Of a stretch of 64,000 bases of DNA, positions 1 to 64,000 are shown in pieces. Below the pieces are notes generated by a model. That model was not told where the DNA came from. It made no database searches and saw nothing but the letters and a program-made list of their open reading frames with translations. This stretch comes from Cetobacterium sp. NK01. GTDB lineage: Bacteria > Fusobacteriota > Fusobacteriia > Fusobacteriales > Fusobacteriaceae. The stretch's first letter is position 1. Each line of letters starts with the position of its first letter. Both the position numbers and the translations under genes were made by a program. Location: positions 310,001-374,000 of the forward strand of contig NZ_JANIBO010000002.1 in the NCBI RefSeq assembly GCF_024506395.1, written 5' to 3'.

Positions 1-781
1 GATATTTGACACCTTTAATAACACCATCAATAATATCATCTATATAAGTGTAATCTCTATATGTTTCTCCATCTCCAAAAAATGGAATACTTTCATTTTT
101 AAGAATTTTATCAACAAATTTATGAATAGCTAAGTCTGGTCTTTGTCTTGGACCATAAACTGTAAAAAATCTAAATTGTAATGTATCTATATTATATAAT
201 TTAAAATACACATGACCCAGAACCTCACCAGATTTTTTTGTAGCAGCATAAGGAGATATCGCAAAATCAACAACATCAGTCTCTTTAAAAGGAACTATTT
301 TGTTATTACCGTAAACAGAGCTAGAAGATGCTTGAATAAACTTTTTTACTCCATATTTTTTAGAGCACTCTAAAAGATTTAAATATCCCCCTATATTAAC
401 TCTTTCATATTCAAGTGGATTTTCTAGAGATGGTCTAACTCCTGCTAATCCAGCAAGATTAATAACCATATCAATTTTATTTTCATTAAATATCTTATCT
501 AAACTTTCAAGATCCTTTAGATCACAATATTTTAAAGAATATACCGATGAATTTACTTTTTCTAAAAGAAATTCAATTTTTTTATTCTTTTCACCTTTTG
601 ATAAAATTTCATTAAGATATTCAATGCTATCTACACTTTCTAAAACATTCTTAATTTTTATGTCTTCAGAGTAAAACTCATGAAAATTATCAATTCCTAT
701 AACGCTATGCCCTAATTTTAATAAGTTTTCAACTAAATGTGATCCTATAAATCCTGCTACTCCTGTTACAACAATTTTCAT
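1..781 (-). CDS. NAD-dependent epimerase/dehydratase (UDP-glucuronate 4-epimerase-like), 3'-truncated by window edge
   Basis: The minus-strand frame starts with ATG at 781 and runs off the left edge, so the C-terminus is missing. The N-terminus reads MKIVVTGVAGFIGSHLVENL, which contains the Rossmann GxxGxxG NAD-binding motif. Further in are the catalytic SSSVYG and YAATK (YxxxK) motifs of extended short-chain dehydrogenases and a RFFTVYGPRQRPD segment typical of UDP-sugar 4-epimerases, especially UDP-glucuronate/UDP-galacturonate types. Its start overlaps the stop of the upstream LABN gene by one base (TAATG), so the two are translationally coupled. The likely role is supplying a nucleotide sugar for the neighbouring GT2/GT39 glycosyltransferases. 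The exact substrate cannot be read from sequence. Confidence 0.88.
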   Translation of the reverse strand, partial: MKIVVTGVAGFIGSHLVENLLKLGHSVIGIDNFHEFYSEDIKIKNVLESVDSIEYLNEILSKGEKNKKIEFLLEKVNSSVYSLKYCDLKDLESLDKIFNENKIDMVINLAGLAGVRPSLENPLEYERVNIGGYLNLLECSKKYGVKKFIQASSSSVYGNNKIVPFKETDVVDFAISPYAATKKSGEVLGHVYFKLYNIDTLQFRFFTVYGPRQRPDLAIHKFVDKILKNESIPFFGDGETYRDYTYIDDIIDGVIKGVKY

Positions 782-1059
782 TAACAATCAGCTCCTCTTT
801 TTTTTATTAAGTATATATTTCTTGAGTATATTAATACATTTGGGGCTTGTCCTAATATGAATACTGGATCCTTCTTATATATGGCATATATTAGTAAAAG
901 TACACTCCCTCCTAAACTAAAAGTCCAAAATGAAAATGGTATCACACTCTTTTTAGCTTTTTCGCTAGCTAACCATTGTATTATAAATCTCATAGAAAAA
1001 AGTCCCTGTCCAACGAATCCTATAATTAAAAAAATATTTAAATTTTCTAAATCTATCAT
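781..1059 (-). CDS. Small membrane protein of the lipid-A-disaccharide synthase N-terminal domain (LABN) family
   Basis: This 92-residue protein has three hydrophobic helices (about residues 8-24, 38-60 and 66-85) and the family motif FSMRFIIQWLASEKAKKSVIP near residues 21-41. LABN domains occur either fused to LpxB or free-standing beside GT2 enzymes that transfer sugars to lipid carriers. The gene lies 23 bases after the GT2 gene and overlaps the epimerase start by one base, so the three form one operon. The inferred role is a membrane partner in lipid-linked sugar transfer or flipping. Its biochemical function in this family is not established. Confidence 0.82.
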   Translation of the reverse strand: MIDLENLNIFLIIGFVGQGLFSMRFIIQWLASEKAKKSVIPFSFWTFSLGGSVLLLIYAIYKKDPVFILGQAPNVLIYSRNIYLIKKRGADC

Positions 1060-1082
1060 TATTTTTATTCCTCTTTTCTATT

Positions 1083-1784
1083 TTATTCTTCAATTTTCCA
1101 GTTAAGAATTCTATTTTTCATCCATCTAACAGCAAAAACATCTTTAAACGCTTTAATTCCCCTACCAAAAACTCTATATTTAGACTCTCCATGTAATCTA
1201 TCATAATGCCTTACTGGAACTTCGGTTACTTTATAACCCATATATTTAGCTAATGTTGGTAAAAATCTATGCATTCCATTAAAAAGTTTATATGATTTTA
1301 CTACTTCTTTTTTAAAAAGTTTTAAAGGGCACCCTGTATCTTGAATATTATCTCCTGTTACAAAATTTCTAAACCCATTTCCTACTTTAGAAGCTAATTT
1401 TCTTTTAAATCCATCTTCTCTCGTAGCTCTTCTTCCATTAACTACATCATACTCTGGAATATATTCTAATAGCTTATATACATCTTCAGGATCTGTTTGT
1501 AAATCACCATCCATCATTAAAATAAGATCTCCTTCTGCTTTCTGAAACCCCGCATCAATCGCTGCACTTTGTCCACTATTTTTAGCTAGATTATACACCT
1601 TTACATTTTTATTCTTATTCTTTAAATTATTTAAAATCTCATAACTACCATCATTACTTCCATCATTTATAAATATAATTTCGTAGCTTGCAAATCCTTT
1701 TTTAAAAGCTTCTTCAACTTTTTCCGCCATAGGTATTATATTATCTTTTTCATTATAAACTGGTATTACTGCTGATATCTCCAT
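1083..1784 (-). CDS. Family 2 glycosyltransferase, dolichyl-phosphate-mannose synthase/ArnC-like
   Basis: This 233-residue GT2 enzyme has the N-terminal beta strand ISAVIPVYNEKDNI, the IFINDGSNDGS nucleotide-binding segment at about 37-47 and the metal-binding MMDGDLQTDPED near residues 90-101 (DxD at 92-94). It lacks the C-terminal transmembrane pair of full ArnC, so it would be soluble or peripheral, perhaps anchored by the LABN protein encoded next. Family members transfer a sugar from a nucleotide donor to polyprenyl phosphate. The ArnT-like enzyme encoded divergently at 4037 would use such a lipid-linked sugar, which supports a common envelope-modification pathway. The transferred sugar is unknown. 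Confidence 0.87.
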   Translation of the reverse strand: MEISAVIPVYNEKDNIIPMAEKVEEAFKKGFASYEIIFINDGSNDGSYEILNNLKNKNKNVKVYNLAKNSGQSAAIDAGFQKAEGDLILMMDGDLQTDPEDVYKLLEYIPEYDVVNGRRATREDGFKRKLASKVGNGFRNFVTGDNIQDTGCPLKLFKKEVVKSYKLFNGMHRFLPTLAKYMGYKVTEVPVRHYDRLHGESKYRVFGRGIKAFKDVFAVRWMKNRILNWKIEE

Positions 1785-1913
1785 TGCTGCCTCCCTTATT
1801 TTTCTTTTATTATAATTTCAAAAAGTAAATTTTTAGTAAATTTTTCTTAAATAAAAGAAATTACTATATATTATATACTTTATAATTTTTAATTTAACAA
1901 GTTTTTAAAAATT

Positions 1914-1959
1914 TTTTTTACCATTTTTTTACTTTTTAGGTTTATAATGAGTCTATAAT
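1914..1959 (+). promoter_or_regulatory. Candidate promoter and tandem operator for the response-regulator operon
   Basis: Two TTTTTTAC copies lie at 1914-1921 and 1925-1932, an 11-base period as seen in OmpR/PhoB-family tandem sites. They are followed by two TATAAT hexamers at 1943-1948 and 1954-1959. The first gene of the operon encodes an OmpR-family regulator, so autoregulation is plausible. The region is very T-rich and the repeat could be chance. Confidence 0.35.
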
Positions 1960-1988
1960 ATATAAAGATTTGTATAAAAGGAGTGACA

Positions 1989-2666
1989 ATGCAAAAAAAG
2001 TATATACTTATTATAGAAGACGACCCAAAAATAAGAAGATATTTAGAGTTAGAACTTGTTCATGAGGGGTATAAAGTTGACCTTGCTGAAGATGGAAAAA
2101 AAGGATTAGAGCTTTTTAGAGAAAATAATTATTCTTTAATTCTTTTGGATTTAATGTTACCTCAAACAAGTGGTGAAGACGTTTGTAAATCTATTCGAAC
2201 AGAATCCAATATTCCTATTATTATTTTAACTGCTAAAGATGAGATTTTTAGTAAAATTACACTTTTGGATTTGGGCGCTGATGATTACATAACAAAACCA
2301 TTTGTTATAGATGAACTTCTAGCAAGAATGCGAGTTATTTTTAGAAATAAACAAGCTTTTGTAGATAAAAAAATTATAAAATTTGAGAATATTTCTCTTA
2401 ATTTAAATACTAAAGAGGTACTATTAGATTCTATCCCTGTTATATTAACTAAAACAGAATATAATTTGTTGCATTATTTGATGGTTAATAAAAATTTAGT
2501 TTTAACAAGAGAAAATATTTTAGAAAATGTTTGGGGTTATGATTATTTTGGAGATGGAAAAATAATTGATATGTATATTAAATCTCTTAGAAAAAAATTA
2601 GATCCAGATAGCAAGTATATTAAAACTATCCGTGGATTTGGTTACTCTTTAAAAAAGGAGGACTAA
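1989..2666 (+). CDS. OmpR/PhoB-family response regulator
   Basis: The receiver domain (about 1-120) has the acidic pocket IIEDDP (E10, D11, D12), the phosphoacceptor D54 in LILLDLMLPQ, the ILTAKD threonine strand and the DDYITKPF lysine. A winged-helix DNA-binding domain follows (about 130-225), ending IKTIRGFGYSL. I place the start at ATG 1989, six bases after AAAGGAG. A GTG six bases earlier lies inside the ribosome site. The histidine kinase follows after one base. Together they resemble a PmrAB/PhoPQ-type pair, and the third gene, an ArnT-like glycosyltransferase, suggests control of envelope glycan modification. The signal is unknown. Confidence 0.95.
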   Translation: MQKKYILIIEDDPKIRRYLELELVHEGYKVDLAEDGKKGLELFRENNYSLILLDLMLPQTSGEDVCKSIRTESNIPIIILTAKDEIFSKITLLDLGADDYITKPFVIDELLARMRVIFRNKQAFVDKKIIKFENISLNLNTKEVLLDSIPVILTKTEYNLLHYLMVNKNLVLTRENILENVWGYDYFGDGKIIDMYIKSLRKKLDPDSKYIKTIRGFGYSLKKED

Positions 2667-2667
2667 T

Positions 2668-4026
2668 TTGAAAACTCTTTCAGGTACACTAAAAAAAAGT
2701 TACTTTCAACTTATCTGTTTATTTACTATTGTCCTGACAATATCTCTTTCTATTACAGGAAAATATCTTATTAACTCTTCTAAGCACTCTTTAAGAAATG
2801 CTATGGGGTTTTTAAGATATGAAATTTTAGAAGAAGTAAGCTCTGAATCAATGGAAATTTTTACAGACGATTTAGTTAATAAACTTTTTAGAGTTGAAAA
2901 CCCATCTCTTGACGAACTTGAGATTACAATCAAATATAAAAATCATGTATATTCCGAAAATAAGCATAGGCCTCTTTTAGATGCTGCTATTGAGGATAAA
3001 GTTACCAATATCCATTGGTATGATTACATGGTTTTAAAAAATGAACTTATAAATAAAGATGGTGATATTTACACTGTTATTCTAGTTAAAAATTTGTATG
3101 AAGAAAAAAAGTTTTTTTTTGATATCATATATATTTTTTTAGCTGGGCTTACTATTTGTGTACTTATTTCCATTGTCGCTTTTAATAGGCTTTTAAAAAA
3201 AATAAAAAAACAACTTTCTTTATTAGAAAATTTAAACTCTAATATTACTTTAGAAAATTTAAAACTTATAAAGCCTATAAATTACTTTAAAGAATTTGAT
3301 AATATCTTAGATTCATACGAAGATATGTTATTAAGGCTTGATACACAAAATAAAAAGCAAATAGAATTTGTACATAATTCATCTCACGAACTTAAAACTC
3401 CACTATTTATAATAGGTGGATATATTGATATGATTAAACGATGGGGAAAAAAAGATCCTGAAATTTTCAATGAAGCTTTAAATTCTATTGAAGATGAGAC
3501 TAAAAATATGAACATTCTTATTGAAAAACTTTTATTTATTGCTAAAGAATCTGAAATCAAAACTGAAAAAGTCGAAACCGAATTATCTGAAATAATTATT
3601 GGATGCATATCTAATCTGAAACGTCAATATCCAAAATCTGATATTACTTTTATTCCTGAATATACTATTGTTAAGTCTGATGAAAGTTTAATAAAACTTC
3701 TTATTAAAAATCTTTTAGAAAACGCTATTAAATATGGAAAAAACAATCCAATCACTGTAACTTTATCAAGTGATGATAAAATTAATCAAGCTATTTTAAC
3801 TATTGAGGATCATGGAATTGGTATGACTACTAGCGAATTACATCATATTTACGATAGGTTTTTTAGAGCTAATAAATCTAGAAGCAAAGAGATTTATGGG
3901 CATGGTCTTGGAATGTCTATTGTTAAAAGAATCGTAACACTTTTAAATCTAGATATAAAGATTTCTAGTACACCGGATATTGGAACAACTGTAAAAATAT
4001 TTTTTAACCTACAAAATACATTTTAA
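2668..4026 (+). CDS. Membrane sensor histidine kinase
   Basis: This 452-residue kinase has an N-terminal membrane helix (about 10-32), a short extracytoplasmic sensor region, a second helix (about 150-172), a linker and a catalytic core. The phosphorylated His is H240 in SSHELKTPL. The ATPase domain shows an N box (NLLENAIKYGK), a G1 box (DHGIGM) and a G2 box (GHGLGMSIVKRI). Translation begins at TTG 2668 behind an AGGAGG site. The TTG follows the regulator stop by one base, so the pair is coupled. The sensor domain shows no family I recognise. Confidence 0.94.
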   Translation: MKTLSGTLKKSYFQLICLFTIVLTISLSITGKYLINSSKHSLRNAMGFLRYEILEEVSSESMEIFTDDLVNKLFRVENPSLDELEITIKYKNHVYSENKHRPLLDAAIEDKVTNIHWYDYMVLKNELINKDGDIYTVILVKNLYEEKKFFFDIIYIFLAGLTICVLISIVAFNRLLKKIKKQLSLLENLNSNITLENLKLIKPINYFKEFDNILDSYEDMLLRLDTQNKKQIEFVHNSSHELKTPLFIIGGYIDMIKRWGKKDPEIFNEALNSIEDETKNMNILIEKLLFIAKESEIKTEKVETELSEIIIGCISNLKRQYPKSDITFIPEYTIVKSDESLIKLLIKNLLENAIKYGKNNPITVTLSSDDKINQAILTIEDHGIGMTTSELHHIYDRFFRANKSRSKEIYGHGLGMSIVKRIVTLLNLDIKISSTPDIGTTVKIFFNLQNTF

Positions 4027-4036
4027 GGAGGAGTTT

Positions 4037-5590
4037 ATGTTTAAAGATAAAAAACTTTTATCAGTTTTAGGTTTAAGTTTTATTTCTTTTTTTAGCACCA
4101 TTTGGATTAGAAAAGCCGATTTAATGGAATCTAGAAATTTTATAACTGCTAGAGAAATTGTTTTTAATAATGAATGGTTTGTTACTACTTTAAATGGACA
4201 GTATAGATTTGAAAAACCACCTTTACCAACTTGGTTAACAGCCATAGTTATGAAGCTTTTTAATAATTTTTCTGATGAATGGATTTTAAGAATTCCAGTT
4301 GCTTTAGTTTCAGTTTTATTAATTTTTTTCATATATCGCTTTGTTCAAGAATTGACCATTAATAAAAATCTTCCATTCTTAGTAAGTTTTGTTGCTACAA
4401 CAACATTTATGCTTACAAAAGTGGGATCAGAAAATGCTTGGGATGCATACCCTTATATTTTTATGTTTGGTTCTATAACGTATCTTTTAAAAAGTTTAAA
4501 CTCTAAAAAAAACTGGGAGTTATTTATTGCATCACTATTATTAGCATCCTCTTTATTAAGCAAAGGTCCTGTGGCTATCTATGGAATGCTTCTTCCTTTT
4601 ATAATCTCTTACATTATAATTTATAAATTTGAAGTTATTAAAAATAATAAAGTAAGAATCGCTACATATTTATTTATTGGACTTATAATTGCTTCTATAT
4701 GGCCTTTAACTATGATATTAGAAAATAAAGAACTATTTTTTTCTGTTATGAATAAAGAAAAAAATACCTGGTCTAATAAACATGTAAAAAGTTTTTTCTT
4801 TTACTTAAATTACTTTTTGTTTATGGGAACTTGGATTTTTTTCTCACTTGTTAGTTTTTTTAAAAAATGGAAATTTAATGATAGTAGCGAAAATAAGTTA
4901 TTTAATCTAGGAATAATTTGGACTATTTTAACATTTTTATTACTTTCTTTTATAAAAATGAAAAAAGAACGATATGGTTTCCCAATGTATATAGTTTCTT
5001 CTATTCCTATTGGAATTATTTTAAATTATTACCTCAATAATAGTTGGGATGTCTTTAAGAAATCAGATAAAATTTTATTTTATGTACAATCTATTTTTAT
5101 TTCTATAGTATGCATTGGAAGTATTGGAGTTATTTTATGGAAAAAGCCTAATCTTTTTTATTTGATTACTCCATTTTTAGGAATTTTAATCTATCTTTTT
5201 AATGATAAATTAATTGATAAAAATAATTTTAAAAAAAGAGTTGTATATTTGAGCGGTTTTTTATTATTAGTTGTCAATTGTAATTTAACTTGGATTATTG
5301 AGAGAGATATCAGAGGTAAAAATAATAGTAAATTTTCTCCTCTTGAAACTTTGCAAAAAAATCAAAAAAAATTCCATATATACTCTAATGATTTTACAAT
5401 TGAAGATGTTTGGAGTGTTGGTCAAGATATTCATTTTCTTGAAGAAAATGAAATTCTTCCTGAAGATTTCTATATCCTTTCTAAAAATTCTAATTTAGAA
5501 AATAACTTTAATATAGAATATAAAGAAACTTATAACAGATTTAAGGATGATAACGATCTGATCTATATTTACAAAATTAATAATAAATAA
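4037..5590 (+). CDS. ArnT-like family 39 glycosyltransferase (polyprenyl-phosphate sugar: lipid transferase)
   Basis: This 517-residue polytopic membrane protein has about 11-12 predicted helices. The first periplasmic loop carries DLMESRNFITAREIV and EKPPLPTW, which match the acidic and KPPL motifs of GT39/GT83 enzymes such as ArnT and protein O-mannosyltransferases. These enzymes move a sugar from undecaprenyl phosphate to lipid A or another envelope acceptor on the periplasmic face. The gene sits ten bases after the kinase gene, with an AAGGAGG ribosome site, so the two-component system and its probable output are one transcript. A bidirectional terminator follows. A protein acceptor cannot be excluded. 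Confidence 0.88.
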   Translation: MFKDKKLLSVLGLSFISFFSTIWIRKADLMESRNFITAREIVFNNEWFVTTLNGQYRFEKPPLPTWLTAIVMKLFNNFSDEWILRIPVALVSVLLIFFIYRFVQELTINKNLPFLVSFVATTTFMLTKVGSENAWDAYPYIFMFGSITYLLKSLNSKKNWELFIASLLLASSLLSKGPVAIYGMLLPFIISYIIIYKFEVIKNNKVRIATYLFIGLIIASIWPLTMILENKELFFSVMNKEKNTWSNKHVKSFFFYLNYFLFMGTWIFFSLVSFFKKWKFNDSSENKLFNLGIIWTILTFLLLSFIKMKKERYGFPMYIVSSIPIGIILNYYLNNSWDVFKKSDKILFYVQSIFISIVCIGSIGVILWKKPNLFYLITPFLGILIYLFNDKLIDKNNFKKRVVYLSGFLLLVVNCNLTWIIERDIRGKNNSKFSPLETLQKNQKKFHIYSNDFTIEDVWSVGQDIHFLEENEILPEDFYILSKNSNLENNFNIEYKETYNRFKDDNDLIYIYKINNK

Positions 5591-5631
5591 AAAAATCAAG
5601 GAGATTAAGCTTTATAATCTCCTTGATTTTT
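5591..5631. terminator. Bidirectional Rho-independent terminator
   Basis: Inverted repeat AAAAATCAAGGAGATTA / TAATCTCCTTGATTTTT with A- and T-runs on either side. It lies between the convergent GT39 and methyltransferase genes. Confidence 0.9.
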
Positions 5632-6228
5632 TTATTTTTCAGCAATTATTAATTTTATAACATCACCAAACATAATATTTTTACTACTAACTTTTGAAAA
5701 CCCAGCTTCTTTAATTGTTTTTTCTGTCTCTCTTAAAAGAGATGTTCCCAAGATTAATTTTGTAAAAATATTAAAAAAAGCTAAAACGATATTAATCAAA
5801 AAATATTTACTTTTCATATGTTCTATAAAAACAGCTTTTCCTCCAACTTTTAATACTCTGTAAACTTCATTTATACCTTTTTTAGGATTAGGTATTGTGC
5901 AGAATACACAAGATGAAAAAATAGAATCAAAATCCTCATTTTTAAAGCTCATATTTTCTATATCCATTTCTAAAAGCTTTATATTTTTAAGATCTAAATT
6001 AATTGATTTTTCTTTAGCTAAATTTAACATTCCAATAGAAAAATCTATTCCTGTAAGATCTGAATCTTTTTTATAATATTTTAAGCATGCTCCACTTCCA
6101 ATTCCAATTTCTAAGATTTTTCCTGTTAACATCCCTACAGCCTCTTTTTTTATCCCATTCATTGGCATTTTTTCTTCAATTTTATCAAAAATTTTAGCAA
6201 TTCTACTGTATTTATCTTTTGTTTTCAT
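5632..6228 (-). CDS. Class I SAM-dependent methyltransferase
   Basis: This 198-residue protein has the SAM-binding motif I ILEIGIGSGACLKYY at about 40-54, followed by LTGIDFSIGML (motif II) and a FDSIFSSCVFCTIPNP segment (motif IV). This is the Methyltransf_11/UbiE-like layout, and it resembles bacterial phospholipid or small-molecule methyltransferases. The hydrophobic stretch at about 145-165 could touch the membrane. It is transcribed alone and converges on the GT39 gene. The substrate is unknown. Confidence 0.85.
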   Translation of the reverse strand: MKTKDKYSRIAKIFDKIEEKMPMNGIKKEAVGMLTGKILEIGIGSGACLKYYKKDSDLTGIDFSIGMLNLAKEKSINLDLKNIKLLEMDIENMSFKNEDFDSIFSSCVFCTIPNPKKGINEVYRVLKVGGKAVFIEHMKSKYFLINIVLAFFNIFTKLILGTSLLRETEKTIKEAGFSKVSSKNIMFGDVIKLIIAEK

Positions 6229-6318
6229 TTTCCTCTAACTCCTTTTTCCTTTTATAGTAAAAGGAATTTCTTTTCTCAATAGTATATATTATTTAAATAC
6301 TATGTGCAAGGAGGACAT

Positions 6319-7248
6319 ATGGAAAATCTTTTAAAAAGAAAATTACATCTTGGTATTGCCGCCTGTCAATTTGGAGCTAAAGTTAGATATAATGGTAAAG
6401 GTATTGATCTTACTCAATGTTTAGGTAGAGACCGAGGACAATTTATTTGGACTCCTGTTTGTCCTGAAATTATGAGTGGAATGGGAGTTCCTAGGCCAAG
6501 CATTAAACTTTCAGGAGGTAATGGCTTTGATTTTTGGGCTGGAAAAGCTAATATAAAAAATAAAGAAGGTGAAAACCGAAATGAAATGGTAAAAAAAGGG
6601 GCCATAGCTTGCTTTGAAACTCTAGAAAGAGCAAACATTGATGCCTATGTTTTTATGGAGGGAAGTCCATCTTGTGGAGTATATAGAACTAGTTTAAAAA
6701 ATCAACGTCTTGGAAATCCTCCTGGAGTTTTTGGTGCTCTGCTTTTAGAAAAAGGTATATTTTTAATAAGTTCAATAGATCTACAAAGTCCTATTCGTTG
6801 GTGGGACTGGAAAAGAAGACTTGTTGCCTTCGTTTGGATTAAAGAACAAAATGTTGATTCTAAAGAAGTTTTAAAAGATATTTGGGATAAGGTTAAATAT
6901 GTTTTATATGAATTACATGAAGAAGAGGCCCAAACATTGAGAGATCGAATACGAATTATTTTAAACTCTTCAGATCAACCTTCAAAAGAAATATATGACT
7001 TTATTAAAACATCTATTTTAAATCTACTTAGAAAACCTGCAGAATTAGAAAACATAAAAAAATGTTTATGGGCTAATTATGTTGATTTAAAACAAAAAGA
7101 AAATATTGAAGTAAAAGAAATTTTTGAACCTCATATTTTGAGAAATATGACCCATATAGCACAAGAACTATTAGGAATAGAGATCGAAGCAAGAAAGAAA
7201 AATATGTTATTTAGAAGTTCTCCTATTAATTATAAACCTGATAGATAA
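6319..7248 (+). CDS. DUF523 (TudS-like) protein with long C-terminal extension
   Basis: Residues 1-150 match the DUF523 family. Visible signatures are ACQFGAKVRYNGKG with an early Cys, PVCPEIMSGMGVPRP with a second Cys and EGSPSCGVYRT with a third. In TudS, a DUF523 thiouracil desulfidase, three such cysteines bind a [4Fe-4S] cluster; applying this here is inference. The usual family length is about 150 residues, whereas this protein has 309. The remaining half is predicted helical, contains a WWDWKRR patch and a His/Glu-rich end, and does not look like the DUF1722 partner domain. The start is ATG 6319 behind AAGGAGG; a GTG at 6304 lies upstream of that site. Confidence 0.75.
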   Translation: MENLLKRKLHLGIAACQFGAKVRYNGKGIDLTQCLGRDRGQFIWTPVCPEIMSGMGVPRPSIKLSGGNGFDFWAGKANIKNKEGENRNEMVKKGAIACFETLERANIDAYVFMEGSPSCGVYRTSLKNQRLGNPPGVFGALLLEKGIFLISSIDLQSPIRWWDWKRRLVAFVWIKEQNVDSKEVLKDIWDKVKYVLYELHEEEAQTLRDRIRIILNSSDQPSKEIYDFIKTSILNLLRKPAELENIKKCLWANYVDLKQKENIEVKEIFEPHILRNMTHIAQELLGIEIEARKKNMLFRSSPINYKPDR

Positions 7249-7256
7249 TTTTTTAC

Positions 7257-7301
7257 AAAAAAAGAGAAAAGACCGTGTCCACTCAGTCTTTTCTCTTTTT
7301 T
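7257..7301. terminator. Rho-independent terminator
   Basis: AAAAAAGAGAAAAGAC pairs with GTCTTTTCTCTTTTTT around a 12-base loop. The A/T runs on both sides let it serve the DUF523 gene and the convergent small gene. Confidence 0.9.
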
Positions 7302-7333
7302 CACTTTATTATCCACACTTTATCTAAAATAGT

Positions 7334-7576
7334 TTATCTCATTTTATTTATAACAAAATTAACATTTTTTCCACTCACATCTGCAAGTTCTTCTTCATCA
7401 ATAGGCATAACTTTTGAGACATTATTTTCATAATTAAATATCTCCTGTGTCTTAGTGATTACAGAATTTTTCAAAGAAAATTGGTTATTCTCAGTTTCCT
7501 TACTTTTTAAACCTCTTGCATATATATTCATTGCTAATAACAATCCTACTATAATATATACAATTTTCTTACTCAT
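7334..7576 (-). CDS. Small secreted protein of unknown function
   Basis: This 80-residue protein has an N-terminal signal peptide (KKIVYIIVGLLLAMNIYA, cleavage probably after ARG or YA). The mature part is polar, contains no Cys, and ends in DEEELADVSGKNVNFVINKM. The ELADVSG segment resembles the ELxxVxGG/Q motif found in double-glycine leaders and in some short secreted proteins of proteobacteria, but here it sits near the C-terminus. A good ribosome site (GGAGGCAG) precedes the ATG. The gene is isolated, with nothing recognisable between 7577 and 7734. I do not recognise the family. Confidence 0.6.
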   Translation of the reverse strand: MSKKIVYIIVGLLLAMNIYARGLKSKETENNQFSLKNSVITKTQEIFNYENNVSKVMPIDEEELADVSGKNVNFVINKMR

Positions 7577-7734
7577 TTTAATCTGCCTCCATATATTTCA
7601 TATAATGTAAATATACAGCTTTTCATATAAAATGTCAATGTTATTATATAAATATTGAATGATAAATGTATTGATAAAATAAATGATTCTTATATTTTAA
7701 ATTTATGTTTTGTTAAATCACATTTAATTTAATT

Positions 7735-8016
7735 TCAGTACTCTTTTACTATTTCTTCAACATCTTCATATTTAACTTTTCCCTTTAACAAAATCTCTTC
7801 CATTTTACCTTCTTTCAATTTATATGAGCTTTTACATGTACTACAAGTTATAATATGTTTCTTTTTCAATGTTATTATCGGTATAAAAAAAACTTCTAAA
7901 ACCTGTCTAAATGCATATAATTCCATTTTTTCAGAAAGACATCCTGTACATTCAAAATCAACACTTCGTAATCTCTCTTCTTTATTTTTTAATCCAAAAA
8001 TACCTATTAATATCAC
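7735..8016 (-). CDS. Zinc-ribbon protein, last gene of the cobalamin operon
   Basis: This 93-residue protein has two cysteine pairs, CTGC at about 23-26 and CSTC at about 58-61, that would form a zinc ribbon. They flank a moderately hydrophobic segment (VLEVFFIPIITL) that could lie on the membrane. It resembles short zinc-ribbon-15-type proteins of Firmicutes and Fusobacteria. It starts at GTG 8016 after an AAAGGGGGG site, only 21 bases after cbiJ, so it is probably cotranscribed. Nothing in the sequence ties it to B12 synthesis directly. Confidence 0.6.
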   Translation of the reverse strand: MILIGIFGLKNKEERLRSVDFECTGCLSEKMELYAFRQVLEVFFIPIITLKKKHIITCSTCKSSYKLKEGKMEEILLKGKVKYEDVEEIVKEY

Positions 8017-8037
8017 TTTATTTCCCCCCTTTAATAT

Positions 8038-8778
8038 TTAAATAATATATTGTATTAATTCTTTTATAGTAGAAAATACTACTGGATATTCTATTGATGG
8101 TCTTGATAACATTATAGAAGTAGCCCTAACTTCTTTTGCACTATCAATTTTTTCTCTTTCACCTCCAGTATCTCCCCCTTTTTTACTTACAATATATTTT
8201 ATATTAAGTTGCCTCATCATTGCAACATTTAATTCTTTAGAAAATGGTCCCTGCATAGCTATAATATTTTTAGGTAAAACCCCTAAATCTTCAGCTTTTT
8301 TTATCATCTCCCATTTAGGAAGTATTCTAAAATATATATTTGATTTATTTTTTATATTTTCAAATTTATGAAGATTGTTGCTTCCTAACGTTACTAAAAT
8401 ATTTCCTTCTAACTCCTCTAAATATTTTATCATAATATCTAACTCAGAAAATTCTATAACTCCATCTTCAGAAACTAAATTCTCTCTTTCAAATCTTATG
8501 TAATCAATCTCTTTTACTCTTGAACATTCAATGGCATTTCTAGAAACTTCTTCTGCATATGGATGGGATAAATCAATAATTTTATTGATACTATTTTCCT
8601 CTATAAATTTATTCATTTCTTCTAAATCTAACCTTTTACAAAACACCTTTATATCTTCTATATTTTCAAGTAATTTTCCACCATACTCTGTTGCTGTTGT
8701 TACAACTAGTTTTTCTTTAAAAGGAAAGGACTCTATAAAATCTCTAGAGTCCTTTGTTCCACCTATAACCCAAATCAT
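8038..8778 (-). CDS. cbiJ: Cobalt-precorrin-6A reductase CbiJ
   Basis: This 246-residue CobK/CbiJ family protein has the N-terminal MIWVIGGTKDSR nucleotide-binding segment, the IIDLSHPYAEEVSRNA motif at about 67-82 and the IVSKKGGDTGG motif near the C-terminus. It reduces cobalt-precorrin-6A to 6B with NAD(P)H in the anaerobic corrin pathway. It overlaps the end of cbiH by four bases. It is the last recognisable corrin enzyme in the operon. Confidence 0.92.
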   Translation of the reverse strand: MIWVIGGTKDSRDFIESFPFKEKLVVTTATEYGGKLLENIEDIKVFCKRLDLEEMNKFIEENSINKIIDLSHPYAEEVSRNAIECSRVKEIDYIRFERENLVSEDGVIEFSELDIMIKYLEELEGNILVTLGSNNLHKFENIKNKSNIYFRILPKWEMIKKAEDLGVLPKNIIAMQGPFSKELNVAMMRQLNIKYIVSKKGGDTGGEREKIDSAKEVRATSIMLSRPSIEYPVVFSTIKELIQYII

Positions 8779-9506
8779 ATATGATATCCTCTTGGAGTTA
8801 TCATTCTATCATTAGAAACATACGTCTTTGAGTTTCCTATTATAACAACTGTAAACATATCTATTTCATGATTTAAGAAGTCCTGTAAGTTTGTTAACGT
8901 ATAATTCTCATCTTCTCTTCCAACATGTCTTAATAGCGCAACTGGAGTCTCTGGTGCTTTATGCTTTAACATTAACTCTCTTGCTTCAACTATTTGAGTT
9001 GTTCTTCCTTTACTTTTTGGATTATAAAGAGATATAATAAAGTCTCCCTCTGCAGCTTTATCAATTCTTTTTGTTATTACATCCCAATCAGTTAATAAAT
9101 CACTTAAGCTTATTGTAGCATGGTCATGCATTAGCGGTGCTCCTACAACTGCAGCTCCAGCTACTGATGATGTTACTCCAGGAACAACCTCAACTTCATA
9201 TCCCTCTTTCTGAGCGATTTCTATCATGATTCCAGCCATTCCATAAATTCCTGCATCTCCACTACTGATTAGCGCTACATCTTTTCCAGACTTAGCAATC
9301 TCTAATACTTGCTCACATCTAGCAACCTCTTTTTTCATTCCTGATACATAAAACTCTTTTTCCGCGAACTCATCTTTCACCAAGTCTGTATAAGTTATAT
9401 ATCCTGCAATTACATCTACATTTTTTAAAACTCTATACGCTCTTACTGTTATATCATCCATATTTCCAGGACCAATTCCTACAACATATATTTTACCTTT
9501 TTTCAT
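8775..9506 (-). CDS. cbiH: Cobalt-factor III / precorrin-3B C17-methyltransferase CbiH
   Basis: The tetrapyrrole methylase fold is shown by IYVVGIGPGNMDDIT at the N-terminus, ALISSGDAGIYGMAG at about 80-95 and VVPGVTSSVAGAA. LYNPKSKGR is diagnostic of the C17 methylase, which also drives ring contraction. I choose ATG 9506 (MKKGKIY), with GGAGAG ten bases upstream and a 14-base overlap with cbiG. A second ATG at 9524 would add six residues without a better ribosome site. The length of 243 residues is normal for CbiH. Confidence 0.93.
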   Translation of the reverse strand: MKKGKIYVVGIGPGNMDDITVRAYRVLKNVDVIAGYITYTDLVKDEFAEKEFYVSGMKKEVARCEQVLEIAKSGKDVALISSGDAGIYGMAGIMIEIAQKEGYEVEVVPGVTSSVAGAAVVGAPLMHDHATISLSDLLTDWDVITKRIDKAAEGDFIISLYNPKSKGRTTQIVEARELMLKHKAPETPVALLRHVGREDENYTLTNLQDFLNHEIDMFTVVIIGNSKTYVSNDRMITPRGYHI

Positions 9507-10479
9507 AAATAAATCTCTCCTCATAAATGGAAATTGTCATTCCATCTTTTTTTGCTTTTATCTCTATAAATTTCCCATCTTTACTTGATGTTAAATATGC
9601 ACATGGCTCTGAAACGGCTTTTACACCTATCTCTTTTTTCACAAATTCAGATCCATGAAACATATCTTCTACTGTTAATATCTCTTCTCTACTAACAATT
9701 TTCAACTCTTTTCCAAGTTCTCTAGCAGTTTCAACAATTCCTTTTTCATCTGCTTTTAAATCTACTGTTGCAAAATGCTTTATACTTTTAAGTGAAAGAT
9801 TATGTTTTTTCAATGTTTCTATTAAAAATTCATAAACTTTTTGTTTTTCAACTCCTCTTCTTGAACCTATTCCTATAACTAAATTTTCAGGATATAAATG
9901 TACAATTTCTAAATTTTCTTTATTAGAAATAACCATAACACCTTCTGGATTTTCATTGCATATATTTTTAGGAAGACTTAATTCAACATTTTTTCCATCC
10001 ACTATCAATGATGTAACCTTTTTAGCAGCTTCTAATGATTTTAAATTACACTTTAACTTCTGCGACAAAGTATCCACTGCAATTTTTCCCGTCACATCTG
10101 AACTAGTTGTTATGATTGGAACTAATCCAAATATCTCATGAAGATTTTGAGTCAAATCATTTGCTCCTCCTAGATGTCCAGAGAGAAGAGAAATTACAAA
10201 ATTCATTCCTTCGTCTATTACAACTACTGCTGGATCAACATCTTTAGATTTTATTAAAGATGCAATTTTACGAATAACAATTCCTGTTGCCATTATAAAA
10301 ATATGTCCATCGTATTTATTGAAAGCTTCGTTTAATTCTTCAGTAAAATTTTCTATCTGAATGCTATTATCTATTTTAAATTTTGAAAGAGTAAATACAT
10401 CTATCCCTTCAATTTTATTTTTAATCTCCACTCCATTTAGACCTGCTCCTCTTGTTACAGTCCAAACTGCTAATTTCAT
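9493..10479 (-). CDS. cbiG: Cobalt-precorrin-5A hydrolase CbiG
   Basis: This 328-residue protein has the CbiG N-terminal domain (MKLAVWTVTRGAG), the central FIMATGIVIRKIASLI and ISLLSGHLGGANDLT motifs, and the C-terminal domain with LVIGIGSRRGV. CbiG opens the ring A lactone of cobalt-precorrin-5A and releases acetaldehyde. It occurs only in the oxygen-independent pathway. Its start codon shares a base with the cbiF stop at 10479. Confidence 0.94.
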   Translation of the reverse strand: MKLAVWTVTRGAGLNGVEIKNKIEGIDVFTLSKFKIDNSIQIENFTEELNEAFNKYDGHIFIMATGIVIRKIASLIKSKDVDPAVVVIDEGMNFVISLLSGHLGGANDLTQNLHEIFGLVPIITTSSDVTGKIAVDTLSQKLKCNLKSLEAAKKVTSLIVDGKNVELSLPKNICNENPEGVMVISNKENLEIVHLYPENLVIGIGSRRGVEKQKVYEFLIETLKKHNLSLKSIKHFATVDLKADEKGIVETARELGKELKIVSREEILTVEDMFHGSEFVKKEIGVKAVSEPCAYLTSSKDGKFIEIKAKKDGMTISIYEERFIYEKR

Positions 10480-11240
10480 TACTTCTCAATTCCTTTTCTA
10501 AATTCATGTGTAAAATGCTTATCATATAATAAAGATTTTTCATATTTATCCCCTAAAAAATCTCCAACTAAAATTTGAGCTGTTTTAGTTATATTTGCTT
10601 CTTTTACTTTTTCTTCAATTGTTTCTAATGTTCCTAAAACAATCTTTTGATCCTCCCAACTAGCTCTTTGAACAATTGCTATTGGAGTTGTCATCGGATA
10701 ATGCGTAGCTAATCTTTTTACAACATCACCAATCATATGTACCGATAAGAAAATTGCCATTGAAGCTCTATGAGAAGCTAAAGATTCTAAGCTTTCTTTT
10801 TCTGGAACAGGCGTTCTTCCTTCTAATCTTGTACAAATTACAGTTTGAGAAATACTTGGTAATGTGAACTCTTTTTTTACTGCTGCAGCAGATGCTAAAA
10901 ATGAACTTACTCCCGGAATTACTTCATACTCTATTCCATGCTCATCTAACATATCCATCTGTTCTCTATGTGCTCCAAATATTGCTGGATCTCCTGTATG
11001 AACCCTAGCAACTTTTTTTCCTGCTTTTATCGCTTTAACAGTTACATCTATAACTTCTTCTAAAGTCATTGAAGCTGAATTATGAATCTCTGCTCCCTCT
11101 TTATGACACTCTATAACTTGTCTTGGAACTAAAGAACCTGCATAAATTATTACATCTGCTTCTTTTACTAATCTTTGCCCTTTTACTGTAATTAACTCTG
11201 GATCCCCTGGTCCTGCCCCTATGAAATAAACTTTTTCCAT
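10479..11240 (-). CDS. cbiF: Cobalt-precorrin-4 C11-methyltransferase CbiF
   Basis: The 253-residue tetrapyrrole methylase shows VYFIGAGPGDPELITVKG, DVIIYAGSLVP, ARVHTGDPAIFGAHREQM and EVIPGVSSFLASAAA, which are all CobM/CbiF signatures. It adds the C11 methyl group from SAM. It overlaps the end of cbiL by 22 bases, with the AAGGTGG ribosome site inside cbiL. Confidence 0.94.
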   Translation of the reverse strand: MEKVYFIGAGPGDPELITVKGQRLVKEADVIIYAGSLVPRQVIECHKEGAEIHNSASMTLEEVIDVTVKAIKAGKKVARVHTGDPAIFGAHREQMDMLDEHGIEYEVIPGVSSFLASAAAVKKEFTLPSISQTVICTRLEGRTPVPEKESLESLASHRASMAIFLSVHMIGDVVKRLATHYPMTTPIAIVQRASWEDQKIVLGTLETIEEKVKEANITKTAQILVGDFLGDKYEKSLLYDKHFTHEFRKGIEK

Positions 11241-11944
11241 TGATTGATACCACCTTTTTTTAGTATTAATGTTGTAAAGTAAGGAATATCTTCCTCTTCC
11301 ATTTTTGTTAAATCAAAATTTATCTCCTGTGTTTCTTTTCCACAGTTTGAAACCATTATTATATTTTCTAGATTTCCTGTAGCTTCTAATCCAGCTCTAA
11401 GTTTATCAAAATTTCTAGATACTTTCATAAATACGATATTATCTGCTGAGTTAATTTCACCGACAATATCAGTTTCTCCATTTAATGATACAACTTTCAA
11501 AGATTCTTCTCCCATAACTAAAGGTAGGTTAAATCTCGAAGACATATCTGAAAACGATGATATTCCAGGAATTGTCTCTACAGGTATCACACCATCCAAG
11601 TACTCAAGAATATAAACATATGTACTATATGTCATTGGATCTCCAATTGTTAAAAATCCAACTTTTTTTCCTGCTTTTAGATGCTCAACTATCATATCCG
11701 CATTTCTTTTTCTAAATTCTTTTCTAGCTTCTACACTTTTTAACATTGGAAACTCAACAAACAAAGTTTCTGCTCCCTCTTTTAAATACTCTCTAGCTAT
11801 TTCATATGCTGTACTTCCTTCAGCTTTTTTAGCCTCTGGTAAAACTACTACATCTAGCTCTTTAAAAGCTCTTATAGCCTTTAGCGTTAACATTTCAGGA
11901 TCTCCTACTCCTACTCCTATTCCATAAAACTTTGCTGTTGACAT
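11219..11944 (-). CDS. cbiL: Cobalt-factor II / precorrin-2 C20-methyltransferase CbiL
   Basis: The 241-residue methylase shows KFYGIGVGVGDPEMLTLKA, VGFLTIGDPMTYSTYVYI and ETIPGISSFSDMSSRF, matching CobI/CbiL. It catalyses the C20 methylation that commits the precursor to corrin. The start codon overlaps the cbiT stop by one base. Confidence 0.93.
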   Translation of the reverse strand: MSTAKFYGIGVGVGDPEMLTLKAIRAFKELDVVVLPEAKKAEGSTAYEIAREYLKEGAETLFVEFPMLKSVEARKEFRKRNADMIVEHLKAGKKVGFLTIGDPMTYSTYVYILEYLDGVIPVETIPGISSFSDMSSRFNLPLVMGEESLKVVSLNGETDIVGEINSADNIVFMKVSRNFDKLRAGLEATGNLENIIMVSNCGKETQEINFDLTKMEEEDIPYFTTLILKKGGINQWKKFIS

Positions 11945-12519
11945 TACTTTGTTTCCTCCTTATCTGCTGTTATTATATATATTGGATTTTCTCCATACAT
12001 CATTGTGTATGGACCTATACTCTTTCCTCTAGATACAACAACATTTACAACTTCTATATTTTTAAAATTTAACTCTTTTAAAAGCTTTGTAGCATCTGCT
12101 AAAGTTTCTAAAGTTATCGCATTTATGACTACTCTAGAATTATCTTTTGAATATTTAATAAAATGTTCAAGTATATTTCTCATTGAACCTGTTGATCCAC
12201 CTATAAACATTCTATCATATTGAATAGTTGGTATTGCTTCAGGAGCTCTTCCCACAATTACTTCTATATTATCTAATTTAAATCTATTTATATTTTCTTT
12301 TAAGGTCTCTATTCCCTTTTCTTCCTTTTCAATAGCAAAAACATTACCATTTCTTAAATATGTCGCTGCTTCTATTCCTATGCTTCCAGTTCCAGCACCA
12401 ACATCTACTAAAATAGAATCATCTTGCAATTGTAATTTCGCTATAGAAATTGCTCTAATCTCTTGTTTTGTCATAGGTAGTTCTTTTTGAACGAACTCTT
12501 TATCATAAATATGTCCCAT
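11944..12519 (-). CDS. cbiT: Cobalt-precorrin-6B C15-methyltransferase (decarboxylating) CbiT
   Basis: This class I methyltransferase has LPMTKQEIRAISIAKLQL and the SAM loop VDVGAGTGSIGIEAA at about 36-50, plus FIGGSTGSM. It methylates C15 and decarboxylates the ring C acetate. I take ATG 12519 (MGHIYDKEF, 191 residues), as the AAGG site is well placed for it. A TTG at 12528 overlapping the cbiE stop would add three residues. CbiE and CbiT are separate genes here, not fused as in CobL. Confidence 0.92.
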   Translation of the reverse strand: MGHIYDKEFVQKELPMTKQEIRAISIAKLQLQDDSILVDVGAGTGSIGIEAATYLRNGNVFAIEKEEKGIETLKENINRFKLDNIEVIVGRAPEAIPTIQYDRMFIGGSTGSMRNILEHFIKYSKDNSRVVINAITLETLADATKLLKELNFKNIEVVNVVVSRGKSIGPYTMMYGENPIYIITADKEETK

Positions 12520-12524
12520 TATTT

Positions 12525-13154
12525 TCAAACCTTTCTTATAATTGTTACATTCATTTCATATTTTTTATTATACTTTTTATAATCACATACTAAAAATCTT
12601 GTAATAACTTCATTTTTATAAGAGAGTCTCTCTCCAATAATTATTTCAGCATTTAAAATATTATTTTTAACAAGTGTTTTACTTATTTCAATTGGATTAT
12701 TTTTTTCATCAGTTAGAAGTACTACTCCACTTTCACTATTTTTAAATATTTCTACATAATCATTTTCTCTTCCATGGACACTACAAAGTTGATAATGTTC
12801 CCAAGTCATCTCTATCCTAGAAAATAGATATTGAAAAGAAGATATCCCTGGAATAACATTAAATTTTTGTTCAGGAAAACTCTTTTTTAAATATGTAAGC
12901 AAACTATAATAACCTGTATCTCCTGAAACAATAAATACTATATTTTTATCTAAATTTCTTAAAACAAACTCTTTCATTTCATCTAATTTTTTCATAATAT
13001 AGATATATTGATTATTTAAAAGAGAGTCAATCTCTTCTAACTGTCTCTCTCCACCTATAACAATTTCAGAATTTTTTATTTTATCTATTCCTGCCTTTGT
13101 CATATAATCTAGATTTCCTGGTCCAAGTCCTACCACTGATATCTCTTTACTCAC
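12525..13154 (-). CDS. cbiE: Cobalt-precorrin-7 C5-methyltransferase CbiE
   Basis: The 209-residue methylase has ISVVGLGPGNLDYMTKAG, VFIVSGDTGYYSLL and NVIPGISSFQYLFSR, which fit CbiE. It adds the C5 methyl group and acts with CbiT. It overlaps the cbiD end by eight bases. Confidence 0.92.
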   Translation of the reverse strand: MSKEISVVGLGPGNLDYMTKAGIDKIKNSEIVIGGERQLEEIDSLLNNQYIYIMKKLDEMKEFVLRNLDKNIVFIVSGDTGYYSLLTYLKKSFPEQKFNVIPGISSFQYLFSRIEMTWEHYQLCSVHGRENDYVEIFKNSESGVVLLTDEKNNPIEISKTLVKNNILNAEIIIGERLSYKNEVITRFLVCDYKKYNKKYEMNVTIIRKV

Positions 13155-14271
13155 TTTTTAACTCCTCTATCATCTCATAAAATCCATCACTATATCCTAA
13201 TATATCTCCACTATAATTAAAAAGAATTGATTGAAATTCTATGTTATCTCTTGAAAATTCAGCTGATCTTTTAGCTACTTTATTAGCAATTAAATTAAAT
13301 AAACTTTCTTTTTTTAATATATATTCTGTAGCTTCTTCAGCTGTATTTGCTTCTAAAACCTTCAAAATATTTTCCCTAGGTTCATCTATTAAAATAGCAT
13401 TTGCTGCAATTATTTCCAAACGAGCATCAGCAACTCTGCTGTGAGTGTTAAAAATTCCACCTGCCACTTTTATAGCTTTTCCTATGTGTCCAATTAATAC
13501 TATTTTTTTAAATCCTAATTTTACTGCGCTATCAATCATAAATCCAATATAATTACTTGTTACAACCATCTGCTCAACATCTATATTATTATCTATACAA
13601 AATTGTTTCCCATGATTTCCAAAAGCAAATACTACCCATTCTCTAGTGCTATTCTCTTTTAAAACTTTTAATTCAGCAAACATAGATTTAGTAAGTGCAT
13701 CCTCACTCATAGGTTTAACTATTCCCGTAGACCCCAAAATAGATATCCCTCCTAGTACTCCCAACTTCCCATTAAAAGTTTTCAAAGCTTTCTCTCTTCC
13801 CTTTGGAACATATATAGTTACTATCACTTTTAATCCATACTCTTCCAGAAGTGGATTTAAAGTTTTTACTATCATCTCTTGTGGTCCTGGGTTTATAGCT
13901 GATTTTCCAGGTGTTACTTTAAGTCCTTTTTTTGTTACTAATCCTACACCTCTTCCACCTACTATCAGCATATTATCAAATTTATGAGCTTTCTCTATTC
14001 TTGGTAACTCTTCAACAATTTTTACTTTAGCACAAATCTCTATTCCATTTGTAACATCAGGATCATCTCCTGCATCTTTTAAAACAACACCTCTAGCCCA
14101 ATTGATTCCTCTTTTTTTTGAGTGTATTGGTATATCTAAAGTTACTCCATTTAATGTGTTTATCTCAACTTTTTCTCCCAAATCTTTTTCTATCAAAAGA
14201 TTTAATGCAACAAATGCCGCTACACACGCACATGTTCCAGTTGTATATCCCGATCTTAATTCTTTATCCAT
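13147..14271 (-). CDS. cbiD: Cobalt-precorrin-5B C1-methyltransferase CbiD
   Basis: The 374-residue CbiD starts ELRSGYTTGTCACVAA, the family's GYTTGTCA hallmark, and includes PGKSAINPGPQEMI and IVLIGHIGKAIKVAGGIFNTHS. CbiD is unique to the anaerobic (cobalt-early) route and replaces CobF. It starts one base from the cbiC stop. Confidence 0.95.
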   Translation of the reverse strand: MDKELRSGYTTGTCACVAAFVALNLLIEKDLGEKVEINTLNGVTLDIPIHSKKRGINWARGVVLKDAGDDPDVTNGIEICAKVKIVEELPRIEKAHKFDNMLIVGGRGVGLVTKKGLKVTPGKSAINPGPQEMIVKTLNPLLEEYGLKVIVTIYVPKGREKALKTFNGKLGVLGGISILGSTGIVKPMSEDALTKSMFAELKVLKENSTREWVVFAFGNHGKQFCIDNNIDVEQMVVTSNYIGFMIDSAVKLGFKKIVLIGHIGKAIKVAGGIFNTHSRVADARLEIIAANAILIDEPRENILKVLEANTAEEATEYILKKESLFNLIANKVAKRSAEFSRDNIEFQSILFNYSGDILGYSDGFYEMIEELKSE

Positions 14272-14915
14272 TAAAATCCTTCTCTCTTATGTAACTGATA
14301 TAAAATTCCATGAAGTATTGAAACAGCTACAGGACTTCCTCCTTTTCTGCCTTTTACAATAATATATGGTATTCCACTTCCAGGTAGAATCTCTTTTGAT
14401 TCAGCCGCTCCTACAAATCCTACAGGAACTCCAACTATTAAAGCGGGCTTTTGAACCTCACCAGAATCAATAAGTTCTTTCAATCTAAATAGTGCTGTCG
14501 GTGCGTTTCCAATTAGATATATATCTGTATTAGGATCTTTTGCTGCATGTTCTATTCCTACTATTGATCTAGTCACTCCTCTTTCTTTAGCTTCATCTGC
14601 TACATCTTTATCTGAAACTAAAGAATAAGCTGAGTATCCATATTTATCTAAAGTAATTTTACTTAAACCATTAGCTATCATGTTAGTATCACAATATATT
14701 TTACCACCTTTTTTTAAGGCTTCTAAACATGACTCAACTGCTCCTTCTGAAATCTCTAATAGGTCTGCATATTCAAAATCAGCTGTTGTATGTATAACTC
14801 TTTTTACTATTGGTAAATGAGTTGAAGAAAACTCTTTTGCCTTTTCCCCCATCTCTTCCTCTATTATTTCAAAACTTCTTATTTCAATATCTTGTGGTCT
14901 TTTTATATATGACAT
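14271..14915 (-). CDS. cbiC: Cobalt-precorrin-8 methylmutase CbiC
   Basis: The 214-residue CobH/CbiC enzyme has IEIRSFEIIEEE and VKRVIHTTADFEYADL with the catalytic H42. The C-terminal VGVPVGFVGAAESKEIL and GRKGGSPVAVSILH motifs are intact. It moves the methyl group from C11 to C12 to make cobyrinate. It overlaps cbiA by 13 bases. Confidence 0.95.
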   Translation of the reverse strand: MSYIKRPQDIEIRSFEIIEEEMGEKAKEFSSTHLPIVKRVIHTTADFEYADLLEISEGAVESCLEALKKGGKIYCDTNMIANGLSKITLDKYGYSAYSLVSDKDVADEAKERGVTRSIVGIEHAAKDPNTDIYLIGNAPTALFRLKELIDSGEVQKPALIVGVPVGFVGAAESKEILPGSGIPYIIVKGRKGGSPVAVSILHGILYQLHKREGF

Positions 14916-16231
14916 TTCTTTGCTCCTTCTAACATCTGCTTTAATATATTTAAGTTTTTAAAAAAATGTAAATGTGGATATCCTGCTATAAGATTTTTGT
15001 TTTTATAACCACATAACCACTCTCTACCATCACTTTTTCTAAGTTTAAACACTCTTTCATTACTACCTATTTCATCTATAGTCGAATAATGAAATTCATG
15101 AGCTCTTCCATTTAACTCTCCAAAAGCTACATCTACGTATCCAAATCTACTGATAAAAAGTCTTCCAGTCATCTTTACACTACAGTCAATTAATTGTGCC
15201 ATAGAATAACTTTTTTGCTCCAAGGTTTTTATTCCTTGGCTAAGATACATAAATCCTCCACACTCTCCATAAATATGTCCTCCAGACTCATGAAACTCTT
15301 TTAAAGAGTTTAAAAAATCCTCATTATTTGATAAATCTTCTAAATAATTTTCTGGATATCCTCCACCAAAATATAATAAATCAACCTCAGGTATTTTTTT
15401 ATCTTTTATAGGTGAAAACTCTATAAGTTCTATTCCCATTCTTTGTAAAAGCTCTAAATTATCCTCGTAGTAAAATGAAAATGCTTTATCTTTAGCTACT
15501 CCTACTTTTAATCCTACATATAGATTCTCTATATTTTTAAAAATATCTATATTTTTTTCTGATTTTTCTAGATTAGCTATTTCTTCTATCTTTTTTAAAT
15601 CGATAGTTTTTTTTATCTCTTCCTTTAAAATCGCTTTTTTTTCTTTTAAATCCTCAACTTCATCTGCTTGAAGTAATCCTAAATGCCTACTACTGATTCC
15701 TAAGTTTTCATCTTTTTTTAAATATCCTAGACACGGTATTCCTGTATAGTTTTCTATAGCATCTTTTAACATTTCATAGAGTTTTTCACTATTTACTTTA
15801 TTTATTATAACTCCAGCTATATTAACTCTTGAATCTAAATTTTTATATCCTAAAACTTCTGCTGCGATACTTGTACTTTTTCCTGCCGCATCTACTACTA
15901 ATATAACTGGTAAGTTTAAAACTCTAGATAAATGAGCTGTACTATAATTATCTAAAGAATTTCCTAATCCATCATAAAGACCCATAACACCTTCAACAAT
16001 AGATATTTCTTTACTATGCTTTTCAAAACTATACTTTACTCCCTCTTCTCCCATTAAAAACAGATCTAAATTATAACTTTTATTTCCCGTTATAAATTTA
16101 TGAAAACTAGGATCTATATAATCAGGTCCTACTTTAAATGGAGCCACATCTTCAAAAGTAGCCATTAGTCCCATAGATACTGTAGTTTTTCCTATTCCGC
16201 TTCTTGTTCCTGCTAAAACAAATCCTTTCAT
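14903..16231 (-). CDS. cbiA: Cobyrinate a,c-diamide synthase CbiA
   Basis: The 442-residue enzyme has an N-terminal AGTRSGIGKTT P-loop, KVGPDYIDPSFH, and VEGVMGLYDGLG (residues 85-95 region). The C-terminal class I amidotransferase domain has GECGGFMYLSQG with the nucleophilic Cys near residue 325. It amidates the a and c side chains using glutamine and ATP. The start shares a base with the cobD stop. Confidence 0.94.
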   Translation of the reverse strand: MKGFVLAGTRSGIGKTTVSMGLMATFEDVAPFKVGPDYIDPSFHKFITGNKSYNLDLFLMGEEGVKYSFEKHSKEISIVEGVMGLYDGLGNSLDNYSTAHLSRVLNLPVILVVDAAGKSTSIAAEVLGYKNLDSRVNIAGVIINKVNSEKLYEMLKDAIENYTGIPCLGYLKKDENLGISSRHLGLLQADEVEDLKEKKAILKEEIKKTIDLKKIEEIANLEKSEKNIDIFKNIENLYVGLKVGVAKDKAFSFYYEDNLELLQRMGIELIEFSPIKDKKIPEVDLLYFGGGYPENYLEDLSNNEDFLNSLKEFHESGGHIYGECGGFMYLSQGIKTLEQKSYSMAQLIDCSVKMTGRLFISRFGYVDVAFGELNGRAHEFHYSTIDEIGSNERVFKLRKSDGREWLCGYKNKNLIAGYPHLHFFKNLNILKQMLEGAKKCHI

Positions 16232-17283
16232 TATTTCAGCACTCTCCTTAAAGCCTCTAAAACTTGCTCATTTTTCTTTCTATCTTTTATTGCTAATCTT
16301 ATATAACTTTCATCTAAAAACATAAAGTTTGAAGCATCTCTTACTAAAACGCCATTCTCTATCATTTTTTTTCTGAAACTTTTAGCATTATCGTTTAATA
16401 ACTTTACTAATATAAAGTTAGTTTCTGTTGGAGTTACTTCTATATTATCTATTTTACATAACTCTTCATAAAACCATAACTTTTCTTTTTTTATCCAATT
16501 TTCTGTTTCATGTATATACAAAGTATCTAAAAGCATAGTTTTACCTGCTATTTCAGCTACTCCATTAACACTCCAAGGTTCTCTAATATTTTTTATTTCA
16601 TCTAATATTGATTCGTCATAAGTTAATCCATATCCTAACCTAACCCCTGGAAGTGCAAAAAACTTAGTTAAAGCTCTTAAAATGAATATATTTTTATGTT
16701 TTAACAAAAACGCAGTTTTATCTTTCCAATCATCAACAAACTCTATAAAAGCTTCATCTATAAATAATTTTTTATTTTTTCTTTCTAAAAAATCAGCTAT
16801 TTTTTTTATTTTTTCAAGATTTTGAAACTTTCCTGTTGGGTTATTTGGATTACACATAACAACAACATCTTCATCTGTTATAAATTCTAATAACATATTT
16901 TCGTTTAAAGAAAAATCTTTGCTCAACGGAAAAAATTTAACATCTCTTCCTGCAGCCCTAGCAGCTCTTTCATACTCTGCAAAGGTTGGCGCAATTATTA
17001 AGACCTTTTTAGCTTTTACTGCCTTCATATATAGAAATAGAACCTCTGTAGCGCCATTTCCTACAACTACATTGTCTATATGACAATTATTGTAATCTCC
17101 AATAGCTGTCCTTAACTCTACATAGTCTATATCTGGATATTTTTCTAAAGTTTCAAAATTTTCTATAACTGCTTTTTTAAAACTATTTGGAACTCCTAAG
17201 GGATTTATATTAGAACTATAATCTAAAACTTCTATCCCGTTATCTCTTTTTAGTTTATATATATTTCCACCATGCAAATCCAT
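16231..17283 (-). CDS. cobD: L-threonine-O-3-phosphate decarboxylase CobD (aminotransferase class I fold)
   Basis: The 350-residue PLP enzyme starts LHGGNIYKL and SSNINPLGVP, typical of CobD/CobC. It shows VVMCNPNNPTG, LFIDEAFIEF and the PLP lysine K207 in LTKFFALPGVRLGYG. It makes (R)-1-amino-2-propanol phosphate for the corrin lower-loop linker. A histidinol-phosphate aminotransferase would look similar, but the position between cbiB and cbiA favours CobD. Confidence 0.9.
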   Translation of the reverse strand: MDLHGGNIYKLKRDNGIEVLDYSSNINPLGVPNSFKKAVIENFETLEKYPDIDYVELRTAIGDYNNCHIDNVVVGNGATEVLFLYMKAVKAKKVLIIAPTFAEYERAARAAGRDVKFFPLSKDFSLNENMLLEFITDEDVVVMCNPNNPTGKFQNLEKIKKIADFLERKNKKLFIDEAFIEFVDDWKDKTAFLLKHKNIFILRALTKFFALPGVRLGYGLTYDESILDEIKNIREPWSVNGVAEIAGKTMLLDTLYIHETENWIKKEKLWFYEELCKIDNIEVTPTETNFILVKLLNDNAKSFRKKMIENGVLVRDASNFMFLDESYIRLAIKDRKKNEQVLEALRRVLK

Positions 17284-17304
17284 ATTACTTCACTTCCCAT
17301 TGTC

Positions 17305-18252
17305 TTATACTAGTTTAATAAATGTTGTAAACAAAACTATCCCTACAAAAGATGTCATAAACATTATCTTATAACATTTCTTTATATCTTCACATTGAAA
17401 CTCTTTTAATTTATCTCCTATTGTAGGTTTTTCAAAATATTTTCCAAAATATTTTGTTTTACCACCAAATTGAACACCTATAGCTCCTGCAAAAACTGCC
17501 TCTGGATGACCTGAATTTGGACTTGAATGATTTTTTCTATCTCTAAAAAATATTTTTAATGGCTTTTTTATTCCCATTCCTAATAAAAATGTTGCAATTG
17601 GAATTATTATTAGGCCAGATAATCTCGCTGGAATAAAATTAAAGAAATCATCTACTTTTGCTGAAACCATACCAAAATCTATATATTTATCATTTTTATA
17701 TCCAACCATTGAATCAAGAGTATTTACTGCTTTATATCCCATTGCTAAAGGCAACGCCATCGAAACTCCATCAATTACTATAAAACTTCCTAAAAATGCA
17801 TAAAACATAGGCGCTATAATTCCATCAACACTATTTTCAGCTATAGTCTCCATTGTACTTCTTACAACTTGTATTTCGTCCATCTCACCCGTATCTCTAC
17901 TAACCAAATAAGAAAGCTCTTTTTGTGCCTTTTGTAAATCTCCACTTTTTAAAATTTTATAAACTTTAATCCCTTCAGCACCTAAACTTTTCGTTGCCAA
18001 AGTTGTGTATAGAAAGAAAATTTCTAAAAATTCAGATATCCTAGCTAAGTAATATGACAATACTACTGTTGAAAATATTACTGTAAAAGCTAATACTCCT
18101 CCCCATACTTTTTTATTTTTTAATGAATAGATTTTATTTTCAATAAAAGTTATATATTTTCCTATAAATCTAACTGGATGTGGAAACCAATATGGATCCC
18201 CTAAAATTAAATCTAACAAATAAGCTATCCATATTTTTAAAATGATGCTCAT
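17305..18252 (-). CDS. cbiB: Adenosylcobinamide-phosphate synthase CbiB
   Basis: This 315-residue integral membrane protein has LDLILGDPYWFPHPVRFIG near the N-terminus, VSRDTGEMDE, ETIAENSVDGIIAPMFYA and NSGHPEAVFAGAIGVQFGG, all CbiB signatures. It joins aminopropanol phosphate to adenosylcobyric acid at the membrane. It overlaps the cbiP stop by one base. Confidence 0.94.
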   Translation of the reverse strand: MSIILKIWIAYLLDLILGDPYWFPHPVRFIGKYITFIENKIYSLKNKKVWGGVLAFTVIFSTVVLSYYLARISEFLEIFFLYTTLATKSLGAEGIKVYKILKSGDLQKAQKELSYLVSRDTGEMDEIQVVRSTMETIAENSVDGIIAPMFYAFLGSFIVIDGVSMALPLAMGYKAVNTLDSMVGYKNDKYIDFGMVSAKVDDFFNFIPARLSGLIIIPIATFLLGMGIKKPLKIFFRDRKNHSSPNSGHPEAVFAGAIGVQFGGKTKYFGKYFEKPTIGDKLKEFQCEDIKKCYKIMFMTSFVGIVLFTTFIKLV

Positions 18253-19736
18253 TAGTTCTCCTCCAAAATCTTATAAATAGCTTTCATGTCCACATTTTCT
18301 CTGAATATTTTTTCTAACTTATCCAACTCTTGAAGTCTATATTCATCAAATGTCATTGTGCTATTTTTCTTTTCCAGTCCTTTCTTCTCTCTTATATTAT
18401 TTAAAATAAAATCAGTAAACTCTCTATTATCAAAAATTCCATGTAAGTATGTTCCGAAAATATTGTCCTTTACTGTGGCTACTAATCTATTATCTAAAGT
18501 TATAGATTTTTCTTTCCCCTCTGTTACTCCTTGGTGAATCTCATAACCTTTAACTTGAATATCTCCTAATCCTTTTAATAACCCAGTTTCTCCTTTTAAT
18601 AATCCTGTATACTGTGTTGTTACCTTCTCTTTTTCCATTGTAGTTTCTATGTCTAAAAGTCCTAGTCCTGGAAGTTCTTTTATATCTCCCTCTATTCCAT
18701 AAGGATCTAACACTTTTTCTCCTAAAATTTGAAATCCTCCACATATCCCAATAATAGGAGTTCCTTTTCTAGACATTTTTATAATCTCTTGTGCGATTCC
18801 TTTCTCTTTTATATCTTTTAAATCATCTATTGTATTTTTAGATCCAGGTATAACTATCATGTCTTCATTTCCTAGTTCATGAAATGATGTCACATAATTA
18901 ACATTTACATCTTTATTTGCTAGTAAAGCATCAATATCTGTAAAATTCGATATATGTTTTAATTTTATAACCGAAACTGTTATATCTGCAGTTTTTGATT
19001 TAATCTTATTAAATTTTTCTGTTACCCCATCCTCATCCTCTATGTCTAGTTCAAAGTATGGCATAACTCCTAAAATTGGAACTCCTGTCAGTTCCTCTAT
19101 TTTTTCTAATCCTGGTTTTAATATATCAACATTTCCTCTAAACTTATTTATAATTACACCTTTTACTCTAGCTCTCTCTTCTGGTTCCATAAGAGATATT
19201 GTTCCATAAATTGATGCAAAAACTCCACCTCTATCAATATCTGCAACTAAAATAACAGGAGCATCAACCATTTCAGCTAATCCCATGTTTACTATATCAT
19301 CTTGCTTTATATTTAATTCTACAGGGCTTCCTGCTCCCTCTATAACACATATTTGATTTTCATCTTTAATCGTATTATAAGCTTGAATTATATCTTTTTT
19401 TAACTTTGATTTATAATCTCCGTATTCAAGTCCTCCCATATTTCCGATAGACTTTCCGTTGACAATCACTTGAATCCTTCTATCCCCTGTGGGTTTTAAT
19501 AAAATAGGATTCATTGTATAGTGAGCTTCTATCTCACATGCCATCGCCTGAAGAGCTTGTGCTCGCCCCATCTCATGTCCATCTTTTGTTATATAAGAGT
19601 TCAGTGCCATATTTTGAGATTTAAAAGGTGAAACTGTGTATCCATCTTTAAAAAATGCTCTACATAAGCCTGTAACTGTTATACTCTTCCCTGCTCCTGA
19701 AGACGTCCCAACAACCATTATGTTCTTATGTTTCAT
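18252..19736 (-). CDS. cbiP: Cobyric acid synthase CbiP
   Basis: The 494-residue first gene of the operon has IMVVGTSSGAGKS, FKSQNMALNSYIT and the IEGAGSPVELNI segment of the synthetase domain. The glutaminase domain follows with GICGGFQILGEKV (Cys near residue 332) and GTYLHGIFDN. It amidates four side chains. It is preceded by a roughly 490-base leader containing a cobalamin riboswitch, so B12 level should control the whole operon. Confidence 0.95.
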   Translation of the reverse strand: MKHKNIMVVGTSSGAGKSITVTGLCRAFFKDGYTVSPFKSQNMALNSYITKDGHEMGRAQALQAMACEIEAHYTMNPILLKPTGDRRIQVIVNGKSIGNMGGLEYGDYKSKLKKDIIQAYNTIKDENQICVIEGAGSPVELNIKQDDIVNMGLAEMVDAPVILVADIDRGGVFASIYGTISLMEPEERARVKGVIINKFRGNVDILKPGLEKIEELTGVPILGVMPYFELDIEDEDGVTEKFNKIKSKTADITVSVIKLKHISNFTDIDALLANKDVNVNYVTSFHELGNEDMIVIPGSKNTIDDLKDIKEKGIAQEIIKMSRKGTPIIGICGGFQILGEKVLDPYGIEGDIKELPGLGLLDIETTMEKEKVTTQYTGLLKGETGLLKGLGDIQVKGYEIHQGVTEGKEKSITLDNRLVATVKDNIFGTYLHGIFDNREFTDFILNNIREKKGLEKKNSTMTFDEYRLQELDKLEKIFRENVDMKAIYKILEEN

Positions 19737-19880
19737 AATATCATTTCTCCTAAATTTGTGAAGTTTAGCGGAAATATAAAAAATGCGAAAATGAATAGAA
19801 TATTGCTAATTAGAATTGAAATTGACAGTTCTAAATACAAATCTGTTCACCGCAGATTTTATATTTTCTTTTATATTCAT

Positions 19881-20008
19881 GGCAGATATCCTGACTCAGA
19901 TTCATCCTACTCTTAGGCCTTCCCATAAAAACTACAGTGGCTTAGTCTAATTTCGTCCTCCTTACAGTGGCGGGACCGTGCGAGATTTTCACTCAACTTT
20001 CCTTTTAA
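19881..20008 (-). ncRNA. Cobalamin riboswitch upstream of the cbi operon
   Basis: On the minus strand the segment reads GTGAAAATCTCGCACGGTCCC, then GCCACTGTAA, GACGAAATTAGAC, a B12 box AGCCACTG (complement at 19935-19942), GGGAAGGCC and GATGAATCTGAGTCAGG. This is the conserved order of the AdoCbl riboswitch core. No clear U-tracted terminator lies between it and cbiP. A hairpin AATCTG/CAGATT at about 19840-19860 could belong to the expression platform. The rest of 19737-20224 contains no gene that I can support. Confidence 0.95.
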
Positions 20009-20224
20009 TCAAATTATTGAACCATAAATATTATACATATTTATCATAATTATACATAATGATTATGCACAAGTCAACCTTTTTTAAAAGTTTATGTTTA
20101 AAAATTAAACTTAATTTTACGTATATATTTTCATATAAAAACTTTCAAGAAATAAAAAAGAAAAACAAAATTTATTCGTAAATTAAATGTGACAATATTA
20201 AATTTTATAAGGGAGTGATTAAAT

Positions 20225-21760
20225 ATGAATGATGTAAAAACAAATAAACAACCTCTTATTATTGAGGATAAAATTATTAATGTACCTCCTATGTTTGTAG
20301 AACTTTTTGCTTTAAACCCAAGAAATTTAAAAAAATGGTTAGTAGGAGCAAAAAATTCAAATAAATCATATGAAGATCTTAAAGTTAAAGATATTTTAAA
20401 TACAAAAGTTAATGCTGCTGTAAATGATGAGGCTTTTTTGTTAGATGTTACCTTTGGTAACAAAACACATAAGTTATATTTAAAAAAACCAGAGGTAAAC
20501 AAAGGATTAGATTTTATACTAACAGAGGGAGATAAATTTAAAATAGAAACTAATCTTCATTTAAATGAAATAAATGAAAATAAATGTAACATTCACCTAG
20601 AGACTATTTTATTAGAAAGTAAACATAGTTTTCACCCTATAGTGTCTTTTGAGCTAAAATATTTTTTCAAAAAAAGTTTGTCAAATTTTATTGAAGAGTG
20701 TGAAAAAAGCTATAGCACTTTACAAAGCGAAGAAAAAACTGTAGAAGCTGAAGTCCTAAACTTCTACCAAAACAACCTTAAATCTTTTAACGAATTAATC
20801 GAACCTATAAAAGCTGATTTAGGAGAAGAATCTTTCCAAGATATTCAAAGAAAAATAAAAACTTTAGGTATGGATACATCTGATAAAGCAACTAAACTTT
20901 TCACTAATTTAATAGCTATAGTTCCCGCTGAAGATCTTTCATTAGTTAATGATAAAGTTATACAGTTTATTAAAGAACATATTTTTGTTTTAAAAGGTAT
21001 TTCTAAAAAAAGTAATGCTGAAAATTTAAAAGATATTAATACTATCACTAAACTACAACTTGATAATATTAATTTTATTGTGCCTCAAATTTTAAAAGAT
21101 ATCGATTCTGATAAGATTGTTGAAGTTGAAAATCAATTAAATGATCTTTTAGCAACTGTTATTAAAGAAATAGAAGCTATTATCGAAGAAATTAAAAATA
21201 AAGTTCCACCACAACACTTTAAAGATTTAGAAGTTGGCTTTGTTAATACTTTAAAAAATGATTTAGATTCCGCTCAGTCTCTTTTAAAGAAAATAAACCT
21301 AGGAAATACAAGTTTTTCTGAAAAAGAAACTAAAATTTTAAATAATTTAAAAGAATCTATTACTAAAATAGAAACTACAGTTAACAATCGTGATAATCAA
21401 GCTTATATATCAGTTCTTAATATGGTTGAAAAATCTTTAAAGCAACTTGAACAAGATATGAAAAATCTTAGTTCTAATATAACTGCTGAAAAAATAGAAT
21501 CTACTAAATCTTTAATCAAATCTACAACAGATAGTTCATATAAATCTTTAACAACATTTTTATCTAATATGACTCCTGAAAATCTTGAAAATAATAAAGA
21601 AATTGTTAATCAAAAAATAGAAGAAATTTTAGATAGATATGTAAAAGCAATTAAAATAATATCTCCAGCTATATCTGATGATAAGTTAACTAATATGAGA
21701 GAAAAAGTAAAAATAATTCTTTCTAAAGAATACGAATCATTTTGTGCATCTAAAAAATAG
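20225..21760 (+). CDS. Orphan coiled-coil protein of unknown function
   Basis: This 511-residue protein has no signal peptide and no transmembrane helix. Residues 1-150 are mixed alpha/beta with a short PLIIEDKIINVPPMFVELF start and a possible beta-rich segment. From about 150 onward it is almost entirely helical and rich in Lys, Glu, Asn and Ile heptads, predicting long coiled coils. GGGAGTG precedes the ATG. It stands alone between two oppositely oriented B12-related units and ends in its own terminator. I recognise no domain. A cytoskeletal, phasin-like or chemoreceptor-like scaffold are only guesses. Confidence 0.8.
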   Translation: MNDVKTNKQPLIIEDKIINVPPMFVELFALNPRNLKKWLVGAKNSNKSYEDLKVKDILNTKVNAAVNDEAFLLDVTFGNKTHKLYLKKPEVNKGLDFILTEGDKFKIETNLHLNEINENKCNIHLETILLESKHSFHPIVSFELKYFFKKSLSNFIEECEKSYSTLQSEEKTVEAEVLNFYQNNLKSFNELIEPIKADLGEESFQDIQRKIKTLGMDTSDKATKLFTNLIAIVPAEDLSLVNDKVIQFIKEHIFVLKGISKKSNAENLKDINTITKLQLDNINFIVPQILKDIDSDKIVEVENQLNDLLATVIKEIEAIIEEIKNKVPPQHFKDLEVGFVNTLKNDLDSAQSLLKKINLGNTSFSEKETKILNNLKESITKIETTVNNRDNQAYISVLNMVEKSLKQLEQDMKNLSSNITAEKIESTKSLIKSTTDSSYKSLTTFLSNMTPENLENNKEIVNQKIEEILDRYVKAIKIISPAISDDKLTNMREKVKIILSKEYESFCASKK

Positions 21761-21768
21761 AATTTAAA

Positions 21769-21801
21769 TAAAAAAGGATAGTTTAAAAACTATCCTTTTT
21801 T
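21769..21801. terminator. Bidirectional Rho-independent terminator
   Basis: AAAAAAGGATAGTTT pairs with AACTATCCTTTTTT, with A and T runs on the outside. It lies between the convergent orphan gene and the PocR-like regulator. Confidence 0.9.
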
Positions 21802-22690
21802 ATTTTTGAAAAAGTTCTCTATACTCCTTAGGGCAGACTCTTTCATATTTCTTAAATACTTTTGTAAAATAGCTGCTATCTTCTATCCCAATTTCATTAG
21901 AAATTTCTGATAAAGATTTATTAGTTATCTCTAAAAAGTATTTAGCTTTTTCTATTTTTTTTACAAGGATATATTCTTTAAATGTTTTTCCTGTTTCTTT
22001 TTTAAAAACTCTACTAAATTGAGATATACTTAAATTACATAGTAATGCCACATCTTCTAAATGAATATTTTCTTTTATTTTTTCATTTATATAAGTTATT
22101 GCTGCTGATATCTGAGAATGACTATATTCTACTCTTTCCTCTTTTATATTATTTTCTATAATATGATTGTACCATCTTTTACTTTTTATACATTCACTAA
22201 TATAAACTGATGTATAATGTAATATACTTGCAATACTTTGTAATTCACTATATTTAACTTTTTTCAAAAATCCATAGTTCTCAGCTATTTTTTTTATATT
22301 AAACTCTTTCCCTACATTTTCTATTAGAATATCTTCTAATTCAAAAGTCTCTTCATCTTCTAAAAGTATTTGTCCTACCAAAAATGCTCCTACTAATTCA
22401 CCTTGATAAGCAATTGGTATTACCATATCTACCAAGCCTGCATGACATCTATAAATATATGGCTTTAATGATAAAAATGCTTTGCTTAAAGCTTTTACAT
22501 CACATTTTTCACAAAAAGAACTAAGCTCTTTATTTTTTCTAAAAATTTTACAAAACTCTGAATAGTTACTTTTTTCTGTCAAATAGTTTCCTTCGTCATC
22601 TACAATAACTACAGCCATTTTAGTCATATCAACTATTTCTTCTTGAATTTTTATTAATTCTTTTTTATATTTATGAAGCATCCTATACAC
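21800..22690 (-). CDS. pocR: PocR-domain AraC-family transcriptional regulator
   Basis: The N-terminal half (about 1-165) matches the PocR sensory domain, with VVIVDDEGNYLTEKS, the cysteines in FCEKCDVKAL, YRCHAGLVDMVIPI and GAFLVGQIL. The C-terminal 100 residues are an AraC double helix-turn-helix (LEDVALLCNLSISQFSRVFKKETG and LSEISNEIGIEDSSYFTKVFKK). PocR activates propanediol/B12 genes in Salmonella in response to diols. Here the gene ends the glycerol dehydratase operon and probably activates it in response to glycerol or a related diol. The symbol is given by domain similarity only. Confidence 0.88.
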   Translation of the reverse strand: MYRMLHKYKKELIKIQEEIVDMTKMAVVIVDDEGNYLTEKSNYSEFCKIFRKNKELSSFCEKCDVKALSKAFLSLKPYIYRCHAGLVDMVIPIAYQGELVGAFLVGQILLEDEETFELEDILIENVGKEFNIKKIAENYGFLKKVKYSELQSIASILHYTSVYISECIKSKRWYNHIIENNIKEERVEYSHSQISAAITYINEKIKENIHLEDVALLCNLSISQFSRVFKKETGKTFKEYILVKKIEKAKYFLEITNKSLSEISNEIGIEDSSYFTKVFKKYERVCPKEYRELFQK

Positions 22691-22700
22691 CTTTCATTTT

Positions 22701-23024
22701 TTATTTTTTTAAAGGTAGTCCTTTCAATATTCTAGCAGCATTTTGGCCAAAAACTCTTAATTTTTTTTTAGGACTCTTTATATTTTCTTTTAAAATAAAA
22801 TCTTTTGAATATTTTTTTTGGTTTAATATAATTTCTCCAAAGCAATCTATACCTATTCCTATTTCAAATCTACCCTCTGTATATAGCTCTTTACTAATTT
22901 TATCCTTATCCAAGAATTTTAAAATATATGGAATCTCTTCCTCTTCTATTCCGAAAAAAATTTCTTCTATATCATTTTTTTCTATTTTATTTGAACATAC
23001 AATTTCTATCCCAGTTTTTTTCAC
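22701..23024 (-). CDS. dhaG: Glycerol/diol dehydratase reactivase small subunit (DhaG/PduH-like)
   Basis: This 107-residue protein resembles dehydratase medium-subunit-like reactivase beta chains. It has GIEEEEIPYIL near the middle, RFEIGIGIDCFGEIIL, and a basic C-terminus, RVFGQNAARILKGLPLK, typical of DdrB/PduH/DhaG. With the large subunit it swaps inactivated cobalamin out of the dehydratase using ATP. It overlaps the large-subunit stop by four bases. Confidence 0.87.
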   Translation of the reverse strand: MKKTGIEIVCSNKIEKNDIEEIFFGIEEEEIPYILKFLDKDKISKELYTEGRFEIGIGIDCFGEIILNQKKYSKDFILKENIKSPKKKLRVFGQNAARILKGLPLKK

Positions 23025-24838
23025 ACTGTATCACCCAAGACTAATCCTGTTGCAACTGCATTTCTTGGTCCTTCTACTCCTCTTATATTACCACATCCTG
23101 CAACCACTCCATATTTAGATAAAGCCTCTGTTATCATCTCTGGAACTTCAAAATCAAGAGCTGAACCACCAACTATAATTACAAACTCAAAATCTCTTAT
23201 ATTTCTTGTAAGAGATATCTTCTTTAAAGCCCTCTTTGAATTTACTACAAATACTTTCCGCTTACTTTCTCTTCTAACAGTTCTAATTTTTTCTAGAGTA
23301 CTTTCTATCTCTATTGGAATTAATTTTCCATCTTTAATTAAAACATTTTTAGCATAAATATTTGGTGATAATGGTTCATCAAAAAACTCAACACTTCCAT
23401 CTTCGTATCTAATATGAAAGAATGATTCTACTTTTGCTAGAGGATATTTTTTAATGTCTTCAGCTAAATCAAAATTTTCTATTCCAAGCTCTTTTTGTAT
23501 TAATAGAGTCACCATATTTCCAGCTCCAGCTAGATGAGTGTGAGCTTTTCTTCCAAATTTATCTATACTACAAGCATCTGTAGAGCCTGCACCAATATCT
23601 ATTATAGCTAATGGTTTCCCTGTTCCAGGAGTTGTTAAAGCTCCTTTTATTGCCATATCAGCCTCTACTCCTCCAACTTCCACATCTACATTTAAATCCT
23701 TTTTTATTATTTCAGCTAAATGATTCATTTGATTTTTCTCAGTACCAACCATTACTGCTAATCCTACTGCGTTTTCTAGCATAAATTCACCTGCTAATCC
23801 ACCTTTTATTCTTTGAGGAACGAAAGTGTCTACAGCTAGTAAGTCCTTTATTTTTATATCGTCTATACATTCTCCAGTAAATTTACTCATAGTGCTTTTT
23901 ACATTTTTTAACATTCCGCCTACATTAGTACCATCTTCGCCAAAGATATCTTGTACATTTAAAAAAGATATCTTTTCCATTATTTTTTCTGCACCCTCTT
24001 GAATCCCAACTTCTTCGGTAGTTTTATTACCTTTTATATATAAATTTCCAGCTGGAATAACTTTTTCTTTTACATCTCCTTGAGGAGTTTTTATTACAAC
24101 TCCAGATCTATTTCCTATTAAAGCTTTTGATAGAGGAACTACTTTTTTTGTCTCTTCGGAATTTAGATTAAAAATTGTCGCAATTCCATAAGGATTTGAT
24201 ATCTTTTCAATGACTCTCCCTTTTAATGCAACTTCAATACAACATTTTACACCCTTTGGTATTTTTTCTACCAATTGAACTTCGTCAACTATTGGTATTT
24301 TTGTTCTCAATCTATTGCTAACAAGAACACCATCGTCTCTTTGAAGAATAGCACCTTTAATCTTTACTCCTCTATCTGTTTGACAATTTAAAGTTTTTGC
24401 TATTTCTAAAAAATTTCTCTCTCCATTAGCTATAACTATATAATCTTCTTCCAATAATTCTTCTTTTATATTTTCTAATTCGTTTAGCTCAACTGTTATC
24501 CCTATTCCTATACCACATCCACCTGGAGTATCTGGATTATGCCCTATCATAGTTGATTCTGTTATAATAGTCTCTGTTATTGTTTCCATAGATACATCAC
24601 CTATTACAGGAGTAGCTTCATTTATACGAATTAAATCTAAATCTTCTATTTTTAATTTTACTTTTTCTAATAATGAAAAAATAGCCTTTTTCACTCCCTC
24701 TACATTATCTTCAGTTCCTTTTAATCCTGTAGTTTTATTAAGTGAGCTTCCTAAAAATTCTATTTTAGTTCCATTTAGTTTAGCCAGAGCAACCTCTGTT
24801 GTTGCATTACCTATATCTACACCTGCAATAATTTTCAT
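23021..24838 (-). CDS. dhaF: Glycerol/diol dehydratase reactivase large subunit (DhaF/PduG/DdrA-like)
   Basis: This 605-residue actin-fold ATPase has IIAGVDIGNATTEVALA at the N-terminus, INEATPVIGDVSMETITET, HNPDTPGGCGIGIG, and the phosphate-loop PLAIIDIGAGSTDACS near residues 408-423. ECIDDIKIKDLLAVDTFVPQ and GGSALDFEVPEMITEAL are also family motifs. Length matches DdrA (about 605-610). It is encoded directly after the dehydratase subunits, as in dha and pdu clusters. Confidence 0.95.
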   Translation of the reverse strand: MKIIAGVDIGNATTEVALAKLNGTKIEFLGSSLNKTTGLKGTEDNVEGVKKAIFSLLEKVKLKIEDLDLIRINEATPVIGDVSMETITETIITESTMIGHNPDTPGGCGIGIGITVELNELENIKEELLEEDYIVIANGERNFLEIAKTLNCQTDRGVKIKGAILQRDDGVLVSNRLRTKIPIVDEVQLVEKIPKGVKCCIEVALKGRVIEKISNPYGIATIFNLNSEETKKVVPLSKALIGNRSGVVIKTPQGDVKEKVIPAGNLYIKGNKTTEEVGIQEGAEKIMEKISFLNVQDIFGEDGTNVGGMLKNVKSTMSKFTGECIDDIKIKDLLAVDTFVPQRIKGGLAGEFMLENAVGLAVMVGTEKNQMNHLAEIIKKDLNVDVEVGGVEADMAIKGALTTPGTGKPLAIIDIGAGSTDACSIDKFGRKAHTHLAGAGNMVTLLIQKELGIENFDLAEDIKKYPLAKVESFFHIRYEDGSVEFFDEPLSPNIYAKNVLIKDGKLIPIEIESTLEKIRTVRRESKRKVFVVNSKRALKKISLTRNIRDFEFVIIVGGSALDFEVPEMITEALSKYGVVAGCGNIRGVEGPRNAVATGLVLGDTV

Positions 24839-24851
24839 AATTAAATTACCT

Positions 24852-25274
24852 CTAATCTTTTCTTAGCTTCCCTCTTTTTTCATAAATTTCAGCTGCTTCT
24901 CTCACAAAATTTGCATTTACTATAGCACCATATTTATCCTCAAGCTCATTTGCTATTGTCAAAAGCTCCTCTTTTGTAGATCTATTAGGTCTTAAAGCAT
25001 TATATATTTCTAATATTCTTTCATCTGATATTTTAACTAATTCACTGGCTCTTTGAAAATTTCTTTTTATAGTTGGTTGTCCTGCTGTTTCAGCAACTTC
25101 CCCTTGAAGATTAAGAGTTTCTGAGGAGATTCTAATGTCTTGTGCTTTAATGTTTTCATTTAAAACATTTTCTAAAGTAATCTCATCTAATGTTTTTCCA
25201 GTTGGAGTTTTTAACCACTCTTTTCTTTTTTCTCCTAAAGGATAATCCAATTCAATATTAATTTTTTTGTTCAT
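24852..25274 (-). CDS. dhaE: B12-dependent glycerol/diol dehydratase small subunit
   Basis: The 140-residue protein has DYPLGEKRKEWLKTPTGK, LTLENVL-like residues (DEITLENVLN), RISSETLNLQGEVAE, and FQRASELVKISDERILEIYNALRPNRST, all characteristic of PduE/DhaE. It completes the alpha2-beta2-gamma2 enzyme. The spacing to the reactivase gene is 13 bases. Confidence 0.94.
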   Translation of the reverse strand: MNKKINIELDYPLGEKRKEWLKTPTGKTLDEITLENVLNENIKAQDIRISSETLNLQGEVAETAGQPTIKRNFQRASELVKISDERILEIYNALRPNRSTKEELLTIANELEDKYGAIVNANFVREAAEIYEKRGKLRKD

Positions 25275-25285
25275 TTTCCATCTCC

Positions 25286-25834
25286 TTATTCAAAAGTGTA
25301 TTCTAACTCTTCAGGCTTTTCATTTTCTTTTACATGTTTTGTTTCTTTTATATGTAACAGGGCAGCTTTAGCTTGGTATTTAGGTCTCACCATTTGATCA
25401 CTTATAACAGGAACTGGATTTGGTGATTCTCCTTTTGCATACTTAGCCGCATTTTTACCAATTAATCTATAAATTTCCGGAGTCAAAAGAGGTGCTTGTG
25501 GAAATAATTCTAAGTTATTTAAAGGAAGTAAATCTTTTTGATGTATTACAGTTGTTCCTTTTGATTGTATTCCTATCCCTATTCCTGATCCACTTAGTTT
25601 AGCAGCATCATTAGCTATAAAACAAACGTCTGATGTTCTATTTACTCTTACAACTCTTGCTATTAATCCCTCTTCCTCTATTCCTGCAATTAGCTCCATC
25701 AAAACTATATCATGAGGAATGTCTGTTATAGTTTTGTTTTGATATTTTTTAAAAGCTGGAGCTAAACCTATAACTACCTCCTCTATTCTATCACCTTTTT
25801 TTGCAATTCCAACCTCTTTTATTTTTATTTCCAT
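25286..25834 (-). CDS. dhaC: B12-dependent glycerol/diol dehydratase medium subunit
   Basis: The subunit has [35 protein letters not shown] and [24 protein letters not shown], which help bind the cobalamin. I place the start at ATG 25834 (MEIKIKEVG), seven bases behind AGGAGG. A TTG at 25852 in the same frame lies upstream of that site. The N-terminus is short, without the extra amphipathic leader that targets PduD to microcompartments, which fits a DhaC-type enzyme. Confidence 0.92.
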
Positions 25835-25844
25835 TTTTTTCCTC

Positions 25845-27509
25845 CTATTCAATACTTTCTGGCTTTATTGCTGTTGGAATATTAGAAATTTCATTCCATC
25901 TATCTTCACTTATTCTATAACCGCTTCCTGGTCCCATATAATCATTTTTATCATTTATTGCACTTATAATTTTAAAATCTTTATTTAAAATTGCTGAAGT
26001 TTGAAGATAATCTCCTGAAACTCTTTGTTTTAACATATTTAGTACATTTTCTGCTACATCTTTAAATCCACCTCTACTCAAGGCTTTCACTAAATCTAAT
26101 CCTGTTATTCCTCTTTTTAAAAGCTCTTCAGCGCCCTTTAAATCTTGAACAACATCTCTTGCTGGCATATCTTTACTACCATGAGCATAAGTTGCTGCAT
26201 AAACTTCATCGTCTGTTATTTCAGGTAAATCTAACTCCTTAAATAATCCTTGAATAGCTTTTGCTGCTTTATTTCTTATTTTTATTACCTCATCTTCAGA
26301 TACAGGTCTTAATCCACCATCAACTTTTAAGTCTCTTTGTAAAATATTGTAGTCATCAAAATCTTCAGCATCAAAATTTGACCCTGCAAACATATTATCA
26401 TAATTTGGTACCGCACTGTATCCAGAGAAAATAAAATCTGTTCCTGGTAACATCTGCATTAAAGTTCTAGCCGTTCTTCTTATATCTGAGTGAGAAAAAG
26501 TTTGATCATTTGCTGATGCGCATTCTAAGTCTAAAAGCATAGCTATTAAGTTCTCACCTAAAACTGCTCTTATTCCTCCTGGAAGAGCACCTGGCATTCC
26601 TATACAACTTACAGCTCCATTTTGTAATCCTTGAACTCCTGCCCCTCTAGTTATATATATACATCTAGTTTCTAAGTACAGCATTGATTTTCCTTCTGAA
26701 TATCCCATTAATGCCTCTGAACCTGTTCCAGAAGTAAATCTCATTTTTAATCCTCTTGATGCATAAGCAGATGCTAAAAATGCCTTTGACCAAGGTGTAT
26801 CATCTCCATCTGTAAAAACTTGCTCTGTTCCATAAACAGAAACAGTCTCAGCATAACTTGTAAATCCTCTCATTCCAAGTTCTAGTTCTGTAGCCTCTTC
26901 AACTGAACATTGAGTTAAAACTCCTCCTCTTCCAACTTGCGATCCTACAAATATAGCAATAGCATTAAATGGAGCATATCTTACAATTCCTACTGTTGTT
27001 TCCTGTTCATCAAATCCTCTTATAGCAGCTTCTGCTGCATCTGCCGCAATTTGAACTGGGTTATCTCTTAAATTTGTTACATGACATTGATTTGACGGAG
27101 TTTTTCTAGCTCTCATCTTTTGAACAGCCATCATCATTTCAACAACATTCAAATGACTTATTACTTCTACCATCTTTGCAGGTGTTATACCTGTTGTTAT
27201 CTTTAAAATATCCTCTTTTTTTACATTTATATCAACTAATTTTTTTGCAATTTCTAAAGTTGATAATTTCATAGCTTCTTCAGCATATCTTAAATCAATA
27301 GCATAATCAGCTATAAAAAGATCTATTGTATCAAACTCTTCTCTTTTTTTACCATCTAACTCTATTATTTTTCCATCTTTAATTAATAAACTTGGTTTAG
27401 GGTCTAATGGACTATCCATTGCAATTAGTCCTTCTTCTTTCCATTCACCTATAAATCCATCTTTATTTACTGCACGCTCACTTAATACTTCAAAACGTTT
27501 CGATCTCAT
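25845..27509 (-). CDS. dhaB: B12-dependent glycerol dehydratase large subunit
   Basis: The 554-residue subunit begins [20 protein letters not shown] and contains [77 protein letters not shown] and [19 protein letters not shown]. From memory of the sequences, [18 protein letters not shown] and [11 protein letters not shown] are closer to Klebsiella DhaB than to PduC, so glycerol is the likelier substrate. Substrate use overlaps in these enzymes. It dehydrates glycerol to 3-hydroxypropanal using AdoCbl. Confidence 0.95.
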
Positions 27510-27525
27510 CGTTCCTCCTCTAAAC

Positions 27526-27942
27526 TTATAAAGACTTTAATGCTGCTTTAGCTATTTCCATATCCTCTTCTACTGTTCCTCCACTTACACCAACAGCTCC
27601 TACAATTTCACCTTCTATGACAATAGGAAATCCTCCACCAAAAGTTATTATTCTTGAGTTATTTGTCAAATTAAGACCGTATAAGCTTTCTCCTGGAAGA
27701 ACAACTTCACTTAGTTCATTAGTTCCTTTTTTTAATGCCCAAGCTGTAAAAGCTTTATTTACAGAAATATCAACACTTGTTACAAAAGCTTCATCCATTC
27801 TTTCTAAATATAACAAATTTCCTCCATTGTCAACTACTGAAAATACTACAGGAACTTTTATTTCTTTTGCCTTTTTTAGCGCTGCTTCGCCCATTTTTTT
27901 TGAAGCATTTAAAGTAATTTGATTAAAACTTTTTGTAATCAT
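27526..27942 (-). CDS. GlcG/HbpS-family (DUF336) protein, first gene of the dehydratase operon
   Basis: The 138-residue protein matches DUF336: NASKKMGEAALKKAKEIKVPVVFSVVDNGGNLLYLERMD, followed by SVDISVNKAFTA, GLNLTNNSRIITFGGGFPI and GEIVGAVGVSGGTVEEDM. Members are HbpS, GlcG and the C-terminal domain of PduO; some bind haem or corrinoids. It heads the dehydratase operon, 16 bases before dhaB, as in other dha/pdu clusters. A corrinoid-handling role is plausible but unproven. Confidence 0.88.
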   Translation of the reverse strand: MITKSFNQITLNASKKMGEAALKKAKEIKVPVVFSVVDNGGNLLYLERMDEAFVTSVDISVNKAFTAWALKKGTNELSEVVLPGESLYGLNLTNNSRIITFGGGFPIVIEGEIVGAVGVSGGTVEEDMEIAKAALKSL

Positions 27943-28050
27943 AACTCTTTCCTCCTATTATCAACCATTTTTTATGTTCATATATCGAATATTAACAACT
28001 TTTTCTATATACTTCAAGGTAGTTATCTTTCTTAAATTGGTATTATTTTG

Positions 28051-28110
28051 TCATTTTTATAAAAAATGATCTTTTTTTACCATTTTTAAGTTGTTTTTTA
28101 CCTTGTTTAG
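28051..28110. promoter_or_regulatory. Candidate regulator sites between dehydratase operon and dhaT
   Basis: The 231-base divergent spacer holds a dyad TCATTTTTATAAAAAATGA at 28051-28069. Beyond it are two direct repeats, TTTTTTACC at 28073-28081 and 28094-28102, exactly 21 bases apart and followed by TTTTTAAG and TTGTTTAG. AraC-family proteins bind direct half-sites two helical turns apart, and the PocR/AraC regulator is encoded in this cluster. This is sequence inspection only. Confidence 0.4.
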
Positions 28111-28173
28111 ATATATTTTTTTTGTTACTCTTAAATTGAAACAACAATTACTTTATTTTGGGAGGAAATTATA

Positions 28174-29331
28174 ATGAGATTTTATGATTATTTAATGCCT
28201 AGTGTTAACTTTTTTGGACCAGGATGCCTTAGTGTAGTTGGGGATAGAGCTCAAATACTTAATGGAAAAAAAGCTTTAATTGTTACTGATAAATTCTTAC
28301 ACTCTTTAAGAGATGGAGCTGTTGAAAAAACTATACAGTATTTAAATGAAGCCGGTGTTGAAAGTGTTGTATTTGATAATGTTGAGCCTAATCCTAAAGA
28401 CACAAATGTATATGAAGGTGCAGACATGTATAAAAAAGAGGGTTGTGATATGATTATCACTGTAGGTGGAGGATCACCTCATGACTGTGGTAAGGGAATT
28501 GGGATAGCTGTTACACATCCAGGAGATATTTGTGACTATGCTGGAATTGAAACTTTAATAAATCCACTTCCTCCAATTATTGCTATCAATACTACAGCTG
28601 GAACTGCTTCTGAAGTTACAAGACACGCTGTTATAACTAATACTAAAACTAAAGTTAAGTTTGTTATTGTTAGTTGGAGAAATTTACCACAAGTTTCTAT
28701 TAACGATCCTTTACTTATGCTTGGAAAACCTGCTGGTTTAACTGCTGCTACTGGTATGGATGCGCTTACTCATGCTATTGAAGCTTACGTTTCTAAAGAT
28801 GCTAATCCAGTTACAGACGCTGCTGCTATTCAAGCTATTAAATTAATTTCACAAAATTTAAGACAAGCTGTTGCAAATGGAGAGAATTTAAAAGCTAGAG
28901 AAAATATGGCCTATGGTCCACTTTTAGCTGGAATGGCATTTAATAATGGAAACCTAGGTTATGTTCATGCTATGGCGCACCAATTAGGAGGACTTTATGA
29001 TATGCCACATGGTGTTGCAAACGCTATGTTACTTCCTCATGTTTGTCGTTATAATATGATTGCTAATCCTGAAAAGTTCGCTGATATTGCTGGATTTATG
29101 GGAGAAAAAGTAGATGGATTATCTACAATTGAAGCTGCTGAAAAATCTATTGAAGCTATTTTCAGACTTTCTGGAGATGTAGGAATTCCTAAAAGTTTAA
29201 AAGAAGCTGGTGTTAAAGAGGAAGATATTGAACTTATGTCTATTAACGCTTTAAAAGATGGAAATGCATTTAGTAACCCTAGAAAGGGAAATGAAAAAGA
29301 CGTTGCTAATATATTCAGAAGTGCTATGTAA
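28174..29331 (+). CDS. dhaT: 1,3-propanediol dehydrogenase (iron-containing alcohol dehydrogenase)
   Basis: The 385-residue protein starts RFYDYLMPSVNFFGPGCLSV, like DhaT. It has the NAD-binding GGGSPHDCGKGIG at about 98-110, NTTAGTASEVTRHAVIT, and the metal ligands in GMDALTHAIEAY and MAHQLGGLYDMPHG. It reduces 3-hydroxypropanal to 1,3-propanediol and reoxidises NADH during glycerol fermentation. It is divergent from the dehydratase operon, has an AGGAGG ribosome site, and ends in a terminator. Confidence 0.94.
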   Translation: MRFYDYLMPSVNFFGPGCLSVVGDRAQILNGKKALIVTDKFLHSLRDGAVEKTIQYLNEAGVESVVFDNVEPNPKDTNVYEGADMYKKEGCDMIITVGGGSPHDCGKGIGIAVTHPGDICDYAGIETLINPLPPIIAINTTAGTASEVTRHAVITNTKTKVKFVIVSWRNLPQVSINDPLLMLGKPAGLTAATGMDALTHAIEAYVSKDANPVTDAAAIQAIKLISQNLRQAVANGENLKARENMAYGPLLAGMAFNNGNLGYVHAMAHQLGGLYDMPHGVANAMLLPHVCRYNMIANPEKFADIAGFMGEKVDGLSTIEAAEKSIEAIFRLSGDVGIPKSLKEAGVKEEDIELMSINALKDGNAFSNPRKGNEKDVANIFRSAM

Positions 29332-29357
29332 AAAAACCTCCAATTGGAGGTTTTTTT
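29332..29357 (+). terminator. Rho-independent terminator of dhaT
   Basis: AAAAAACCTCC-AATT-GGAGGTTTTTTT directly follows the stop codon of dhaT. On the other strand it also ends the convergent lipoprotein operon. Confidence 0.92.
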
Positions 29358-29721
29358 AATATGATGAATTATACGGTTGGCTATAGTATGGTCTATCGTA
29401 TTGTTGATTATACTGATTATTGTATTGAGGCTGATTATATTGAGGTTGACCTCCATACTGCGGTTGATTATTATAATAAGGTTGTTGATTTGTATCTTTT
29501 ATTGCTTGAGTTTGATCTTGAACAGATCCTACTAAAGCTCCTGCTGCCGCTCCTATTCCTGCACCTAAAAGAGTCGCACCAGTGTCTCCTCCAATCGCTT
29601 GCCCTAAAAGTGCTCCTGCTCCTGCCCCTACTGTTGTAGATCCTATAGTATTAGAACCAACATTAGAACATCCTGATAAAAGCATTATAGACAAAACTGA
29701 TAATACAAGATATTTTTTCAT
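29356..29721 (-). CDS. Glycine-zipper lipoprotein with Gln/Asn/Tyr-rich tail
   Basis: The 121-residue protein has a lipobox (SIMLLSGCSN, Cys at 18). A Gly/Ala zipper follows (GAGAGALLGQAIGG and GAGIGAAAGALVGS, about 32-67), as in the YMGG/glycine-zipper-2TM outer-membrane lipoproteins. The tail from about 75 repeats QPQY/NQY units. It starts behind AAAGGAG, 28 bases after the stop of the putative selenoprotein gene, so it is likely the third gene of that operon. Related proteins affect envelope stability; a specific role is unknown. Confidence 0.82.
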   Translation of the reverse strand: MKKYLVLSVLSIMLLSGCSNVGSNTIGSTTVGAGAGALLGQAIGGDTGATLLGAGIGAAAGALVGSVQDQTQAIKDTNQQPYYNNQPQYGGQPQYNQPQYNNQYNQQYDRPYYSQPYNSSY

Positions 29722-29749
29722 AATTTAACTCCTTTCACTCTTTCAAAAT

Positions 29750-30043
29750 TTATTTATTTTCTTCTACACCTATTATCATTGGAAAAAATGGAATTTTTAG
29801 CACTTTAAAAATTCTATAGTTTTTATGTTTAGGTACACTTCTATCTATATAAACATTCACATTTTTATAAACTATTTTTTCTCCACATTTTTGTTTCTTA
29901 TCTCCTGTTATAAGATCAACCTGAACATCAAATATAACCGGACATCATTTACTTCCTTTAGTATCTTCTAAATATAATTTGATATCTTTGACATCTTTTT
30001 CTCTTAAATAGTTTAAAACTTCTTCATCAATATTTATATCCAT
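29750..30043 (-). CDS. Putative selenoprotein: HesB-like / CC-Se-motif protein with in-frame TGA (Sec33)
   Basis: The frame begins at ATG 30043 (MDINIDEEVLNYLREKDVKD) and runs 97 residues to TAA at 29750-29752, interrupted only by TGA at 29947-29945. The TGA is codon 33 and is followed by TGT, giving GSK-U-C-PVIFDVQ. The Sec-Cys pair and the preceding pattern of a helix with NYLREKD, then IKLYLED and a Gly-Ser turn, match the small HesB/IscA-like proteins whose CC motif becomes UC in some anaerobes (family knowledge). The 65 codons after the TGA stay open, with a second Cys in KQKCGEK. A hairpin immediately downstream looks like a bacterial SECIS. The ATG sits seven bases after GAGG and overlaps the upstream small membrane gene's region. 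A pseudogene or sequencing error remains possible. Function may be redox or metal/sulfur handling. Confidence 0.75.
29905..29947 (-). promoter_or_regulatory. Candidate bacterial SECIS element at the TGA of the selenoprotein gene
   Basis: Downstream of the TGA, GUUAUA (29938-29933) pairs perfectly with UAUAAC (29912-29907). An inner GAU/AUC helix closes a ten-base loop GUUCAGGUUG that contains GGU. The loop begins 18 bases after the TGA, within the distance known for SelB-recognised hairpins. A 3x1 internal loop separates the two helices. Confidence 0.62.
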
Positions 30044-30045
30044 TA

Positions 30046-30207
30046 TTATTCCTCTACAATTATAGTTCTATTTATCATAAACTTTATAAGAGAAAATAAA
30101 AAGAATGGAGACGCTAATCCAAATGTTATTACAACTAAAACTGTCCATCCCAATAGAAATAATAAACTATCTGCAAAACCTACATCACATCTTAATCTTC
30201 TAGACAT
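30046..30207 (-). CDS. Small membrane protein (DUF898-like), upstream partner of the selenoprotein gene
   Basis: A 53-codon frame starts at ATG 30207 (MSRRLRCDVGFADSLLFLLG) and ends with TAA at 30048-30046. It has one long or two short hydrophobic helices (LLFLLGWTVLVVITFGL and PFFLFSLIKFM), then a charged end. The LGW...ITFG...PFF pattern recalls the repeat unit of DUF898/YjgN membrane proteins. Ribosome site AAGAGGTGAAG precedes it. Its own 3' end supplies the GAGG site for the next gene. No function can be assigned. Confidence 0.65.
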   Translation of the reverse strand: MSRRLRCDVGFADSLLFLLGWTVLVVITFGLASPFFLFSLIKFMINRTIIVEE

Positions 30208-30365
30208 TTTCTTCACCTCTTTATTATTTTTATTCTATAATAATATATTTTTTCTTTTAATTTTACAAGATTTTTTCTAAACAATCTATTTCAACTTCTA
30301 GACATTAAATAATTAATATTGTATAATAAAGAGATAAAATTAAAGAAAAGTGAGGAGTTTATAGA

Positions 30366-31043
30366 ATGACTAAAGAACTATTTAAAGGAAGTGTAGTTTT
30401 AAATCCAGTTCCAGCTGTAGTTATAACATCACAAAACAAAGATGGTATAAATAATGCGTTTACAGTAGCATGGACAGGGACTATTTGTACAAATCCTCCT
30501 ATGCTTTCTATCTCAATTAGACCTGAAAGATTATCATATGAATATATTAAAGAATCCATGGAGTTCACAGTTAATCTACCAAATACTTTTCAAGTTAGAG
30601 AAACTGATTATTGCGGTGTTATTTCAGGAAGAGATGTAGATAAAATAAAACATCTTGGATTAACAGCTAAACCTGGACATCACGTTAACTCTCCATATTT
30701 AGAAGAATTTCCTATAAATATCGAGTGTAAAGTTAAGCAGATTATTCCATTAGGAACTCATGATTTATTTTTAGCAGAAGTTGTTGGGTCACATATCAAT
30801 AAAAATATAATCGATGAAAAAGGAAAAATACATTTCGAATGGGCTAATCTAATCAACTATTGTCATGGAGAATATTTTCCAATGTCTAAAAAACCTATTG
30901 GGCAATTTGGGTTTTCAGTTGCTAAAAATCCGATATTAGTTGAAAAATATCAGCATATTAAATCTTACTTAGAATATAGAGATGAGAAAAATAATAAAAA
31001 ACCTAGAAAAAAGGTTAAAAATAAAGTAAAAAAGAAAAAATAA
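30366..31043 (+). CDS. Flavin reductase-family protein (FMN-binding split barrel)
   Basis: The 225-residue protein has the DIM6/NTAB-type flavin reductase fold: PVPAVVITSQNKDGINNAFTVAWTGTIC, PPMLSISIRPERLSYEYIKES and EFTVNLPNT. HHVNSPYLEEFPINIECKV follows. Members bind FMN and act as flavin reductases or as unknown-function flavoproteins of anaerobes. The C-terminus is a Lys-rich tail. GAGGAG precedes ATG 30366. It is a single gene closed by a terminator. Confidence 0.88.
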   Translation: MTKELFKGSVVLNPVPAVVITSQNKDGINNAFTVAWTGTICTNPPMLSISIRPERLSYEYIKESMEFTVNLPNTFQVRETDYCGVISGRDVDKIKHLGLTAKPGHHVNSPYLEEFPINIECKVKQIIPLGTHDLFLAEVVGSHINKNIIDEKGKIHFEWANLINYCHGEYFPMSKKPIGQFGFSVAKNPILVEKYQHIKSYLEYRDEKNNKKPRKKVKNKVKKKK

Positions 31044-31053
31044 AATACAATAA

Positions 31054-31094
31054 AAAAGAGCAGATGGGCAGCTTATAACCCATCTGCTCTTTAA
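31054..31094 (+). terminator. Rho-independent terminator
   Basis: AGAGCAGATGGG pairs with CCCATCTGCTCT around a nine-base loop, followed by TTTA. It lies between the flavin reductase and MATE genes. Confidence 0.88.
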
Positions 31095-31113
31095 TTTACA
31101 AAAGGAGTGTTAC

Positions 31114-32469
31114 ATGTTTCAAAAATTTAAATTCGAAAAAAGTTTTATCAAAATGTTAATGGCTTTAGCCATCCCTATTATCTTGCAAAGTTTAATTACA
31201 GCCTCTTTAAACCTTTTAGATAATATTATGGTTGGTAAATTGGGAGAAAGTGAGATCGCTGCAGTTGGTTTATCTAACCAATTTTATATGATTTTCTTTT
31301 ATTCAGTAGCTGGAGTAGGAATGGGAGCTTCTATTTTTATGTCTCAACTTTGGGGTAAAAAAGATGTAAAAAAAATTCATGAATTTTTAGATCTTTCCCT
31401 TTTAATATCTCTTGGTGTTTCTATATTTTTTGCTGCTATTGCACTAATTTTTCCAGCAAATATAATTCATATTTTTTTAAATGACCCTGTTGTTACTTCC
31501 TTAGGAGTTAGTTATTTAAGGATTGTTTCTGTCAGTTATATCTTATCCTCTATAACATTGGCCTACTCTATGGCTCTTAGAAGTACTGCTCAAACTAAAT
31601 TACCTATGTACGGAAGTATTGTTGGAATTCTTTTCAATGGACTTTTAAACTATATATTTATTTTTGGTAAATTTGGAGCACCTAAAATGGGAGTAGCTGG
31701 TGCAGCCTTGGGAACAACTGTTTCAAGAACTATGGAGCTTGCTTTTCTTTTATTTATGATTTATAACTATAATAATGTTATTGCTACAAAATTTCATGGA
31801 CTAAAAGAACTCTCTATAAAAAAATTAAAAGAATTCTTTAAAATCGCATCTCCAGTTATCTTTAATGATATTATGTGGATTTTAGGAATTTCTACTTATT
31901 CTATTGCTTATGCTAAACTTGGAGTTAATGCCACTGCAACTATGCAGATTGCAATAACTGTTAATAACATGTTCAATATTTTTGGTATTGGTATTGGTGC
32001 AGCTTCAGCTATTATAATAGGAAATAAAATTGGTGCCGGATTAAAAGAAGAAGCTTATTCTCTATCTATTAAAATCTCGCAATTTGGAGTTTTTCTTGGG
32101 ATTATTATAGGAATAATATTCTATTTTATTTCTCCACTTTTCGTTGGCGTATTCAAAATAACTCCAGAAACTGCTAAAAATGTAATTACAGTTTTAAAAA
32201 TAATGGCATTCTTTATTCCTGCAAGATTTTATGCTATTATACAAGTAATAGGTACTTTAAGAGGTGGTGGAGATGTTGTTTACGCAATAACTACTGAGAT
32301 GATTGGAATTTGGATTATTGGAATTCCAATGGCTTTTGCTGCTATTCACTTTATCCCTGGACTATCTATAACAACACTATACTTTATAATCTGTTTAGAG
32401 GAGCTTGTTAAATGTGCTATAACTTATCCTCGTGTTACGTCTTATAAATGGATTAGAAGTTTAGTTTAA
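31114..32469 (+). CDS. MATE family efflux transporter
   Basis: The 451-residue polytopic protein has two MatE repeats of six helices. The first begins ALAIPIILQSLITASLNLLDNIMVGKLGE, with AVGLSNQFYMIFF and GASIFMSQLWGKKD; the second begins IASPVIFNDIMWILGISTYSIAYAKLG. NorM/DinF-type members export cationic drugs or metabolites using Na+ or H+. AAAGGAGTG precedes the ATG. The antiporter gene follows after 13 bases, so they are probably cotranscribed. Confidence 0.92.
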   Translation: MFQKFKFEKSFIKMLMALAIPIILQSLITASLNLLDNIMVGKLGESEIAAVGLSNQFYMIFFYSVAGVGMGASIFMSQLWGKKDVKKIHEFLDLSLLISLGVSIFFAAIALIFPANIIHIFLNDPVVTSLGVSYLRIVSVSYILSSITLAYSMALRSTAQTKLPMYGSIVGILFNGLLNYIFIFGKFGAPKMGVAGAALGTTVSRTMELAFLLFMIYNYNNVIATKFHGLKELSIKKLKEFFKIASPVIFNDIMWILGISTYSIAYAKLGVNATATMQIAITVNNMFNIFGIGIGAASAIIIGNKIGAGLKEEAYSLSIKISQFGVFLGIIIGIIFYFISPLFVGVFKITPETAKNVITVLKIMAFFIPARFYAIIQVIGTLRGGGDVVYAITTEMIGIWIIGIPMAFAAIHFIPGLSITTLYFIICLEELVKCAITYPRVTSYKWIRSLV

Positions 32470-32482
32470 TTTAGGAGGATTT

Positions 32483-33403
32483 ATGCTATCTTTAATTATT
32501 TTACTTATTGGAGTTTTATTTTTAGTCTTTGGAGCTAATTTTCTTGTTGATGGAGCATCAGTAATAGCAAAAAGATTTAATATTCCTAATATTGTCATCG
32601 GACTTACTATAGTAGCTTTTGGTACCTCTGCTCCTGAGCTTGTGGTAAATGTCATTTCTGCACTTAATGGCAAATCTGCTATTACTTTAGGAAATGTTAT
32701 TGGAAGTAATGTTATAAATGTTCTTGTTATTTTAGGAATCACATCTATTATTTATCCTTTGACAGTAGCTAGAAATACAGTAAGATTTGAGATTCCTATA
32801 GCTCTTTTTGCATCAGTTTTAACATATGTCTTATCTAAGAATGGAGTTTTAACTCGAGTTGATGGCTTTATATTACTTGGTTTTTTCCTTTTATTCCTTA
32901 TGTATAACACATATTTAACAGTTACAAATAGAGAAGAAAGTGAACTTGAAGTTAAAAATTATACTTTACCTATTGCTATCGGTGTTACTGTTCTTGGTTT
33001 CATTCTCCTTGTATTTGGAGGAAAATTTATTGTTGATTCTGCTGTTAATTTAGCAAGAAATTTTGGAATTTCTGAAAGAGTCATCTCAGTTACAGTCGTT
33101 TCTCTAGGAACATCTTTACCTGAACTGGCAACTTCAGTTGTTGCCGCTTTTAAGAAAAATACGGATATTGCAATTGGTAACGTTGTTGGTTCTAATATTT
33201 TTAATACATTCTTTATTCTGGGAATATCTGCTGTTATTACTCCGATAGATGTTCCTAATAACGCATTTATAGATTTAATTTTAAATATGGTTTCTTCTAT
33301 ACTTCTTTTAGCCTTTGTCTTAAGAAACTATAGATTAAATAGAGTTCATGGACTTTTATTTTTAAGTGTTTACTCTACATATTTATACTCTCTTTTTAAA
33401 TAA
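32483..33403 (+). CDS. Calcium/sodium antiporter (CaCA family, YrbG-like)
   Basis: The 306-residue membrane protein has the two inverted alpha repeats of the family: GLTIVAFGTSAPELVVNVIS with GNVIGSNVINVLVILG, and TVVSLGTSLPELATSVVAA with GNVVGSNIFNTFFILG. The conserved Glu in each PEL binds the cation. It exchanges Na+ or K+ for Ca2+ across the inner membrane. An AGGAGG site precedes the ATG. Confidence 0.94.
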   Translation: MLSLIILLIGVLFLVFGANFLVDGASVIAKRFNIPNIVIGLTIVAFGTSAPELVVNVISALNGKSAITLGNVIGSNVINVLVILGITSIIYPLTVARNTVRFEIPIALFASVLTYVLSKNGVLTRVDGFILLGFFLLFLMYNTYLTVTNREESELEVKNYTLPIAIGVTVLGFILLVFGGKFIVDSAVNLARNFGISERVISVTVVSLGTSLPELATSVVAAFKKNTDIAIGNVVGSNIFNTFFILGISAVITPIDVPNNAFIDLILNMVSSILLLAFVLRNYRLNRVHGLLFLSVYSTYLYSLFK

Positions 33404-33424
33404 AATAAAAAGGAGGAGATTAAA

Positions 33425-34297
33425 ATTAAAATAATATATGAGAATGAAGATTCACCTATTGGAATAGTTCAAATTATACATGGTATGAGCGAGTATTCTG
33501 ATCGATACCTTGAGTTTGCAGTTTTTTTAAATATAAATAGATATATTGTTGTTTTATCTGATCATAGAGGTCATGGTCAAGAAGCTTTAGAAAATAAAAC
33601 TTTGGGAATGTTTAGTGATTCTTTTGACATTTTAGTTTTTGATCAAGTTAATATAAGTAAAGCTATAAAAGAGCAATTCCCAAAACTACCTATTTTTATT
33701 TTAGGCCATAGTATGGGATCTTTTATAGCACAAAAACATATGAAAGTATATTCTAAGGAACAATTCAATTATATTTTCATGGGGAGTTGTTACGAAAGAA
33801 AACTTATGACTTTTATTGGAAAAGCTCTTTTTAAATCAATATCTCTTTTAACAGATAATCCTAAAAAAATTTTTAATAAAATCATTTTTTTAGGAGCTAA
33901 CTCAAAAATTAATGACAAAAATAAGAATAGTTCATCTTGGTTAAGTAGAGATCCTAAAGTCGTAGAAAATTTTTTAAAAGATCCTCATTGTGGGTTTAGT
34001 TATACTCCTAAATTTTATTATAATTTTTTAGATTTTTTATCTAAACTTTATGAAGAAAATAGCTTTAATTTCGTGAATAGAAATACTCCTATTTTAATTA
34101 TCTCTGGAGAATCTGATCCTATTGGTCTTTATGGAGTTGGTGTAAAATCTCTTTATCATTTTTATTTTAACTTAGGTTTTAAAAACATTTCATTAAAACT
34201 TTACAAAAACTGTAGGCATGAAATTTTAAATGAATTAAATAAACATGATGTATATAAAGATATATTATTTTGGTTAAACAAAAAAGGAAGAAATTAA
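33425..34297 (+). CDS. Alpha/beta hydrolase (lysophospholipase/monoglyceride lipase-like), apparent ATT start
   Basis: The conserved fold begins IKIIYENEDSPIGIVQIIHG, the oxyanion HGMSEYSDRY motif, then DHRGHGQ and the nucleophile GHSMGS (Ser near residue 99). A late Asp (SGESDP) and His (NCRHEILNE) complete the triad. The first canonical codon, ATG 33485, would delete the first beta strand and cut the HG motif. No ATG, GTG or TTG lies in frame between the upstream stop at 33401 and 33485. AGGAGG at 33411-33416 sits eight bases before ATT 33425, which I take as the start. An earlier ATT at 33419 is too close to that site. Confidence 0.75.
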   Translation: MKIIYENEDSPIGIVQIIHGMSEYSDRYLEFAVFLNINRYIVVLSDHRGHGQEALENKTLGMFSDSFDILVFDQVNISKAIKEQFPKLPIFILGHSMGSFIAQKHMKVYSKEQFNYIFMGSCYERKLMTFIGKALFKSISLLTDNPKKIFNKIIFLGANSKINDKNKNSSSWLSRDPKVVENFLKDPHCGFSYTPKFYYNFLDFLSKLYEENSFNFVNRNTPILIISGESDPIGLYGVGVKSLYHFYFNLGFKNISLKLYKNCRHEILNELNKHDVYKDILFWLNKKGRN

Positions 34298-34310
34298 TCT
34301 TCCTTTTTTT
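34279..34310. terminator. Bidirectional Rho-independent terminator
   Basis: AAAAAAGGAAGA pairs with TCTTCCTTTTTT at the end of the hydrolase gene. It is shared with the convergent YczE-like gene. Confidence 0.88.
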
Positions 34311-34963
34311 TATTTTAATACTTTTCTTTTTAAAATTTTAAATTCTGATATTATACTTCGATGCTCTAATTTTTTTATATCCTGACTATTTATCTTAAAA
34401 AAATATTGAATTAATGGTCCAACACATAATGAAGATATAACTGTTCCAATACCTATTGTTCCTCCTAAAATATATCCAAAACTTAGAACAACTATCTCAA
34501 TACATGTCTTAATTTTCCATAATGGATATTTTGATTTTTTTGTTAAAATAACCATTAAACCATCTCTTGGTCCACATCCCAACCCTGTGGATATATAAAC
34601 ATAACAACCATAGCTAAATATTAATATTCCCACTATCAAGATTATTATTTTTTTTAATAGTAAATCTCCTTTAGGAATTATATCTAAATAAATATACATA
34701 TCTATGAAGACTCCAACTAACAAAAAATTTATTATAGTTCCGCTTCCAATTGGTTGCTTTAAAAAAATACTAAATAAAACAACAAATGCTCCAACTAATA
34801 AATTAGCCTCTCCTAAAGTTATTCCTATTGTTTTGTTTAATCCTTGATTTAAAACATCCCATGGTGATAATCCTAAATTTGAATTTAAAATAGTTACCAC
34901 ACCTAGTGCACATAGTAACAACCCTATCATCAACTTTAAATATTTTAATAATTCATGCTTCAT
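34310..34963 (-). CDS. YczE/YyaS/YitT-like integral membrane protein
   Basis: The 217-residue protein has five or six hydrophobic helices and the pattern LLLCALGVVTILNSNLGLSPWDVLNQGL, a known feature of YczE/YyaS proteins. GCGPRDGLMV repeats this motif in the second half (GLGCGPRDGLM), suggesting internal duplication. Function of the family is poorly defined; YczE influences surfactin production in Bacillus. It is a single gene oriented away from the TPP riboswitch. Confidence 0.85.
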   Translation of the reverse strand: MKHELLKYLKLMIGLLLCALGVVTILNSNLGLSPWDVLNQGLNKTIGITLGEANLLVGAFVVLFSIFLKQPIGSGTIINFLLVGVFIDMYIYLDIIPKGDLLLKKIIILIVGILIFSYGCYVYISTGLGCGPRDGLMVILTKKSKYPLWKIKTCIEIVVLSFGYILGGTIGIGTVISSLCVGPLIQYFFKINSQDIKKLEHRSIISEFKILKRKVLK

Positions 34964-35061
34964 TGTTTTTTTCCTTTCGTAATTTTTCTTGAAATATTAT
35001 ATCACTTTTAAAGAAAAAAGAAAATTTTATTTGATTTTTTTTTAATTTGATGTACAATAAC

Positions 35062-35152
35062 CTTGCTAGGGGTGCCTTTTAGGCTGAGAGACTTTTATGA
35101 AAAAGTTAACCCTTCGAACCTGATTTGGTTAAAACCAACGTAGGGAAGCTAT
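35062..35152 (+). ncRNA. TPP riboswitch (THI element)
   Basis: The segment has GCTAGGGGTGCC, GGCTGAGAGA and ACCCTTCGAACCTGAT, then GGTTAAAACCAACGTAGGGAAGC. These are the conserved THI-box elements in the right order. It precedes a terminator and the thiSGHFE operon, so thiamin pyrophosphate should stop transcription. Confidence 0.97.
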
Positions 35153-35182
35153 TTTATTTAGTTATTCAATTAACTTTTTAAG

Positions 35183-35215
35183 AAAGCTATACTCTTACGG
35201 GTATGGCTTTTTTTT
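35183..35215 (+). terminator. Riboswitch-controlled terminator before thiS
   Basis: AAAGCTATACT pairs with GGTATGGCTTT (two G-U pairs), followed by eight T's at 35208-35215. The GAAGCTAT end of the TPP aptamer (35145-35151) is almost repeated at 35184-35190, so the two copies may compete in switching. Confidence 0.85.
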
Positions 35216-35256
35216 ATAAAATAGCCACCTTAAAATTTATAGGGAGGTCGTTTAAT

Positions 35257-35454
35257 TTGAATTTTAAATTTAATGGAGAGTTACAAAAACTTAATTCCAA
35301 AAGTACAATTAAAGAGTTTTTACATTCTTTAAATTTAGATACTAAGGGAGTTATTATTTTGCTTAATGATAACATTTTAAAGAAAGAAGAGTTAGATATA
35401 TCTATTGAAGAGGGATGTTCTATTGAAGTTTTAAATTTTGTGTGTGGAGGTTAA
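35257..35454 (+). CDS. thiS: Sulfur carrier protein ThiS
   Basis: The 65-residue ubiquitin-like protein ends in the required GG (VLNFVCGG). It has [15 protein letters not shown] and [14 protein letters not shown] place the start at TTG 35257, nine bases after AGGGAGG; the longer ATG at 35203 falls within the terminator hairpin and has no ribosome site. The C-terminal Gly is adenylated by ThiF and then thiocarboxylated. It lies 2 bases before thiG. Confidence 0.93.
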
Positions 35455-35456
35455 AT

Positions 35457-36224
35457 ATGGATAAATTGTTTATTGGTGGGGTAGAATTCAGTAACCGTCT
35501 TATAACTGGAAGTGGTAAATTTTCAAACTATTCTTTAATTAATGAAATGTTAGAGAAATGTGGTAGTGAAATGATAACAGTTGCTTTAAGAAGAGTTGAT
35601 TTAACTGGAAAAAGTGAAAATATATTAAAATATATTCCTCAAAATATAAAGCTTCTTCCAAATACAAGTGGAGCTAGAACTGCTGATGAAGCTATTAAAA
35701 TAGCTAGAATTGCAAAAGCTGCTGGATGTGGAAATTTTATTAAAATTGAAATTATTAGTGATATGAAGTATTTAATGCCTGATAACGAAGAAACTATTAA
35801 AGCTACAGAGGTGTTGTCTAAAGAGGGATTTATTGTTATGCCATATATTAATCCAGATTTAGTTGTAGCTAAAAAATTAGAGCTTGCTGGAGCTGCAGCT
35901 ATAATGCCTCTTGGAGCACCAATAGGTTCAAACAGAGGTCTTTTAACAAAACCTATGATTGGAATTCTTGTTGAAAATTGTAAGTTACCTATCATTGTTG
36001 ATGCTGGAATTGGTAAACCATCTCATGCTTGTGAAGCCATGGAAATGGGATGCAGTGCTGTTCTTGTTGATACTGCTATTGCTACTAGTGGTGATCCTGT
36101 TAAAATGGCTATAGCTTTTAATAAAGCTGTTCAAGCTGGTCGAGAAGCATATTTAGCCAAATGTGGAAAAATAAGCAATAATGCTATTGCTTCATCACCA
36201 TTAACTGGATTTTTAAGGGATTAG
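35457..36224 (+). CDS. thiG: Thiazole synthase ThiG
   Basis: The 255-residue TIM barrel has [48 protein letters not shown] with the Schiff-base lysine, and [32 protein letters not shown] and [12 protein letters not shown] complete the barrel. It forms the thiazole from deoxyxylulose phosphate, dehydroglycine and ThiS-COSH. ATG 35457 (MDKLFIGG) is used, after the GGAGG in the thiS stop region. Confidence 0.96.
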
Positions 36225-36233
36225 TGAAGAAAT

Positions 36234-37343
36234 ATGAAAGATATTTTAAAATGTTACGAATCTTTTGATTATAATAATTTTTTTAATAATTTAACTATTT
36301 CTGATATAGCATCTATTATTGAAAAAAGTGGTGATAAAATTTTAGATGATTTTGAATTTTTAGCCTTATTGTCTCCAAAAGCTTCTCAATTACTAGAGGA
36401 TATGGCAATAAAAGCTAACTCTATAACCGAACAATATTTTGGTAGAGAAATACATATATATGCGCCCTTATATATATCAAATATTTGTGATAATGAATGT
36501 AGTTATTGTGGTTTTAAACATTCTAACCCAATTAAACGACGACACCTAACTTTTGATGAAATCGAAAAAGAAGCTTTATTTATTTCTAAAACCCTTGGAA
36601 TTCACAGTATTATTTTATTAACTGGAGAAAGTTCTATTAATTCTGTAAACTATTTAAAAAAAGCCATTAAAATTTTAAAAAAATATTTTTCTACAGTTAT
36701 AATTGAAGTTCAACCTCTATCCCAAAAAGAATATAAAATTTTATTTGAAACGGGACTTGATGGTGTCACAGTTTATCAAGAGTGCTATAATAAGGAAACT
36801 TATTCAAAATATCATTTAAAAGGAAATAAAACAGACTTTTTTTATCGACTAGAAACTCCTGAAAGAGCCGCTATGGCAAATTTAAGATCAATCAATATAG
36901 GTACTTTATTCGGTTTAGGAACTCCCATTGAAGAAGCCTTTTTATCAGGAGTTCATTTAAAATATTTAATAAATAAATTCTTAGGCTCTCAGTTTTCGAT
37001 CTCTCTTCCTCGAATTAAAGAAGCTTATAGAAATATAAAACCTGAAAATATAGTTAATGATAGAGAATTTGTTCAATTTCTTTTAGCTTATCGGCTAACT
37101 TTTCCCACGGTAAGTATTAATATTTCTACCAGAGAAAGTAAAGAGTTTAGAGACAATCTACTACCTTTAGGTGTAACTAAATATTCAGCTGGATCTGTCA
37201 CAGAAGTTGGAGGTTATTCTCTTTCTAATAGTTCTGAACCTCAATTTGAAACAGACGATCATAGAACAGTTAATGAAATTGTAAATATGTTAAAATTAAA
37301 AGGATATCAACCTATTTTTAAAGATTGGGAAGGTAGTTTATGA
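36234..37343 (+). CDS. thiH: 2-iminoacetate synthase ThiH (radical SAM)
   Basis: The 369-residue protein carries the radical SAM cysteines in CDNECSYCGF (about 87-96). The N-terminus NLTISDIASIIEKSGD and IYAPLYISNICDNEC are typical of ThiH, as are VTVYQECYN, TPERAAMANLRSINIG and DDHRTVNEI near the end. It cleaves tyrosine to dehydroglycine and p-cresol in anaerobes. It starts nine bases after thiG and overlaps thiF. Confidence 0.96.
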   Translation: MKDILKCYESFDYNNFFNNLTISDIASIIEKSGDKILDDFEFLALLSPKASQLLEDMAIKANSITEQYFGREIHIYAPLYISNICDNECSYCGFKHSNPIKRRHLTFDEIEKEALFISKTLGIHSIILLTGESSINSVNYLKKAIKILKKYFSTVIIEVQPLSQKEYKILFETGLDGVTVYQECYNKETYSKYHLKGNKTDFFYRLETPERAAMANLRSINIGTLFGLGTPIEEAFLSGVHLKYLINKFLGSQFSISLPRIKEAYRNIKPENIVNDREFVQFLLAYRLTFPTVSINISTRESKEFRDNLLPLGVTKYSAGSVTEVGGYSLSNSSEPQFETDDHRTVNEIVNMLKLKGYQPIFKDWEGSL

Positions 37344-37885
37344 TTAAAATTGGGATTGCCGGATGTGGTGGTATTGGATCAAATGTAGCTATGAATCTTG
37401 TTAGGGCTGGTCTTGAAAATTTTATTTTAGTCGACTTTGACAAAGTTGAAGAATCAAATTTAAATAGACAATTCTTTTTTAAAAAACAAATAGGCTCCTA
37501 TAAAGCTTTAGTTTTGGAGGAAAATTTAAAAAATATCAATCCAAATTTAAATATAGATTCTTTTGTAGAAAAAATTTATGAAGGAAATATTTCAAATTTT
37601 TTTACAAATTGTGATATTATAGTTGAAGCCTTTGATAAAAAAGAGTTTAAGACTCTCTTAATTGAAAATTATTCAAATAAATATATTGTTTCTGCAAATG
37701 GAATCGGCGGAAGAGAACTGGAAAGTGTTAAAACATTAACACTAAAAAAATTAAATATAGTAGGAGATTTTTATAGTGATATCTCAAACTACAAAACTTA
37801 TTCAACAAAAGTTATGTTTATAGCTTGTATTATGGCAAATAAAATTTTAGATATACTAGGAGGATTTCCAAATGAAAAATTTTAA
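37340..37885 (+). CDS. thiF: ThiS adenylyltransferase ThiF (short form)
   Basis: The 181-residue E1-like enzyme has IGIAGCGGIGSNVAMNLVRAG, FILVDFDKVEESNLNRQFF and VEAFDKKEFK. It lacks the C-terminal zinc-binding CxxC pairs of the longer ThiF/MoeB forms, as is common for short ThiF proteins in thiSGHF clusters of Clostridia and Fusobacteria. It activates ThiS with ATP. ATGA overlap with thiH. Confidence 0.93.
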   Translation: MIKIGIAGCGGIGSNVAMNLVRAGLENFILVDFDKVEESNLNRQFFFKKQIGSYKALVLEENLKNINPNLNIDSFVEKIYEGNISNFFTNCDIIVEAFDKKEFKTLLIENYSNKYIVSANGIGGRELESVKTLTLKKLNIVGDFYSDISNYKTYSTKVMFIACIMANKILDILGGFPNEKF

Positions 37886-38516
37886 ACTCCCTATTGGAGT
37901 CTACGCAATAACAGATTCTAAATCTGGAAAAAATAAGGATTTTTTAGAATATTGTGAAGAGCTTTTAAAAGGTGGCGCTAAAATTATACAGTATAGAGAG
38001 AAAAGTAGAGATTTAAAAAAACTTTTAAAGGAAGCAAAATCTTTAAGAATACTTACAAAAAAATATAACGCTATTTTTATTGTTAATGATCATCTTGATA
38101 TAGCTCTTTTATCTGAAGCTGATGGAATACATATTGGCCAAGATGATCTTCCTATTAAAGATATTAGAAATCTTTTAGGAGACGATAAAATTATCGGAAT
38201 ATCCACTCATAATCCAGCTGAAGCACGACAAGCTTTACTTGATGGAGCTGATTATATTGGAGTGGGGCCTATTTTTTATACTGAAACTAAAGAAGATGTT
38301 TGTGCTCCTGTAACTCTAGAATATCTAGAGTTTGTCAATAAAAATATAGATTTACCCTATGTTGCTATTGGTGGGATAAAAGAAAGTAATATTCAACAAG
38401 TTCTTTTTAAAGGAGCTAAGTCTATTTGTCTAGTTTCTGAACTAGTTGGAGCTGTTAATACTTTAGAAACTACTAAAAAAATCAATAATATTATTATTGA
38501 TTGGCACACTAAATAA
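37872..38516 (+). CDS. thiE: Thiamin phosphate synthase ThiE
   Basis: The 214-residue TIM barrel shows PIGVYAITDS, IIQYREKSRDLK, FIVNDHLDIALLSEADGIHIGQDDLP and GISTHNPAEARQALLDGADYIGVGPIFYT, then VAIGGIKESNI. It couples the thiazole and pyrimidine moieties. The ATG overlaps thiF by 14 bases behind AGGAGG. The window contains no thiC, thiD or thiM. Confidence 0.96.
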   Translation: MKNFKLPIGVYAITDSKSGKNKDFLEYCEELLKGGAKIIQYREKSRDLKKLLKEAKSLRILTKKYNAIFIVNDHLDIALLSEADGIHIGQDDLPIKDIRNLLGDDKIIGISTHNPAEARQALLDGADYIGVGPIFYTETKEDVCAPVTLEYLEFVNKNIDLPYVAIGGIKESNIQQVLFKGAKSICLVSELVGAVNTLETTKKINNIIIDWHTK

Positions 38517-38557
38517 AAAATAGAGAATCTCGAAGATTTGAGATTCTCTATTTTTTA
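38515..38557. terminator. Bidirectional Rho-independent terminator
   Basis: AAAAAATAGAGAATCTC pairs with GAGATTCTCTATTTTTT between convergent thiE and the LytTR gene. Confidence 0.93.
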
Positions 38558-38563
38558 TTATTT

Positions 38564-39244
38564 TTATATTCCTAAAACCATTTTATTTCTCATAAGATTA
38601 CATTTATCCTCAAGCTCTTTTAGTTTAGACTTACTTGTATAAATAAACTCTTTATTTTTAAAAATAATTATCTCTTCTTTAAAATCTAAAACTTCTATTA
38701 AATTCAGATTTATAATAGTTCCTCGATCTAATTTGTAAAAAATATTTGTATGAGTTATTTTTTCTTCAACTTCAGAGAAATTTTTCTTTATATCAAAGAT
38801 TTCTGAATTTACAAGATGAAATTCTGTTCTTCTAGAAATACTTGAATACGTTATATAATTTATCTCAGAGAAATTATATATTCCTCTTTTAAAACTATCA
38901 AAAAGGTAAAATGCTGTTATTTTAATATCTTTTTTTTCTAGTTGCTGTATATATTCTTCCAATTCAAAGATATCTTTTCTTACAATACAATCATCAACTA
39001 AATTGCTCAAAAATAATCTTCTCATCTCTCTAGTATCATTTTCTCCTACTAATGCAATTATTTTCAAGTCTCTTTTTTTATACTCAATTAACTTTTCTTC
39101 TAACGCTTCAGTTTTAGAATCAATTATAATTACATCTATACTTTCTAATTCTTTTACTTCTTTCCTTAAATCAATATATTTATATGAAATTATTTCAGTT
39201 AGTATTATTTTTAAGTTATTATCTACATCTATGCCTAGTATCAT
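38564..39244 (-). CDS. LytTR-domain DNA-binding protein with degenerate receiver-like N-terminus
   Basis: The 226-residue protein has an N-terminal alpha/beta segment of about 100 residues. It begins LGIDVDNN and includes DVIIIDSKT and IIALVGEND, a shortened receiver-like fold; the usual KP motif is replaced by CIVRKDIFEL. Residues about 120-220 are a LytTR domain (FSEINYITYSSISRRTEFHL, then FYKLDRGTIINLNLIEVLDF). It follows the sensor gene directly (39245/39244), so the two work together. Phosphorylation looks unlikely. Confidence 0.8.
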   Translation of the reverse strand: MILGIDVDNNLKIILTEIISYKYIDLRKEVKELESIDVIIIDSKTEALEEKLIEYKKRDLKIIALVGENDTREMRRLFLSNLVDDCIVRKDIFELEEYIQQLEKKDIKITAFYLFDSFKRGIYNFSEINYITYSSISRRTEFHLVNSEIFDIKKNFSEVEEKITHTNIFYKLDRGTIINLNLIEVLDFKEEIIIFKNKEFIYTSKSKLKELEDKCNLMRNKMVLGI

Positions 39245-40795
39245 TTAAATCAACTCCTCATATAAAGAGTCTAAACGCACTTTGCTAACAATACTTGAAA
39301 TTTTATCCGAGAGGTCTATCAAAAAGTTTTGTTCCTCTATTGTTAAAGGCATATCTCCCTCTTTAACAAATATAAGTGCGATATATTTATTCTCATTAAA
39401 ACTAACTCTATATGCATAATCATAATCTTTTAGCTTTAAGTTTTCTTTAGAAATTACTGTTGAACCATCCTCCTTTTGATCAATATATTCTTTATATTCT
39501 TCTGGATCAAACAATATTTTTGCTTTCACATCTACTAAACTTACATTTTTTATTACTTCTTTTTGTAAAATCTTCTCAAAAACTTTAACATCTCTAACTA
39601 AGCATAATCGATTATATATTTTATCTACAGCTTCATTTTTATATTTCATAATATTTTCTATAATATTTGTATAAAAATCTAAAATAATTATAGTACTTAT
39701 TATCATTGCTGGTTCTGTTAAAGTTTTAAAGTAAAATAAAGATATATAACTAAGCGTAGCTCCTATTGAGTATCTAATAGCTCTCATTACATTTTCTGTA
39801 TAAATCTTAAAAATATAAAAAACAAGATACCAATAAATATAACATATTTCCATTAACTCTATAAAATAATATAAGTTTCTTTCCTTTGGAAAAAGTTCTC
39901 TAAAAAATTCTAAAATAAAATAAGTGATTCCAATTGCAATCCAACTAAAAGATATCTTTTTTCTTACCTTTACTCTTTGAACAAAAAATTGGAAAATTGC
40001 AATTATGAATATAATTCTTGTTAAATCAATTATTCTTCTAGCTAATCTAATACCATCTAAAAATTTAGGGGATTCTTCTAAAAGATAGACATATAGCTGT
40101 GGTGAATATAAAATTAAAATTGTAACGATATTATAGAAATAAACTATTCCTAAACAACCCCAAATAAAAATTCTAAATTTTTTAAATCTCTTAGATAAAA
40201 TATTATCTAAAAGGTAAAATATTAACATAAATAGTAATATTCTAGTCGTTATAAATTCTACAAGAATTAAATATTCACTTTGAAATCCTATTCTTAGACT
40301 AAATAACATCTTTCCTATTAAAAGAAAAAAAATAATTCTTAAAGTATTTTTTTTAGGTATCCTTTCTCTACTATTTATGTAAATAAAAATATTAAAACCA
40401 ATTAAGCAAGCTGTTAAAAAATTTAAAAATATCTCTTGAATTTTGGAAAATTTTATTCCTTCTAAATTCAAATATATTTTTTCCCAATTTTTTTCTTTCT
40501 TAAAAGTATATTCATCTGAATCATTTTTATATTGTCCCTTTAATATATATTCTCCATTTGGAACATTATAAAATAAACTCCCATTTAAAAAATTTCTTTG
40601 CTCTATTTTTTCATCTAAAATATTTTTATCAATAGGTGAAAGAGTATACTTCCCAATATTTCTTTCAAGTACTTCAAAATTTTTTATTTTAGGAACTACA
40701 TATATAAAATCTTTTTTTGTCTTTGATATCTTTAATAATTTAAATGAAAACAAAGCTGTTATTATTAAGATAAAAACAATATATCTCTTTTTCAT
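39245..40795 (-). CDS. 7TM membrane sensor-like protein without a kinase domain
   Basis: The 516-residue protein has an N-terminal anchor (about 5-20) and an extracytoplasmic region (about 21-125) with a small beta-sandwich feel (GEYILKGQYKND). Some seven hydrophobic helices follow (about 128-385). The layout recalls 7TM-DISM receptors. A cytoplasmic C-terminus (about 390-516) with LCLVRDVKVFEKILQKEV and YIALIFVKEGDMPLTIEEQN resembles a GAF-like domain. There is no HisKA, HATPase or GGDEF domain. It is cotranscribed with the LytTR gene. The family is not one I can name exactly. Confidence 0.7.
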   Translation of the reverse strand: MKKRYIVFILIITALFSFKLLKISKTKKDFIYVVPKIKNFEVLERNIGKYTLSPIDKNILDEKIEQRNFLNGSLFYNVPNGEYILKGQYKNDSDEYTFKKEKNWEKIYLNLEGIKFSKIQEIFLNFLTACLIGFNIFIYINSRERIPKKNTLRIIFFLLIGKMLFSLRIGFQSEYLILVEFITTRILLFMLIFYLLDNILSKRFKKFRIFIWGCLGIVYFYNIVTILILYSPQLYVYLLEESPKFLDGIRLARRIIDLTRIIFIIAIFQFFVQRVKVRKKISFSWIAIGITYFILEFFRELFPKERNLYYFIELMEICYIYWYLVFYIFKIYTENVMRAIRYSIGATLSYISLFYFKTLTEPAMIISTIIILDFYTNIIENIMKYKNEAVDKIYNRLCLVRDVKVFEKILQKEVIKNVSLVDVKAKILFDPEEYKEYIDQKEDGSTVISKENLKLKDYDYAYRVSFNENKYIALIFVKEGDMPLTIEEQNFLIDLSDKISSIVSKVRLDSLYEELI

Positions 40796-40914
40796 TTTCT
40801 CTCCTTTTTATTCAATTTTTTTTATTATACATCCCTTTTAAAAAAATATACAAGAAAAATATACCCCAAGCTATTTTCTTATATTAGAAAATTAGTTGGG
40901 GTATTTTTAGTTCT

Positions 40915-41625
40915 TTAAAAAATATTTGATATAGCGTTTATAAGTTCTACTTCTAGCAATGGTGTTGCTTCTTCGAATTTTAAATTAACCTTATTCGCTG
41001 TACTAACTACACGTGTTTGATACTTATTCATATTTCCTGAATTTACAGATGTTGTTGCAGCAATTCCTCTAGTTCCTTGCTTTATTAAGTTTACATTATC
41101 TATTATAACTTTTTTATTTGTTTTTTCACTAATTACTATATCTGTCACCATTGCATAATAGACATCCTCAACTAAAGCATCTGCAGCTGTAGCTACAACT
41201 CCTCCTACTAGCCCTAATCCTATTGCGCTATTTACTGATCCTGTATTATATGCACCTAAGGCTCCTCCTACTCCAGCACCCACTAATCCTGCTTCTGCTG
41301 GGTTATTATTTCTAAGGTCTTCCTTATTCAATTTCAAAATATTGACTTGTAACCAATAATTTGCCTTTTTAGGATCATTTGTTATTTTATACCCTTTTGA
41401 TATTAATAGTGTTTTTATCTTTTGTTCTATAGTTAACTTTTTTGGAGTTGTATTCTTTATTTGAACAAATATAGTCTTATCTCCTATAAACTCAGGATTT
41501 AACCAAATTGTTTCTGACATTTGAGTCTGAACCTCTAAATTTCTCTTTTTTACTATTGTGTTTACACTACTACAACCTGTTAAAAAAATAACAATTGATA
41601 CAATTAATAATAATAATTTTTTCAT
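40915..41625 (-). CDS. traT: TraT family complement-resistance lipoprotein
   Basis: The 236-residue protein has a lipobox (IVIFLTGCSS, Cys at 18) and reads VKKRNLEVQTQMSETIWLNP, LQVNILKLNKEDLR, GGALGAYNTGS and YQTRVVSTANKVNLKFEEA. From memory these closely match F-plasmid TraT (KKRNLEVKTQMSETIWL, YQTRVVSNANKVNLKFEEA). TraT is an outer-membrane lipoprotein that causes surface exclusion and serum resistance in enterobacteria. Here no conjugation genes are nearby, so it is probably an adopted or ancient envelope protein. Confidence 0.92.
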   Translation of the reverse strand: MKKLLLLIVSIVIFLTGCSSVNTIVKKRNLEVQTQMSETIWLNPEFIGDKTIFVQIKNTTPKKLTIEQKIKTLLISKGYKITNDPKKANYWLQVNILKLNKEDLRNNNPAEAGLVGAGVGGALGAYNTGSVNSAIGLGLVGGVVATAADALVEDVYYAMVTDIVISEKTNKKVIIDNVNLIKQGTRGIAATTSVNSGNMNKYQTRVVSTANKVNLKFEEATPLLEVELINAISNIF

Positions 41626-41848
41626 GTATTCCTCCTAAAATTTTATATTACTATATAAGTATATATAAATAATTTATTTCTAGATAATAAACTACATGAA
41701 TTACTATATTTTTCTACATAAAAATTTTATTTTAATGTTTAAATCTTAACTTTCAACGTACATTTTATTTTAATTTATGTATATTTTTACTAATATCCTT
41801 ATTTGTATATTAAAATTATATTAACATTAATTAAGGCGGTGAAATATT

Positions 41849-42658
41849 TTGTATATAACATTAAGAAAAAATAAAAAATTAAAATTAGAAATTTTAGGAG
41901 ATGGAGAACCTATAATTTTTGTTCACTCTTATCTTTGGGATAAAAATATGTGGAATCCTCAAATTAAAGAATTATCTAAAAAATTTAAATGTATTTGTAT
42001 TGATTTATGGGGACATGGTGAATCTGATTTTTTAGATGCTAATGATTCTTTTTCCCTTAATGATCTTGCAGCTGACATCATAAATATAGCAGATAAATTG
42101 AATATAAATACGTTTAATTATATTGGCTTATCAGTTGGAGCTATGCTGGGAACATATTTGGCTCTAAATTATAACTCTAGAGTTAAAAAACTGATTTTAA
42201 TGGATGGATATTCTGGAAGTGAATCTAGTGAAACTTTAAAGCAATATTTAGCTTTATTAGATTCAATTGAACAATTAAAATTTATTCCTGAAAGTTTGGC
42301 AGATATAATTACACCTATGTTTTTTACTAAAAATGAATCTCTAATAAAAGGCAACCTTTATAAAAATTTTAAAAAAGATTTAATGAATAAAAAAGAAATC
42401 AATATTGATACTATTGTAAAATTAGGAAGAGCAATTTTTAAACGAGAAAATCTTTTAGAGAAAATGACGGAAATTAAATCTCCAGTTTTATTTATGGTTG
42501 GAGAAGAGGATACTCCTAGACCAGTTAATGAAAGTTTTGAGATGCATACTCTTGTTAAAAACTCCAAATTTGTAACTATTCCTAATGCTGGTCATATTTC
42601 TAATTTAGAAAATCCAAATTTTGTAAATCTCCAAATTTTTAATTTTTTAGCTGAATAG
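41849..42658 (+). CDS. Alpha/beta hydrolase
   Basis: The 269-residue hydrolase has IIFVHSYLWDKNMW (oxyanion region), CIDLWGHGESD, the nucleophile elbow YIGLSVGAMLG (Ser near residue 95), an Asp in VGEEDTPRP and the catalytic His in IPNAGHISNLENP. It starts at TTG 41849 behind AAGGCGGTG. The substrate is unknown; 3-oxoadipate enol-lactonase-like or esterase-like members have this shape. The upstream 220 bases hold no recognisable element. Confidence 0.86.
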   Translation: MYITLRKNKKLKLEILGDGEPIIFVHSYLWDKNMWNPQIKELSKKFKCICIDLWGHGESDFLDANDSFSLNDLAADIINIADKLNINTFNYIGLSVGAMLGTYLALNYNSRVKKLILMDGYSGSESSETLKQYLALLDSIEQLKFIPESLADIITPMFFTKNESLIKGNLYKNFKKDLMNKKEINIDTIVKLGRAIFKRENLLEKMTEIKSPVLFMVGEEDTPRPVNESFEMHTLVKNSKFVTIPNAGHISNLENPNFVNLQIFNFLAE

Positions 42659-42666
42659 TACAATAA

Positions 42667-42690
42667 AAAAAGCACAGATTAATCTGTGCT
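42667..42690 (-). terminator. Rho-independent terminator of the tRNA operon
   Basis: On the minus strand AAGCACAGATTAATCTGTGCTT is followed by a run of T's. It ends the six-gene tRNA transcript and lies just after the convergent hydrolase stop. Confidence 0.88.
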
Positions 42691-42702
42691 TAAAATTCTA
42701 AA

Positions 42703-42779
42703 TGGTGCCTAGAAAAGGATTCGAACCTTCGACCGCCCGGGTATGAACCGGGTGCTCTAGCCAACTGAGCTATCTAGGC
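42703..42779 (-). tRNA. tRNA-Met (CAT)
   Basis: The minus strand folds as a cloverleaf with GCCTAGA / TCTAGGC acceptor, D-stem GCTC, anticodon loop TTCATAC (CAT), GGTTCGAATCC T-arm and an encoded CCA. G1-C72 pairing means it is not the initiator. An Ile2 (lysidine) reading of CAT cannot be ruled out. Confidence 0.9.
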
Positions 42780-42782
42780 AAA

Positions 42783-42857
42783 TGGCTGGGGTGGCTGGAT
42801 TCGAACCAACGCATGACGGAGTCAAAGTCCGTTGCCTTACCGCTTGGCGACACCCCA
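42783..42857 (-). tRNA. tRNA-Gln (TTG)
   Basis: Acceptor TGGGGTG / CACCCCA, anticodon loop CTTTGAC (TTG), GGTTCGAATCC T-arm and encoded CCA. The T1-A72 pair is typical of glutamine tRNAs. Confidence 0.95.
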
Positions 42858-42862
42858 AATAG

Positions 42863-42938
42863 TGGTGCGTCATACTGGGCTCGAACCAGTGACAACACGA
42901 TTAAAAGTCGTGTGCTCTACCATCTGAGCTAATGACGC
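42863..42938 (-). tRNA. tRNA-Lys (TTT)
   Basis: Acceptor GCGTCAT / ATGACGC, anticodon loop CTTTTAA (TTT), GGTTCGAGCCC T-arm and encoded CCA. Confidence 0.96.
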
Positions 42939-42946
42939 ATTTTTTA

Positions 42947-43022
42947 TGGAGCGGGAGACGAGGGTCGAACTCGCGACATTCAGCTTGGAAGGCTGACGCT
43001 CTACCAACTGAGCTACTCCCGC
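42947..43022 (-). tRNA. tRNA-Gly (TCC)
   Basis: Acceptor GCGGGAG / CTCCCGC, anticodon loop CTTCCAA (TCC), AGTTCGACCCT T-arm and encoded CCA. Confidence 0.96.
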
Positions 43023-43038
43023 ATTTTTAAAACTTTTA

Positions 43039-43115
43039 TGGGGTGACCGACGGGATTCGAACCCGCGACAACCAGTGCCACAAACTGGCGCTCTACCAAC
43101 TGAACTACGGCCACC
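43039..43115 (-). tRNA. tRNA-His (GTG)
   Basis: Acceptor GTGGCCG / CGGTCAC with the extra 5' G opposite C73, anticodon loop TTTGTGG (GTG), and encoded CCA. The G-1 identity base is present in the DNA. Confidence 0.95.
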
Positions 43116-43121
43116 ATAAAA

Positions 43122-43209
43122 TGGTGCCTGGGGCCGGAATCGAACCGGCACGCTATCAGATAGCTCAGGATTTTAAGTCCTGTGCGTCTACCTATTCCGC
43201 CACCCAGGC
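43122..43209 (-). tRNA. tRNA-Leu (TAA), copy 1
   Basis: The 88-base class II tRNA has a GCCTGGG / CCCAGGC acceptor, anticodon loop CTTAAAA (TAA), a long variable arm and encoded CCA. It is identical to the gene at 51911-51998. It is the first gene of the operon. Confidence 0.96.
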
Positions 43210-43241
43210 GTTGATTTCTCGCTTTCGCTTTCAACAAAATA

Positions 43242-43270
43242 ATAGTACCATTTTTTTCAGTAAAAGTCAA
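43242..43270 (-). promoter_or_regulatory. Sigma-70-type promoter of the six-tRNA operon
   Basis: On the minus strand TTGACT (43270-43265) and TACTAT (43247-43242) are 17 bases apart, upstream of tRNA-Leu. The start region GAAAGCGAAAGC is shared with the other tRNA-Leu gene. Confidence 0.85.
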
Positions 43271-43356
43271 CAAGTTTTTTATTTTTTTATAAAAAAAATT
43301 TTATTGCAACTTTTTTCAACTTATGATACCATTGAATGACTCTATATTTAGGAGAA

Positions 43357-43513
43357 TTAAAAAGAAACTAAGCGCCAGAACTTTTTTAAGTTGACGAGGA
43401 CTGGAATCATCGAACATTCGGCGGGTATTCCAGAGGTGACTACAACCTTAGACCTTCTACAAATCTAAAAGGTGACTTTTAGGACAAAGGAAAGTAAGTA
43501 GTAATTCTTCTTA
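43357..43513 (+). ncRNA. glmS ribozyme-riboswitch
   Basis: The leader of glmS contains AAGCGCCAGAAC with the cleavage site before G43372, AGTTGACGAGGA, ATCGAACATTCGGCGGGTATTCC, and GGACAAAGGAAAGTAAGTAG near the 3' end. These are the conserved core strands of the glucosamine-6-phosphate-activated ribozyme, in order. A candidate promoter is TTGCAA (43304-43309) and TACCAT (43327-43332), 17 bases apart. Cleavage should lower glmS mRNA when GlcN6P is high. Confidence 0.96.
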
Positions 43514-43558
43514 AATATAAAGAACATTGAAAATTAAATATTTTAAGGAGGATTTTTT

Positions 43559-45379
43559 ATGTGTGGAATTGTTGGTTACATAGGAAAGGGAGATGCTAAG
43601 AGTGTTGTTTTACAAGGGTTAGAGAAACTTGAGTACAGGGGATACGATTCAGCTGGTATCGCAATTATAAAGGATTCTAAAATTATAGTTGAAAAGAAAA
43701 AAGGTAAACTAAAAAATTTAGAAACTCACTTAGAAGGAATGGATTTAGACTCTCATATTGGAATCGGTCATACAAGATGGGCTACTCATGGTGAGCCATC
43801 TGACAGAAATTCTCATCCTCACTTTAGTGAAGATATGTCTATTGCAGTAGTTCATAATGGAATTATTGAAAACTATTCAATATTAAAAAATGAACTTATT
43901 CAAAAAGGGTATAAATTCAATTCTGACACAGATACTGAAGTAGTTGCACATCTTATTCATTCTCTTTATAAGGGAGATCTTTTTAATGCTGTTACAGAAG
44001 CTATAAAACAACTTAGAGGAAGTTATGCTCTTGGAATTCTTCATAAAGATTTTCCAGATGAAATTATCTGTGCAAGGAAAGATAGTCCACTTGTAATTGG
44101 AGTTGGTGAAAATGAAAACATTATCGCATCTGATGTTCCTGCACTTCTAAAATATACTAAGAACGTGTATTTTTTAGAAGATGGAGATATTGCCAGATTA
44201 ACTGCTGATTCTATTAAAATCTTTGATAAAACTTTAAATTCTGTAAGAAGAGAAATTAAAGTTATTGAATGGGATTATGAACAGGCTACTAAAAGTGGTT
44301 TCCCTCATTTTATGATCAAAGAGATTTTCGAACAACCAAAATCTATTGAAGAAACTTTGAATAGAAGAGTTCACAATGGAATCATTGACTTCTCTGATGT
44401 TTTATCTGATGATGAAATCAATAAATTTGATATGATTCATATTGTCGCTTGTGGAACCGCATATCATGCTGGATTACAAGGGCAATATGCTTTAAGAGAA
44501 ATTTCTAGAATTAATTCTTTAGTTGAAATTGCATCTGAATATAGATATATGGATCCTTTTGTCAACGAAAATACCTTAGCTATTTTCGTAAGCCAATCTG
44601 GTGAAACTTTAGATACTCTTGCAGCTTTAAAAGAAGCAAAATCTAGAGGTGCAAAAACATTAGCTATTACTAACGTTGTTGGTTCAACTATTTCAAGAGA
44701 AGCTCATAATACAATTTATACTATGGCTGGACCTGAAATTGCAGTTGCCTCTACTAAAGCTTATACAACACAAGTAACTATTTTTCAATTATTAGCTATA
44801 TATTTAGCCGAGAAAAAAGGAAGATTATCTAAAGAAAAAGTAGAAAAGTTAATATCTTCTTTATATAGTATTCCAGAAAAAATCAAAACTACTTTAGATA
44901 ATACTGAAATTATTAAAAATGTTGCAAACTTTATGAAAGATAAGCATAATGGTTTTTATATTGGAAGAGGCGTAGATTTTGCTACAGCTCTAGAAGGTTC
45001 ATTAAAAATGAAAGAGATTACATATATTCATACTGAAGCCTTTCCTGCTGGGGAGTTAAAGCATGGTTCAATAGCTTTAATAGAACCGGGAACACCCGTT
45101 GTAGTTATCGGAATGCAATCAAATCTTTTAGAAAAAACAATATCAAATATAAAAGAACTTAAAGCTAGAGGAGCACATATTATAACTGTTGCAAGAAAAT
45201 CTTGTGAAGAAGCTATTAACGTTTCTGATGAATTTATCGGCGTAGAAGATATTGAAGATGTTTTCTCTGTTCTATTAGCTATTATTCCATTACAGCTTTT
45301 ATCATACTTTACATCAGTAGATAAAGGCATCGATGTGGATAAACCTAGAAATCTAGCAAAATCAGTAACTGTTGAGTAA
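43559..45379 (+). CDS. glmS: Glutamine-fructose-6-phosphate aminotransferase (isomerizing) GlmS
   Basis: The 606-residue enzyme starts MCGIVGYIG with the N-terminal nucleophile Cys. It has YRGYDSAGIAI, IGHTRWATHG and NGIIENY in the glutaminase domain. Two SIS domains follow, with ACGTAYHAGLQG, FVSQSGETLDTLAAL, and EVAS-like EIAVASTKAYTTQ. The end DKPRNLAKSVTVE is conserved. It makes glucosamine-6-phosphate for peptidoglycan and LPS. It is controlled by the ribozyme in its leader. Confidence 0.98.
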   Translation: MCGIVGYIGKGDAKSVVLQGLEKLEYRGYDSAGIAIIKDSKIIVEKKKGKLKNLETHLEGMDLDSHIGIGHTRWATHGEPSDRNSHPHFSEDMSIAVVHNGIIENYSILKNELIQKGYKFNSDTDTEVVAHLIHSLYKGDLFNAVTEAIKQLRGSYALGILHKDFPDEIICARKDSPLVIGVGENENIIASDVPALLKYTKNVYFLEDGDIARLTADSIKIFDKTLNSVRREIKVIEWDYEQATKSGFPHFMIKEIFEQPKSIEETLNRRVHNGIIDFSDVLSDDEINKFDMIHIVACGTAYHAGLQGQYALREISRINSLVEIASEYRYMDPFVNENTLAIFVSQSGETLDTLAALKEAKSRGAKTLAITNVVGSTISREAHNTIYTMAGPEIAVASTKAYTTQVTIFQLLAIYLAEKKGRLSKEKVEKLISSLYSIPEKIKTTLDNTEIIKNVANFMKDKHNGFYIGRGVDFATALEGSLKMKEITYIHTEAFPAGELKHGSIALIEPGTPVVVIGMQSNLLEKTISNIKELKARGAHIITVARKSCEEAINVSDEFIGVEDIEDVFSVLLAIIPLQLLSYFTSVDKGIDVDKPRNLAKSVTVE

Positions 45380-45383
45380 TTTA

Positions 45384-45412
45384 AAAAGAGCCTATCGGCT
45401 CTTTTTTTTATG
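45384..45412 (+). terminator. Rho-independent terminator of glmS
   Basis: AAAGAGCC-TATC-GGCTCTTTTTTTT follows the glmS stop. Confidence 0.9.
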
Positions 45413-45473
45413 CTTATTAAATAGAATTTAACATTTTTTCATGTTATAATATTTTTACTTTAGGAGGTTATAT

Positions 45474-46328
45474 ATGAACGATAAATTAAAAGGTACAATT
45501 TGGATGTGTATCTCTGCTTTAGGAATGGCACTTATGGGAGCTACAGTTAAGTTTATTGGTAGCGATATCTCAACTTTTGAAAAACTTTTTTTTAGAAATC
45601 TTATTGGTGTAGTTATGCTACTTTTTACAATGAGAGGACAAAATATAAATATTTGGGGAAGTAGTAACAAAAGTAGATTGTTTATGGTTTACAGATGTAC
45701 TATGGGATTAACTGGTGCAGTTTTATATTTTTATTGTATAAATAAACTGTATTTAGCTGATTCAGCTTTATTAAATAAACTTTCACCATTCTTTGTTACT
45801 ATTTTTGCAACATTATTCTTGAAAGAAAAACTCGAAAGACACCAAATCCCTATTTTAGTTATTGTATTATTTGGAGCTCTTCTTGTTATTAAACCTAAAT
45901 TTAGTTTTGAAATGCTTCCTGCTCTAGCTGGATTCTTATCAGCTGTTTTTGCTGGTGGTGCCTATACTTTAGTTAGATATCTTAGAACTATGGAAGAACC
46001 ATCAACTTTAGTTTTATGGTTTTCAGCTTTTTCTATGATAGGAATGATTCCCCCTATGTTAATCCAGGGTTTTGTTATTCCTAATGGTATTCAATTATTT
46101 TATCTTATTTTAACTGGTATTTTTGCAACCGTTGGGCAAATTGGTTTAGCATACGCTTATAAATATGCTTTAGCTAGCGAAGTTTCTATATATCAGTACT
46201 TAAGTATTATATTTTCAGCTATAATCGGATTTATATTTTGGAAAGAAATACCGGATTTTCTAAGTATAATAGGTGGTTTAATAATTATTGGAGCAGCTGT
46301 TTTTAACTATAGATTATCAAAAAAGTGA
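45474..46328 (+). CDS. EamA/DMT family transporter
   Basis: The 284-residue protein has ten hydrophobic helices in two EamA repeats: GTIWMCISALGMALMGATVKFIG, then FEKLFFRNLIGVVML, and LAGFLSAVFAGGAYTLVRYL in the second. The C-terminus ISIYQYLSII..IGFIFWKEIPDFLSIIGGLIIIGA is typical of RhaT/YdcZ-like drug-metabolite transporters. The substrate is unknown. TAGGAGG precedes ATG 45474. Confidence 0.93.
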   Translation: MNDKLKGTIWMCISALGMALMGATVKFIGSDISTFEKLFFRNLIGVVMLLFTMRGQNINIWGSSNKSRLFMVYRCTMGLTGAVLYFYCINKLYLADSALLNKLSPFFVTIFATLFLKEKLERHQIPILVIVLFGALLVIKPKFSFEMLPALAGFLSAVFAGGAYTLVRYLRTMEEPSTLVLWFSAFSMIGMIPPMLIQGFVIPNGIQLFYLILTGIFATVGQIGLAYAYKYALASEVSIYQYLSIIFSAIIGFIFWKEIPDFLSIIGGLIIIGAAVFNYRLSKK

Positions 46329-46352
46329 TTGCTTAAGCAATCACTTTTTTAT
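46324..46352. terminator. Bidirectional Rho-independent terminator
   Basis: AAAAGTGATTGC-TTAA-GCAATCACTTTTTT lies between the convergent EamA and cysteine-cluster genes. Confidence 0.9.
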
Positions 46353-46880
46353 TTCAATTATCACAGTACTTAATTTTATGCTTTGCTTATTTTTATACTC
46401 TTGATACTCTAGTATTAATTTATCATCTATAAAATAATATTTTTTTTCATTTATTTCATAACTCTTTAAAGGATACTCCTCTTTCACAACATCTTTTTTT
46501 TCTATCTTTATAACAGTAGAACCCTCTTTTTTACAAGGATTTAGAGGCGAACATGTTTTAAAACAATCCTCTTTTTCATAAATTTTATATGATATATATC
46601 TACAGCAGATAGGTCTTAAATTAAAAATTAAACATTTCCCTAATTTTTTATCATGAAAGTAACAAACCTTTTCTTCTAATTTATTTTTTAATATTTTTTG
46701 TTTTATTTCATCATTTTTATTTAAAAATTCTATTATCTCTTTTTTTTCCTCCAAAGAAATTAGCGAATAATCTCCATTACAACAACCACATAAGTTAGAA
46801 GTTTGATTACAAATCCTCTTTCCATTTAATTCTATTATTTTATCCTTTGCATCTTCTAGTATTTTTCTTAATATTTTCAT
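46341..46880 (-). CDS. YkgJ-like cysteine-cluster protein
   Basis: The 179-residue protein is rich in Cys and Lys. It has CNQTSNLCGCCNGDYSLISLEEK near the N-terminus, CYFHDKKLGKCLIFNLRPICCRYISY in the middle and CFKTCSPLNPC. This is the zinc- or iron-chelating YkgJ/PF03692 arrangement. The gene starts 10 bases after the TonB receptor stop, so it may be cotranscribed. No enzymatic role is known. Confidence 0.82.
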   Translation of the reverse strand: MKILRKILEDAKDKIIELNGKRICNQTSNLCGCCNGDYSLISLEEKKEIIEFLNKNDEIKQKILKNKLEEKVCYFHDKKLGKCLIFNLRPICCRYISYKIYEKEDCFKTCSPLNPCKKEGSTVIKIEKKDVVKEEYPLKSYEINEKKYYFIDDKLILEYQEYKNKQSIKLSTVIIEIKK

Positions 46881-46890
46881 TTTTTATCCT

Positions 46891-48981
46891 TTAAAATTTA
46901 TATAAGGCACCTAAAGTAAAAGTTCTTCCAGGAGCTGGTAAATGTTGCTGAATAACATATGTAGAATCTCCAGAAAAATCTCCCCAAGCTCCAACGTATC
47001 TATCATATTTTTTATCAAACAAATTGTCTACTCTAGCAGTTAAAGTAAGCCCATTTTCAAATTGATAACTAGTAGATAAATCTACTGTTATATATGAGTC
47101 TACTTTCTCATCATATTTTTCAAGTGAACTTTCATCTCCACTCTCTGGTAATGTTCCAACCTTATATTTTAGTGCATCCAAAACAGTATAAGAACCATGA
47201 TAAAGAGCATCTACACTAGCTGAAAATTTAGGCGTAAAGTTATAAGTTGTTCCTGCAGTAACCTTCCAATTAGGAACGCTTGGAATCGGTTCACCTTTTG
47301 TAGGTCCATCTTTTAATTCATGGTGAATATATGAAACTCCTGTTCTAAGAGTAAGATTTCCTATGTAATGCTCTGCAACTATATCCGTACCGTATTTATC
47401 AACTTTACCTAAATTTCCAGTTATACTCTTATCCCAATCTTCAATATTTGTAGGGATTTTAGAATACATATAATTGTCAATTTTATTATAATATACAGAT
47501 GCTGAAAGATAAGTGTTTCCAACAAAATCTTTTATACCTATTTCTATATTATCACTTGTTTGTGATTTTCTATTATATTCATAAACTCCTTGCAAAATAG
47601 GCTCATAGCTTCCCATTTCAGTAGCGCTTGGCGTTCTAAATCCTCTTGTATAATTTATATATGTTGATCCTGTATCTGAATATAAATAGTTTATTGCAAA
47701 TTCTAATCCTGTGTTATTAAATTTTTTACTTTCCATGTCATAATATTTAGAAGGGTCATTAACATCCTTTAACTTTTGTAAATAATAATCATAATCAGTA
47801 TATTCTTTTCTTATTCCTTGAATAAATTGAAATTTATTGTATTCTATTTTATTCATTAAAAAGATTCCGTAAGCTTCTTTTTTAGCTTCTCTTCCATCTT
47901 TATAAGTTTTTAAATTCACCATAGAATCCTTTTCTCTATGATGTGAGTAGTCCGCTCCAAAAATAAGATAATTATTTTCTAAATATTTGTATTTTAATTG
48001 AGATTTTACATATTCTTTTCTTTCTTTATATCTATTAGTGTTATAAAAACCTCCTGAATAAGGAGAATAATCGTTATGTAAATAATTAATATAAGTTACA
48101 GATTCTAAACTATCTGAAACTTCTGCCCTATATTTTAAGTAAAAATCATTTAATTCATATTTACTTTTTGAAAATTTTGATGCATATTTAATATTTTCAT
48201 CAAATATATATTGAGGTATTGTTCCTCCTAAGTGAGTCTCAGATTTTGCATGACTATATTTAAACTCTATATCACCATTATCTAAAAGATATTTTCCTGT
48301 ATAATCAAAAGAGTATTTATCAACTTTTTCTTTAGTTCCATCAGATAATTTTCTTCCTGATCCATGAGAATTATACTTACTAAATGAAATCTCATTTAGA
48401 AAATTATTACCAATTTTAGTTCCGTAAGTTATATTTTCTGAAAATAACCCGTGACTTCCAGCATTAAAATTTATAGAACCGTAGTTTTGTCTATCCTCAA
48501 CTGTTTTTGTAGTAATATTAATGATACCTCCAACAGAACCATCACCATATAAAACTGCTCCACCACTTGGAATAACTTCAATTCTTTCAATTCTTTCAAC
48601 AGGAATTTGAGAAAGATTATAGCTATCAGAACTTCCTAAACCTGTTCTATTTATAGGAACACCATCTATTGTAACAATAATATTTTTATTAGCGTACATT
48701 GGGTTTTGTCCTCTTAAATCAAATCTTATTTCACCACCCGCATATTCTCTAGCAAATAACCCTGGTACATCTCTTAAAACTTGAACTAAATTTGTTGAAC
48801 CACTTTTTTCAATTTCCTCTGCTGTTATAATAGAAATATTTGTGGGAGTATCTCTAACTGTTGTTTCAAAGTTTTGGGTAGTAATAACCGTATCCTCTAA
48901 TTTTACAAAATTTTTATTTTCATTTCCTCTTGTTGCATTTGTCACAACAAGTAAAGACAGTAACAATAATTTTTTGTTCAT
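46891..48981 (-). CDS. btuB: TonB-dependent outer-membrane receptor, probably for cobalamin/corrinoids (BtuB-like)
   Basis: The 696-residue protein has a signal peptide, then a TonB-box region near DTVITTQNFETTV. The plug has NISIITAEEIEKSGSTNLVQVLRDVPGLF and GDGSVGGIINITTK. The barrel ends in a C-terminal LGALYKF with terminal Phe. It starts at ATG 48981 behind GGAGGAAAAC; a TTG-like longer start (48993) overlaps that site. A cobalamin riboswitch with a terminator stands upstream, so a corrinoid substrate is inferred from regulation. No btuFCD genes are in this window. Confidence 0.88.
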   Translation of the reverse strand: MNKKLLLLSLLVVTNATRGNENKNFVKLEDTVITTQNFETTVRDTPTNISIITAEEIEKSGSTNLVQVLRDVPGLFAREYAGGEIRFDLRGQNPMYANKNIIVTIDGVPINRTGLGSSDSYNLSQIPVERIERIEVIPSGGAVLYGDGSVGGIINITTKTVEDRQNYGSINFNAGSHGLFSENITYGTKIGNNFLNEISFSKYNSHGSGRKLSDGTKEKVDKYSFDYTGKYLLDNGDIEFKYSHAKSETHLGGTIPQYIFDENIKYASKFSKSKYELNDFYLKYRAEVSDSLESVTYINYLHNDYSPYSGGFYNTNRYKERKEYVKSQLKYKYLENNYLIFGADYSHHREKDSMVNLKTYKDGREAKKEAYGIFLMNKIEYNKFQFIQGIRKEYTDYDYYLQKLKDVNDPSKYYDMESKKFNNTGLEFAINYLYSDTGSTYINYTRGFRTPSATEMGSYEPILQGVYEYNRKSQTSDNIEIGIKDFVGNTYLSASVYYNKIDNYMYSKIPTNIEDWDKSITGNLGKVDKYGTDIVAEHYIGNLTLRTGVSYIHHELKDGPTKGEPIPSVPNWKVTAGTTYNFTPKFSASVDALYHGSYTVLDALKYKVGTLPESGDESSLEKYDEKVDSYITVDLSTSYQFENGLTLTARVDNLFDKKYDRYVGAWGDFSGDSTYVIQQHLPAPGRTFTLGALYKF

Positions 48982-49008
48982 GTTTTCCTCCAATTGCTCT
49001 TTTAAAAT

Positions 49009-49060
49009 AAAAAAATCTAATAAAAAACCAAAGACTTCTTAAACTTTAGCTTTTATTAGA
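49009..49060 (-). terminator. Terminator of the cobalamin-riboswitch expression platform
   Basis: On the minus strand TCTAATAAAA (49060-49051) pairs with TTTTATTAGA (49025-49016), followed by a run of T's at 49015-49009. It lies between the riboswitch and the receptor start. Confidence 0.8.
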
Positions 49061-49156
49061 AATTAGGAGTTTTTATTTAATTACAAAAAATCATGTCATA
49101 AAATATACTCTTATTTCTTATTTTTCCCCCACGAAAAACAAAAAACTAAATTTTAA

Positions 49157-49297
49157 ATAAGTCTCCTGACTCAGCTTCATCCTACTTCTAATCCTTCCCA
49201 GATTTTTTCCAGTGGTTTATTAGTTTCGTCTGCAATACAGTAGCTTGGGGCTGTGTGGGATTCTCACCCATCTTCCTCTATTAAGCCTTTTGGCATT
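49157..49297 (-). ncRNA. Cobalamin riboswitch upstream of the TonB receptor
   Basis: On the minus strand the core reads GGTGAGAATCCCACACAGCCCC, GCTACTGTA, GACGAAACTAATAAACCACTGG (B12 box variant), GGGAAGGATTAGAAGTAGGATGAAGCTGAGTCAGGAGAC. The order and spacing match the AdoCbl riboswitch class. The rest of 48982-49442 contains only its terminator and AT-rich spacer. Confidence 0.95.
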
Positions 49298-49442
49298 TAA
49301 AATACTTTTACAATATAATACTTTAATTTCAATTTGTCAATTATTTGAATATAGTATTTATTTTTTGAATAATTTCTAAAATTTTTGCTATTTTTTGTAA
49401 TATAAAAAGGGAGTCTTTAACCCTCCCTTTTTAATTTTATTA

Positions 49443-49910
49443 CTATAATATTTTTCTAACTTGCCAAAAGTGATCATCCCAATAACCATCTACCTCTGAA
49501 ATTATAACCCCTTTAGAAGTAGATGCATGTAAAAATCTATTATCTCCTAAATATACTCCAACATGATGAGTTTTTCTCCAACCAATTTTAAAAAACACTA
49601 AATCTCCAACTTCCCAGTAATTACGTTTTTTTACTTTATCGCCCTCTTGAGATAAATTTTTCGTTGTTCTTGGCAAATCCAATGCAAATTTCTCTTTATA
49701 TAAATGCTGCATTAGGGCTGAACAATCCACGCCACTTTTTGATGTTCCTCCCATTTTATATCTAGTACCTTTCCATTCTTTATAAAAAGATGTTATTTTA
49801 GCAATTCTTTCATTTCTTTCTCTTTCACTAATTCTAGCTGATGAACATCCTGTAAAAAAAATCAAAACTAACAAAAGCAGAGTTTTAAAAAAAGAACTAT
49901 TTTTTAACAA
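49443..49910 (-). CDS. NlpC/P60-family lipoprotein peptidase
   Basis: The 155-residue protein has a lipobox (LIFFTGCSSA) and the papain-like motif GVDCSALMQHLY with catalytic Cys near residue 66. His in THHVGVYLG and in RFLHASTSKG complete the triad. These enzymes cleave peptidoglycan stem peptides. The start is TTG 49910, overlapping the META gene by 14 bases, with GGGAG 13 bases upstream. Confidence 0.93.
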   Translation of the reverse strand: MLKNSSFFKTLLLLVLIFFTGCSSARISERERNERIAKITSFYKEWKGTRYKMGGTSKSGVDCSALMQHLYKEKFALDLPRTTKNLSQEGDKVKKRNYWEVGDLVFFKIGWRKTHHVGVYLGDNRFLHASTSKGVIISEVDGYWDDHFWQVRKIL

Positions 49911-50283
49911 AGTTTAATTTTTCTCCCGCTGATGTAATTATTATAAATCCATCTTTTGTAATTTCTACCTCTTTTGATTCTTTAAGATTTTTCAAATATT
50001 CCTGCTCTTGTACCATTAAATTTTCAGGCCCCATCATTCTTGTAGATCCAGGATCTTTAATAGATATCTTATTGCCATCTAACACATAGTTTGCAAAATA
50101 TCTGTTAACTCCAGAAGTTCCAGTTACTTTATCTTTGTCAAAATTAATATCTATCTCACTCTCTGGAATTACTCCTTGAAGAACATAGGTATTACCTAAA
50201 AGTTTTGCACCAATATCTTCTTTTTTTCCAAAACATCCTACAAATAATGTCATAGCAATTATAAATAGTACTATTTTTTTCAT
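49897..50283 (-). CDS. META-domain (HslJ-like) lipoprotein
   Basis: After a lipoprotein signal (TLFVGCFG), the 128-residue protein has YVLQGVIPESEIDINFDKDKV with GTSGVNRYFANYVLDGNKISI and GSTRMMGPENLMVQEQEYLKNL. This is the META domain (PF03724), found in HslJ. The start is ATG 50283, nine bases after GAGAGG; a GTG at 50292 is too near that site. The role is unclear, perhaps in envelope stress. Confidence 0.9.
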   Translation of the reverse strand: MKKIVLFIIAMTLFVGCFGKKEDIGAKLLGNTYVLQGVIPESEIDINFDKDKVTGTSGVNRYFANYVLDGNKISIKDPGSTRMMGPENLMVQEQEYLKNLKESKEVEITKDGFIIITSAGEKLNFVKK

Positions 50284-50335
50284 TTTTTTCACCTCTCCAC
50301 GATAGTTATTATACTTTATTCTAGCATGTTATTTT

Positions 50336-51616
50336 CTAATTCTCTAGATAAAATTTTAAATTTACCCTATCTATAACTTCATCATTATTATTTAAAATAT
50401 CATAATTTATTTCAAATCCCTGCTCAAGAATATTTAAATCAATTATAGATAACCAGACCATTCCATTTTCAACTTTTATTTTTATATTATCTAAAGAGAT
50501 TAATTTTGAAATTCCATCTTTATCTATTTCCTCCTCTTTTTCACCAATTTTTATTTTTAAATTTTTATACGCTTTTTGAACCTTTCCGATTGATTCTGTC
50601 TCATAATATCTTTGATTTTCATTTAAATTATTTATAAGAATCTTTTCATTTTCTTTATACCAATTTGTTAGTACTATAACTTTACTAACTTTATTCATTC
50701 CATTTGTAAGAATAATTTTATCTATTAAAGTTTTTTTTGTTTTACCATACTCTATTTCTAAAATATCTCCAAAAATTTTATAATTAGAGTTATATTTTAT
50801 ATTTTTAGGTAATTCTAATCCTATAAAAATCTCTTTAGAACTCTTAAAAATATCATTATTATCTAATTCTTCCACAAAAACATTTGGATATTTTTCTATT
50901 AGAGGAACTACTCTTATTTCATTCCTATCCTCTCTAATCTCTTCTTTTGTATTTTGTTCCTCTACATTTGCAAATTTACCCAATATTAATTTTAAGCCAT
51001 CTTTTTTTGCATTATTTTTAGTTATTTCTAAATCATATTCATTTAAAGATATTTTTTTTACAATAAGATACTTTTTACCATATTCTTGTCTTTTTAAAAT
51101 TGGCAATTTATAATCAAAATTCAAATATATATCTGGATTAAATTCAGGCATATTTATATTTAAATTTTGAATTTCTTTTTTATTAGAATATATATACTCA
51201 ATTTGTAACTCATAGCTTTTCTTCTCTAAATTCCAATTTGAAACCATTAACTCCATTTTTTGTCGATTTAAACTTCTCCACTTTAAATTAATAGTTATTC
51301 CATCCAAGTCCAATTCTTCTATTTCAAAACTATACTGCTTCCACTCTACTTCTTTTTCTTTAATAATTTCTTCACCTTTTTTTATTATAACCTTCTTTAA
51401 ATCCTTTTCAATTTTTAAATTTTTTCCTACAATCTCTACGTTGGAAAAATAACCTGTTGTATTTGAATATGTAGGAATCGGTATATCTGAAATAGTTAAA
51501 TAGTGTCCTTTTCCTAGTAAAGGTTCATTGTACTTATAATTTATAGATACAACGTTACTAGTCTCTCCTATAGCTTTAATACTGACTAAAAATAATATTA
51601 TAAATATTTTTATCAT
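50336..51616 (-). CDS. Orphan secreted protein of unknown function
   Basis: The 426-residue protein has a signal peptide (IKIFIILFLVSIKAIGE). The rest alternates short beta strands rich in Ile, Lys and Asn, without Cys, suggesting beta-sandwich domains (KYNEPLLGKGHYLTISDIPI, then LDLDGITINLKWRS, and SNYKIFGDILEIEYGKTKKT). No repeats or known motifs were recognised. It is the first gene of a likely unit with the META and NlpC genes, 43 bases apart. An envelope or adhesin-like role is only a guess. Confidence 0.75.
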   Translation of the reverse strand: MIKIFIILFLVSIKAIGETSNVVSINYKYNEPLLGKGHYLTISDIPIPTYSNTTGYFSNVEIVGKNLKIEKDLKKVIIKKGEEIIKEKEVEWKQYSFEIEELDLDGITINLKWRSLNRQKMELMVSNWNLEKKSYELQIEYIYSNKKEIQNLNINMPEFNPDIYLNFDYKLPILKRQEYGKKYLIVKKISLNEYDLEITKNNAKKDGLKLILGKFANVEEQNTKEEIREDRNEIRVVPLIEKYPNVFVEELDNNDIFKSSKEIFIGLELPKNIKYNSNYKIFGDILEIEYGKTKKTLIDKIILTNGMNKVSKVIVLTNWYKENEKILINNLNENQRYYETESIGKVQKAYKNLKIKIGEKEEEIDKDGISKLISLDNIKIKVENGMVWLSIIDLNILEQGFEINYDILNNNDEVIDRVNLKFYLEN

Positions 51617-51691
51617 ATTCCCCCCTGTATACTTTTTATCCTCATATAAAATTATACAATATTTTTTCTAATCTAGAAAGTTTTGTTACAA

Positions 51692-51722
51692 AAAATAAAA
51701 AAAACTCTCTTTACGAGAGTTT
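51692..51722 (-). terminator. Rho-independent terminator of the three-tRNA operon
   Basis: Minus strand AAACTCTC-GTAA-AGAGAGTTTTTTTT follows the tRNA-Thr gene. Confidence 0.9.
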
Positions 51723-51733
51723 ACATTCATCTA

Positions 51734-51809
<76 letters not shown>

Positions 51810-51818
51810 TTATAAAAA

Positions 51819-51903
51819 TGGTGGTGAGAGAAGGATTCGAACCTTCGAAGGCAGAGCCGTCAGATTTACAGTCTGATCCCTTTGGCCGCTCGGGAACCTC
51901 ACC
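51819..51903 (-). tRNA. tRNA-Tyr (GTA)
   Basis: The 85-base class II tRNA has acceptor GGTGAGG / TCTCACC, anticodon loop CTGTAAA (GTA), a long variable arm and encoded CCA. Confidence 0.96.
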
Positions 51904-51910
51904 ACTTGTA

Positions 51911-51998
51911 TGGTGCCTGGGGCCGGAATCGAACCGGCACGCTATCAGATAGCTCAGGATTTTAAGTCCTGTGCGTCTACCTATTCCGCCACCCAGGC
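51911..51998 (-). tRNA. tRNA-Leu (TAA), copy 2
   Basis: Identical over all 88 bases to the gene at 43122-43209, with anticodon loop CTTAAAA and encoded CCA. The upstream GAAAGCGAAAGC segment is also shared. Confidence 0.96.
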
Positions 51999-52025
51999 GT
52001 GATTGCTTTCGCTTTCAACAAATTA

Positions 52026-52054
52026 ATAATACCATAATTTAAACTTTATGTCAA
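52026..52054 (-). promoter_or_regulatory. Sigma-70 promoter of the three-tRNA operon
   Basis: Minus strand TTGACA (52054-52049), 17-base spacer, TATTAT (52031-52026). It is near consensus and upstream of tRNA-Leu copy 2. Confidence 0.88.
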
Positions 52055-52153
52055 CAACTTTTTTATTTTTTTTCAAAATGTCTCTGTTGCTTTTTCTAAA
52101 CTTTAATGCTACTATTAGATGTGTTTTAAATTTTTATAATTATAGGAGATTTT

Positions 52154-52927
52154 ATGCCAAAAAAACAACTAATTACCGAACACCATGTTCTTCAACTAGC
52201 GACTTTCGCCGGAAAAATTGTTCTTACAAGTGGTGGAGAGGTTTATAGAGTCGAAGATATTATTGCCCGTATTGGACAACATTTTAATTTAAAAATTGAT
52301 TGTTTTGCAACATTGACATGTATAATTGTTTCTGGAAAGAATATTAACGATGAAGTTGTCTCTCTAGTTGAAAGAATAAATTCTCGTTCGACTAATTTAG
52401 ATAAAATTCATCAAGTACACAAGTTAATTAGTGATATTGAAAATTATTCTTTTTCTGAATTAAAAAAAGCTTTAGAAGCAATTAATAAAATTCCTTCTTA
52501 TGGTTTTGGTATGAATTTTATTGCTTCTGCTTTAGGAGCGGCAAGTTTTGTAGTTTCATTTAAAGGAGGTCCTAACGATTTTGCAGCTGCTTTTGTTGCT
52601 GGATGTGGAGTAGCTCTTTTTTCATATATTGTTTCTGGATTACAACTAAACAGTTTTTTTATAAATTTAATATCTGGAGCCATTTGTGCTTTTGTTTCAA
52701 ATATGTTTTATATTGGAGGAGTTATTACAAATCCATCTATTAGTATTATTTCTGCTCTAATGCTTTTAGTTCCTGGAGTAGCATTTATAAACTCTATCAG
52801 AGATATTATTGCTGGAGATTTAGTTTCCGGTACTTCGAGAGCCATGGAAGTTCTTATGATTGGTGGTGCTATAGCTATAGGAGCTGGACTTGTTACTAAA
52901 TTATTTTTTAATTTTGGAGGATTTTAA
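52154..52927 (+). CDS. Threonine/serine exporter, N-terminal-domain protein (ThrE family)
   Basis: The 257-residue protein has the conserved N-terminus LATFAGKIVLTSGGEVYRVEDIIARIGQHF of DUF1212/ThrE and NSRSTNLDKIH. Five transmembrane helices follow (GMNFIASALGAASFVVSF through GGAIAIGAGLVTKLFF). In many bacteria ThrE is split into this piece and a small DUF3815 partner. AGGAG precedes the ATG at 52154. The next gene starts at the same base as this stop. Confidence 0.92.
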   Translation: MPKKQLITEHHVLQLATFAGKIVLTSGGEVYRVEDIIARIGQHFNLKIDCFATLTCIIVSGKNINDEVVSLVERINSRSTNLDKIHQVHKLISDIENYSFSELKKALEAINKIPSYGFGMNFIASALGAASFVVSFKGGPNDFAAAFVAGCGVALFSYIVSGLQLNSFFINLISGAICAFVSNMFYIGGVITNPSISIISALMLLVPGVAFINSIRDIIAGDLVSGTSRAMEVLMIGGAIAIGAGLVTKLFFNFGGF

Positions 52928-53355
52928 TGCTTTTACTAGAAGTTATTTTTGCTTTTTTTATTACTATTAGTTTTGCTATTCTTTTTAATGTTAGAGGAAA
53001 ATTAATCATCTACTCTGGAATTGGTGGTGCTATTAGTTGGTTATTTTATCTACTTTTCACTAGAGAAGGATATTCTTACTCAACTTGTTATCTTTTAGCT
53101 ACAGCTATAACTGCATTTTATTCTGAAATTATGGCAAAAAAATTACAAACAACTGTTCCTACTTTGCTTATAGCTGCACTTATTCCTATGGCGCCTGGAG
53201 GAGGAGTTTATTATACAATGTTATATTTAATTCAAAATAAATATCAAGAGTCAATGTTAAAAGGAATGGAAACATCTATTATCGCAGGTTCTATGGCATT
53301 AGGTATAATTTTAATAACTACTTTTTTTAGAATTTTCCATCATACAAAAAAATAA
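52927..53355 (+). CDS. Threonine/serine exporter, C-terminal-domain protein (DUF3815/ThrE_2)
   Basis: The 142-residue protein has four hydrophobic helices and VPTLLIAALIPMAPGGGVYYTMLYLIQNKY, a signature of ThrE_2. It completes the two-part exporter with the preceding gene, to which it is fused in other species. The C-terminus overlaps the end of the convergent MocR-like gene by 45 bases. Confidence 0.92.
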   Translation: MLLLEVIFAFFITISFAILFNVRGKLIIYSGIGGAISWLFYLLFTREGYSYSTCYLLATAITAFYSEIMAKKLQTTVPTLLIAALIPMAPGGGVYYTMLYLIQNKYQESMLKGMETSIIAGSMALGIILITTFFRIFHHTKK

Positions 53356-54756
53356 CATTTTTTCTAATATCTCCAATCCAATCTTTATCTCTTCTAGGGT
53401 TGGAGATATAAAGCTTAATCTTATTTTACAGACATCTCTTTTATCCTTATAAAAAAGAGTTCCTGGTAATAAGGCTACTCCTTCACTTTTACATTTTAAA
53501 TAAAATTTTTCTCCATCAATTTCATCAGATAATTTTATCCAAATAAAAAATCCTCCTGTTGGCTTATGCATAACTTGTAAGTTTTTCATTTTTTCTAAAA
53601 GTGTTAGACATAATTTTTGTTTTTTGCCAAATTCATATCTTAATTTCTCAAGGTGATGAGACAATTTATTAGTTATTATAAATTTTTCTAAAATTTTTTG
53701 ATTTATTCCAGAAGTCGTTGTATCTAATCCATATTTTATTAACAAAACTCTCTGAATAAGATTTTCAGGAATAGCCATTACAGCTAATCCTATTCCTGGC
53801 ATAAGTATTTTAGAATATGTTTTTATATAAATAACTTTTTCTTTACCTATCTTATCTAAACTTTTTAAAGATTTCGGTTTTTCTCCATAATAATAAAAAT
53901 CTGAAAAGCTATCATCTTCTACTATGTAAAAATTATATTTTTCAGAAAGTTTTAAAAGTTTTTTTCTTTTCTCTAAAGACCACATAACTCCTGTAGGATT
54001 TTGGAAGTTTATACACTCATAGATAAAATCTATCTTTTCCTCTTTTAGTATTTCTTCAAATTCGTCTAAATCCCAACCATCCTTTTTTATATCTAAAGTT
54101 TTTATATTACACCATCCCTTAAATATATTAAGAGCATTTGGATAAGTTGGGTCTGATAAAGCCACTGTAGGTTTTGTTTCTTTAGAAAAAAGTTTTATTA
54201 TTATGTCCAATGCTTGTTGAGTTCCTGAGGTTATTTGAAGATTTTCTTTTTTCACAAAAATATCTTCTTTTTCAAATTCTTCTGAAAGTAAATACCTTAA
54301 ACTATCTACTCCTTGAACACTTTGATATTCGAAAATTTCTCCTCCGTACTCCTTTATAATATCATTAAAAAAAATTTGATATTCTTTTATAGGGAAGTAT
54401 TCTGAGCAAGGAGTCCCATTTGAAAAATTTATTTTTTCACTTTTTAAAAATTGTCCATATTTAAAACTTTCTATTAATGGTATTTCCTTTTCTTCTATTT
54501 TAAACTCACAAAACTCTTGAACAAAGCAACCTTTTCCAGAAATTTTCTTTATTAATCCCTTTTCTTCTAAAAGGTTATAGCTTTGAATTACTGTATTTTG
54601 ATTTATATTTAATTTTATAGCTACTTGTCTAATAGATGGTAGTTTCATTCCTACTTTTATATCTCCTGACAAAATTTGCTTCTTTAAACAGTTATATATT
54701 TGAAAATATAATTTTTCTTTTGAATTTTTATCTATATAAATATTTATTTTCAACAT
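53311..54756 (-). CDS. MocR-family (GntR-aminotransferase) transcriptional regulator
   Basis: The 481-residue protein has a GntR winged helix (about 10-75: QIYNCLKKQILSGDIKVGMKLPSIRQVAIKL and NQNTVIQSYNLLEEKGLI). An aminotransferase class I domain follows, with FIYECINFQNPTGVMW, YIVEDDSFSDFYY and a PLP lysine in YIKTYSKILMPGIGLA. I choose ATG 54756 (MLKINIY), six bases after AAAGGGG; an ATG two codons earlier abuts that site. It is divergent from the MATE pair and may control it, though its target is unknown. Confidence 0.92.
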   Translation of the reverse strand: MLKINIYIDKNSKEKLYFQIYNCLKKQILSGDIKVGMKLPSIRQVAIKLNINQNTVIQSYNLLEEKGLIKKISGKGCFVQEFCEFKIEEKEIPLIESFKYGQFLKSEKINFSNGTPCSEYFPIKEYQIFFNDIIKEYGGEIFEYQSVQGVDSLRYLLSEEFEKEDIFVKKENLQITSGTQQALDIIIKLFSKETKPTVALSDPTYPNALNIFKGWCNIKTLDIKKDGWDLDEFEEILKEEKIDFIYECINFQNPTGVMWSLEKRKKLLKLSEKYNFYIVEDDSFSDFYYYGEKPKSLKSLDKIGKEKVIYIKTYSKILMPGIGLAVMAIPENLIQRVLLIKYGLDTTTSGINQKILEKFIITNKLSHHLEKLRYEFGKKQKLCLTLLEKMKNLQVMHKPTGGFFIWIKLSDEIDGEKFYLKCKSEGVALLPGTLFYKDKRDVCKIRLSFISPTLEEIKIGLEILEKMLFFCMMENSKKSSY

Positions 54757-54910
54757 AAACATCCCCTTTATACAACACTTTAATTAATATATAATACAAC
54801 TATTCTACCTATATTCCAATCAATTATTTATATAGTAAACAAAATTGATTTTCTTAATTATTTGAGCTATAATTAGAACTATACTATATTTTAATAAACT
54901 GGGGGAATGA

Positions 54911-56323
54911 ATGAAAGAAAAACACAAAGAAATGGGAGAGCAGCCCATCGGTCAACTGCTTTTAAAATTTTCACTTCCTGCGATGATTGGAATGTTTGTA
55001 AACGCTCTATACAACATAGTTGATAGAATCTATATTGGTAATATTCCAGAGATTGGACCTATTGCTATCGCAGGAGTTGGAGTTGTTTTTCCAATTATGA
55101 TAATCTCTCTCGGATTTTGTCTTTTAATTGGATTAGGAGGTGCCACTAATATCTCTATCTCATTAGGAAGAAAGAGAAAAGATTTAGCTGAAAAGTTTTT
55201 AGGCAATGCTACTTGCCTAGCTATTATTTTTGGTATTATTTTAACCATTATTATAATCCTTACAATGGACTTATACATTGGCAAATTAGGGACAAGTCCT
55301 ATCACAGAACCTTTTGCTAGAGATTATTTAACTATAGTAGCTTTAGGTTTTCCTTTTTTAATGGTTGGATATGCTACTAATGCTGCTGTTCGTTCCGATG
55401 GAAACCCTAAAATTTCTATGATTACACTTTTATTAGGAGCAATAACTAATATTATATTAGATCCAATTTTTATATTTGGATTAAATTTAGGTGTAAAGGG
55501 TGCCGCCCTTGCTACAATTATCTCACAAATTGTTTCAGCTATTTGGACTGTTGGATATTTCACTTCTAAATTTAGTGGTATTAAGCTACATTTAAAAAAC
55601 TTAATATTAGACTGGGAAAAAGTAAAAGAGATTTTTATAATTGGGGCTGGTCCTTTCGTTTTACAACTGGGTTCAAGTGCTGTAAACTTTATTTTAAATA
55701 GTAGTCTTATGAAATATGGTGGTGATATTGCAGTTGGTGCTATGACTATTGTTAATGCTGTAAATACCTTTATTTTTATGCCAATTTTTGGTATTAACCA
55801 AGGTGTTCAACCTATTTTAGGATTTAACTATGGTGCTAGATTTTACCATAGAGTTAAAGAAGCTTTTGTTTTAGCTGTAAAGGGTGCTGTTACAATATCA
55901 ACAATTGGATTTTTAGCTATACAATTTTTATCTAAATATTTTATTGTTATTTTCACTAGTAATCCAGAACTTTTAGATGCAGCATCAAAAGGACTTAGAA
56001 TCTTTACTTTAATGTTTCCTTTTATAGGATTTCAAATTATAGCTGCAGTTTATTTTCAAGCTATTGGAAAACCTAAGACAACTATGTTTTTAAGCTTATC
56101 AAGACAAGTTTTATTCCTAATTCCTATTGTTATTATATTCTCTAGAATTTGGGGAGTGAGCGGTGTTTGGATGGCTGTTCCGTCTGCAGATATATTATCT
56201 GTAATTGTTACTTTTATTATGACCAAAAAAGAGATGAAAAATCTTAAACTTTTAGAAAAAGAAGAGGACTTGAGAAAAAATGTCAATGAAAATCAATCAA
56301 CTAGAGAATCAACCGATAAATAA
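54911..56323 (+). CDS. MATE family efflux transporter (MepA-like), first of an overlapping pair
   Basis: The 470-residue protein starts MGEQPIGQLLLKFSLPAMIGMFVNALYNIVDRIYIG, a common MepA/DinF-type N-terminus. It shows LLIGLGGATNISISLGR, twelve helices in two repeats, and SAVNFILNSSLMKYGGD in the second. GGGGGAATG precedes it. The last 44 bases overlap the second MATE gene in another frame. The pair are divergent from the MocR-like regulator, 155 bases away. Confidence 0.94.
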   Translation: MKEKHKEMGEQPIGQLLLKFSLPAMIGMFVNALYNIVDRIYIGNIPEIGPIAIAGVGVVFPIMIISLGFCLLIGLGGATNISISLGRKRKDLAEKFLGNATCLAIIFGIILTIIIILTMDLYIGKLGTSPITEPFARDYLTIVALGFPFLMVGYATNAAVRSDGNPKISMITLLLGAITNIILDPIFIFGLNLGVKGAALATIISQIVSAIWTVGYFTSKFSGIKLHLKNLILDWEKVKEIFIIGAGPFVLQLGSSAVNFILNSSLMKYGGDIAVGAMTIVNAVNTFIFMPIFGINQGVQPILGFNYGARFYHRVKEAFVLAVKGAVTISTIGFLAIQFLSKYFIVIFTSNPELLDAASKGLRIFTLMFPFIGFQIIAAVYFQAIGKPKTTMFLSLSRQVLFLIPIVIIFSRIWGVSGVWMAVPSADILSVIVTFIMTKKEMKNLKLLEKEEDLRKNVNENQSTRESTDK

Positions 56324-57620
56324 ATTATTTTATAAATTTGCTATTCCAGCTTCAATAGGAATGTTAGTTAACTCCTTATACGTTGTTGCAGATGGTGTAT
56401 TCATCTCAAGAGGTATTGGAAGTATTGGAATTGCGGCTGTAAATATCGGATACCCCATAATTAATTTAACTGCTGCTTTAAGTCTAATGTTTGGAGCAGG
56501 TGGAGCCACACTAATATCACTTAAAAGTGATGATCAAGATTTTAAAAATAAAAGTTTTACATATACTATATTTTTAAATCTAATTTTTTATATTTTAATT
56601 GCATCTGTAGTTTTTATGTTTCCAAATCGAATTATGAAATCTTTAGGTGCTACAGAACTTTTACTTCCAATGGTTAAGGATTATATGTATCCATGTATTG
56701 TAGCAACCTTCTTTTTAATGTTATCAATATCATTGAATGCTATTGTAAGAAATGATAATGCTCCTCGAAAAGCTATGAATTCTCTTTTCATTGGAGCTAT
56801 TACAAATATTGTTCTAGATTATATTTTTATCTTTATTTTAAAAATGGGAATTGAAGGTGGAGCCTACGCCACTGCAATTGGACAAGTTTTATCAGCTGTC
56901 TATCTCTGTATGCATTTTCCAAAATCAACTTTCAGATTATCTTTCGATATAAGAGATATCCAATGGAAATTGATGGGGAAAATTTGTTCTTTAGGTTTTT
57001 CATCTTTTATCTTAGAATTTGCTGTTATGGTTATAACAATTCTTTTAAATATAACTCTTTCAAGAACTGAAGGACAAATAGGAGTTGCTGCATATGGTAT
57101 TATATCTTACTCTTTTGTTATTTATAGAATGTTATTTACTGGTTTAGCTCAGGGAATCCAACCTCTTGTTAGTTTTAATTATGGTCGTCGAAATTATAGA
57201 AGAGTCTTAGCAATCTTTAGATACGCTCATAAATTTTGTTTTATTTCTACTACTATAGCATTAATTTTAATAAAATTCTTTGCTTTAGATGTAGTTAAAG
57301 TTTTTACACATGAATCACATCTTTTTGAATATACCGCTAAAGGATTATTTCTATACTCTAGTGCTATTATATTTGTAGGAGCTAATTTTATGAATATATC
57401 ATATTTACAAGCTATGGATAAAGCTTTTTTAGCTAATATTATTTCTGTTTGTAGAGGGGTGGTTTTCATGGGAATTGGAATAATTATTCTTCCTAAACTC
57501 CTTGGAGTTGATGGAATTTGGTTAACACTTCCTTTTGCAGATGTTCTTACTTTTATTTTAACTTTAATAATTTTTAAGATTCTCAAAATTAATAAAAATT
57601 TGAAAACATCAAGTATATAG
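56280..57620 (+). CDS. MATE family efflux transporter, second of the pair
   Basis: The 446-residue protein has NQPINKLFYKFAIPASIGMLVNSLYVVADGVFISRG, LMFGAGGATLISL and twelve predicted helices; its second half starts ICSLGFSSFILEFAV. It is homologous to the first gene but shares only moderate identity. It starts inside that gene at 56280 (ATG), so translation is coupled. Two full-length transporters in one transcript suggest either different substrates or a hetero-oligomer, which is unproven. A terminator follows. Confidence 0.93.
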   Translation: MSMKINQLENQPINKLFYKFAIPASIGMLVNSLYVVADGVFISRGIGSIGIAAVNIGYPIINLTAALSLMFGAGGATLISLKSDDQDFKNKSFTYTIFLNLIFYILIASVVFMFPNRIMKSLGATELLLPMVKDYMYPCIVATFFLMLSISLNAIVRNDNAPRKAMNSLFIGAITNIVLDYIFIFILKMGIEGGAYATAIGQVLSAVYLCMHFPKSTFRLSFDIRDIQWKLMGKICSLGFSSFILEFAVMVITILLNITLSRTEGQIGVAAYGIISYSFVIYRMLFTGLAQGIQPLVSFNYGRRNYRRVLAIFRYAHKFCFISTTIALILIKFFALDVVKVFTHESHLFEYTAKGLFLYSSAIIFVGANFMNISYLQAMDKAFLANIISVCRGVVFMGIGIIILPKLLGVDGIWLTLPFADVLTFILTLIIFKILKINKNLKTSSI

Positions 57621-57653
57621 AAAAACTCAGAGGAATTACCTCTGAGTTTTTTA
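57621..57653. terminator. Bidirectional Rho-independent terminator
   Basis: AAAAACTCAGAGG pairs with CCTCTGAGTTTTTT around AATTA, between the convergent MATE and flavodoxin-fold genes. Confidence 0.92.
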
Positions 57654-58289
57654 TCTTATAAAATGTGTATATTTTTTATTTTCTTTTTCTGGTGGATTAA
57701 TTTTATCTTTTGTATAATCAACCATTTTTAAAAGCCAAGCCATATTTTTACCTAAAATTCTCATTATCTGTTTTCCTTCTTCATCTTGCTCAACTTCACC
57801 AGGTCTTAGCCCATGTATTACACTCCAATAATTAGTTGTAGGCATTAACATCTCTGAATAATTTAAATAGTTATTTAATTGATCAAATGTTGGGACTCCT
57901 CCAGAACGTCTTACTGCAACAACTGAAGCTCCTACTTTATGTCTAAAAAGTCCTCCATTTACTGATGCTACATAAAATGCTCTATCTAAAAATGCTTTCA
58001 TTGTAGCTCCTAACGATGCAAAGTGAACTGGTGAACCCAATAAAATACCATCAGCTTCCTTCATCTTTTGAACCCATTCATTTACATAATTATCGTCTTT
58101 CATTACACATTTTTCATCTCTATTTTTAGCGCATCCATTACAACCAATACACCCTCTTATAGCTTTATTTCCAACATGTATTACCTCAAACTCGATCCCT
58201 TCTTTTTCAAGTTCATCTCCTACCATCTTTAAAGCAAAATAAGTATTTCCTTTTTCTCTAGGACTTCCATTAAATGCGATAACTTTCAT
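57651..58289 (-). CDS. Flavodoxin-fold NADPH-dependent FMN reductase / iron-sulfur flavoprotein-like
   Basis: The 212-residue protein has VIAFNGSPREKGNTYFALK with the FMN-phosphate loop, IRGCIGCNGCAKNRDEKC with four closely spaced cysteines, and DGILLGSPVHFASLGATMKAFLDR. This is the NADPH-dependent FMN reductase/NAD(P)H oxidoreductase family; the Cys cluster resembles that of iron-sulfur flavoproteins in anaerobes. It is a single gene. Role may be quinone or electron-carrier reduction. Confidence 0.88.
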   Translation of the reverse strand: MKVIAFNGSPREKGNTYFALKMVGDELEKEGIEFEVIHVGNKAIRGCIGCNGCAKNRDEKCVMKDDNYVNEWVQKMKEADGILLGSPVHFASLGATMKAFLDRAFYVASVNGGLFRHKVGASVVAVRRSGGVPTFDQLNNYLNYSEMLMPTTNYWSVIHGLRPGEVEQDEEGKQIMRILGKNMAWLLKMVDYTKDKINPPEKENKKYTHFIR

Positions 58290-58410
58290 TAGAACCTCCT
58301 TTTAATTTTATTAATAATAATTATTATATAACAATTTCTATTTTTTTTCAGCTTAAAATAGTATAATATATAAAAAAGATTCTAATTTCTTTATTTAAGG
58401 AGGATACATA

Positions 58411-59589
58411 ATGAAAAATATTTTAATTGGAGTTACAGGAGGAATTGCTGCTTACAAATCAGCTAATATAATATCTATATTAAGAAAAAAAGGATATAAT
58501 GTTAAAGTTATAATGACTGAAAGTGCAACTAAAATAATTACTCCTCAAACATTAGAAACTCTTTCTAGAAATAGAGTTGTCACAGATATGTGGGAAAGAA
58601 ATCATCAAATTGAAGTTGAACATATCTCTTTAGCAGAATGGGCAGATGTTTTTTTAGTCGCTCCAGCAACTTTTAATATTGTAGGAAAAGTAGCTAATGG
58701 TATTGCAGATGACATGTTATCTACTGTTATTTCAGCTTGTAAAAAACCCATATATTTTGCATTAGCTATGAATGTAAATATGTATGAAAATCCCATTTTA
58801 AAAGATAATGTCAACAAATTAGAAAAATTAGGTTATAACTTTATTGAAGCTGACGAAGGATTTTTAGCTTGTAATGTAAATGCTAAGGGAAGGCTAAAAA
58901 ATGAAGAGGATATTGTTGAGATTATTGAACAAGAGTTTATCTTACCCACTCCTAAACTTTTAAAAGGGAAAAAAGTTTTAATAACTGCAGGTAGAACAGA
59001 GGAACCTTTAGATCCTATAAGATACTTTTCTAATAGATCTAGCGGTCAAATGGGATACTCTTTAGCTAAAGCTGCAATTGATTTAGGAGCTGATGTAACT
59101 TTAATATCTGGTCCAACAAATCTTGAAATACCTCATGGTTTAAAAGAATTTGTTAGAGTTAGAAGTGCTGTTAACATGTTTGAAGCAGTTATGGAAAGAT
59201 TTGACTCCCAAGATATAGGAATAGCTTGTGCTGCTGTAGCTGATTATAGACCTAAAAACTACTCTACCGAAAAAATAAAGAAAGCTGATGGTGATTTAAT
59301 CATCACTCTTGAAAGAAACCCCGATATTCTATTTAATATGGGAGAAAAAAAGAAAAATCAAATTTTAATAGGATTTGCTGCCGAAACTGAAAATATTGTT
59401 GAAAATGCTAAGAAAAAACTAATTAAAAAGAACTTAGATTTTATCGTTGCTAACAATGCCGAAAATATGCAAAAAACTACTAATAGTATTCAAATTATCA
59501 AGAAAAATGGAGAAAGTATTAACTATAAAGAACAGCCTAAAAGTGAAATTGCCAAGTGTATTTTTAATGAAATATTAAAAGAAATATAA
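58411..59589 (+). CDS. coaBC: Bifunctional phosphopantothenoylcysteine decarboxylase / phosphopantothenate-cysteine ligase CoaBC
   Basis: The 392-residue fusion begins ILIGVTGGIAAYKSANIISILRK with the FMN site. It has IEVEHISLAEWADVFLVAPATFNIVGK, the PXMNXXMW-like ALAMNVNMYENPI, and CNVNAKGRL near 155-163 as the CoaC Cys loop. The CoaB part includes VLITAGRTEEPLDPIRYFSNRSSGQMG and ACAAVADYRPK. It makes 4'-phosphopantetheine in CoA synthesis. AAGGAGG precedes ATG 58411. Confidence 0.96.
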   Translation: MKNILIGVTGGIAAYKSANIISILRKKGYNVKVIMTESATKIITPQTLETLSRNRVVTDMWERNHQIEVEHISLAEWADVFLVAPATFNIVGKVANGIADDMLSTVISACKKPIYFALAMNVNMYENPILKDNVNKLEKLGYNFIEADEGFLACNVNAKGRLKNEEDIVEIIEQEFILPTPKLLKGKKVLITAGRTEEPLDPIRYFSNRSSGQMGYSLAKAAIDLGADVTLISGPTNLEIPHGLKEFVRVRSAVNMFEAVMERFDSQDIGIACAAVADYRPKNYSTEKIKKADGDLIITLERNPDILFNMGEKKKNQILIGFAAETENIVENAKKKLIKKNLDFIVANNAENMQKTTNSIQIIKKNGESINYKEQPKSEIAKCIFNEILKEI

Positions 59590-59601
59590 TATAATTATAA
59601 A

Positions 59602-59627
59602 ACAGGTAAAAACCTGTTTTTTTATTA
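59602..59627 (+). terminator. Rho-independent terminator of coaBC
   Basis: AAACAGGT-AAAA-ACCTGTTTTTTT follows the coaBC stop. The next 140 bases are AT-rich spacer with no gene. Confidence 0.88.
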
Positions 59628-59764
59628 AAAAATTTTGCAGGATTTTTTTAACTTATCAAGAACAATAAAAAAGAGTATTATTATCTAATACAATATAAAT
59701 TAATAAAATCCTACTAAATTAATTTTTATTTTTAATTAAAGGATATTATTAGGAGTGAGGGATT

Positions 59765-61192
59765 ATGAAATTTTATATTTTTTTTATTACTTTTTCTTTT
59801 TTACTAACAGGTTGTATCACACCTAAAGTCAATGAAACTCCTGTTAAAACTATAGTTACAGAAAATAAGCCGCAGAATACTGAGACTTTTTTTCAATCAT
59901 ATCAATGGTGGGAAAATTCTAAAGATCAATATTTAACTTCTCTTATTAACGAAGTTTTAAAAACAAATAGTGAACTTAAAATTGCTAAACTAAATATCGA
60001 GAAAGCTATTTATACTTTAAATTCTACTGAAAATTCAAATCTATCGACTATTGCTTTAGGTGGAAGTTGGAATAGAAACCACGTATTAAATTCCCACGTG
60101 AAAACTGATTTACCTATAAAGGATATTAAAAATAGTGACACTATTGATATGGGAACTCTTGCTATTCAAGGAGAATATATTTTTGATATTTGGGGAAAAT
60201 TTGATGCCTTGAGAAATCAAGCTCAATACTCTAAAATAGCAACTCAACTTCAAAGCGAATGGAGTACTCTCACTTTATCAACTACTGTTGCAAATCTTTA
60301 TGGAAAATATATATTATTAACAAAAGAAAATAAAGTCTTCGAAAAAAAATTAGCTATTTCTAAAGAAGTTTTAAATTTTCAAAATATTCTTTATAATACT
60401 GGATTAGGAACTAAAGAAAGCATTTTGAATGCTAACAACAATGTTAACTCTTTGAATCAAAAAATTTCTGAAATTAATAACCAAAAAACTATTTTGAAAA
60501 ATGGTTTTTATGCTTTAGTTGGAAATGTAAAATCCAAAAATATTGATAACATCTTATTACAAATAGATTTTAACACTCCAGATTTTGATTATTTTTTGGA
60601 TATTCCTGAATATATTGACTCTGATATAGTTGTTAATCGACCTGACGTAAAATATTATTTAGCATTAATTAATTCTCAAAGAGAAAACTTAAAATCTTTA
60701 AAAGCTGATTTTTATCCTAGATTTTCTATTACAGGAAAATACGAATACCAAAATATCAATATTCAAAATTTATTAAAAGCTCATAGTACATTATGGGAAC
60801 TTGGTCCTAGTTTATACCTACCTTTATTTAATAGAAATACTCTTATTCAAAACTATAATATTGCTGGTGTTGATTTAAATATTTTTGTTGAAAACTACAA
60901 TAACAACCTTATAAAAGCTTATCAAGATATCAATAATAATCTTAATACCTTGAAAACATCAAAAATTAGCAATCAATTAGAAAATAAAAATTATAGCAAT
61001 GTTAAGTCTACTTACAATGATAATACTACCCTTTACAATATTGGTAGCATATCTAAACTTGAACTTTTAAACTATCAAAATACTTTACTTGACACTGAAT
61101 TAAGTTATATTGAAAATAGTTTTTCTTTATATACAGGTCAAATTAACTTAATTGGATCCCTTGGTGGTTACTATAAAAATGAGGTGAAATAA
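59765..61192 (+). CDS. Outer-membrane efflux lipoprotein (TolC/NodT family)
   Basis: The 475-residue protein has a lipobox (FSFLLTGCITP, Cys near 17). Two outer-membrane-efflux repeats of long helices and strands follow, including YQWWENSKDQYLTSLINEVLKTNSELKIAKLNIEKA, GEYIFDIWGKFDALRNQAQY and VVNRPDVKYYLALINSQREN, as in NodT/OprM. It would be the outer channel for the EmrAB-like proteins encoded next. GGAGTG precedes ATG 59765. Gap to the emrA-like gene is one base. Confidence 0.93.
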   Translation: MKFYIFFITFSFLLTGCITPKVNETPVKTIVTENKPQNTETFFQSYQWWENSKDQYLTSLINEVLKTNSELKIAKLNIEKAIYTLNSTENSNLSTIALGGSWNRNHVLNSHVKTDLPIKDIKNSDTIDMGTLAIQGEYIFDIWGKFDALRNQAQYSKIATQLQSEWSTLTLSTTVANLYGKYILLTKENKVFEKKLAISKEVLNFQNILYNTGLGTKESILNANNNVNSLNQKISEINNQKTILKNGFYALVGNVKSKNIDNILLQIDFNTPDFDYFLDIPEYIDSDIVVNRPDVKYYLALINSQRENLKSLKADFYPRFSITGKYEYQNINIQNLLKAHSTLWELGPSLYLPLFNRNTLIQNYNIAGVDLNIFVENYNNNLIKAYQDINNNLNTLKTSKISNQLENKNYSNVKSTYNDNTTLYNIGSISKLELLNYQNTLLDTELSYIENSFSLYTGQINLIGSLGGYYKNEVK

Positions 61193-61193
61193 A

Positions 61194-62357
61194 TTGGAAA
61201 ATCAAAACTTAAATCAAAATTTAGCAACTGATGAAACAAAAAATAAAAATAGAAAAGAAGCTAAGAAAAAGATGGGGGTATTTCTTCTAATTATACTTGT
61301 TCTTGGAATTTTATATTTACTTTATTATTTTTTATTTTTAAAAGGTTATGAAGAAACAGAAAATGCTTATATTCATGGAAATCAAGTTTCAATAACAACT
61401 CAAGTTAATGGTGTTATAAACGAAATTAATGTAGAGGATACTCAACTAATAACTATTGGTAGTCCTGTTATACAACTAGATACTGTTGATTATGAAATAG
61501 CCTTAATAAATGCTGAAACAAAATTAGCTGACGCTGTAAGAAAGTACTATACTTTACAAAATAGTGTAAAACTTAATCAAGATAGTGTTACAATTGCTAA
61601 AGCTAATTTAGTTCTTGCTGATAAAACACTAAAAAGACAAACAATCTCTAGTAGTACAGGAATAACTAGCAAAGAAAATTTTGATGCAACTAACTTTAAA
61701 TACATCAATAGTAAAAATAGTTATGAGCAGAGTTTAACTAACTTAGAAAATAGTAAGATCCAAGCTTTTAGCAATGATGTATACTCTCATCCTCTTGTTG
61801 TAGCTGCCATAGAAAATTTAAAAAATGCATACTATAATTTAGAAAAAACAAAAATTTTCTCTCCTATTTCAGGAGTAATTGCCCAAAAGCAAGTAGAACT
61901 AGGTCAGCAAGTTAGAGCTGGTCAAACTCTTTTTACTGTTGTTGATTTAAATAAAACTTGGGTTAATGCAAACTTCAAAGAAACTCAACTCGGGGATATT
62001 AAACCTGGTAACTCTGTTGAAATTATTAGCGATTTAAATGGAAAAACTTATAAAGGTGTGGTTTCAGGTATATCGGCTGGATCAGGTAGTGCTTTTGCTT
62101 TAATTCCAACACAAAATGCTACTGGTAACTGGATCAAAATTGTTCAAAGAGTTCCTGTTCGTATAGATTTTGATCAAGAAAGCCTAAAGAAAAATGGAAT
62201 CTTACCAATTGGAACTAGTTTAACTGTAAAAGTTAATACAAAAGAAAATGTAAATATTCCAAATCAATTTAAAGAACAAAAATCAGAACTTTATAAAATA
62301 GATGAGAATAAATTAAATTTATTAATTGAAAAAATAGTTAAAGATAATAGCTTGTAA
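61194..62357 (+). CDS. emrA: EmrA/HlyD-type membrane fusion protein
   Basis: The 387-residue adaptor has one N-terminal helix (FLLIILVLGILYLLYYFLFL, about 30-49), then YEETENAYIHGNQVSITTQVNGVINEINVED and a lipoyl-type VGQQV-like repeat (LGQQVRAGQTLFTVVDL). A coiled coil lies between (about 100-190). It bridges EmrB and the outer channel. It starts at TTG 61194 behind GAGGTGA. Confidence 0.94.
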   Translation: MENQNLNQNLATDETKNKNRKEAKKKMGVFLLIILVLGILYLLYYFLFLKGYEETENAYIHGNQVSITTQVNGVINEINVEDTQLITIGSPVIQLDTVDYEIALINAETKLADAVRKYYTLQNSVKLNQDSVTIAKANLVLADKTLKRQTISSSTGITSKENFDATNFKYINSKNSYEQSLTNLENSKIQAFSNDVYSHPLVVAAIENLKNAYYNLEKTKIFSPISGVIAQKQVELGQQVRAGQTLFTVVDLNKTWVNANFKETQLGDIKPGNSVEIISDLNGKTYKGVVSGISAGSGSAFALIPTQNATGNWIKIVQRVPVRIDFDQESLKKNGILPIGTSLTVKVNTKENVNIPNQFKEQKSELYKIDENKLNLLIEKIVKDNSL

Positions 62358-62371
62358 GGAGGTTCTATATT

Positions 62372-63853
62372 ATGAACTCATCAATTATTTTTGCCACAAT
62401 CGCTCTAGCTATTGGTTCTTTTATGAATGTTCTTGATATGACTATTGTCAATGTTTCTTTAAGTCATATTGCAGGAGATTTTGCTGTGGCACCTGATCAG
62501 GGTACATGGGTTATAACTTCTTATGCTGTAGCAGAAGCAATATTTTTACCACTTATTGGGTGGTTAACAAAACGTTTAGGTATTATCAAACAATATTTAG
62601 GTGCAACTTTATTATTTACTTTAGCTAGTATGCTTTGCGGTATAAGTCCCTCTTATAGTTTTCTATTGACTATGAGAATTTTGCAAGGAGTTGTTGGAGC
62701 TAGTATGATTCCTCTATCACAAACACTTATGCTTCAACTATACCCAAAAGAAAAAAAAGGTATTGCCCTTGGTATTTGGTCTATGACAATAGTTATAGCT
62801 CCTGTTGTTGGTCCTGTTTTAGGAGGATGGGTTACTGATACAGCTTCTTGGAGATGGTGCTTTTATATAAATCTACCTTTTGGTATTATATCTAGTTTAA
62901 TTGTTTATTACATCTTTAGAAAAGATATTGCAAAAGAAAAAACCGTTAAAGAGCCTGTTGATATAGTTGGATTTATTTTTTTAGCTATCGGTGTTGGTTC
63001 TTTACAACTTATGTTAGACAAAGGAAATGACTTAGATTGGTTTTCTAATAAAACTATTATTGCATTAAGTATATCTGCTTTTATTTTTTTAGTCCTCTTA
63101 GTCATTTGGGAATGGTACCATGAATCCCCTGTAGTTAATGTCCGTTTATTTTTAGATCGAAATTTTTGTGTCGGATCATTTTCACTTATGTTTTCAGTAC
63201 TTGCATATTTTAGTGGGGTCGTCGCCATTCCTCTTTGGTTACAAAATTATATGGGATACACAGCTTTCATCAGTGGAAAATCAACCTGCACTTTAGGTTT
63301 AGCTATTTTAATGGTTGCTCCTATACTTGGTAAAAAAATAGATCATTTAGATTCTAGAAAAGTTGCTGCTCTTGGGTTCTTTTTACTTGGAATATCCACG
63401 TTTTTAACTTCTAACTATTCTCCTCAGATAACTCCAGGTTATATTGGTCTAACTAGATTTTTTAACGGTTTTGGTGTTGGTATATTTTTCATAGCTCTAA
63501 ATACATTAACGCTTTCAAATATTAGCAATGAGAATTTAGCAAGTGCATCTGGAATTTATAATTTTATGAGAAATATAGGCAGCAGTTTAGGGACCTCTCT
63601 TGTTATCCCAGCATGGAATCACACAATGGCTTTTCATCATAATATGATGGCATCTACAATAACAACAGCAAACCCAAATATTAATAGTACTATTAGCTCA
63701 TCAGTTCAATCTTTAGCATTAATAAATCAACAAGTTATTGTTCAATCCTCTATTATGGGAATTAATGATGTTTTAATTGGAAGTGGAGTCATCTCTCTTT
63801 TATTAATACCATTTTTATTTTTAGCAAAATCAACCAAACCAGAATTAAGCTAA
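62372..63853 (+). CDS. emrB: EmrB-type DHA2 (14-TMS) MFS drug exporter
   Basis: The 493-residue protein has the motif SFMNVLDMTIVNVSLSHIAGDF near its start, then GWLTKRLG (motif A-like) and RILQGVVGASMIPLSQTL. The antiporter motif C is VGPVLGGWVTDTASWRWCFYINLPFGI. Fourteen helices are predicted. With the two preceding genes it forms a tripartite pump. Substrates such as bile salts or hydrophobic weak acids are likely only by analogy. AAGGAGG precedes its ATG, 14 bases after emrA. Confidence 0.96.
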   Translation: MNSSIIFATIALAIGSFMNVLDMTIVNVSLSHIAGDFAVAPDQGTWVITSYAVAEAIFLPLIGWLTKRLGIIKQYLGATLLFTLASMLCGISPSYSFLLTMRILQGVVGASMIPLSQTLMLQLYPKEKKGIALGIWSMTIVIAPVVGPVLGGWVTDTASWRWCFYINLPFGIISSLIVYYIFRKDIAKEKTVKEPVDIVGFIFLAIGVGSLQLMLDKGNDLDWFSNKTIIALSISAFIFLVLLVIWEWYHESPVVNVRLFLDRNFCVGSFSLMFSVLAYFSGVVAIPLWLQNYMGYTAFISGKSTCTLGLAILMVAPILGKKIDHLDSRKVAALGFFLLGISTFLTSNYSPQITPGYIGLTRFFNGFGVGIFFIALNTLTLSNISNENLASASGIYNFMRNIGSSLGTSLVIPAWNHTMAFHHNMMASTITTANPNINSTISSSVQSLALINQQVIVQSSIMGINDVLIGSGVISLLLIPFLFLAKSTKPELS

Positions 63854-63860
63854 ATAATTA

Positions 63861-63893
63861 AAAAGTGTTTACTATTTAAGTAAACACTTTTTT
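63861..63893. terminator. Bidirectional Rho-independent terminator
   Basis: AAAAGTGTTTACT-ATTTA-AGTAAACACTTTTTT, between emrB and the next convergent gene. Confidence 0.93.
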
Positions 63894-63898
63894 AATTT

Positions 63899-64000
63899 TT
63901 ATTCTTTTTTTAACTGAAAATTTAGTTCTTTTCTTATGCTTCCTAAAATAATTGGTATATTTTCTTTATTTAAATTATTACATATTTTTATTCCTGCATT
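63899..64000 (-). CDS. C-terminal end of an unidentified protein, truncated by window edge
   Basis: An open minus-strand frame enters from the right edge and ends with TAA at 63901-63899. The visible 33 residues read NAGIKICNNLNKENIPIILG and then SIRKELNFQLKKE. Length is too short to assign. A MarR-type regulator often accompanies emrAB, but nothing here proves that. Confidence 0.5.
   Translation of the reverse strand, partial: NAGIKICNNLNKENIPIILGSIRKELNFQLKKE

Follow-up and report, generated by a model that had tools for sequence, protein, structure and literature searches.

The window analysed here, a stretch of 64,000 nucleotides from Cetobacterium sp. NK01 (G000:C2:310001-374000), lies on a contig of 609,639 bases. 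On its minus strand, a frame of 97 codons runs from an ATG at 30043-30041 to a TAA at 29752-29750 (29750..30043, stop codon included) and is interrupted by one in-frame TGA at codon 33 (29945..29947, minus strand) and by nothing else. The TGA is directly followed by a TGT codon for Cys34 (29942-29944, minus strand), and with the TGA read as selenocysteine (Sec) the 97-residue translation around codon 33 becomes ...TKGSK-U-CPVIFDVQVDL.... These coordinates and this translation agree with the original prediction, made from the letters alone, of a small UC-motif selenoprotein at this place. It had also invoked a ribosome site and the operon position; AGAGGA precedes the ATG, which lies 2 bases past the stop of a small upstream gene of 53-56 codons. 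That neighbour (30046..30216, minus strand, starting at GTG 30216 or ATG 30207) encodes a DUF6693 protein (49.2 bits, cut-off 31). On its other side, downstream on the same strand, the selenoprotein gene is followed by a gene (29356..29721) for a glycine-zipper (YMGG-like) lipoprotein-like protein (YMGG 32.4 bits, cut-off 28.9). A sigma-70-like match of 9/12 positions lies upstream of the three genes (30240..30268, minus strand); it is weak as a promoter, because the region has 11 sites of this kind where 6.9 are expected. The promoter scan of the region returned weak matches only, and the terminator scan returned none. Further out are a divergent flavin reductase gene and, beyond it, genes for an iron-containing alcohol dehydrogenase and a diol dehydratase. 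The window also holds two cobalamin riboswitches (19864-20041 and 49139-49315), a TPP riboswitch (35058-35163) and a glmS ribozyme (43360-43505).

At least 64 open codons follow 61 of the 1950 TGAs in the window (both strands), and the same is true of 117 of 21181 TGAs (0.55%) in a first-order Markov sequence made from it. Taken alone, the open frame after the TGA is only a moderate argument against chance, as such frames are not rare in the window; a chance origin is unlikely because both the frame and the TGA are conserved in relatives. A read-through scan of the window returned, under its filters, one other candidate only (42702-42929, plus strand), which lies over the tRNA genes clustered near 42.7 kb and is most likely an artefact.

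Among 12 Cetobacterium genomes, four carry the gene with the TGA (the window's included), one (G001) carries a form with Cys at the site, and seven had no match. Amino-acid identity to the window protein was 67, 66, and 65% for the three other TGA forms and 50% for the Cys form (L026/P0042), which reads SKCCP at the TGA site. The TGA stands at the same place in another C. somerae strain (L065). The scan of genome contigs recovered two relatives, both from Cetobacterium, and phage records gave no match. Over the 63 codons after the TGA, dN/dS between the window and the three TGA forms was 0.38, 0.36, and 0.42, reaching 1 in 7, 2, and 3 of 500 codon bootstraps, respectively; against the Cys form it was 0.53 (24 of 500). 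Neither frameshifts nor random substitutions were found after the TGA in the relatives, which retain frame and TGA, and together with the dN/dS values below 1 this bears out the claim of one intact gene that is protein-like on either side of the TGA.

The gene tables of C. somerae, from records whose sources were zebrafish and catfish, tell another story. In PLSDB, whose gene table is incomplete, the entry for strain ceto (p1) has a 'hypothetical protein' starting at codon 48, past the TGA, and that for strain CS2105-BJ has no CDS at the place. Such entries, and the fast divergence of the protein, speak for a true stop at the TGA, with the frame either dead as a pseudogene or split into a 32-residue peptide and a separate short ORF that starts internally. 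We nevertheless reject this reading as very improbable on the conservation of frame and TGA in four Cetobacterium genomes, whose copies differ in length by whole codons, and on the dN/dS after the TGA. The presence of a TGA or Cys codon at the site in all 16 sequences compared, and of the same arrangement in a second genus (g12, described below), also speaks against it.

Compared with C. somerae CS2105-BJ, the selenoprotein gene has a dS of 0.74 (0.31-0.85 for five neighbours) and a dN of 0.23 (0.008-0.034 for the same neighbours). The protein thus changes 7 to 28 times faster than those of its neighbours, with the UGA and the downstream RNA motif fixed. Recent replacement by a foreign copy, considered for the window and C. 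somerae, is unsupported because dS is like that of the neighbours, and by these comparisons the gene appears to be a long-standing resident with a fast-changing protein. Empty sites, in which the DUF6693 and lipoprotein-like genes adjoin with no room between them, were found in four of the seven gene-less Cetobacterium genomes (G002, G007, G010, and G011). In the others, only the lipoprotein-like gene (G003 and G005) or neither neighbour (G004) was found within 1.5 kb. Two C. somerae replicons recorded as plasmids (704,842 and 664,419 bases) share 87% identity with the 5 kb surrounding the gene; therefore, the window probably belongs to a large secondary replicon matching them.

The selenium machinery was searched for in the same genome, and selA (578.1, cut-off 267.9), selB (284.8 bits, cut-off 242.25), selD (377.5, cut-off 125), and selC, the gene for tRNA-Sec (68.6, gathering 47), were all present above their curated cut-offs, within 1.823-1.831 Mb of contig C1. 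The selD gene (L017, G000:C1:1829984-1830889) has one in-frame TGA (GGUASKI) and is itself a predicted selenoprotein gene, with a downstream hairpin inside the limits for bacterial SECIS elements (bSECIS) given in a passage of PMC13188914. On the other hand, the UC-motif gene had been proposed as a useful marker of the selenium machinery, and it proves a poor one because 11 of the 12 Cetobacterium genomes have selA and only four of those carry the TGA gene, the remaining seven having no copy. In G001, which has the Cys form, selA was not detected and tRNA-Sec was not above its cut-off in a genome that is 82% complete. Across 18 chosen genomes, 14 had tRNA-Sec above its cut-off, among them every one of the 11 TGA-form genomes, and 14 had selA, among them 10 of these 11. 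Three genomes of genus g14 have both selA and tRNA-Sec and still use the Cys form, so this form does not come solely from loss of the trait.

A total of 50 database proteins were found, of which 42 have W at the site, six have C, and two are fragments without the site. Two of the W proteins (P0007 and P0032) equal the translations of L025 and L023 letter for letter with the TGA written as W, and since the DNA there has TGA, their W is a reading convention. The DNA comparison covered these two, and in the other 40 the W is probably a table-4 reading as well. Decoding of the UGA as tryptophan, or simple read-through, might be argued from the W in these 42 proteins, but it is extremely improbable and was rejected: W was traced to TGA in both loci, relatives without the TGA in the 16-sequence comparison have Cys and never Trp, TGA ends five of the 49 open frames of at least 200 codons in the window, and the genome holds the full Sec machinery. 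We consider it very probable that the frame is a functional selenoprotein gene that has been overlooked, with Sec insertion as the predicted decoding of its UGA. No description of Cetobacterium selenoproteins or of this gene was found in the literature at the level of titles, abstract openings, or passages.

The TGA is present in all 11 TGA-form loci aligned, and all 11 have UUCAGGUUGA at columns 23-32 from the U of the UGA. In the window these columns, numbered from the TGA's first base, hold TTCAGGTTGA (29916..29925, minus strand), the core of a predicted bSECIS hairpin whose stem has a U-U mismatch. The 20 bases around the motif form a hairpin with a GGU loop in 7/7 g12 copies and 3/4 Cetobacterium copies, and those of the window's own copy do not fold. 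Both sides of the closing pair (columns 22/34) differ between the two groups: g12 has C-G and Cetobacterium has G-C. In 500 shuffles, the covariation score was reached 9 times and the percentage paired 28 times, and the other three measures 123, 467, and 499 times; this makes the evidence for the RNA signal modest, with one covarying pair that probably reflects one event. Within the motif, Gln is encoded by CAG in 11/11 TGA forms, compared with 12.7% CAG among 370 Gln codons in 52 ORFs of the window; the Cetobacterium Cys form uses CAA there and the three g14 Cys forms use CAG.

A figure legend of PMC13188914 gives the bSECIS limits as a loop of 3-9 nt with G in the first two places, a spacing of 16-37 nt, a stem of at least 4 pairs, and an energy of at most -7.5 kcal/mol. 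The TGA and the 48 nt downstream of it (29897..29947, minus strand) fall within them, with loop GUUCAG, spacing 18, and -10.1 kcal/mol. With any of three fold lengths allowed, so do 4/4 Cetobacterium copies, 5/7 g12 copies, and selD, but also 131 of 1953 TGAs in the window. Outside these limits are the Cys form, whose core folds too (AGU loop, -2.1 kcal/mol), and L055 and L056 of g12. Under the same limits, in stretches of 45-57 bases, the window copy passes by another fold than the shared hairpin; L023 and L025 pass, and L024 passes with the GGU loop. Folding of the single window sequence gave no significance at four lengths (z of -0.44, -0.65, -1.00, and +0.14). Overall, the fixed position of UUCAGGUUGA in these aligned genes is consistent with a bacterial SECIS, of which the window's predicted hairpin would be a weak example.

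A search of the phylum with the family alignment gave matches in 18 of 98 genomes: five of Cetobacterium, three of g14 (CC form, without a stop), seven of the eight of g12 (one TGA each), and three weak ones (G015, G027, and G028) that are not counted as family. The g12 proteins (L053-L059, Fusobacteriaceae) have the motif G/S-G-U-C-A/S-G and match the Cetobacterium group in hhalign with a probability of 98.1% and an E-value of 7.6e-14. Like the Cetobacterium gene, theirs have an in-frame TGA followed by TGT, with the RNA motif equally far downstream. Unlike it, they share 25% identity in the profile alignment and stand in a different neighbourhood, beside a Lon-type protease-like gene recognised by eye. 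The g14 sequences can be aligned in two ways that differ by one residue: counting from a conserved Gln places Sec33 opposite the second Cys of CC, and gaps allow the first. The 16-sequence comparison drew on loci from pattern-free searches, the sequences being collected by patterns that contain the pair, and in 16/16 a TGA or Cys codon occupies the site, with the adjacent UC or CC pair as the only Cys/Sec feature common to all. Duplicates aside, the loci omitted from it were the four weak matches L060 and L061 (C-x-x-C), L063 (C-x-C), and L062.

The predicted fold of the selenoprotein resembles IscA/SufA, and a HesB-type fold is likely. The window protein scored 18.8 bits against PF01521 (Fe-S_biosyn, IscA/HesB; cut-off 26.3) and 14.9 bits over residues 1-78 against NF041239 (CC/Se motif family; cut-off 40), and did not match TIGR01911 (HesB-like selenoprotein) at E-values up to 1. 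Among its relatives, NF041239 scores were 25.9-29.3 for the g14 proteins P0045-P0048 and 32.6 for the first g12 member; six of the seven members of alignment A2 matched that model at E-values up to 10 (best 9.4e-7); P0042, the Cys form, gave no match. The metagenome relative P0050 matched TIGR01911 weakly (12.8 bits, cut-off 66.35). Many relatives are labelled PF28096, which the Pfam copy searched did not report. The search of sequences of solved structures returned two chance-level matches for A2 and none for A5.

The original description as a HesB/IscA-like CC-motif protein is supported, with qualifications. The predicted fold, the sub-threshold PF01521 match, and the close Cys form with SKCCP speak for it; the scores below the PF01521 and NF041239 cut-offs and the missing C-terminal ligand cysteines qualify it. 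PF01521-type proteins have three ligand cysteines, including a C-terminal Cys-x-Cys, and C-x-C after residue 60 was found in 0/16 sequences. The window protein differs in this, and in its sub-threshold score, from the A-type Fe-S carriers IscA/SufA/ErpA. The CC/Se motif family NF041239 (Moorella) is of comparable size and likewise has an adjacent Cys- or Sec-bearing pair, as do all 16 sequences. That family is listed as a selenoprotein family in a passage of PMC13188914 with the motif CxxU, however, as opposed to U-C here. TIGR01911, also a small HesB-type selenoprotein according to that passage, is listed with UxGP, as opposed to U-C-P-V. The protein very probably belongs with the CC/Se and HesB-like families as a divergent relative that falls below their curated cut-offs, i.e., a divergent subgroup of a known broad kind.

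In the mechanism that we propose, SelA, SelB, SelD, and tRNA-Sec of this genome are predicted to decode the UGA at codon 33 as selenocysteine, with SelB bringing Sec-tRNA to the UGA, helped by the predicted downstream SECIS hairpin. The product would be a protein of 97 residues with a predicted IscA/HesB-type fold and an adjacent Sec33-Cys34 pair, which may occupy the loop that is assumed to carry the first cluster-ligand Cys in IscA-type proteins. We have high confidence in this explanation as a whole. Because the C-terminal ligand cysteines are missing and the UC/CC pair alone is shared by the 16 sequences, Sec33-Cys34 would most likely be a selenol-thiol redox centre that cycles via a selenenyl-sulfide rather than an Fe-S scaffold. 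Such a redox role has about an even chance of being right. More tentatively, the gene could represent a selenoprotein subfamily beyond the curated models tried, one whose HesB/IscA fold gave up its Fe-S ligands and turned to selenenyl-sulfide redox chemistry at the adjacent Sec-Cys pair.

Selenenyl-sulfide chemistry appears more plausible than cluster assembly, and we rank soft-metal binding next. Adjacent selenol and thiol groups are good ligands for soft metals, and the Sec-Cys pair could bind or detoxify metals or metalloids in this way. A passage of PMC13188914 ties several newly discovered selenoprotein families to the handling of mercury and arsenic, which would fit. The surroundings of the gene (DUF6693, glycine-zipper, flavin reductase, transporters, and diol dehydratase) point elsewhere, and no annotation for metal resistance occurs among the 28 features that lie in 25 kb of C. 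somerae p1; we regard this role as somewhat unlikely.

A role as an A-type Fe-S carrier (IscA/ErpA-like), with the cluster bound by Sec and Cys and perhaps in a dimer, is rather unlikely too. The predicted fold and the PF01521 match below threshold would suit such a carrier, as would the fact that canonical IscA was not detected in the genome. This last result comes from a PF01521 search of limited reach, which gave no match in this genome and one in 9/14 control genomes, and which missed the window's own protein. The C-terminal ligand cysteines are lacking throughout the 16 sequences, and 7/12 Cetobacterium genomes have no match to the gene; both argue against a carrier.

Cetobacterium is a genus common in fish guts, and the gene described here adds one more predicted selenoprotein to it; for two complete C. 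somerae replicons, the gene tables leave such a gene out or shorten it. With a Sec form, a Cys form, and an empty site in one genus, it may offer a compact test case for the benefit of Sec in a Sec-Cys pair. The same gene would also be a test case for how a HesB fold works without its Fe-S ligands.
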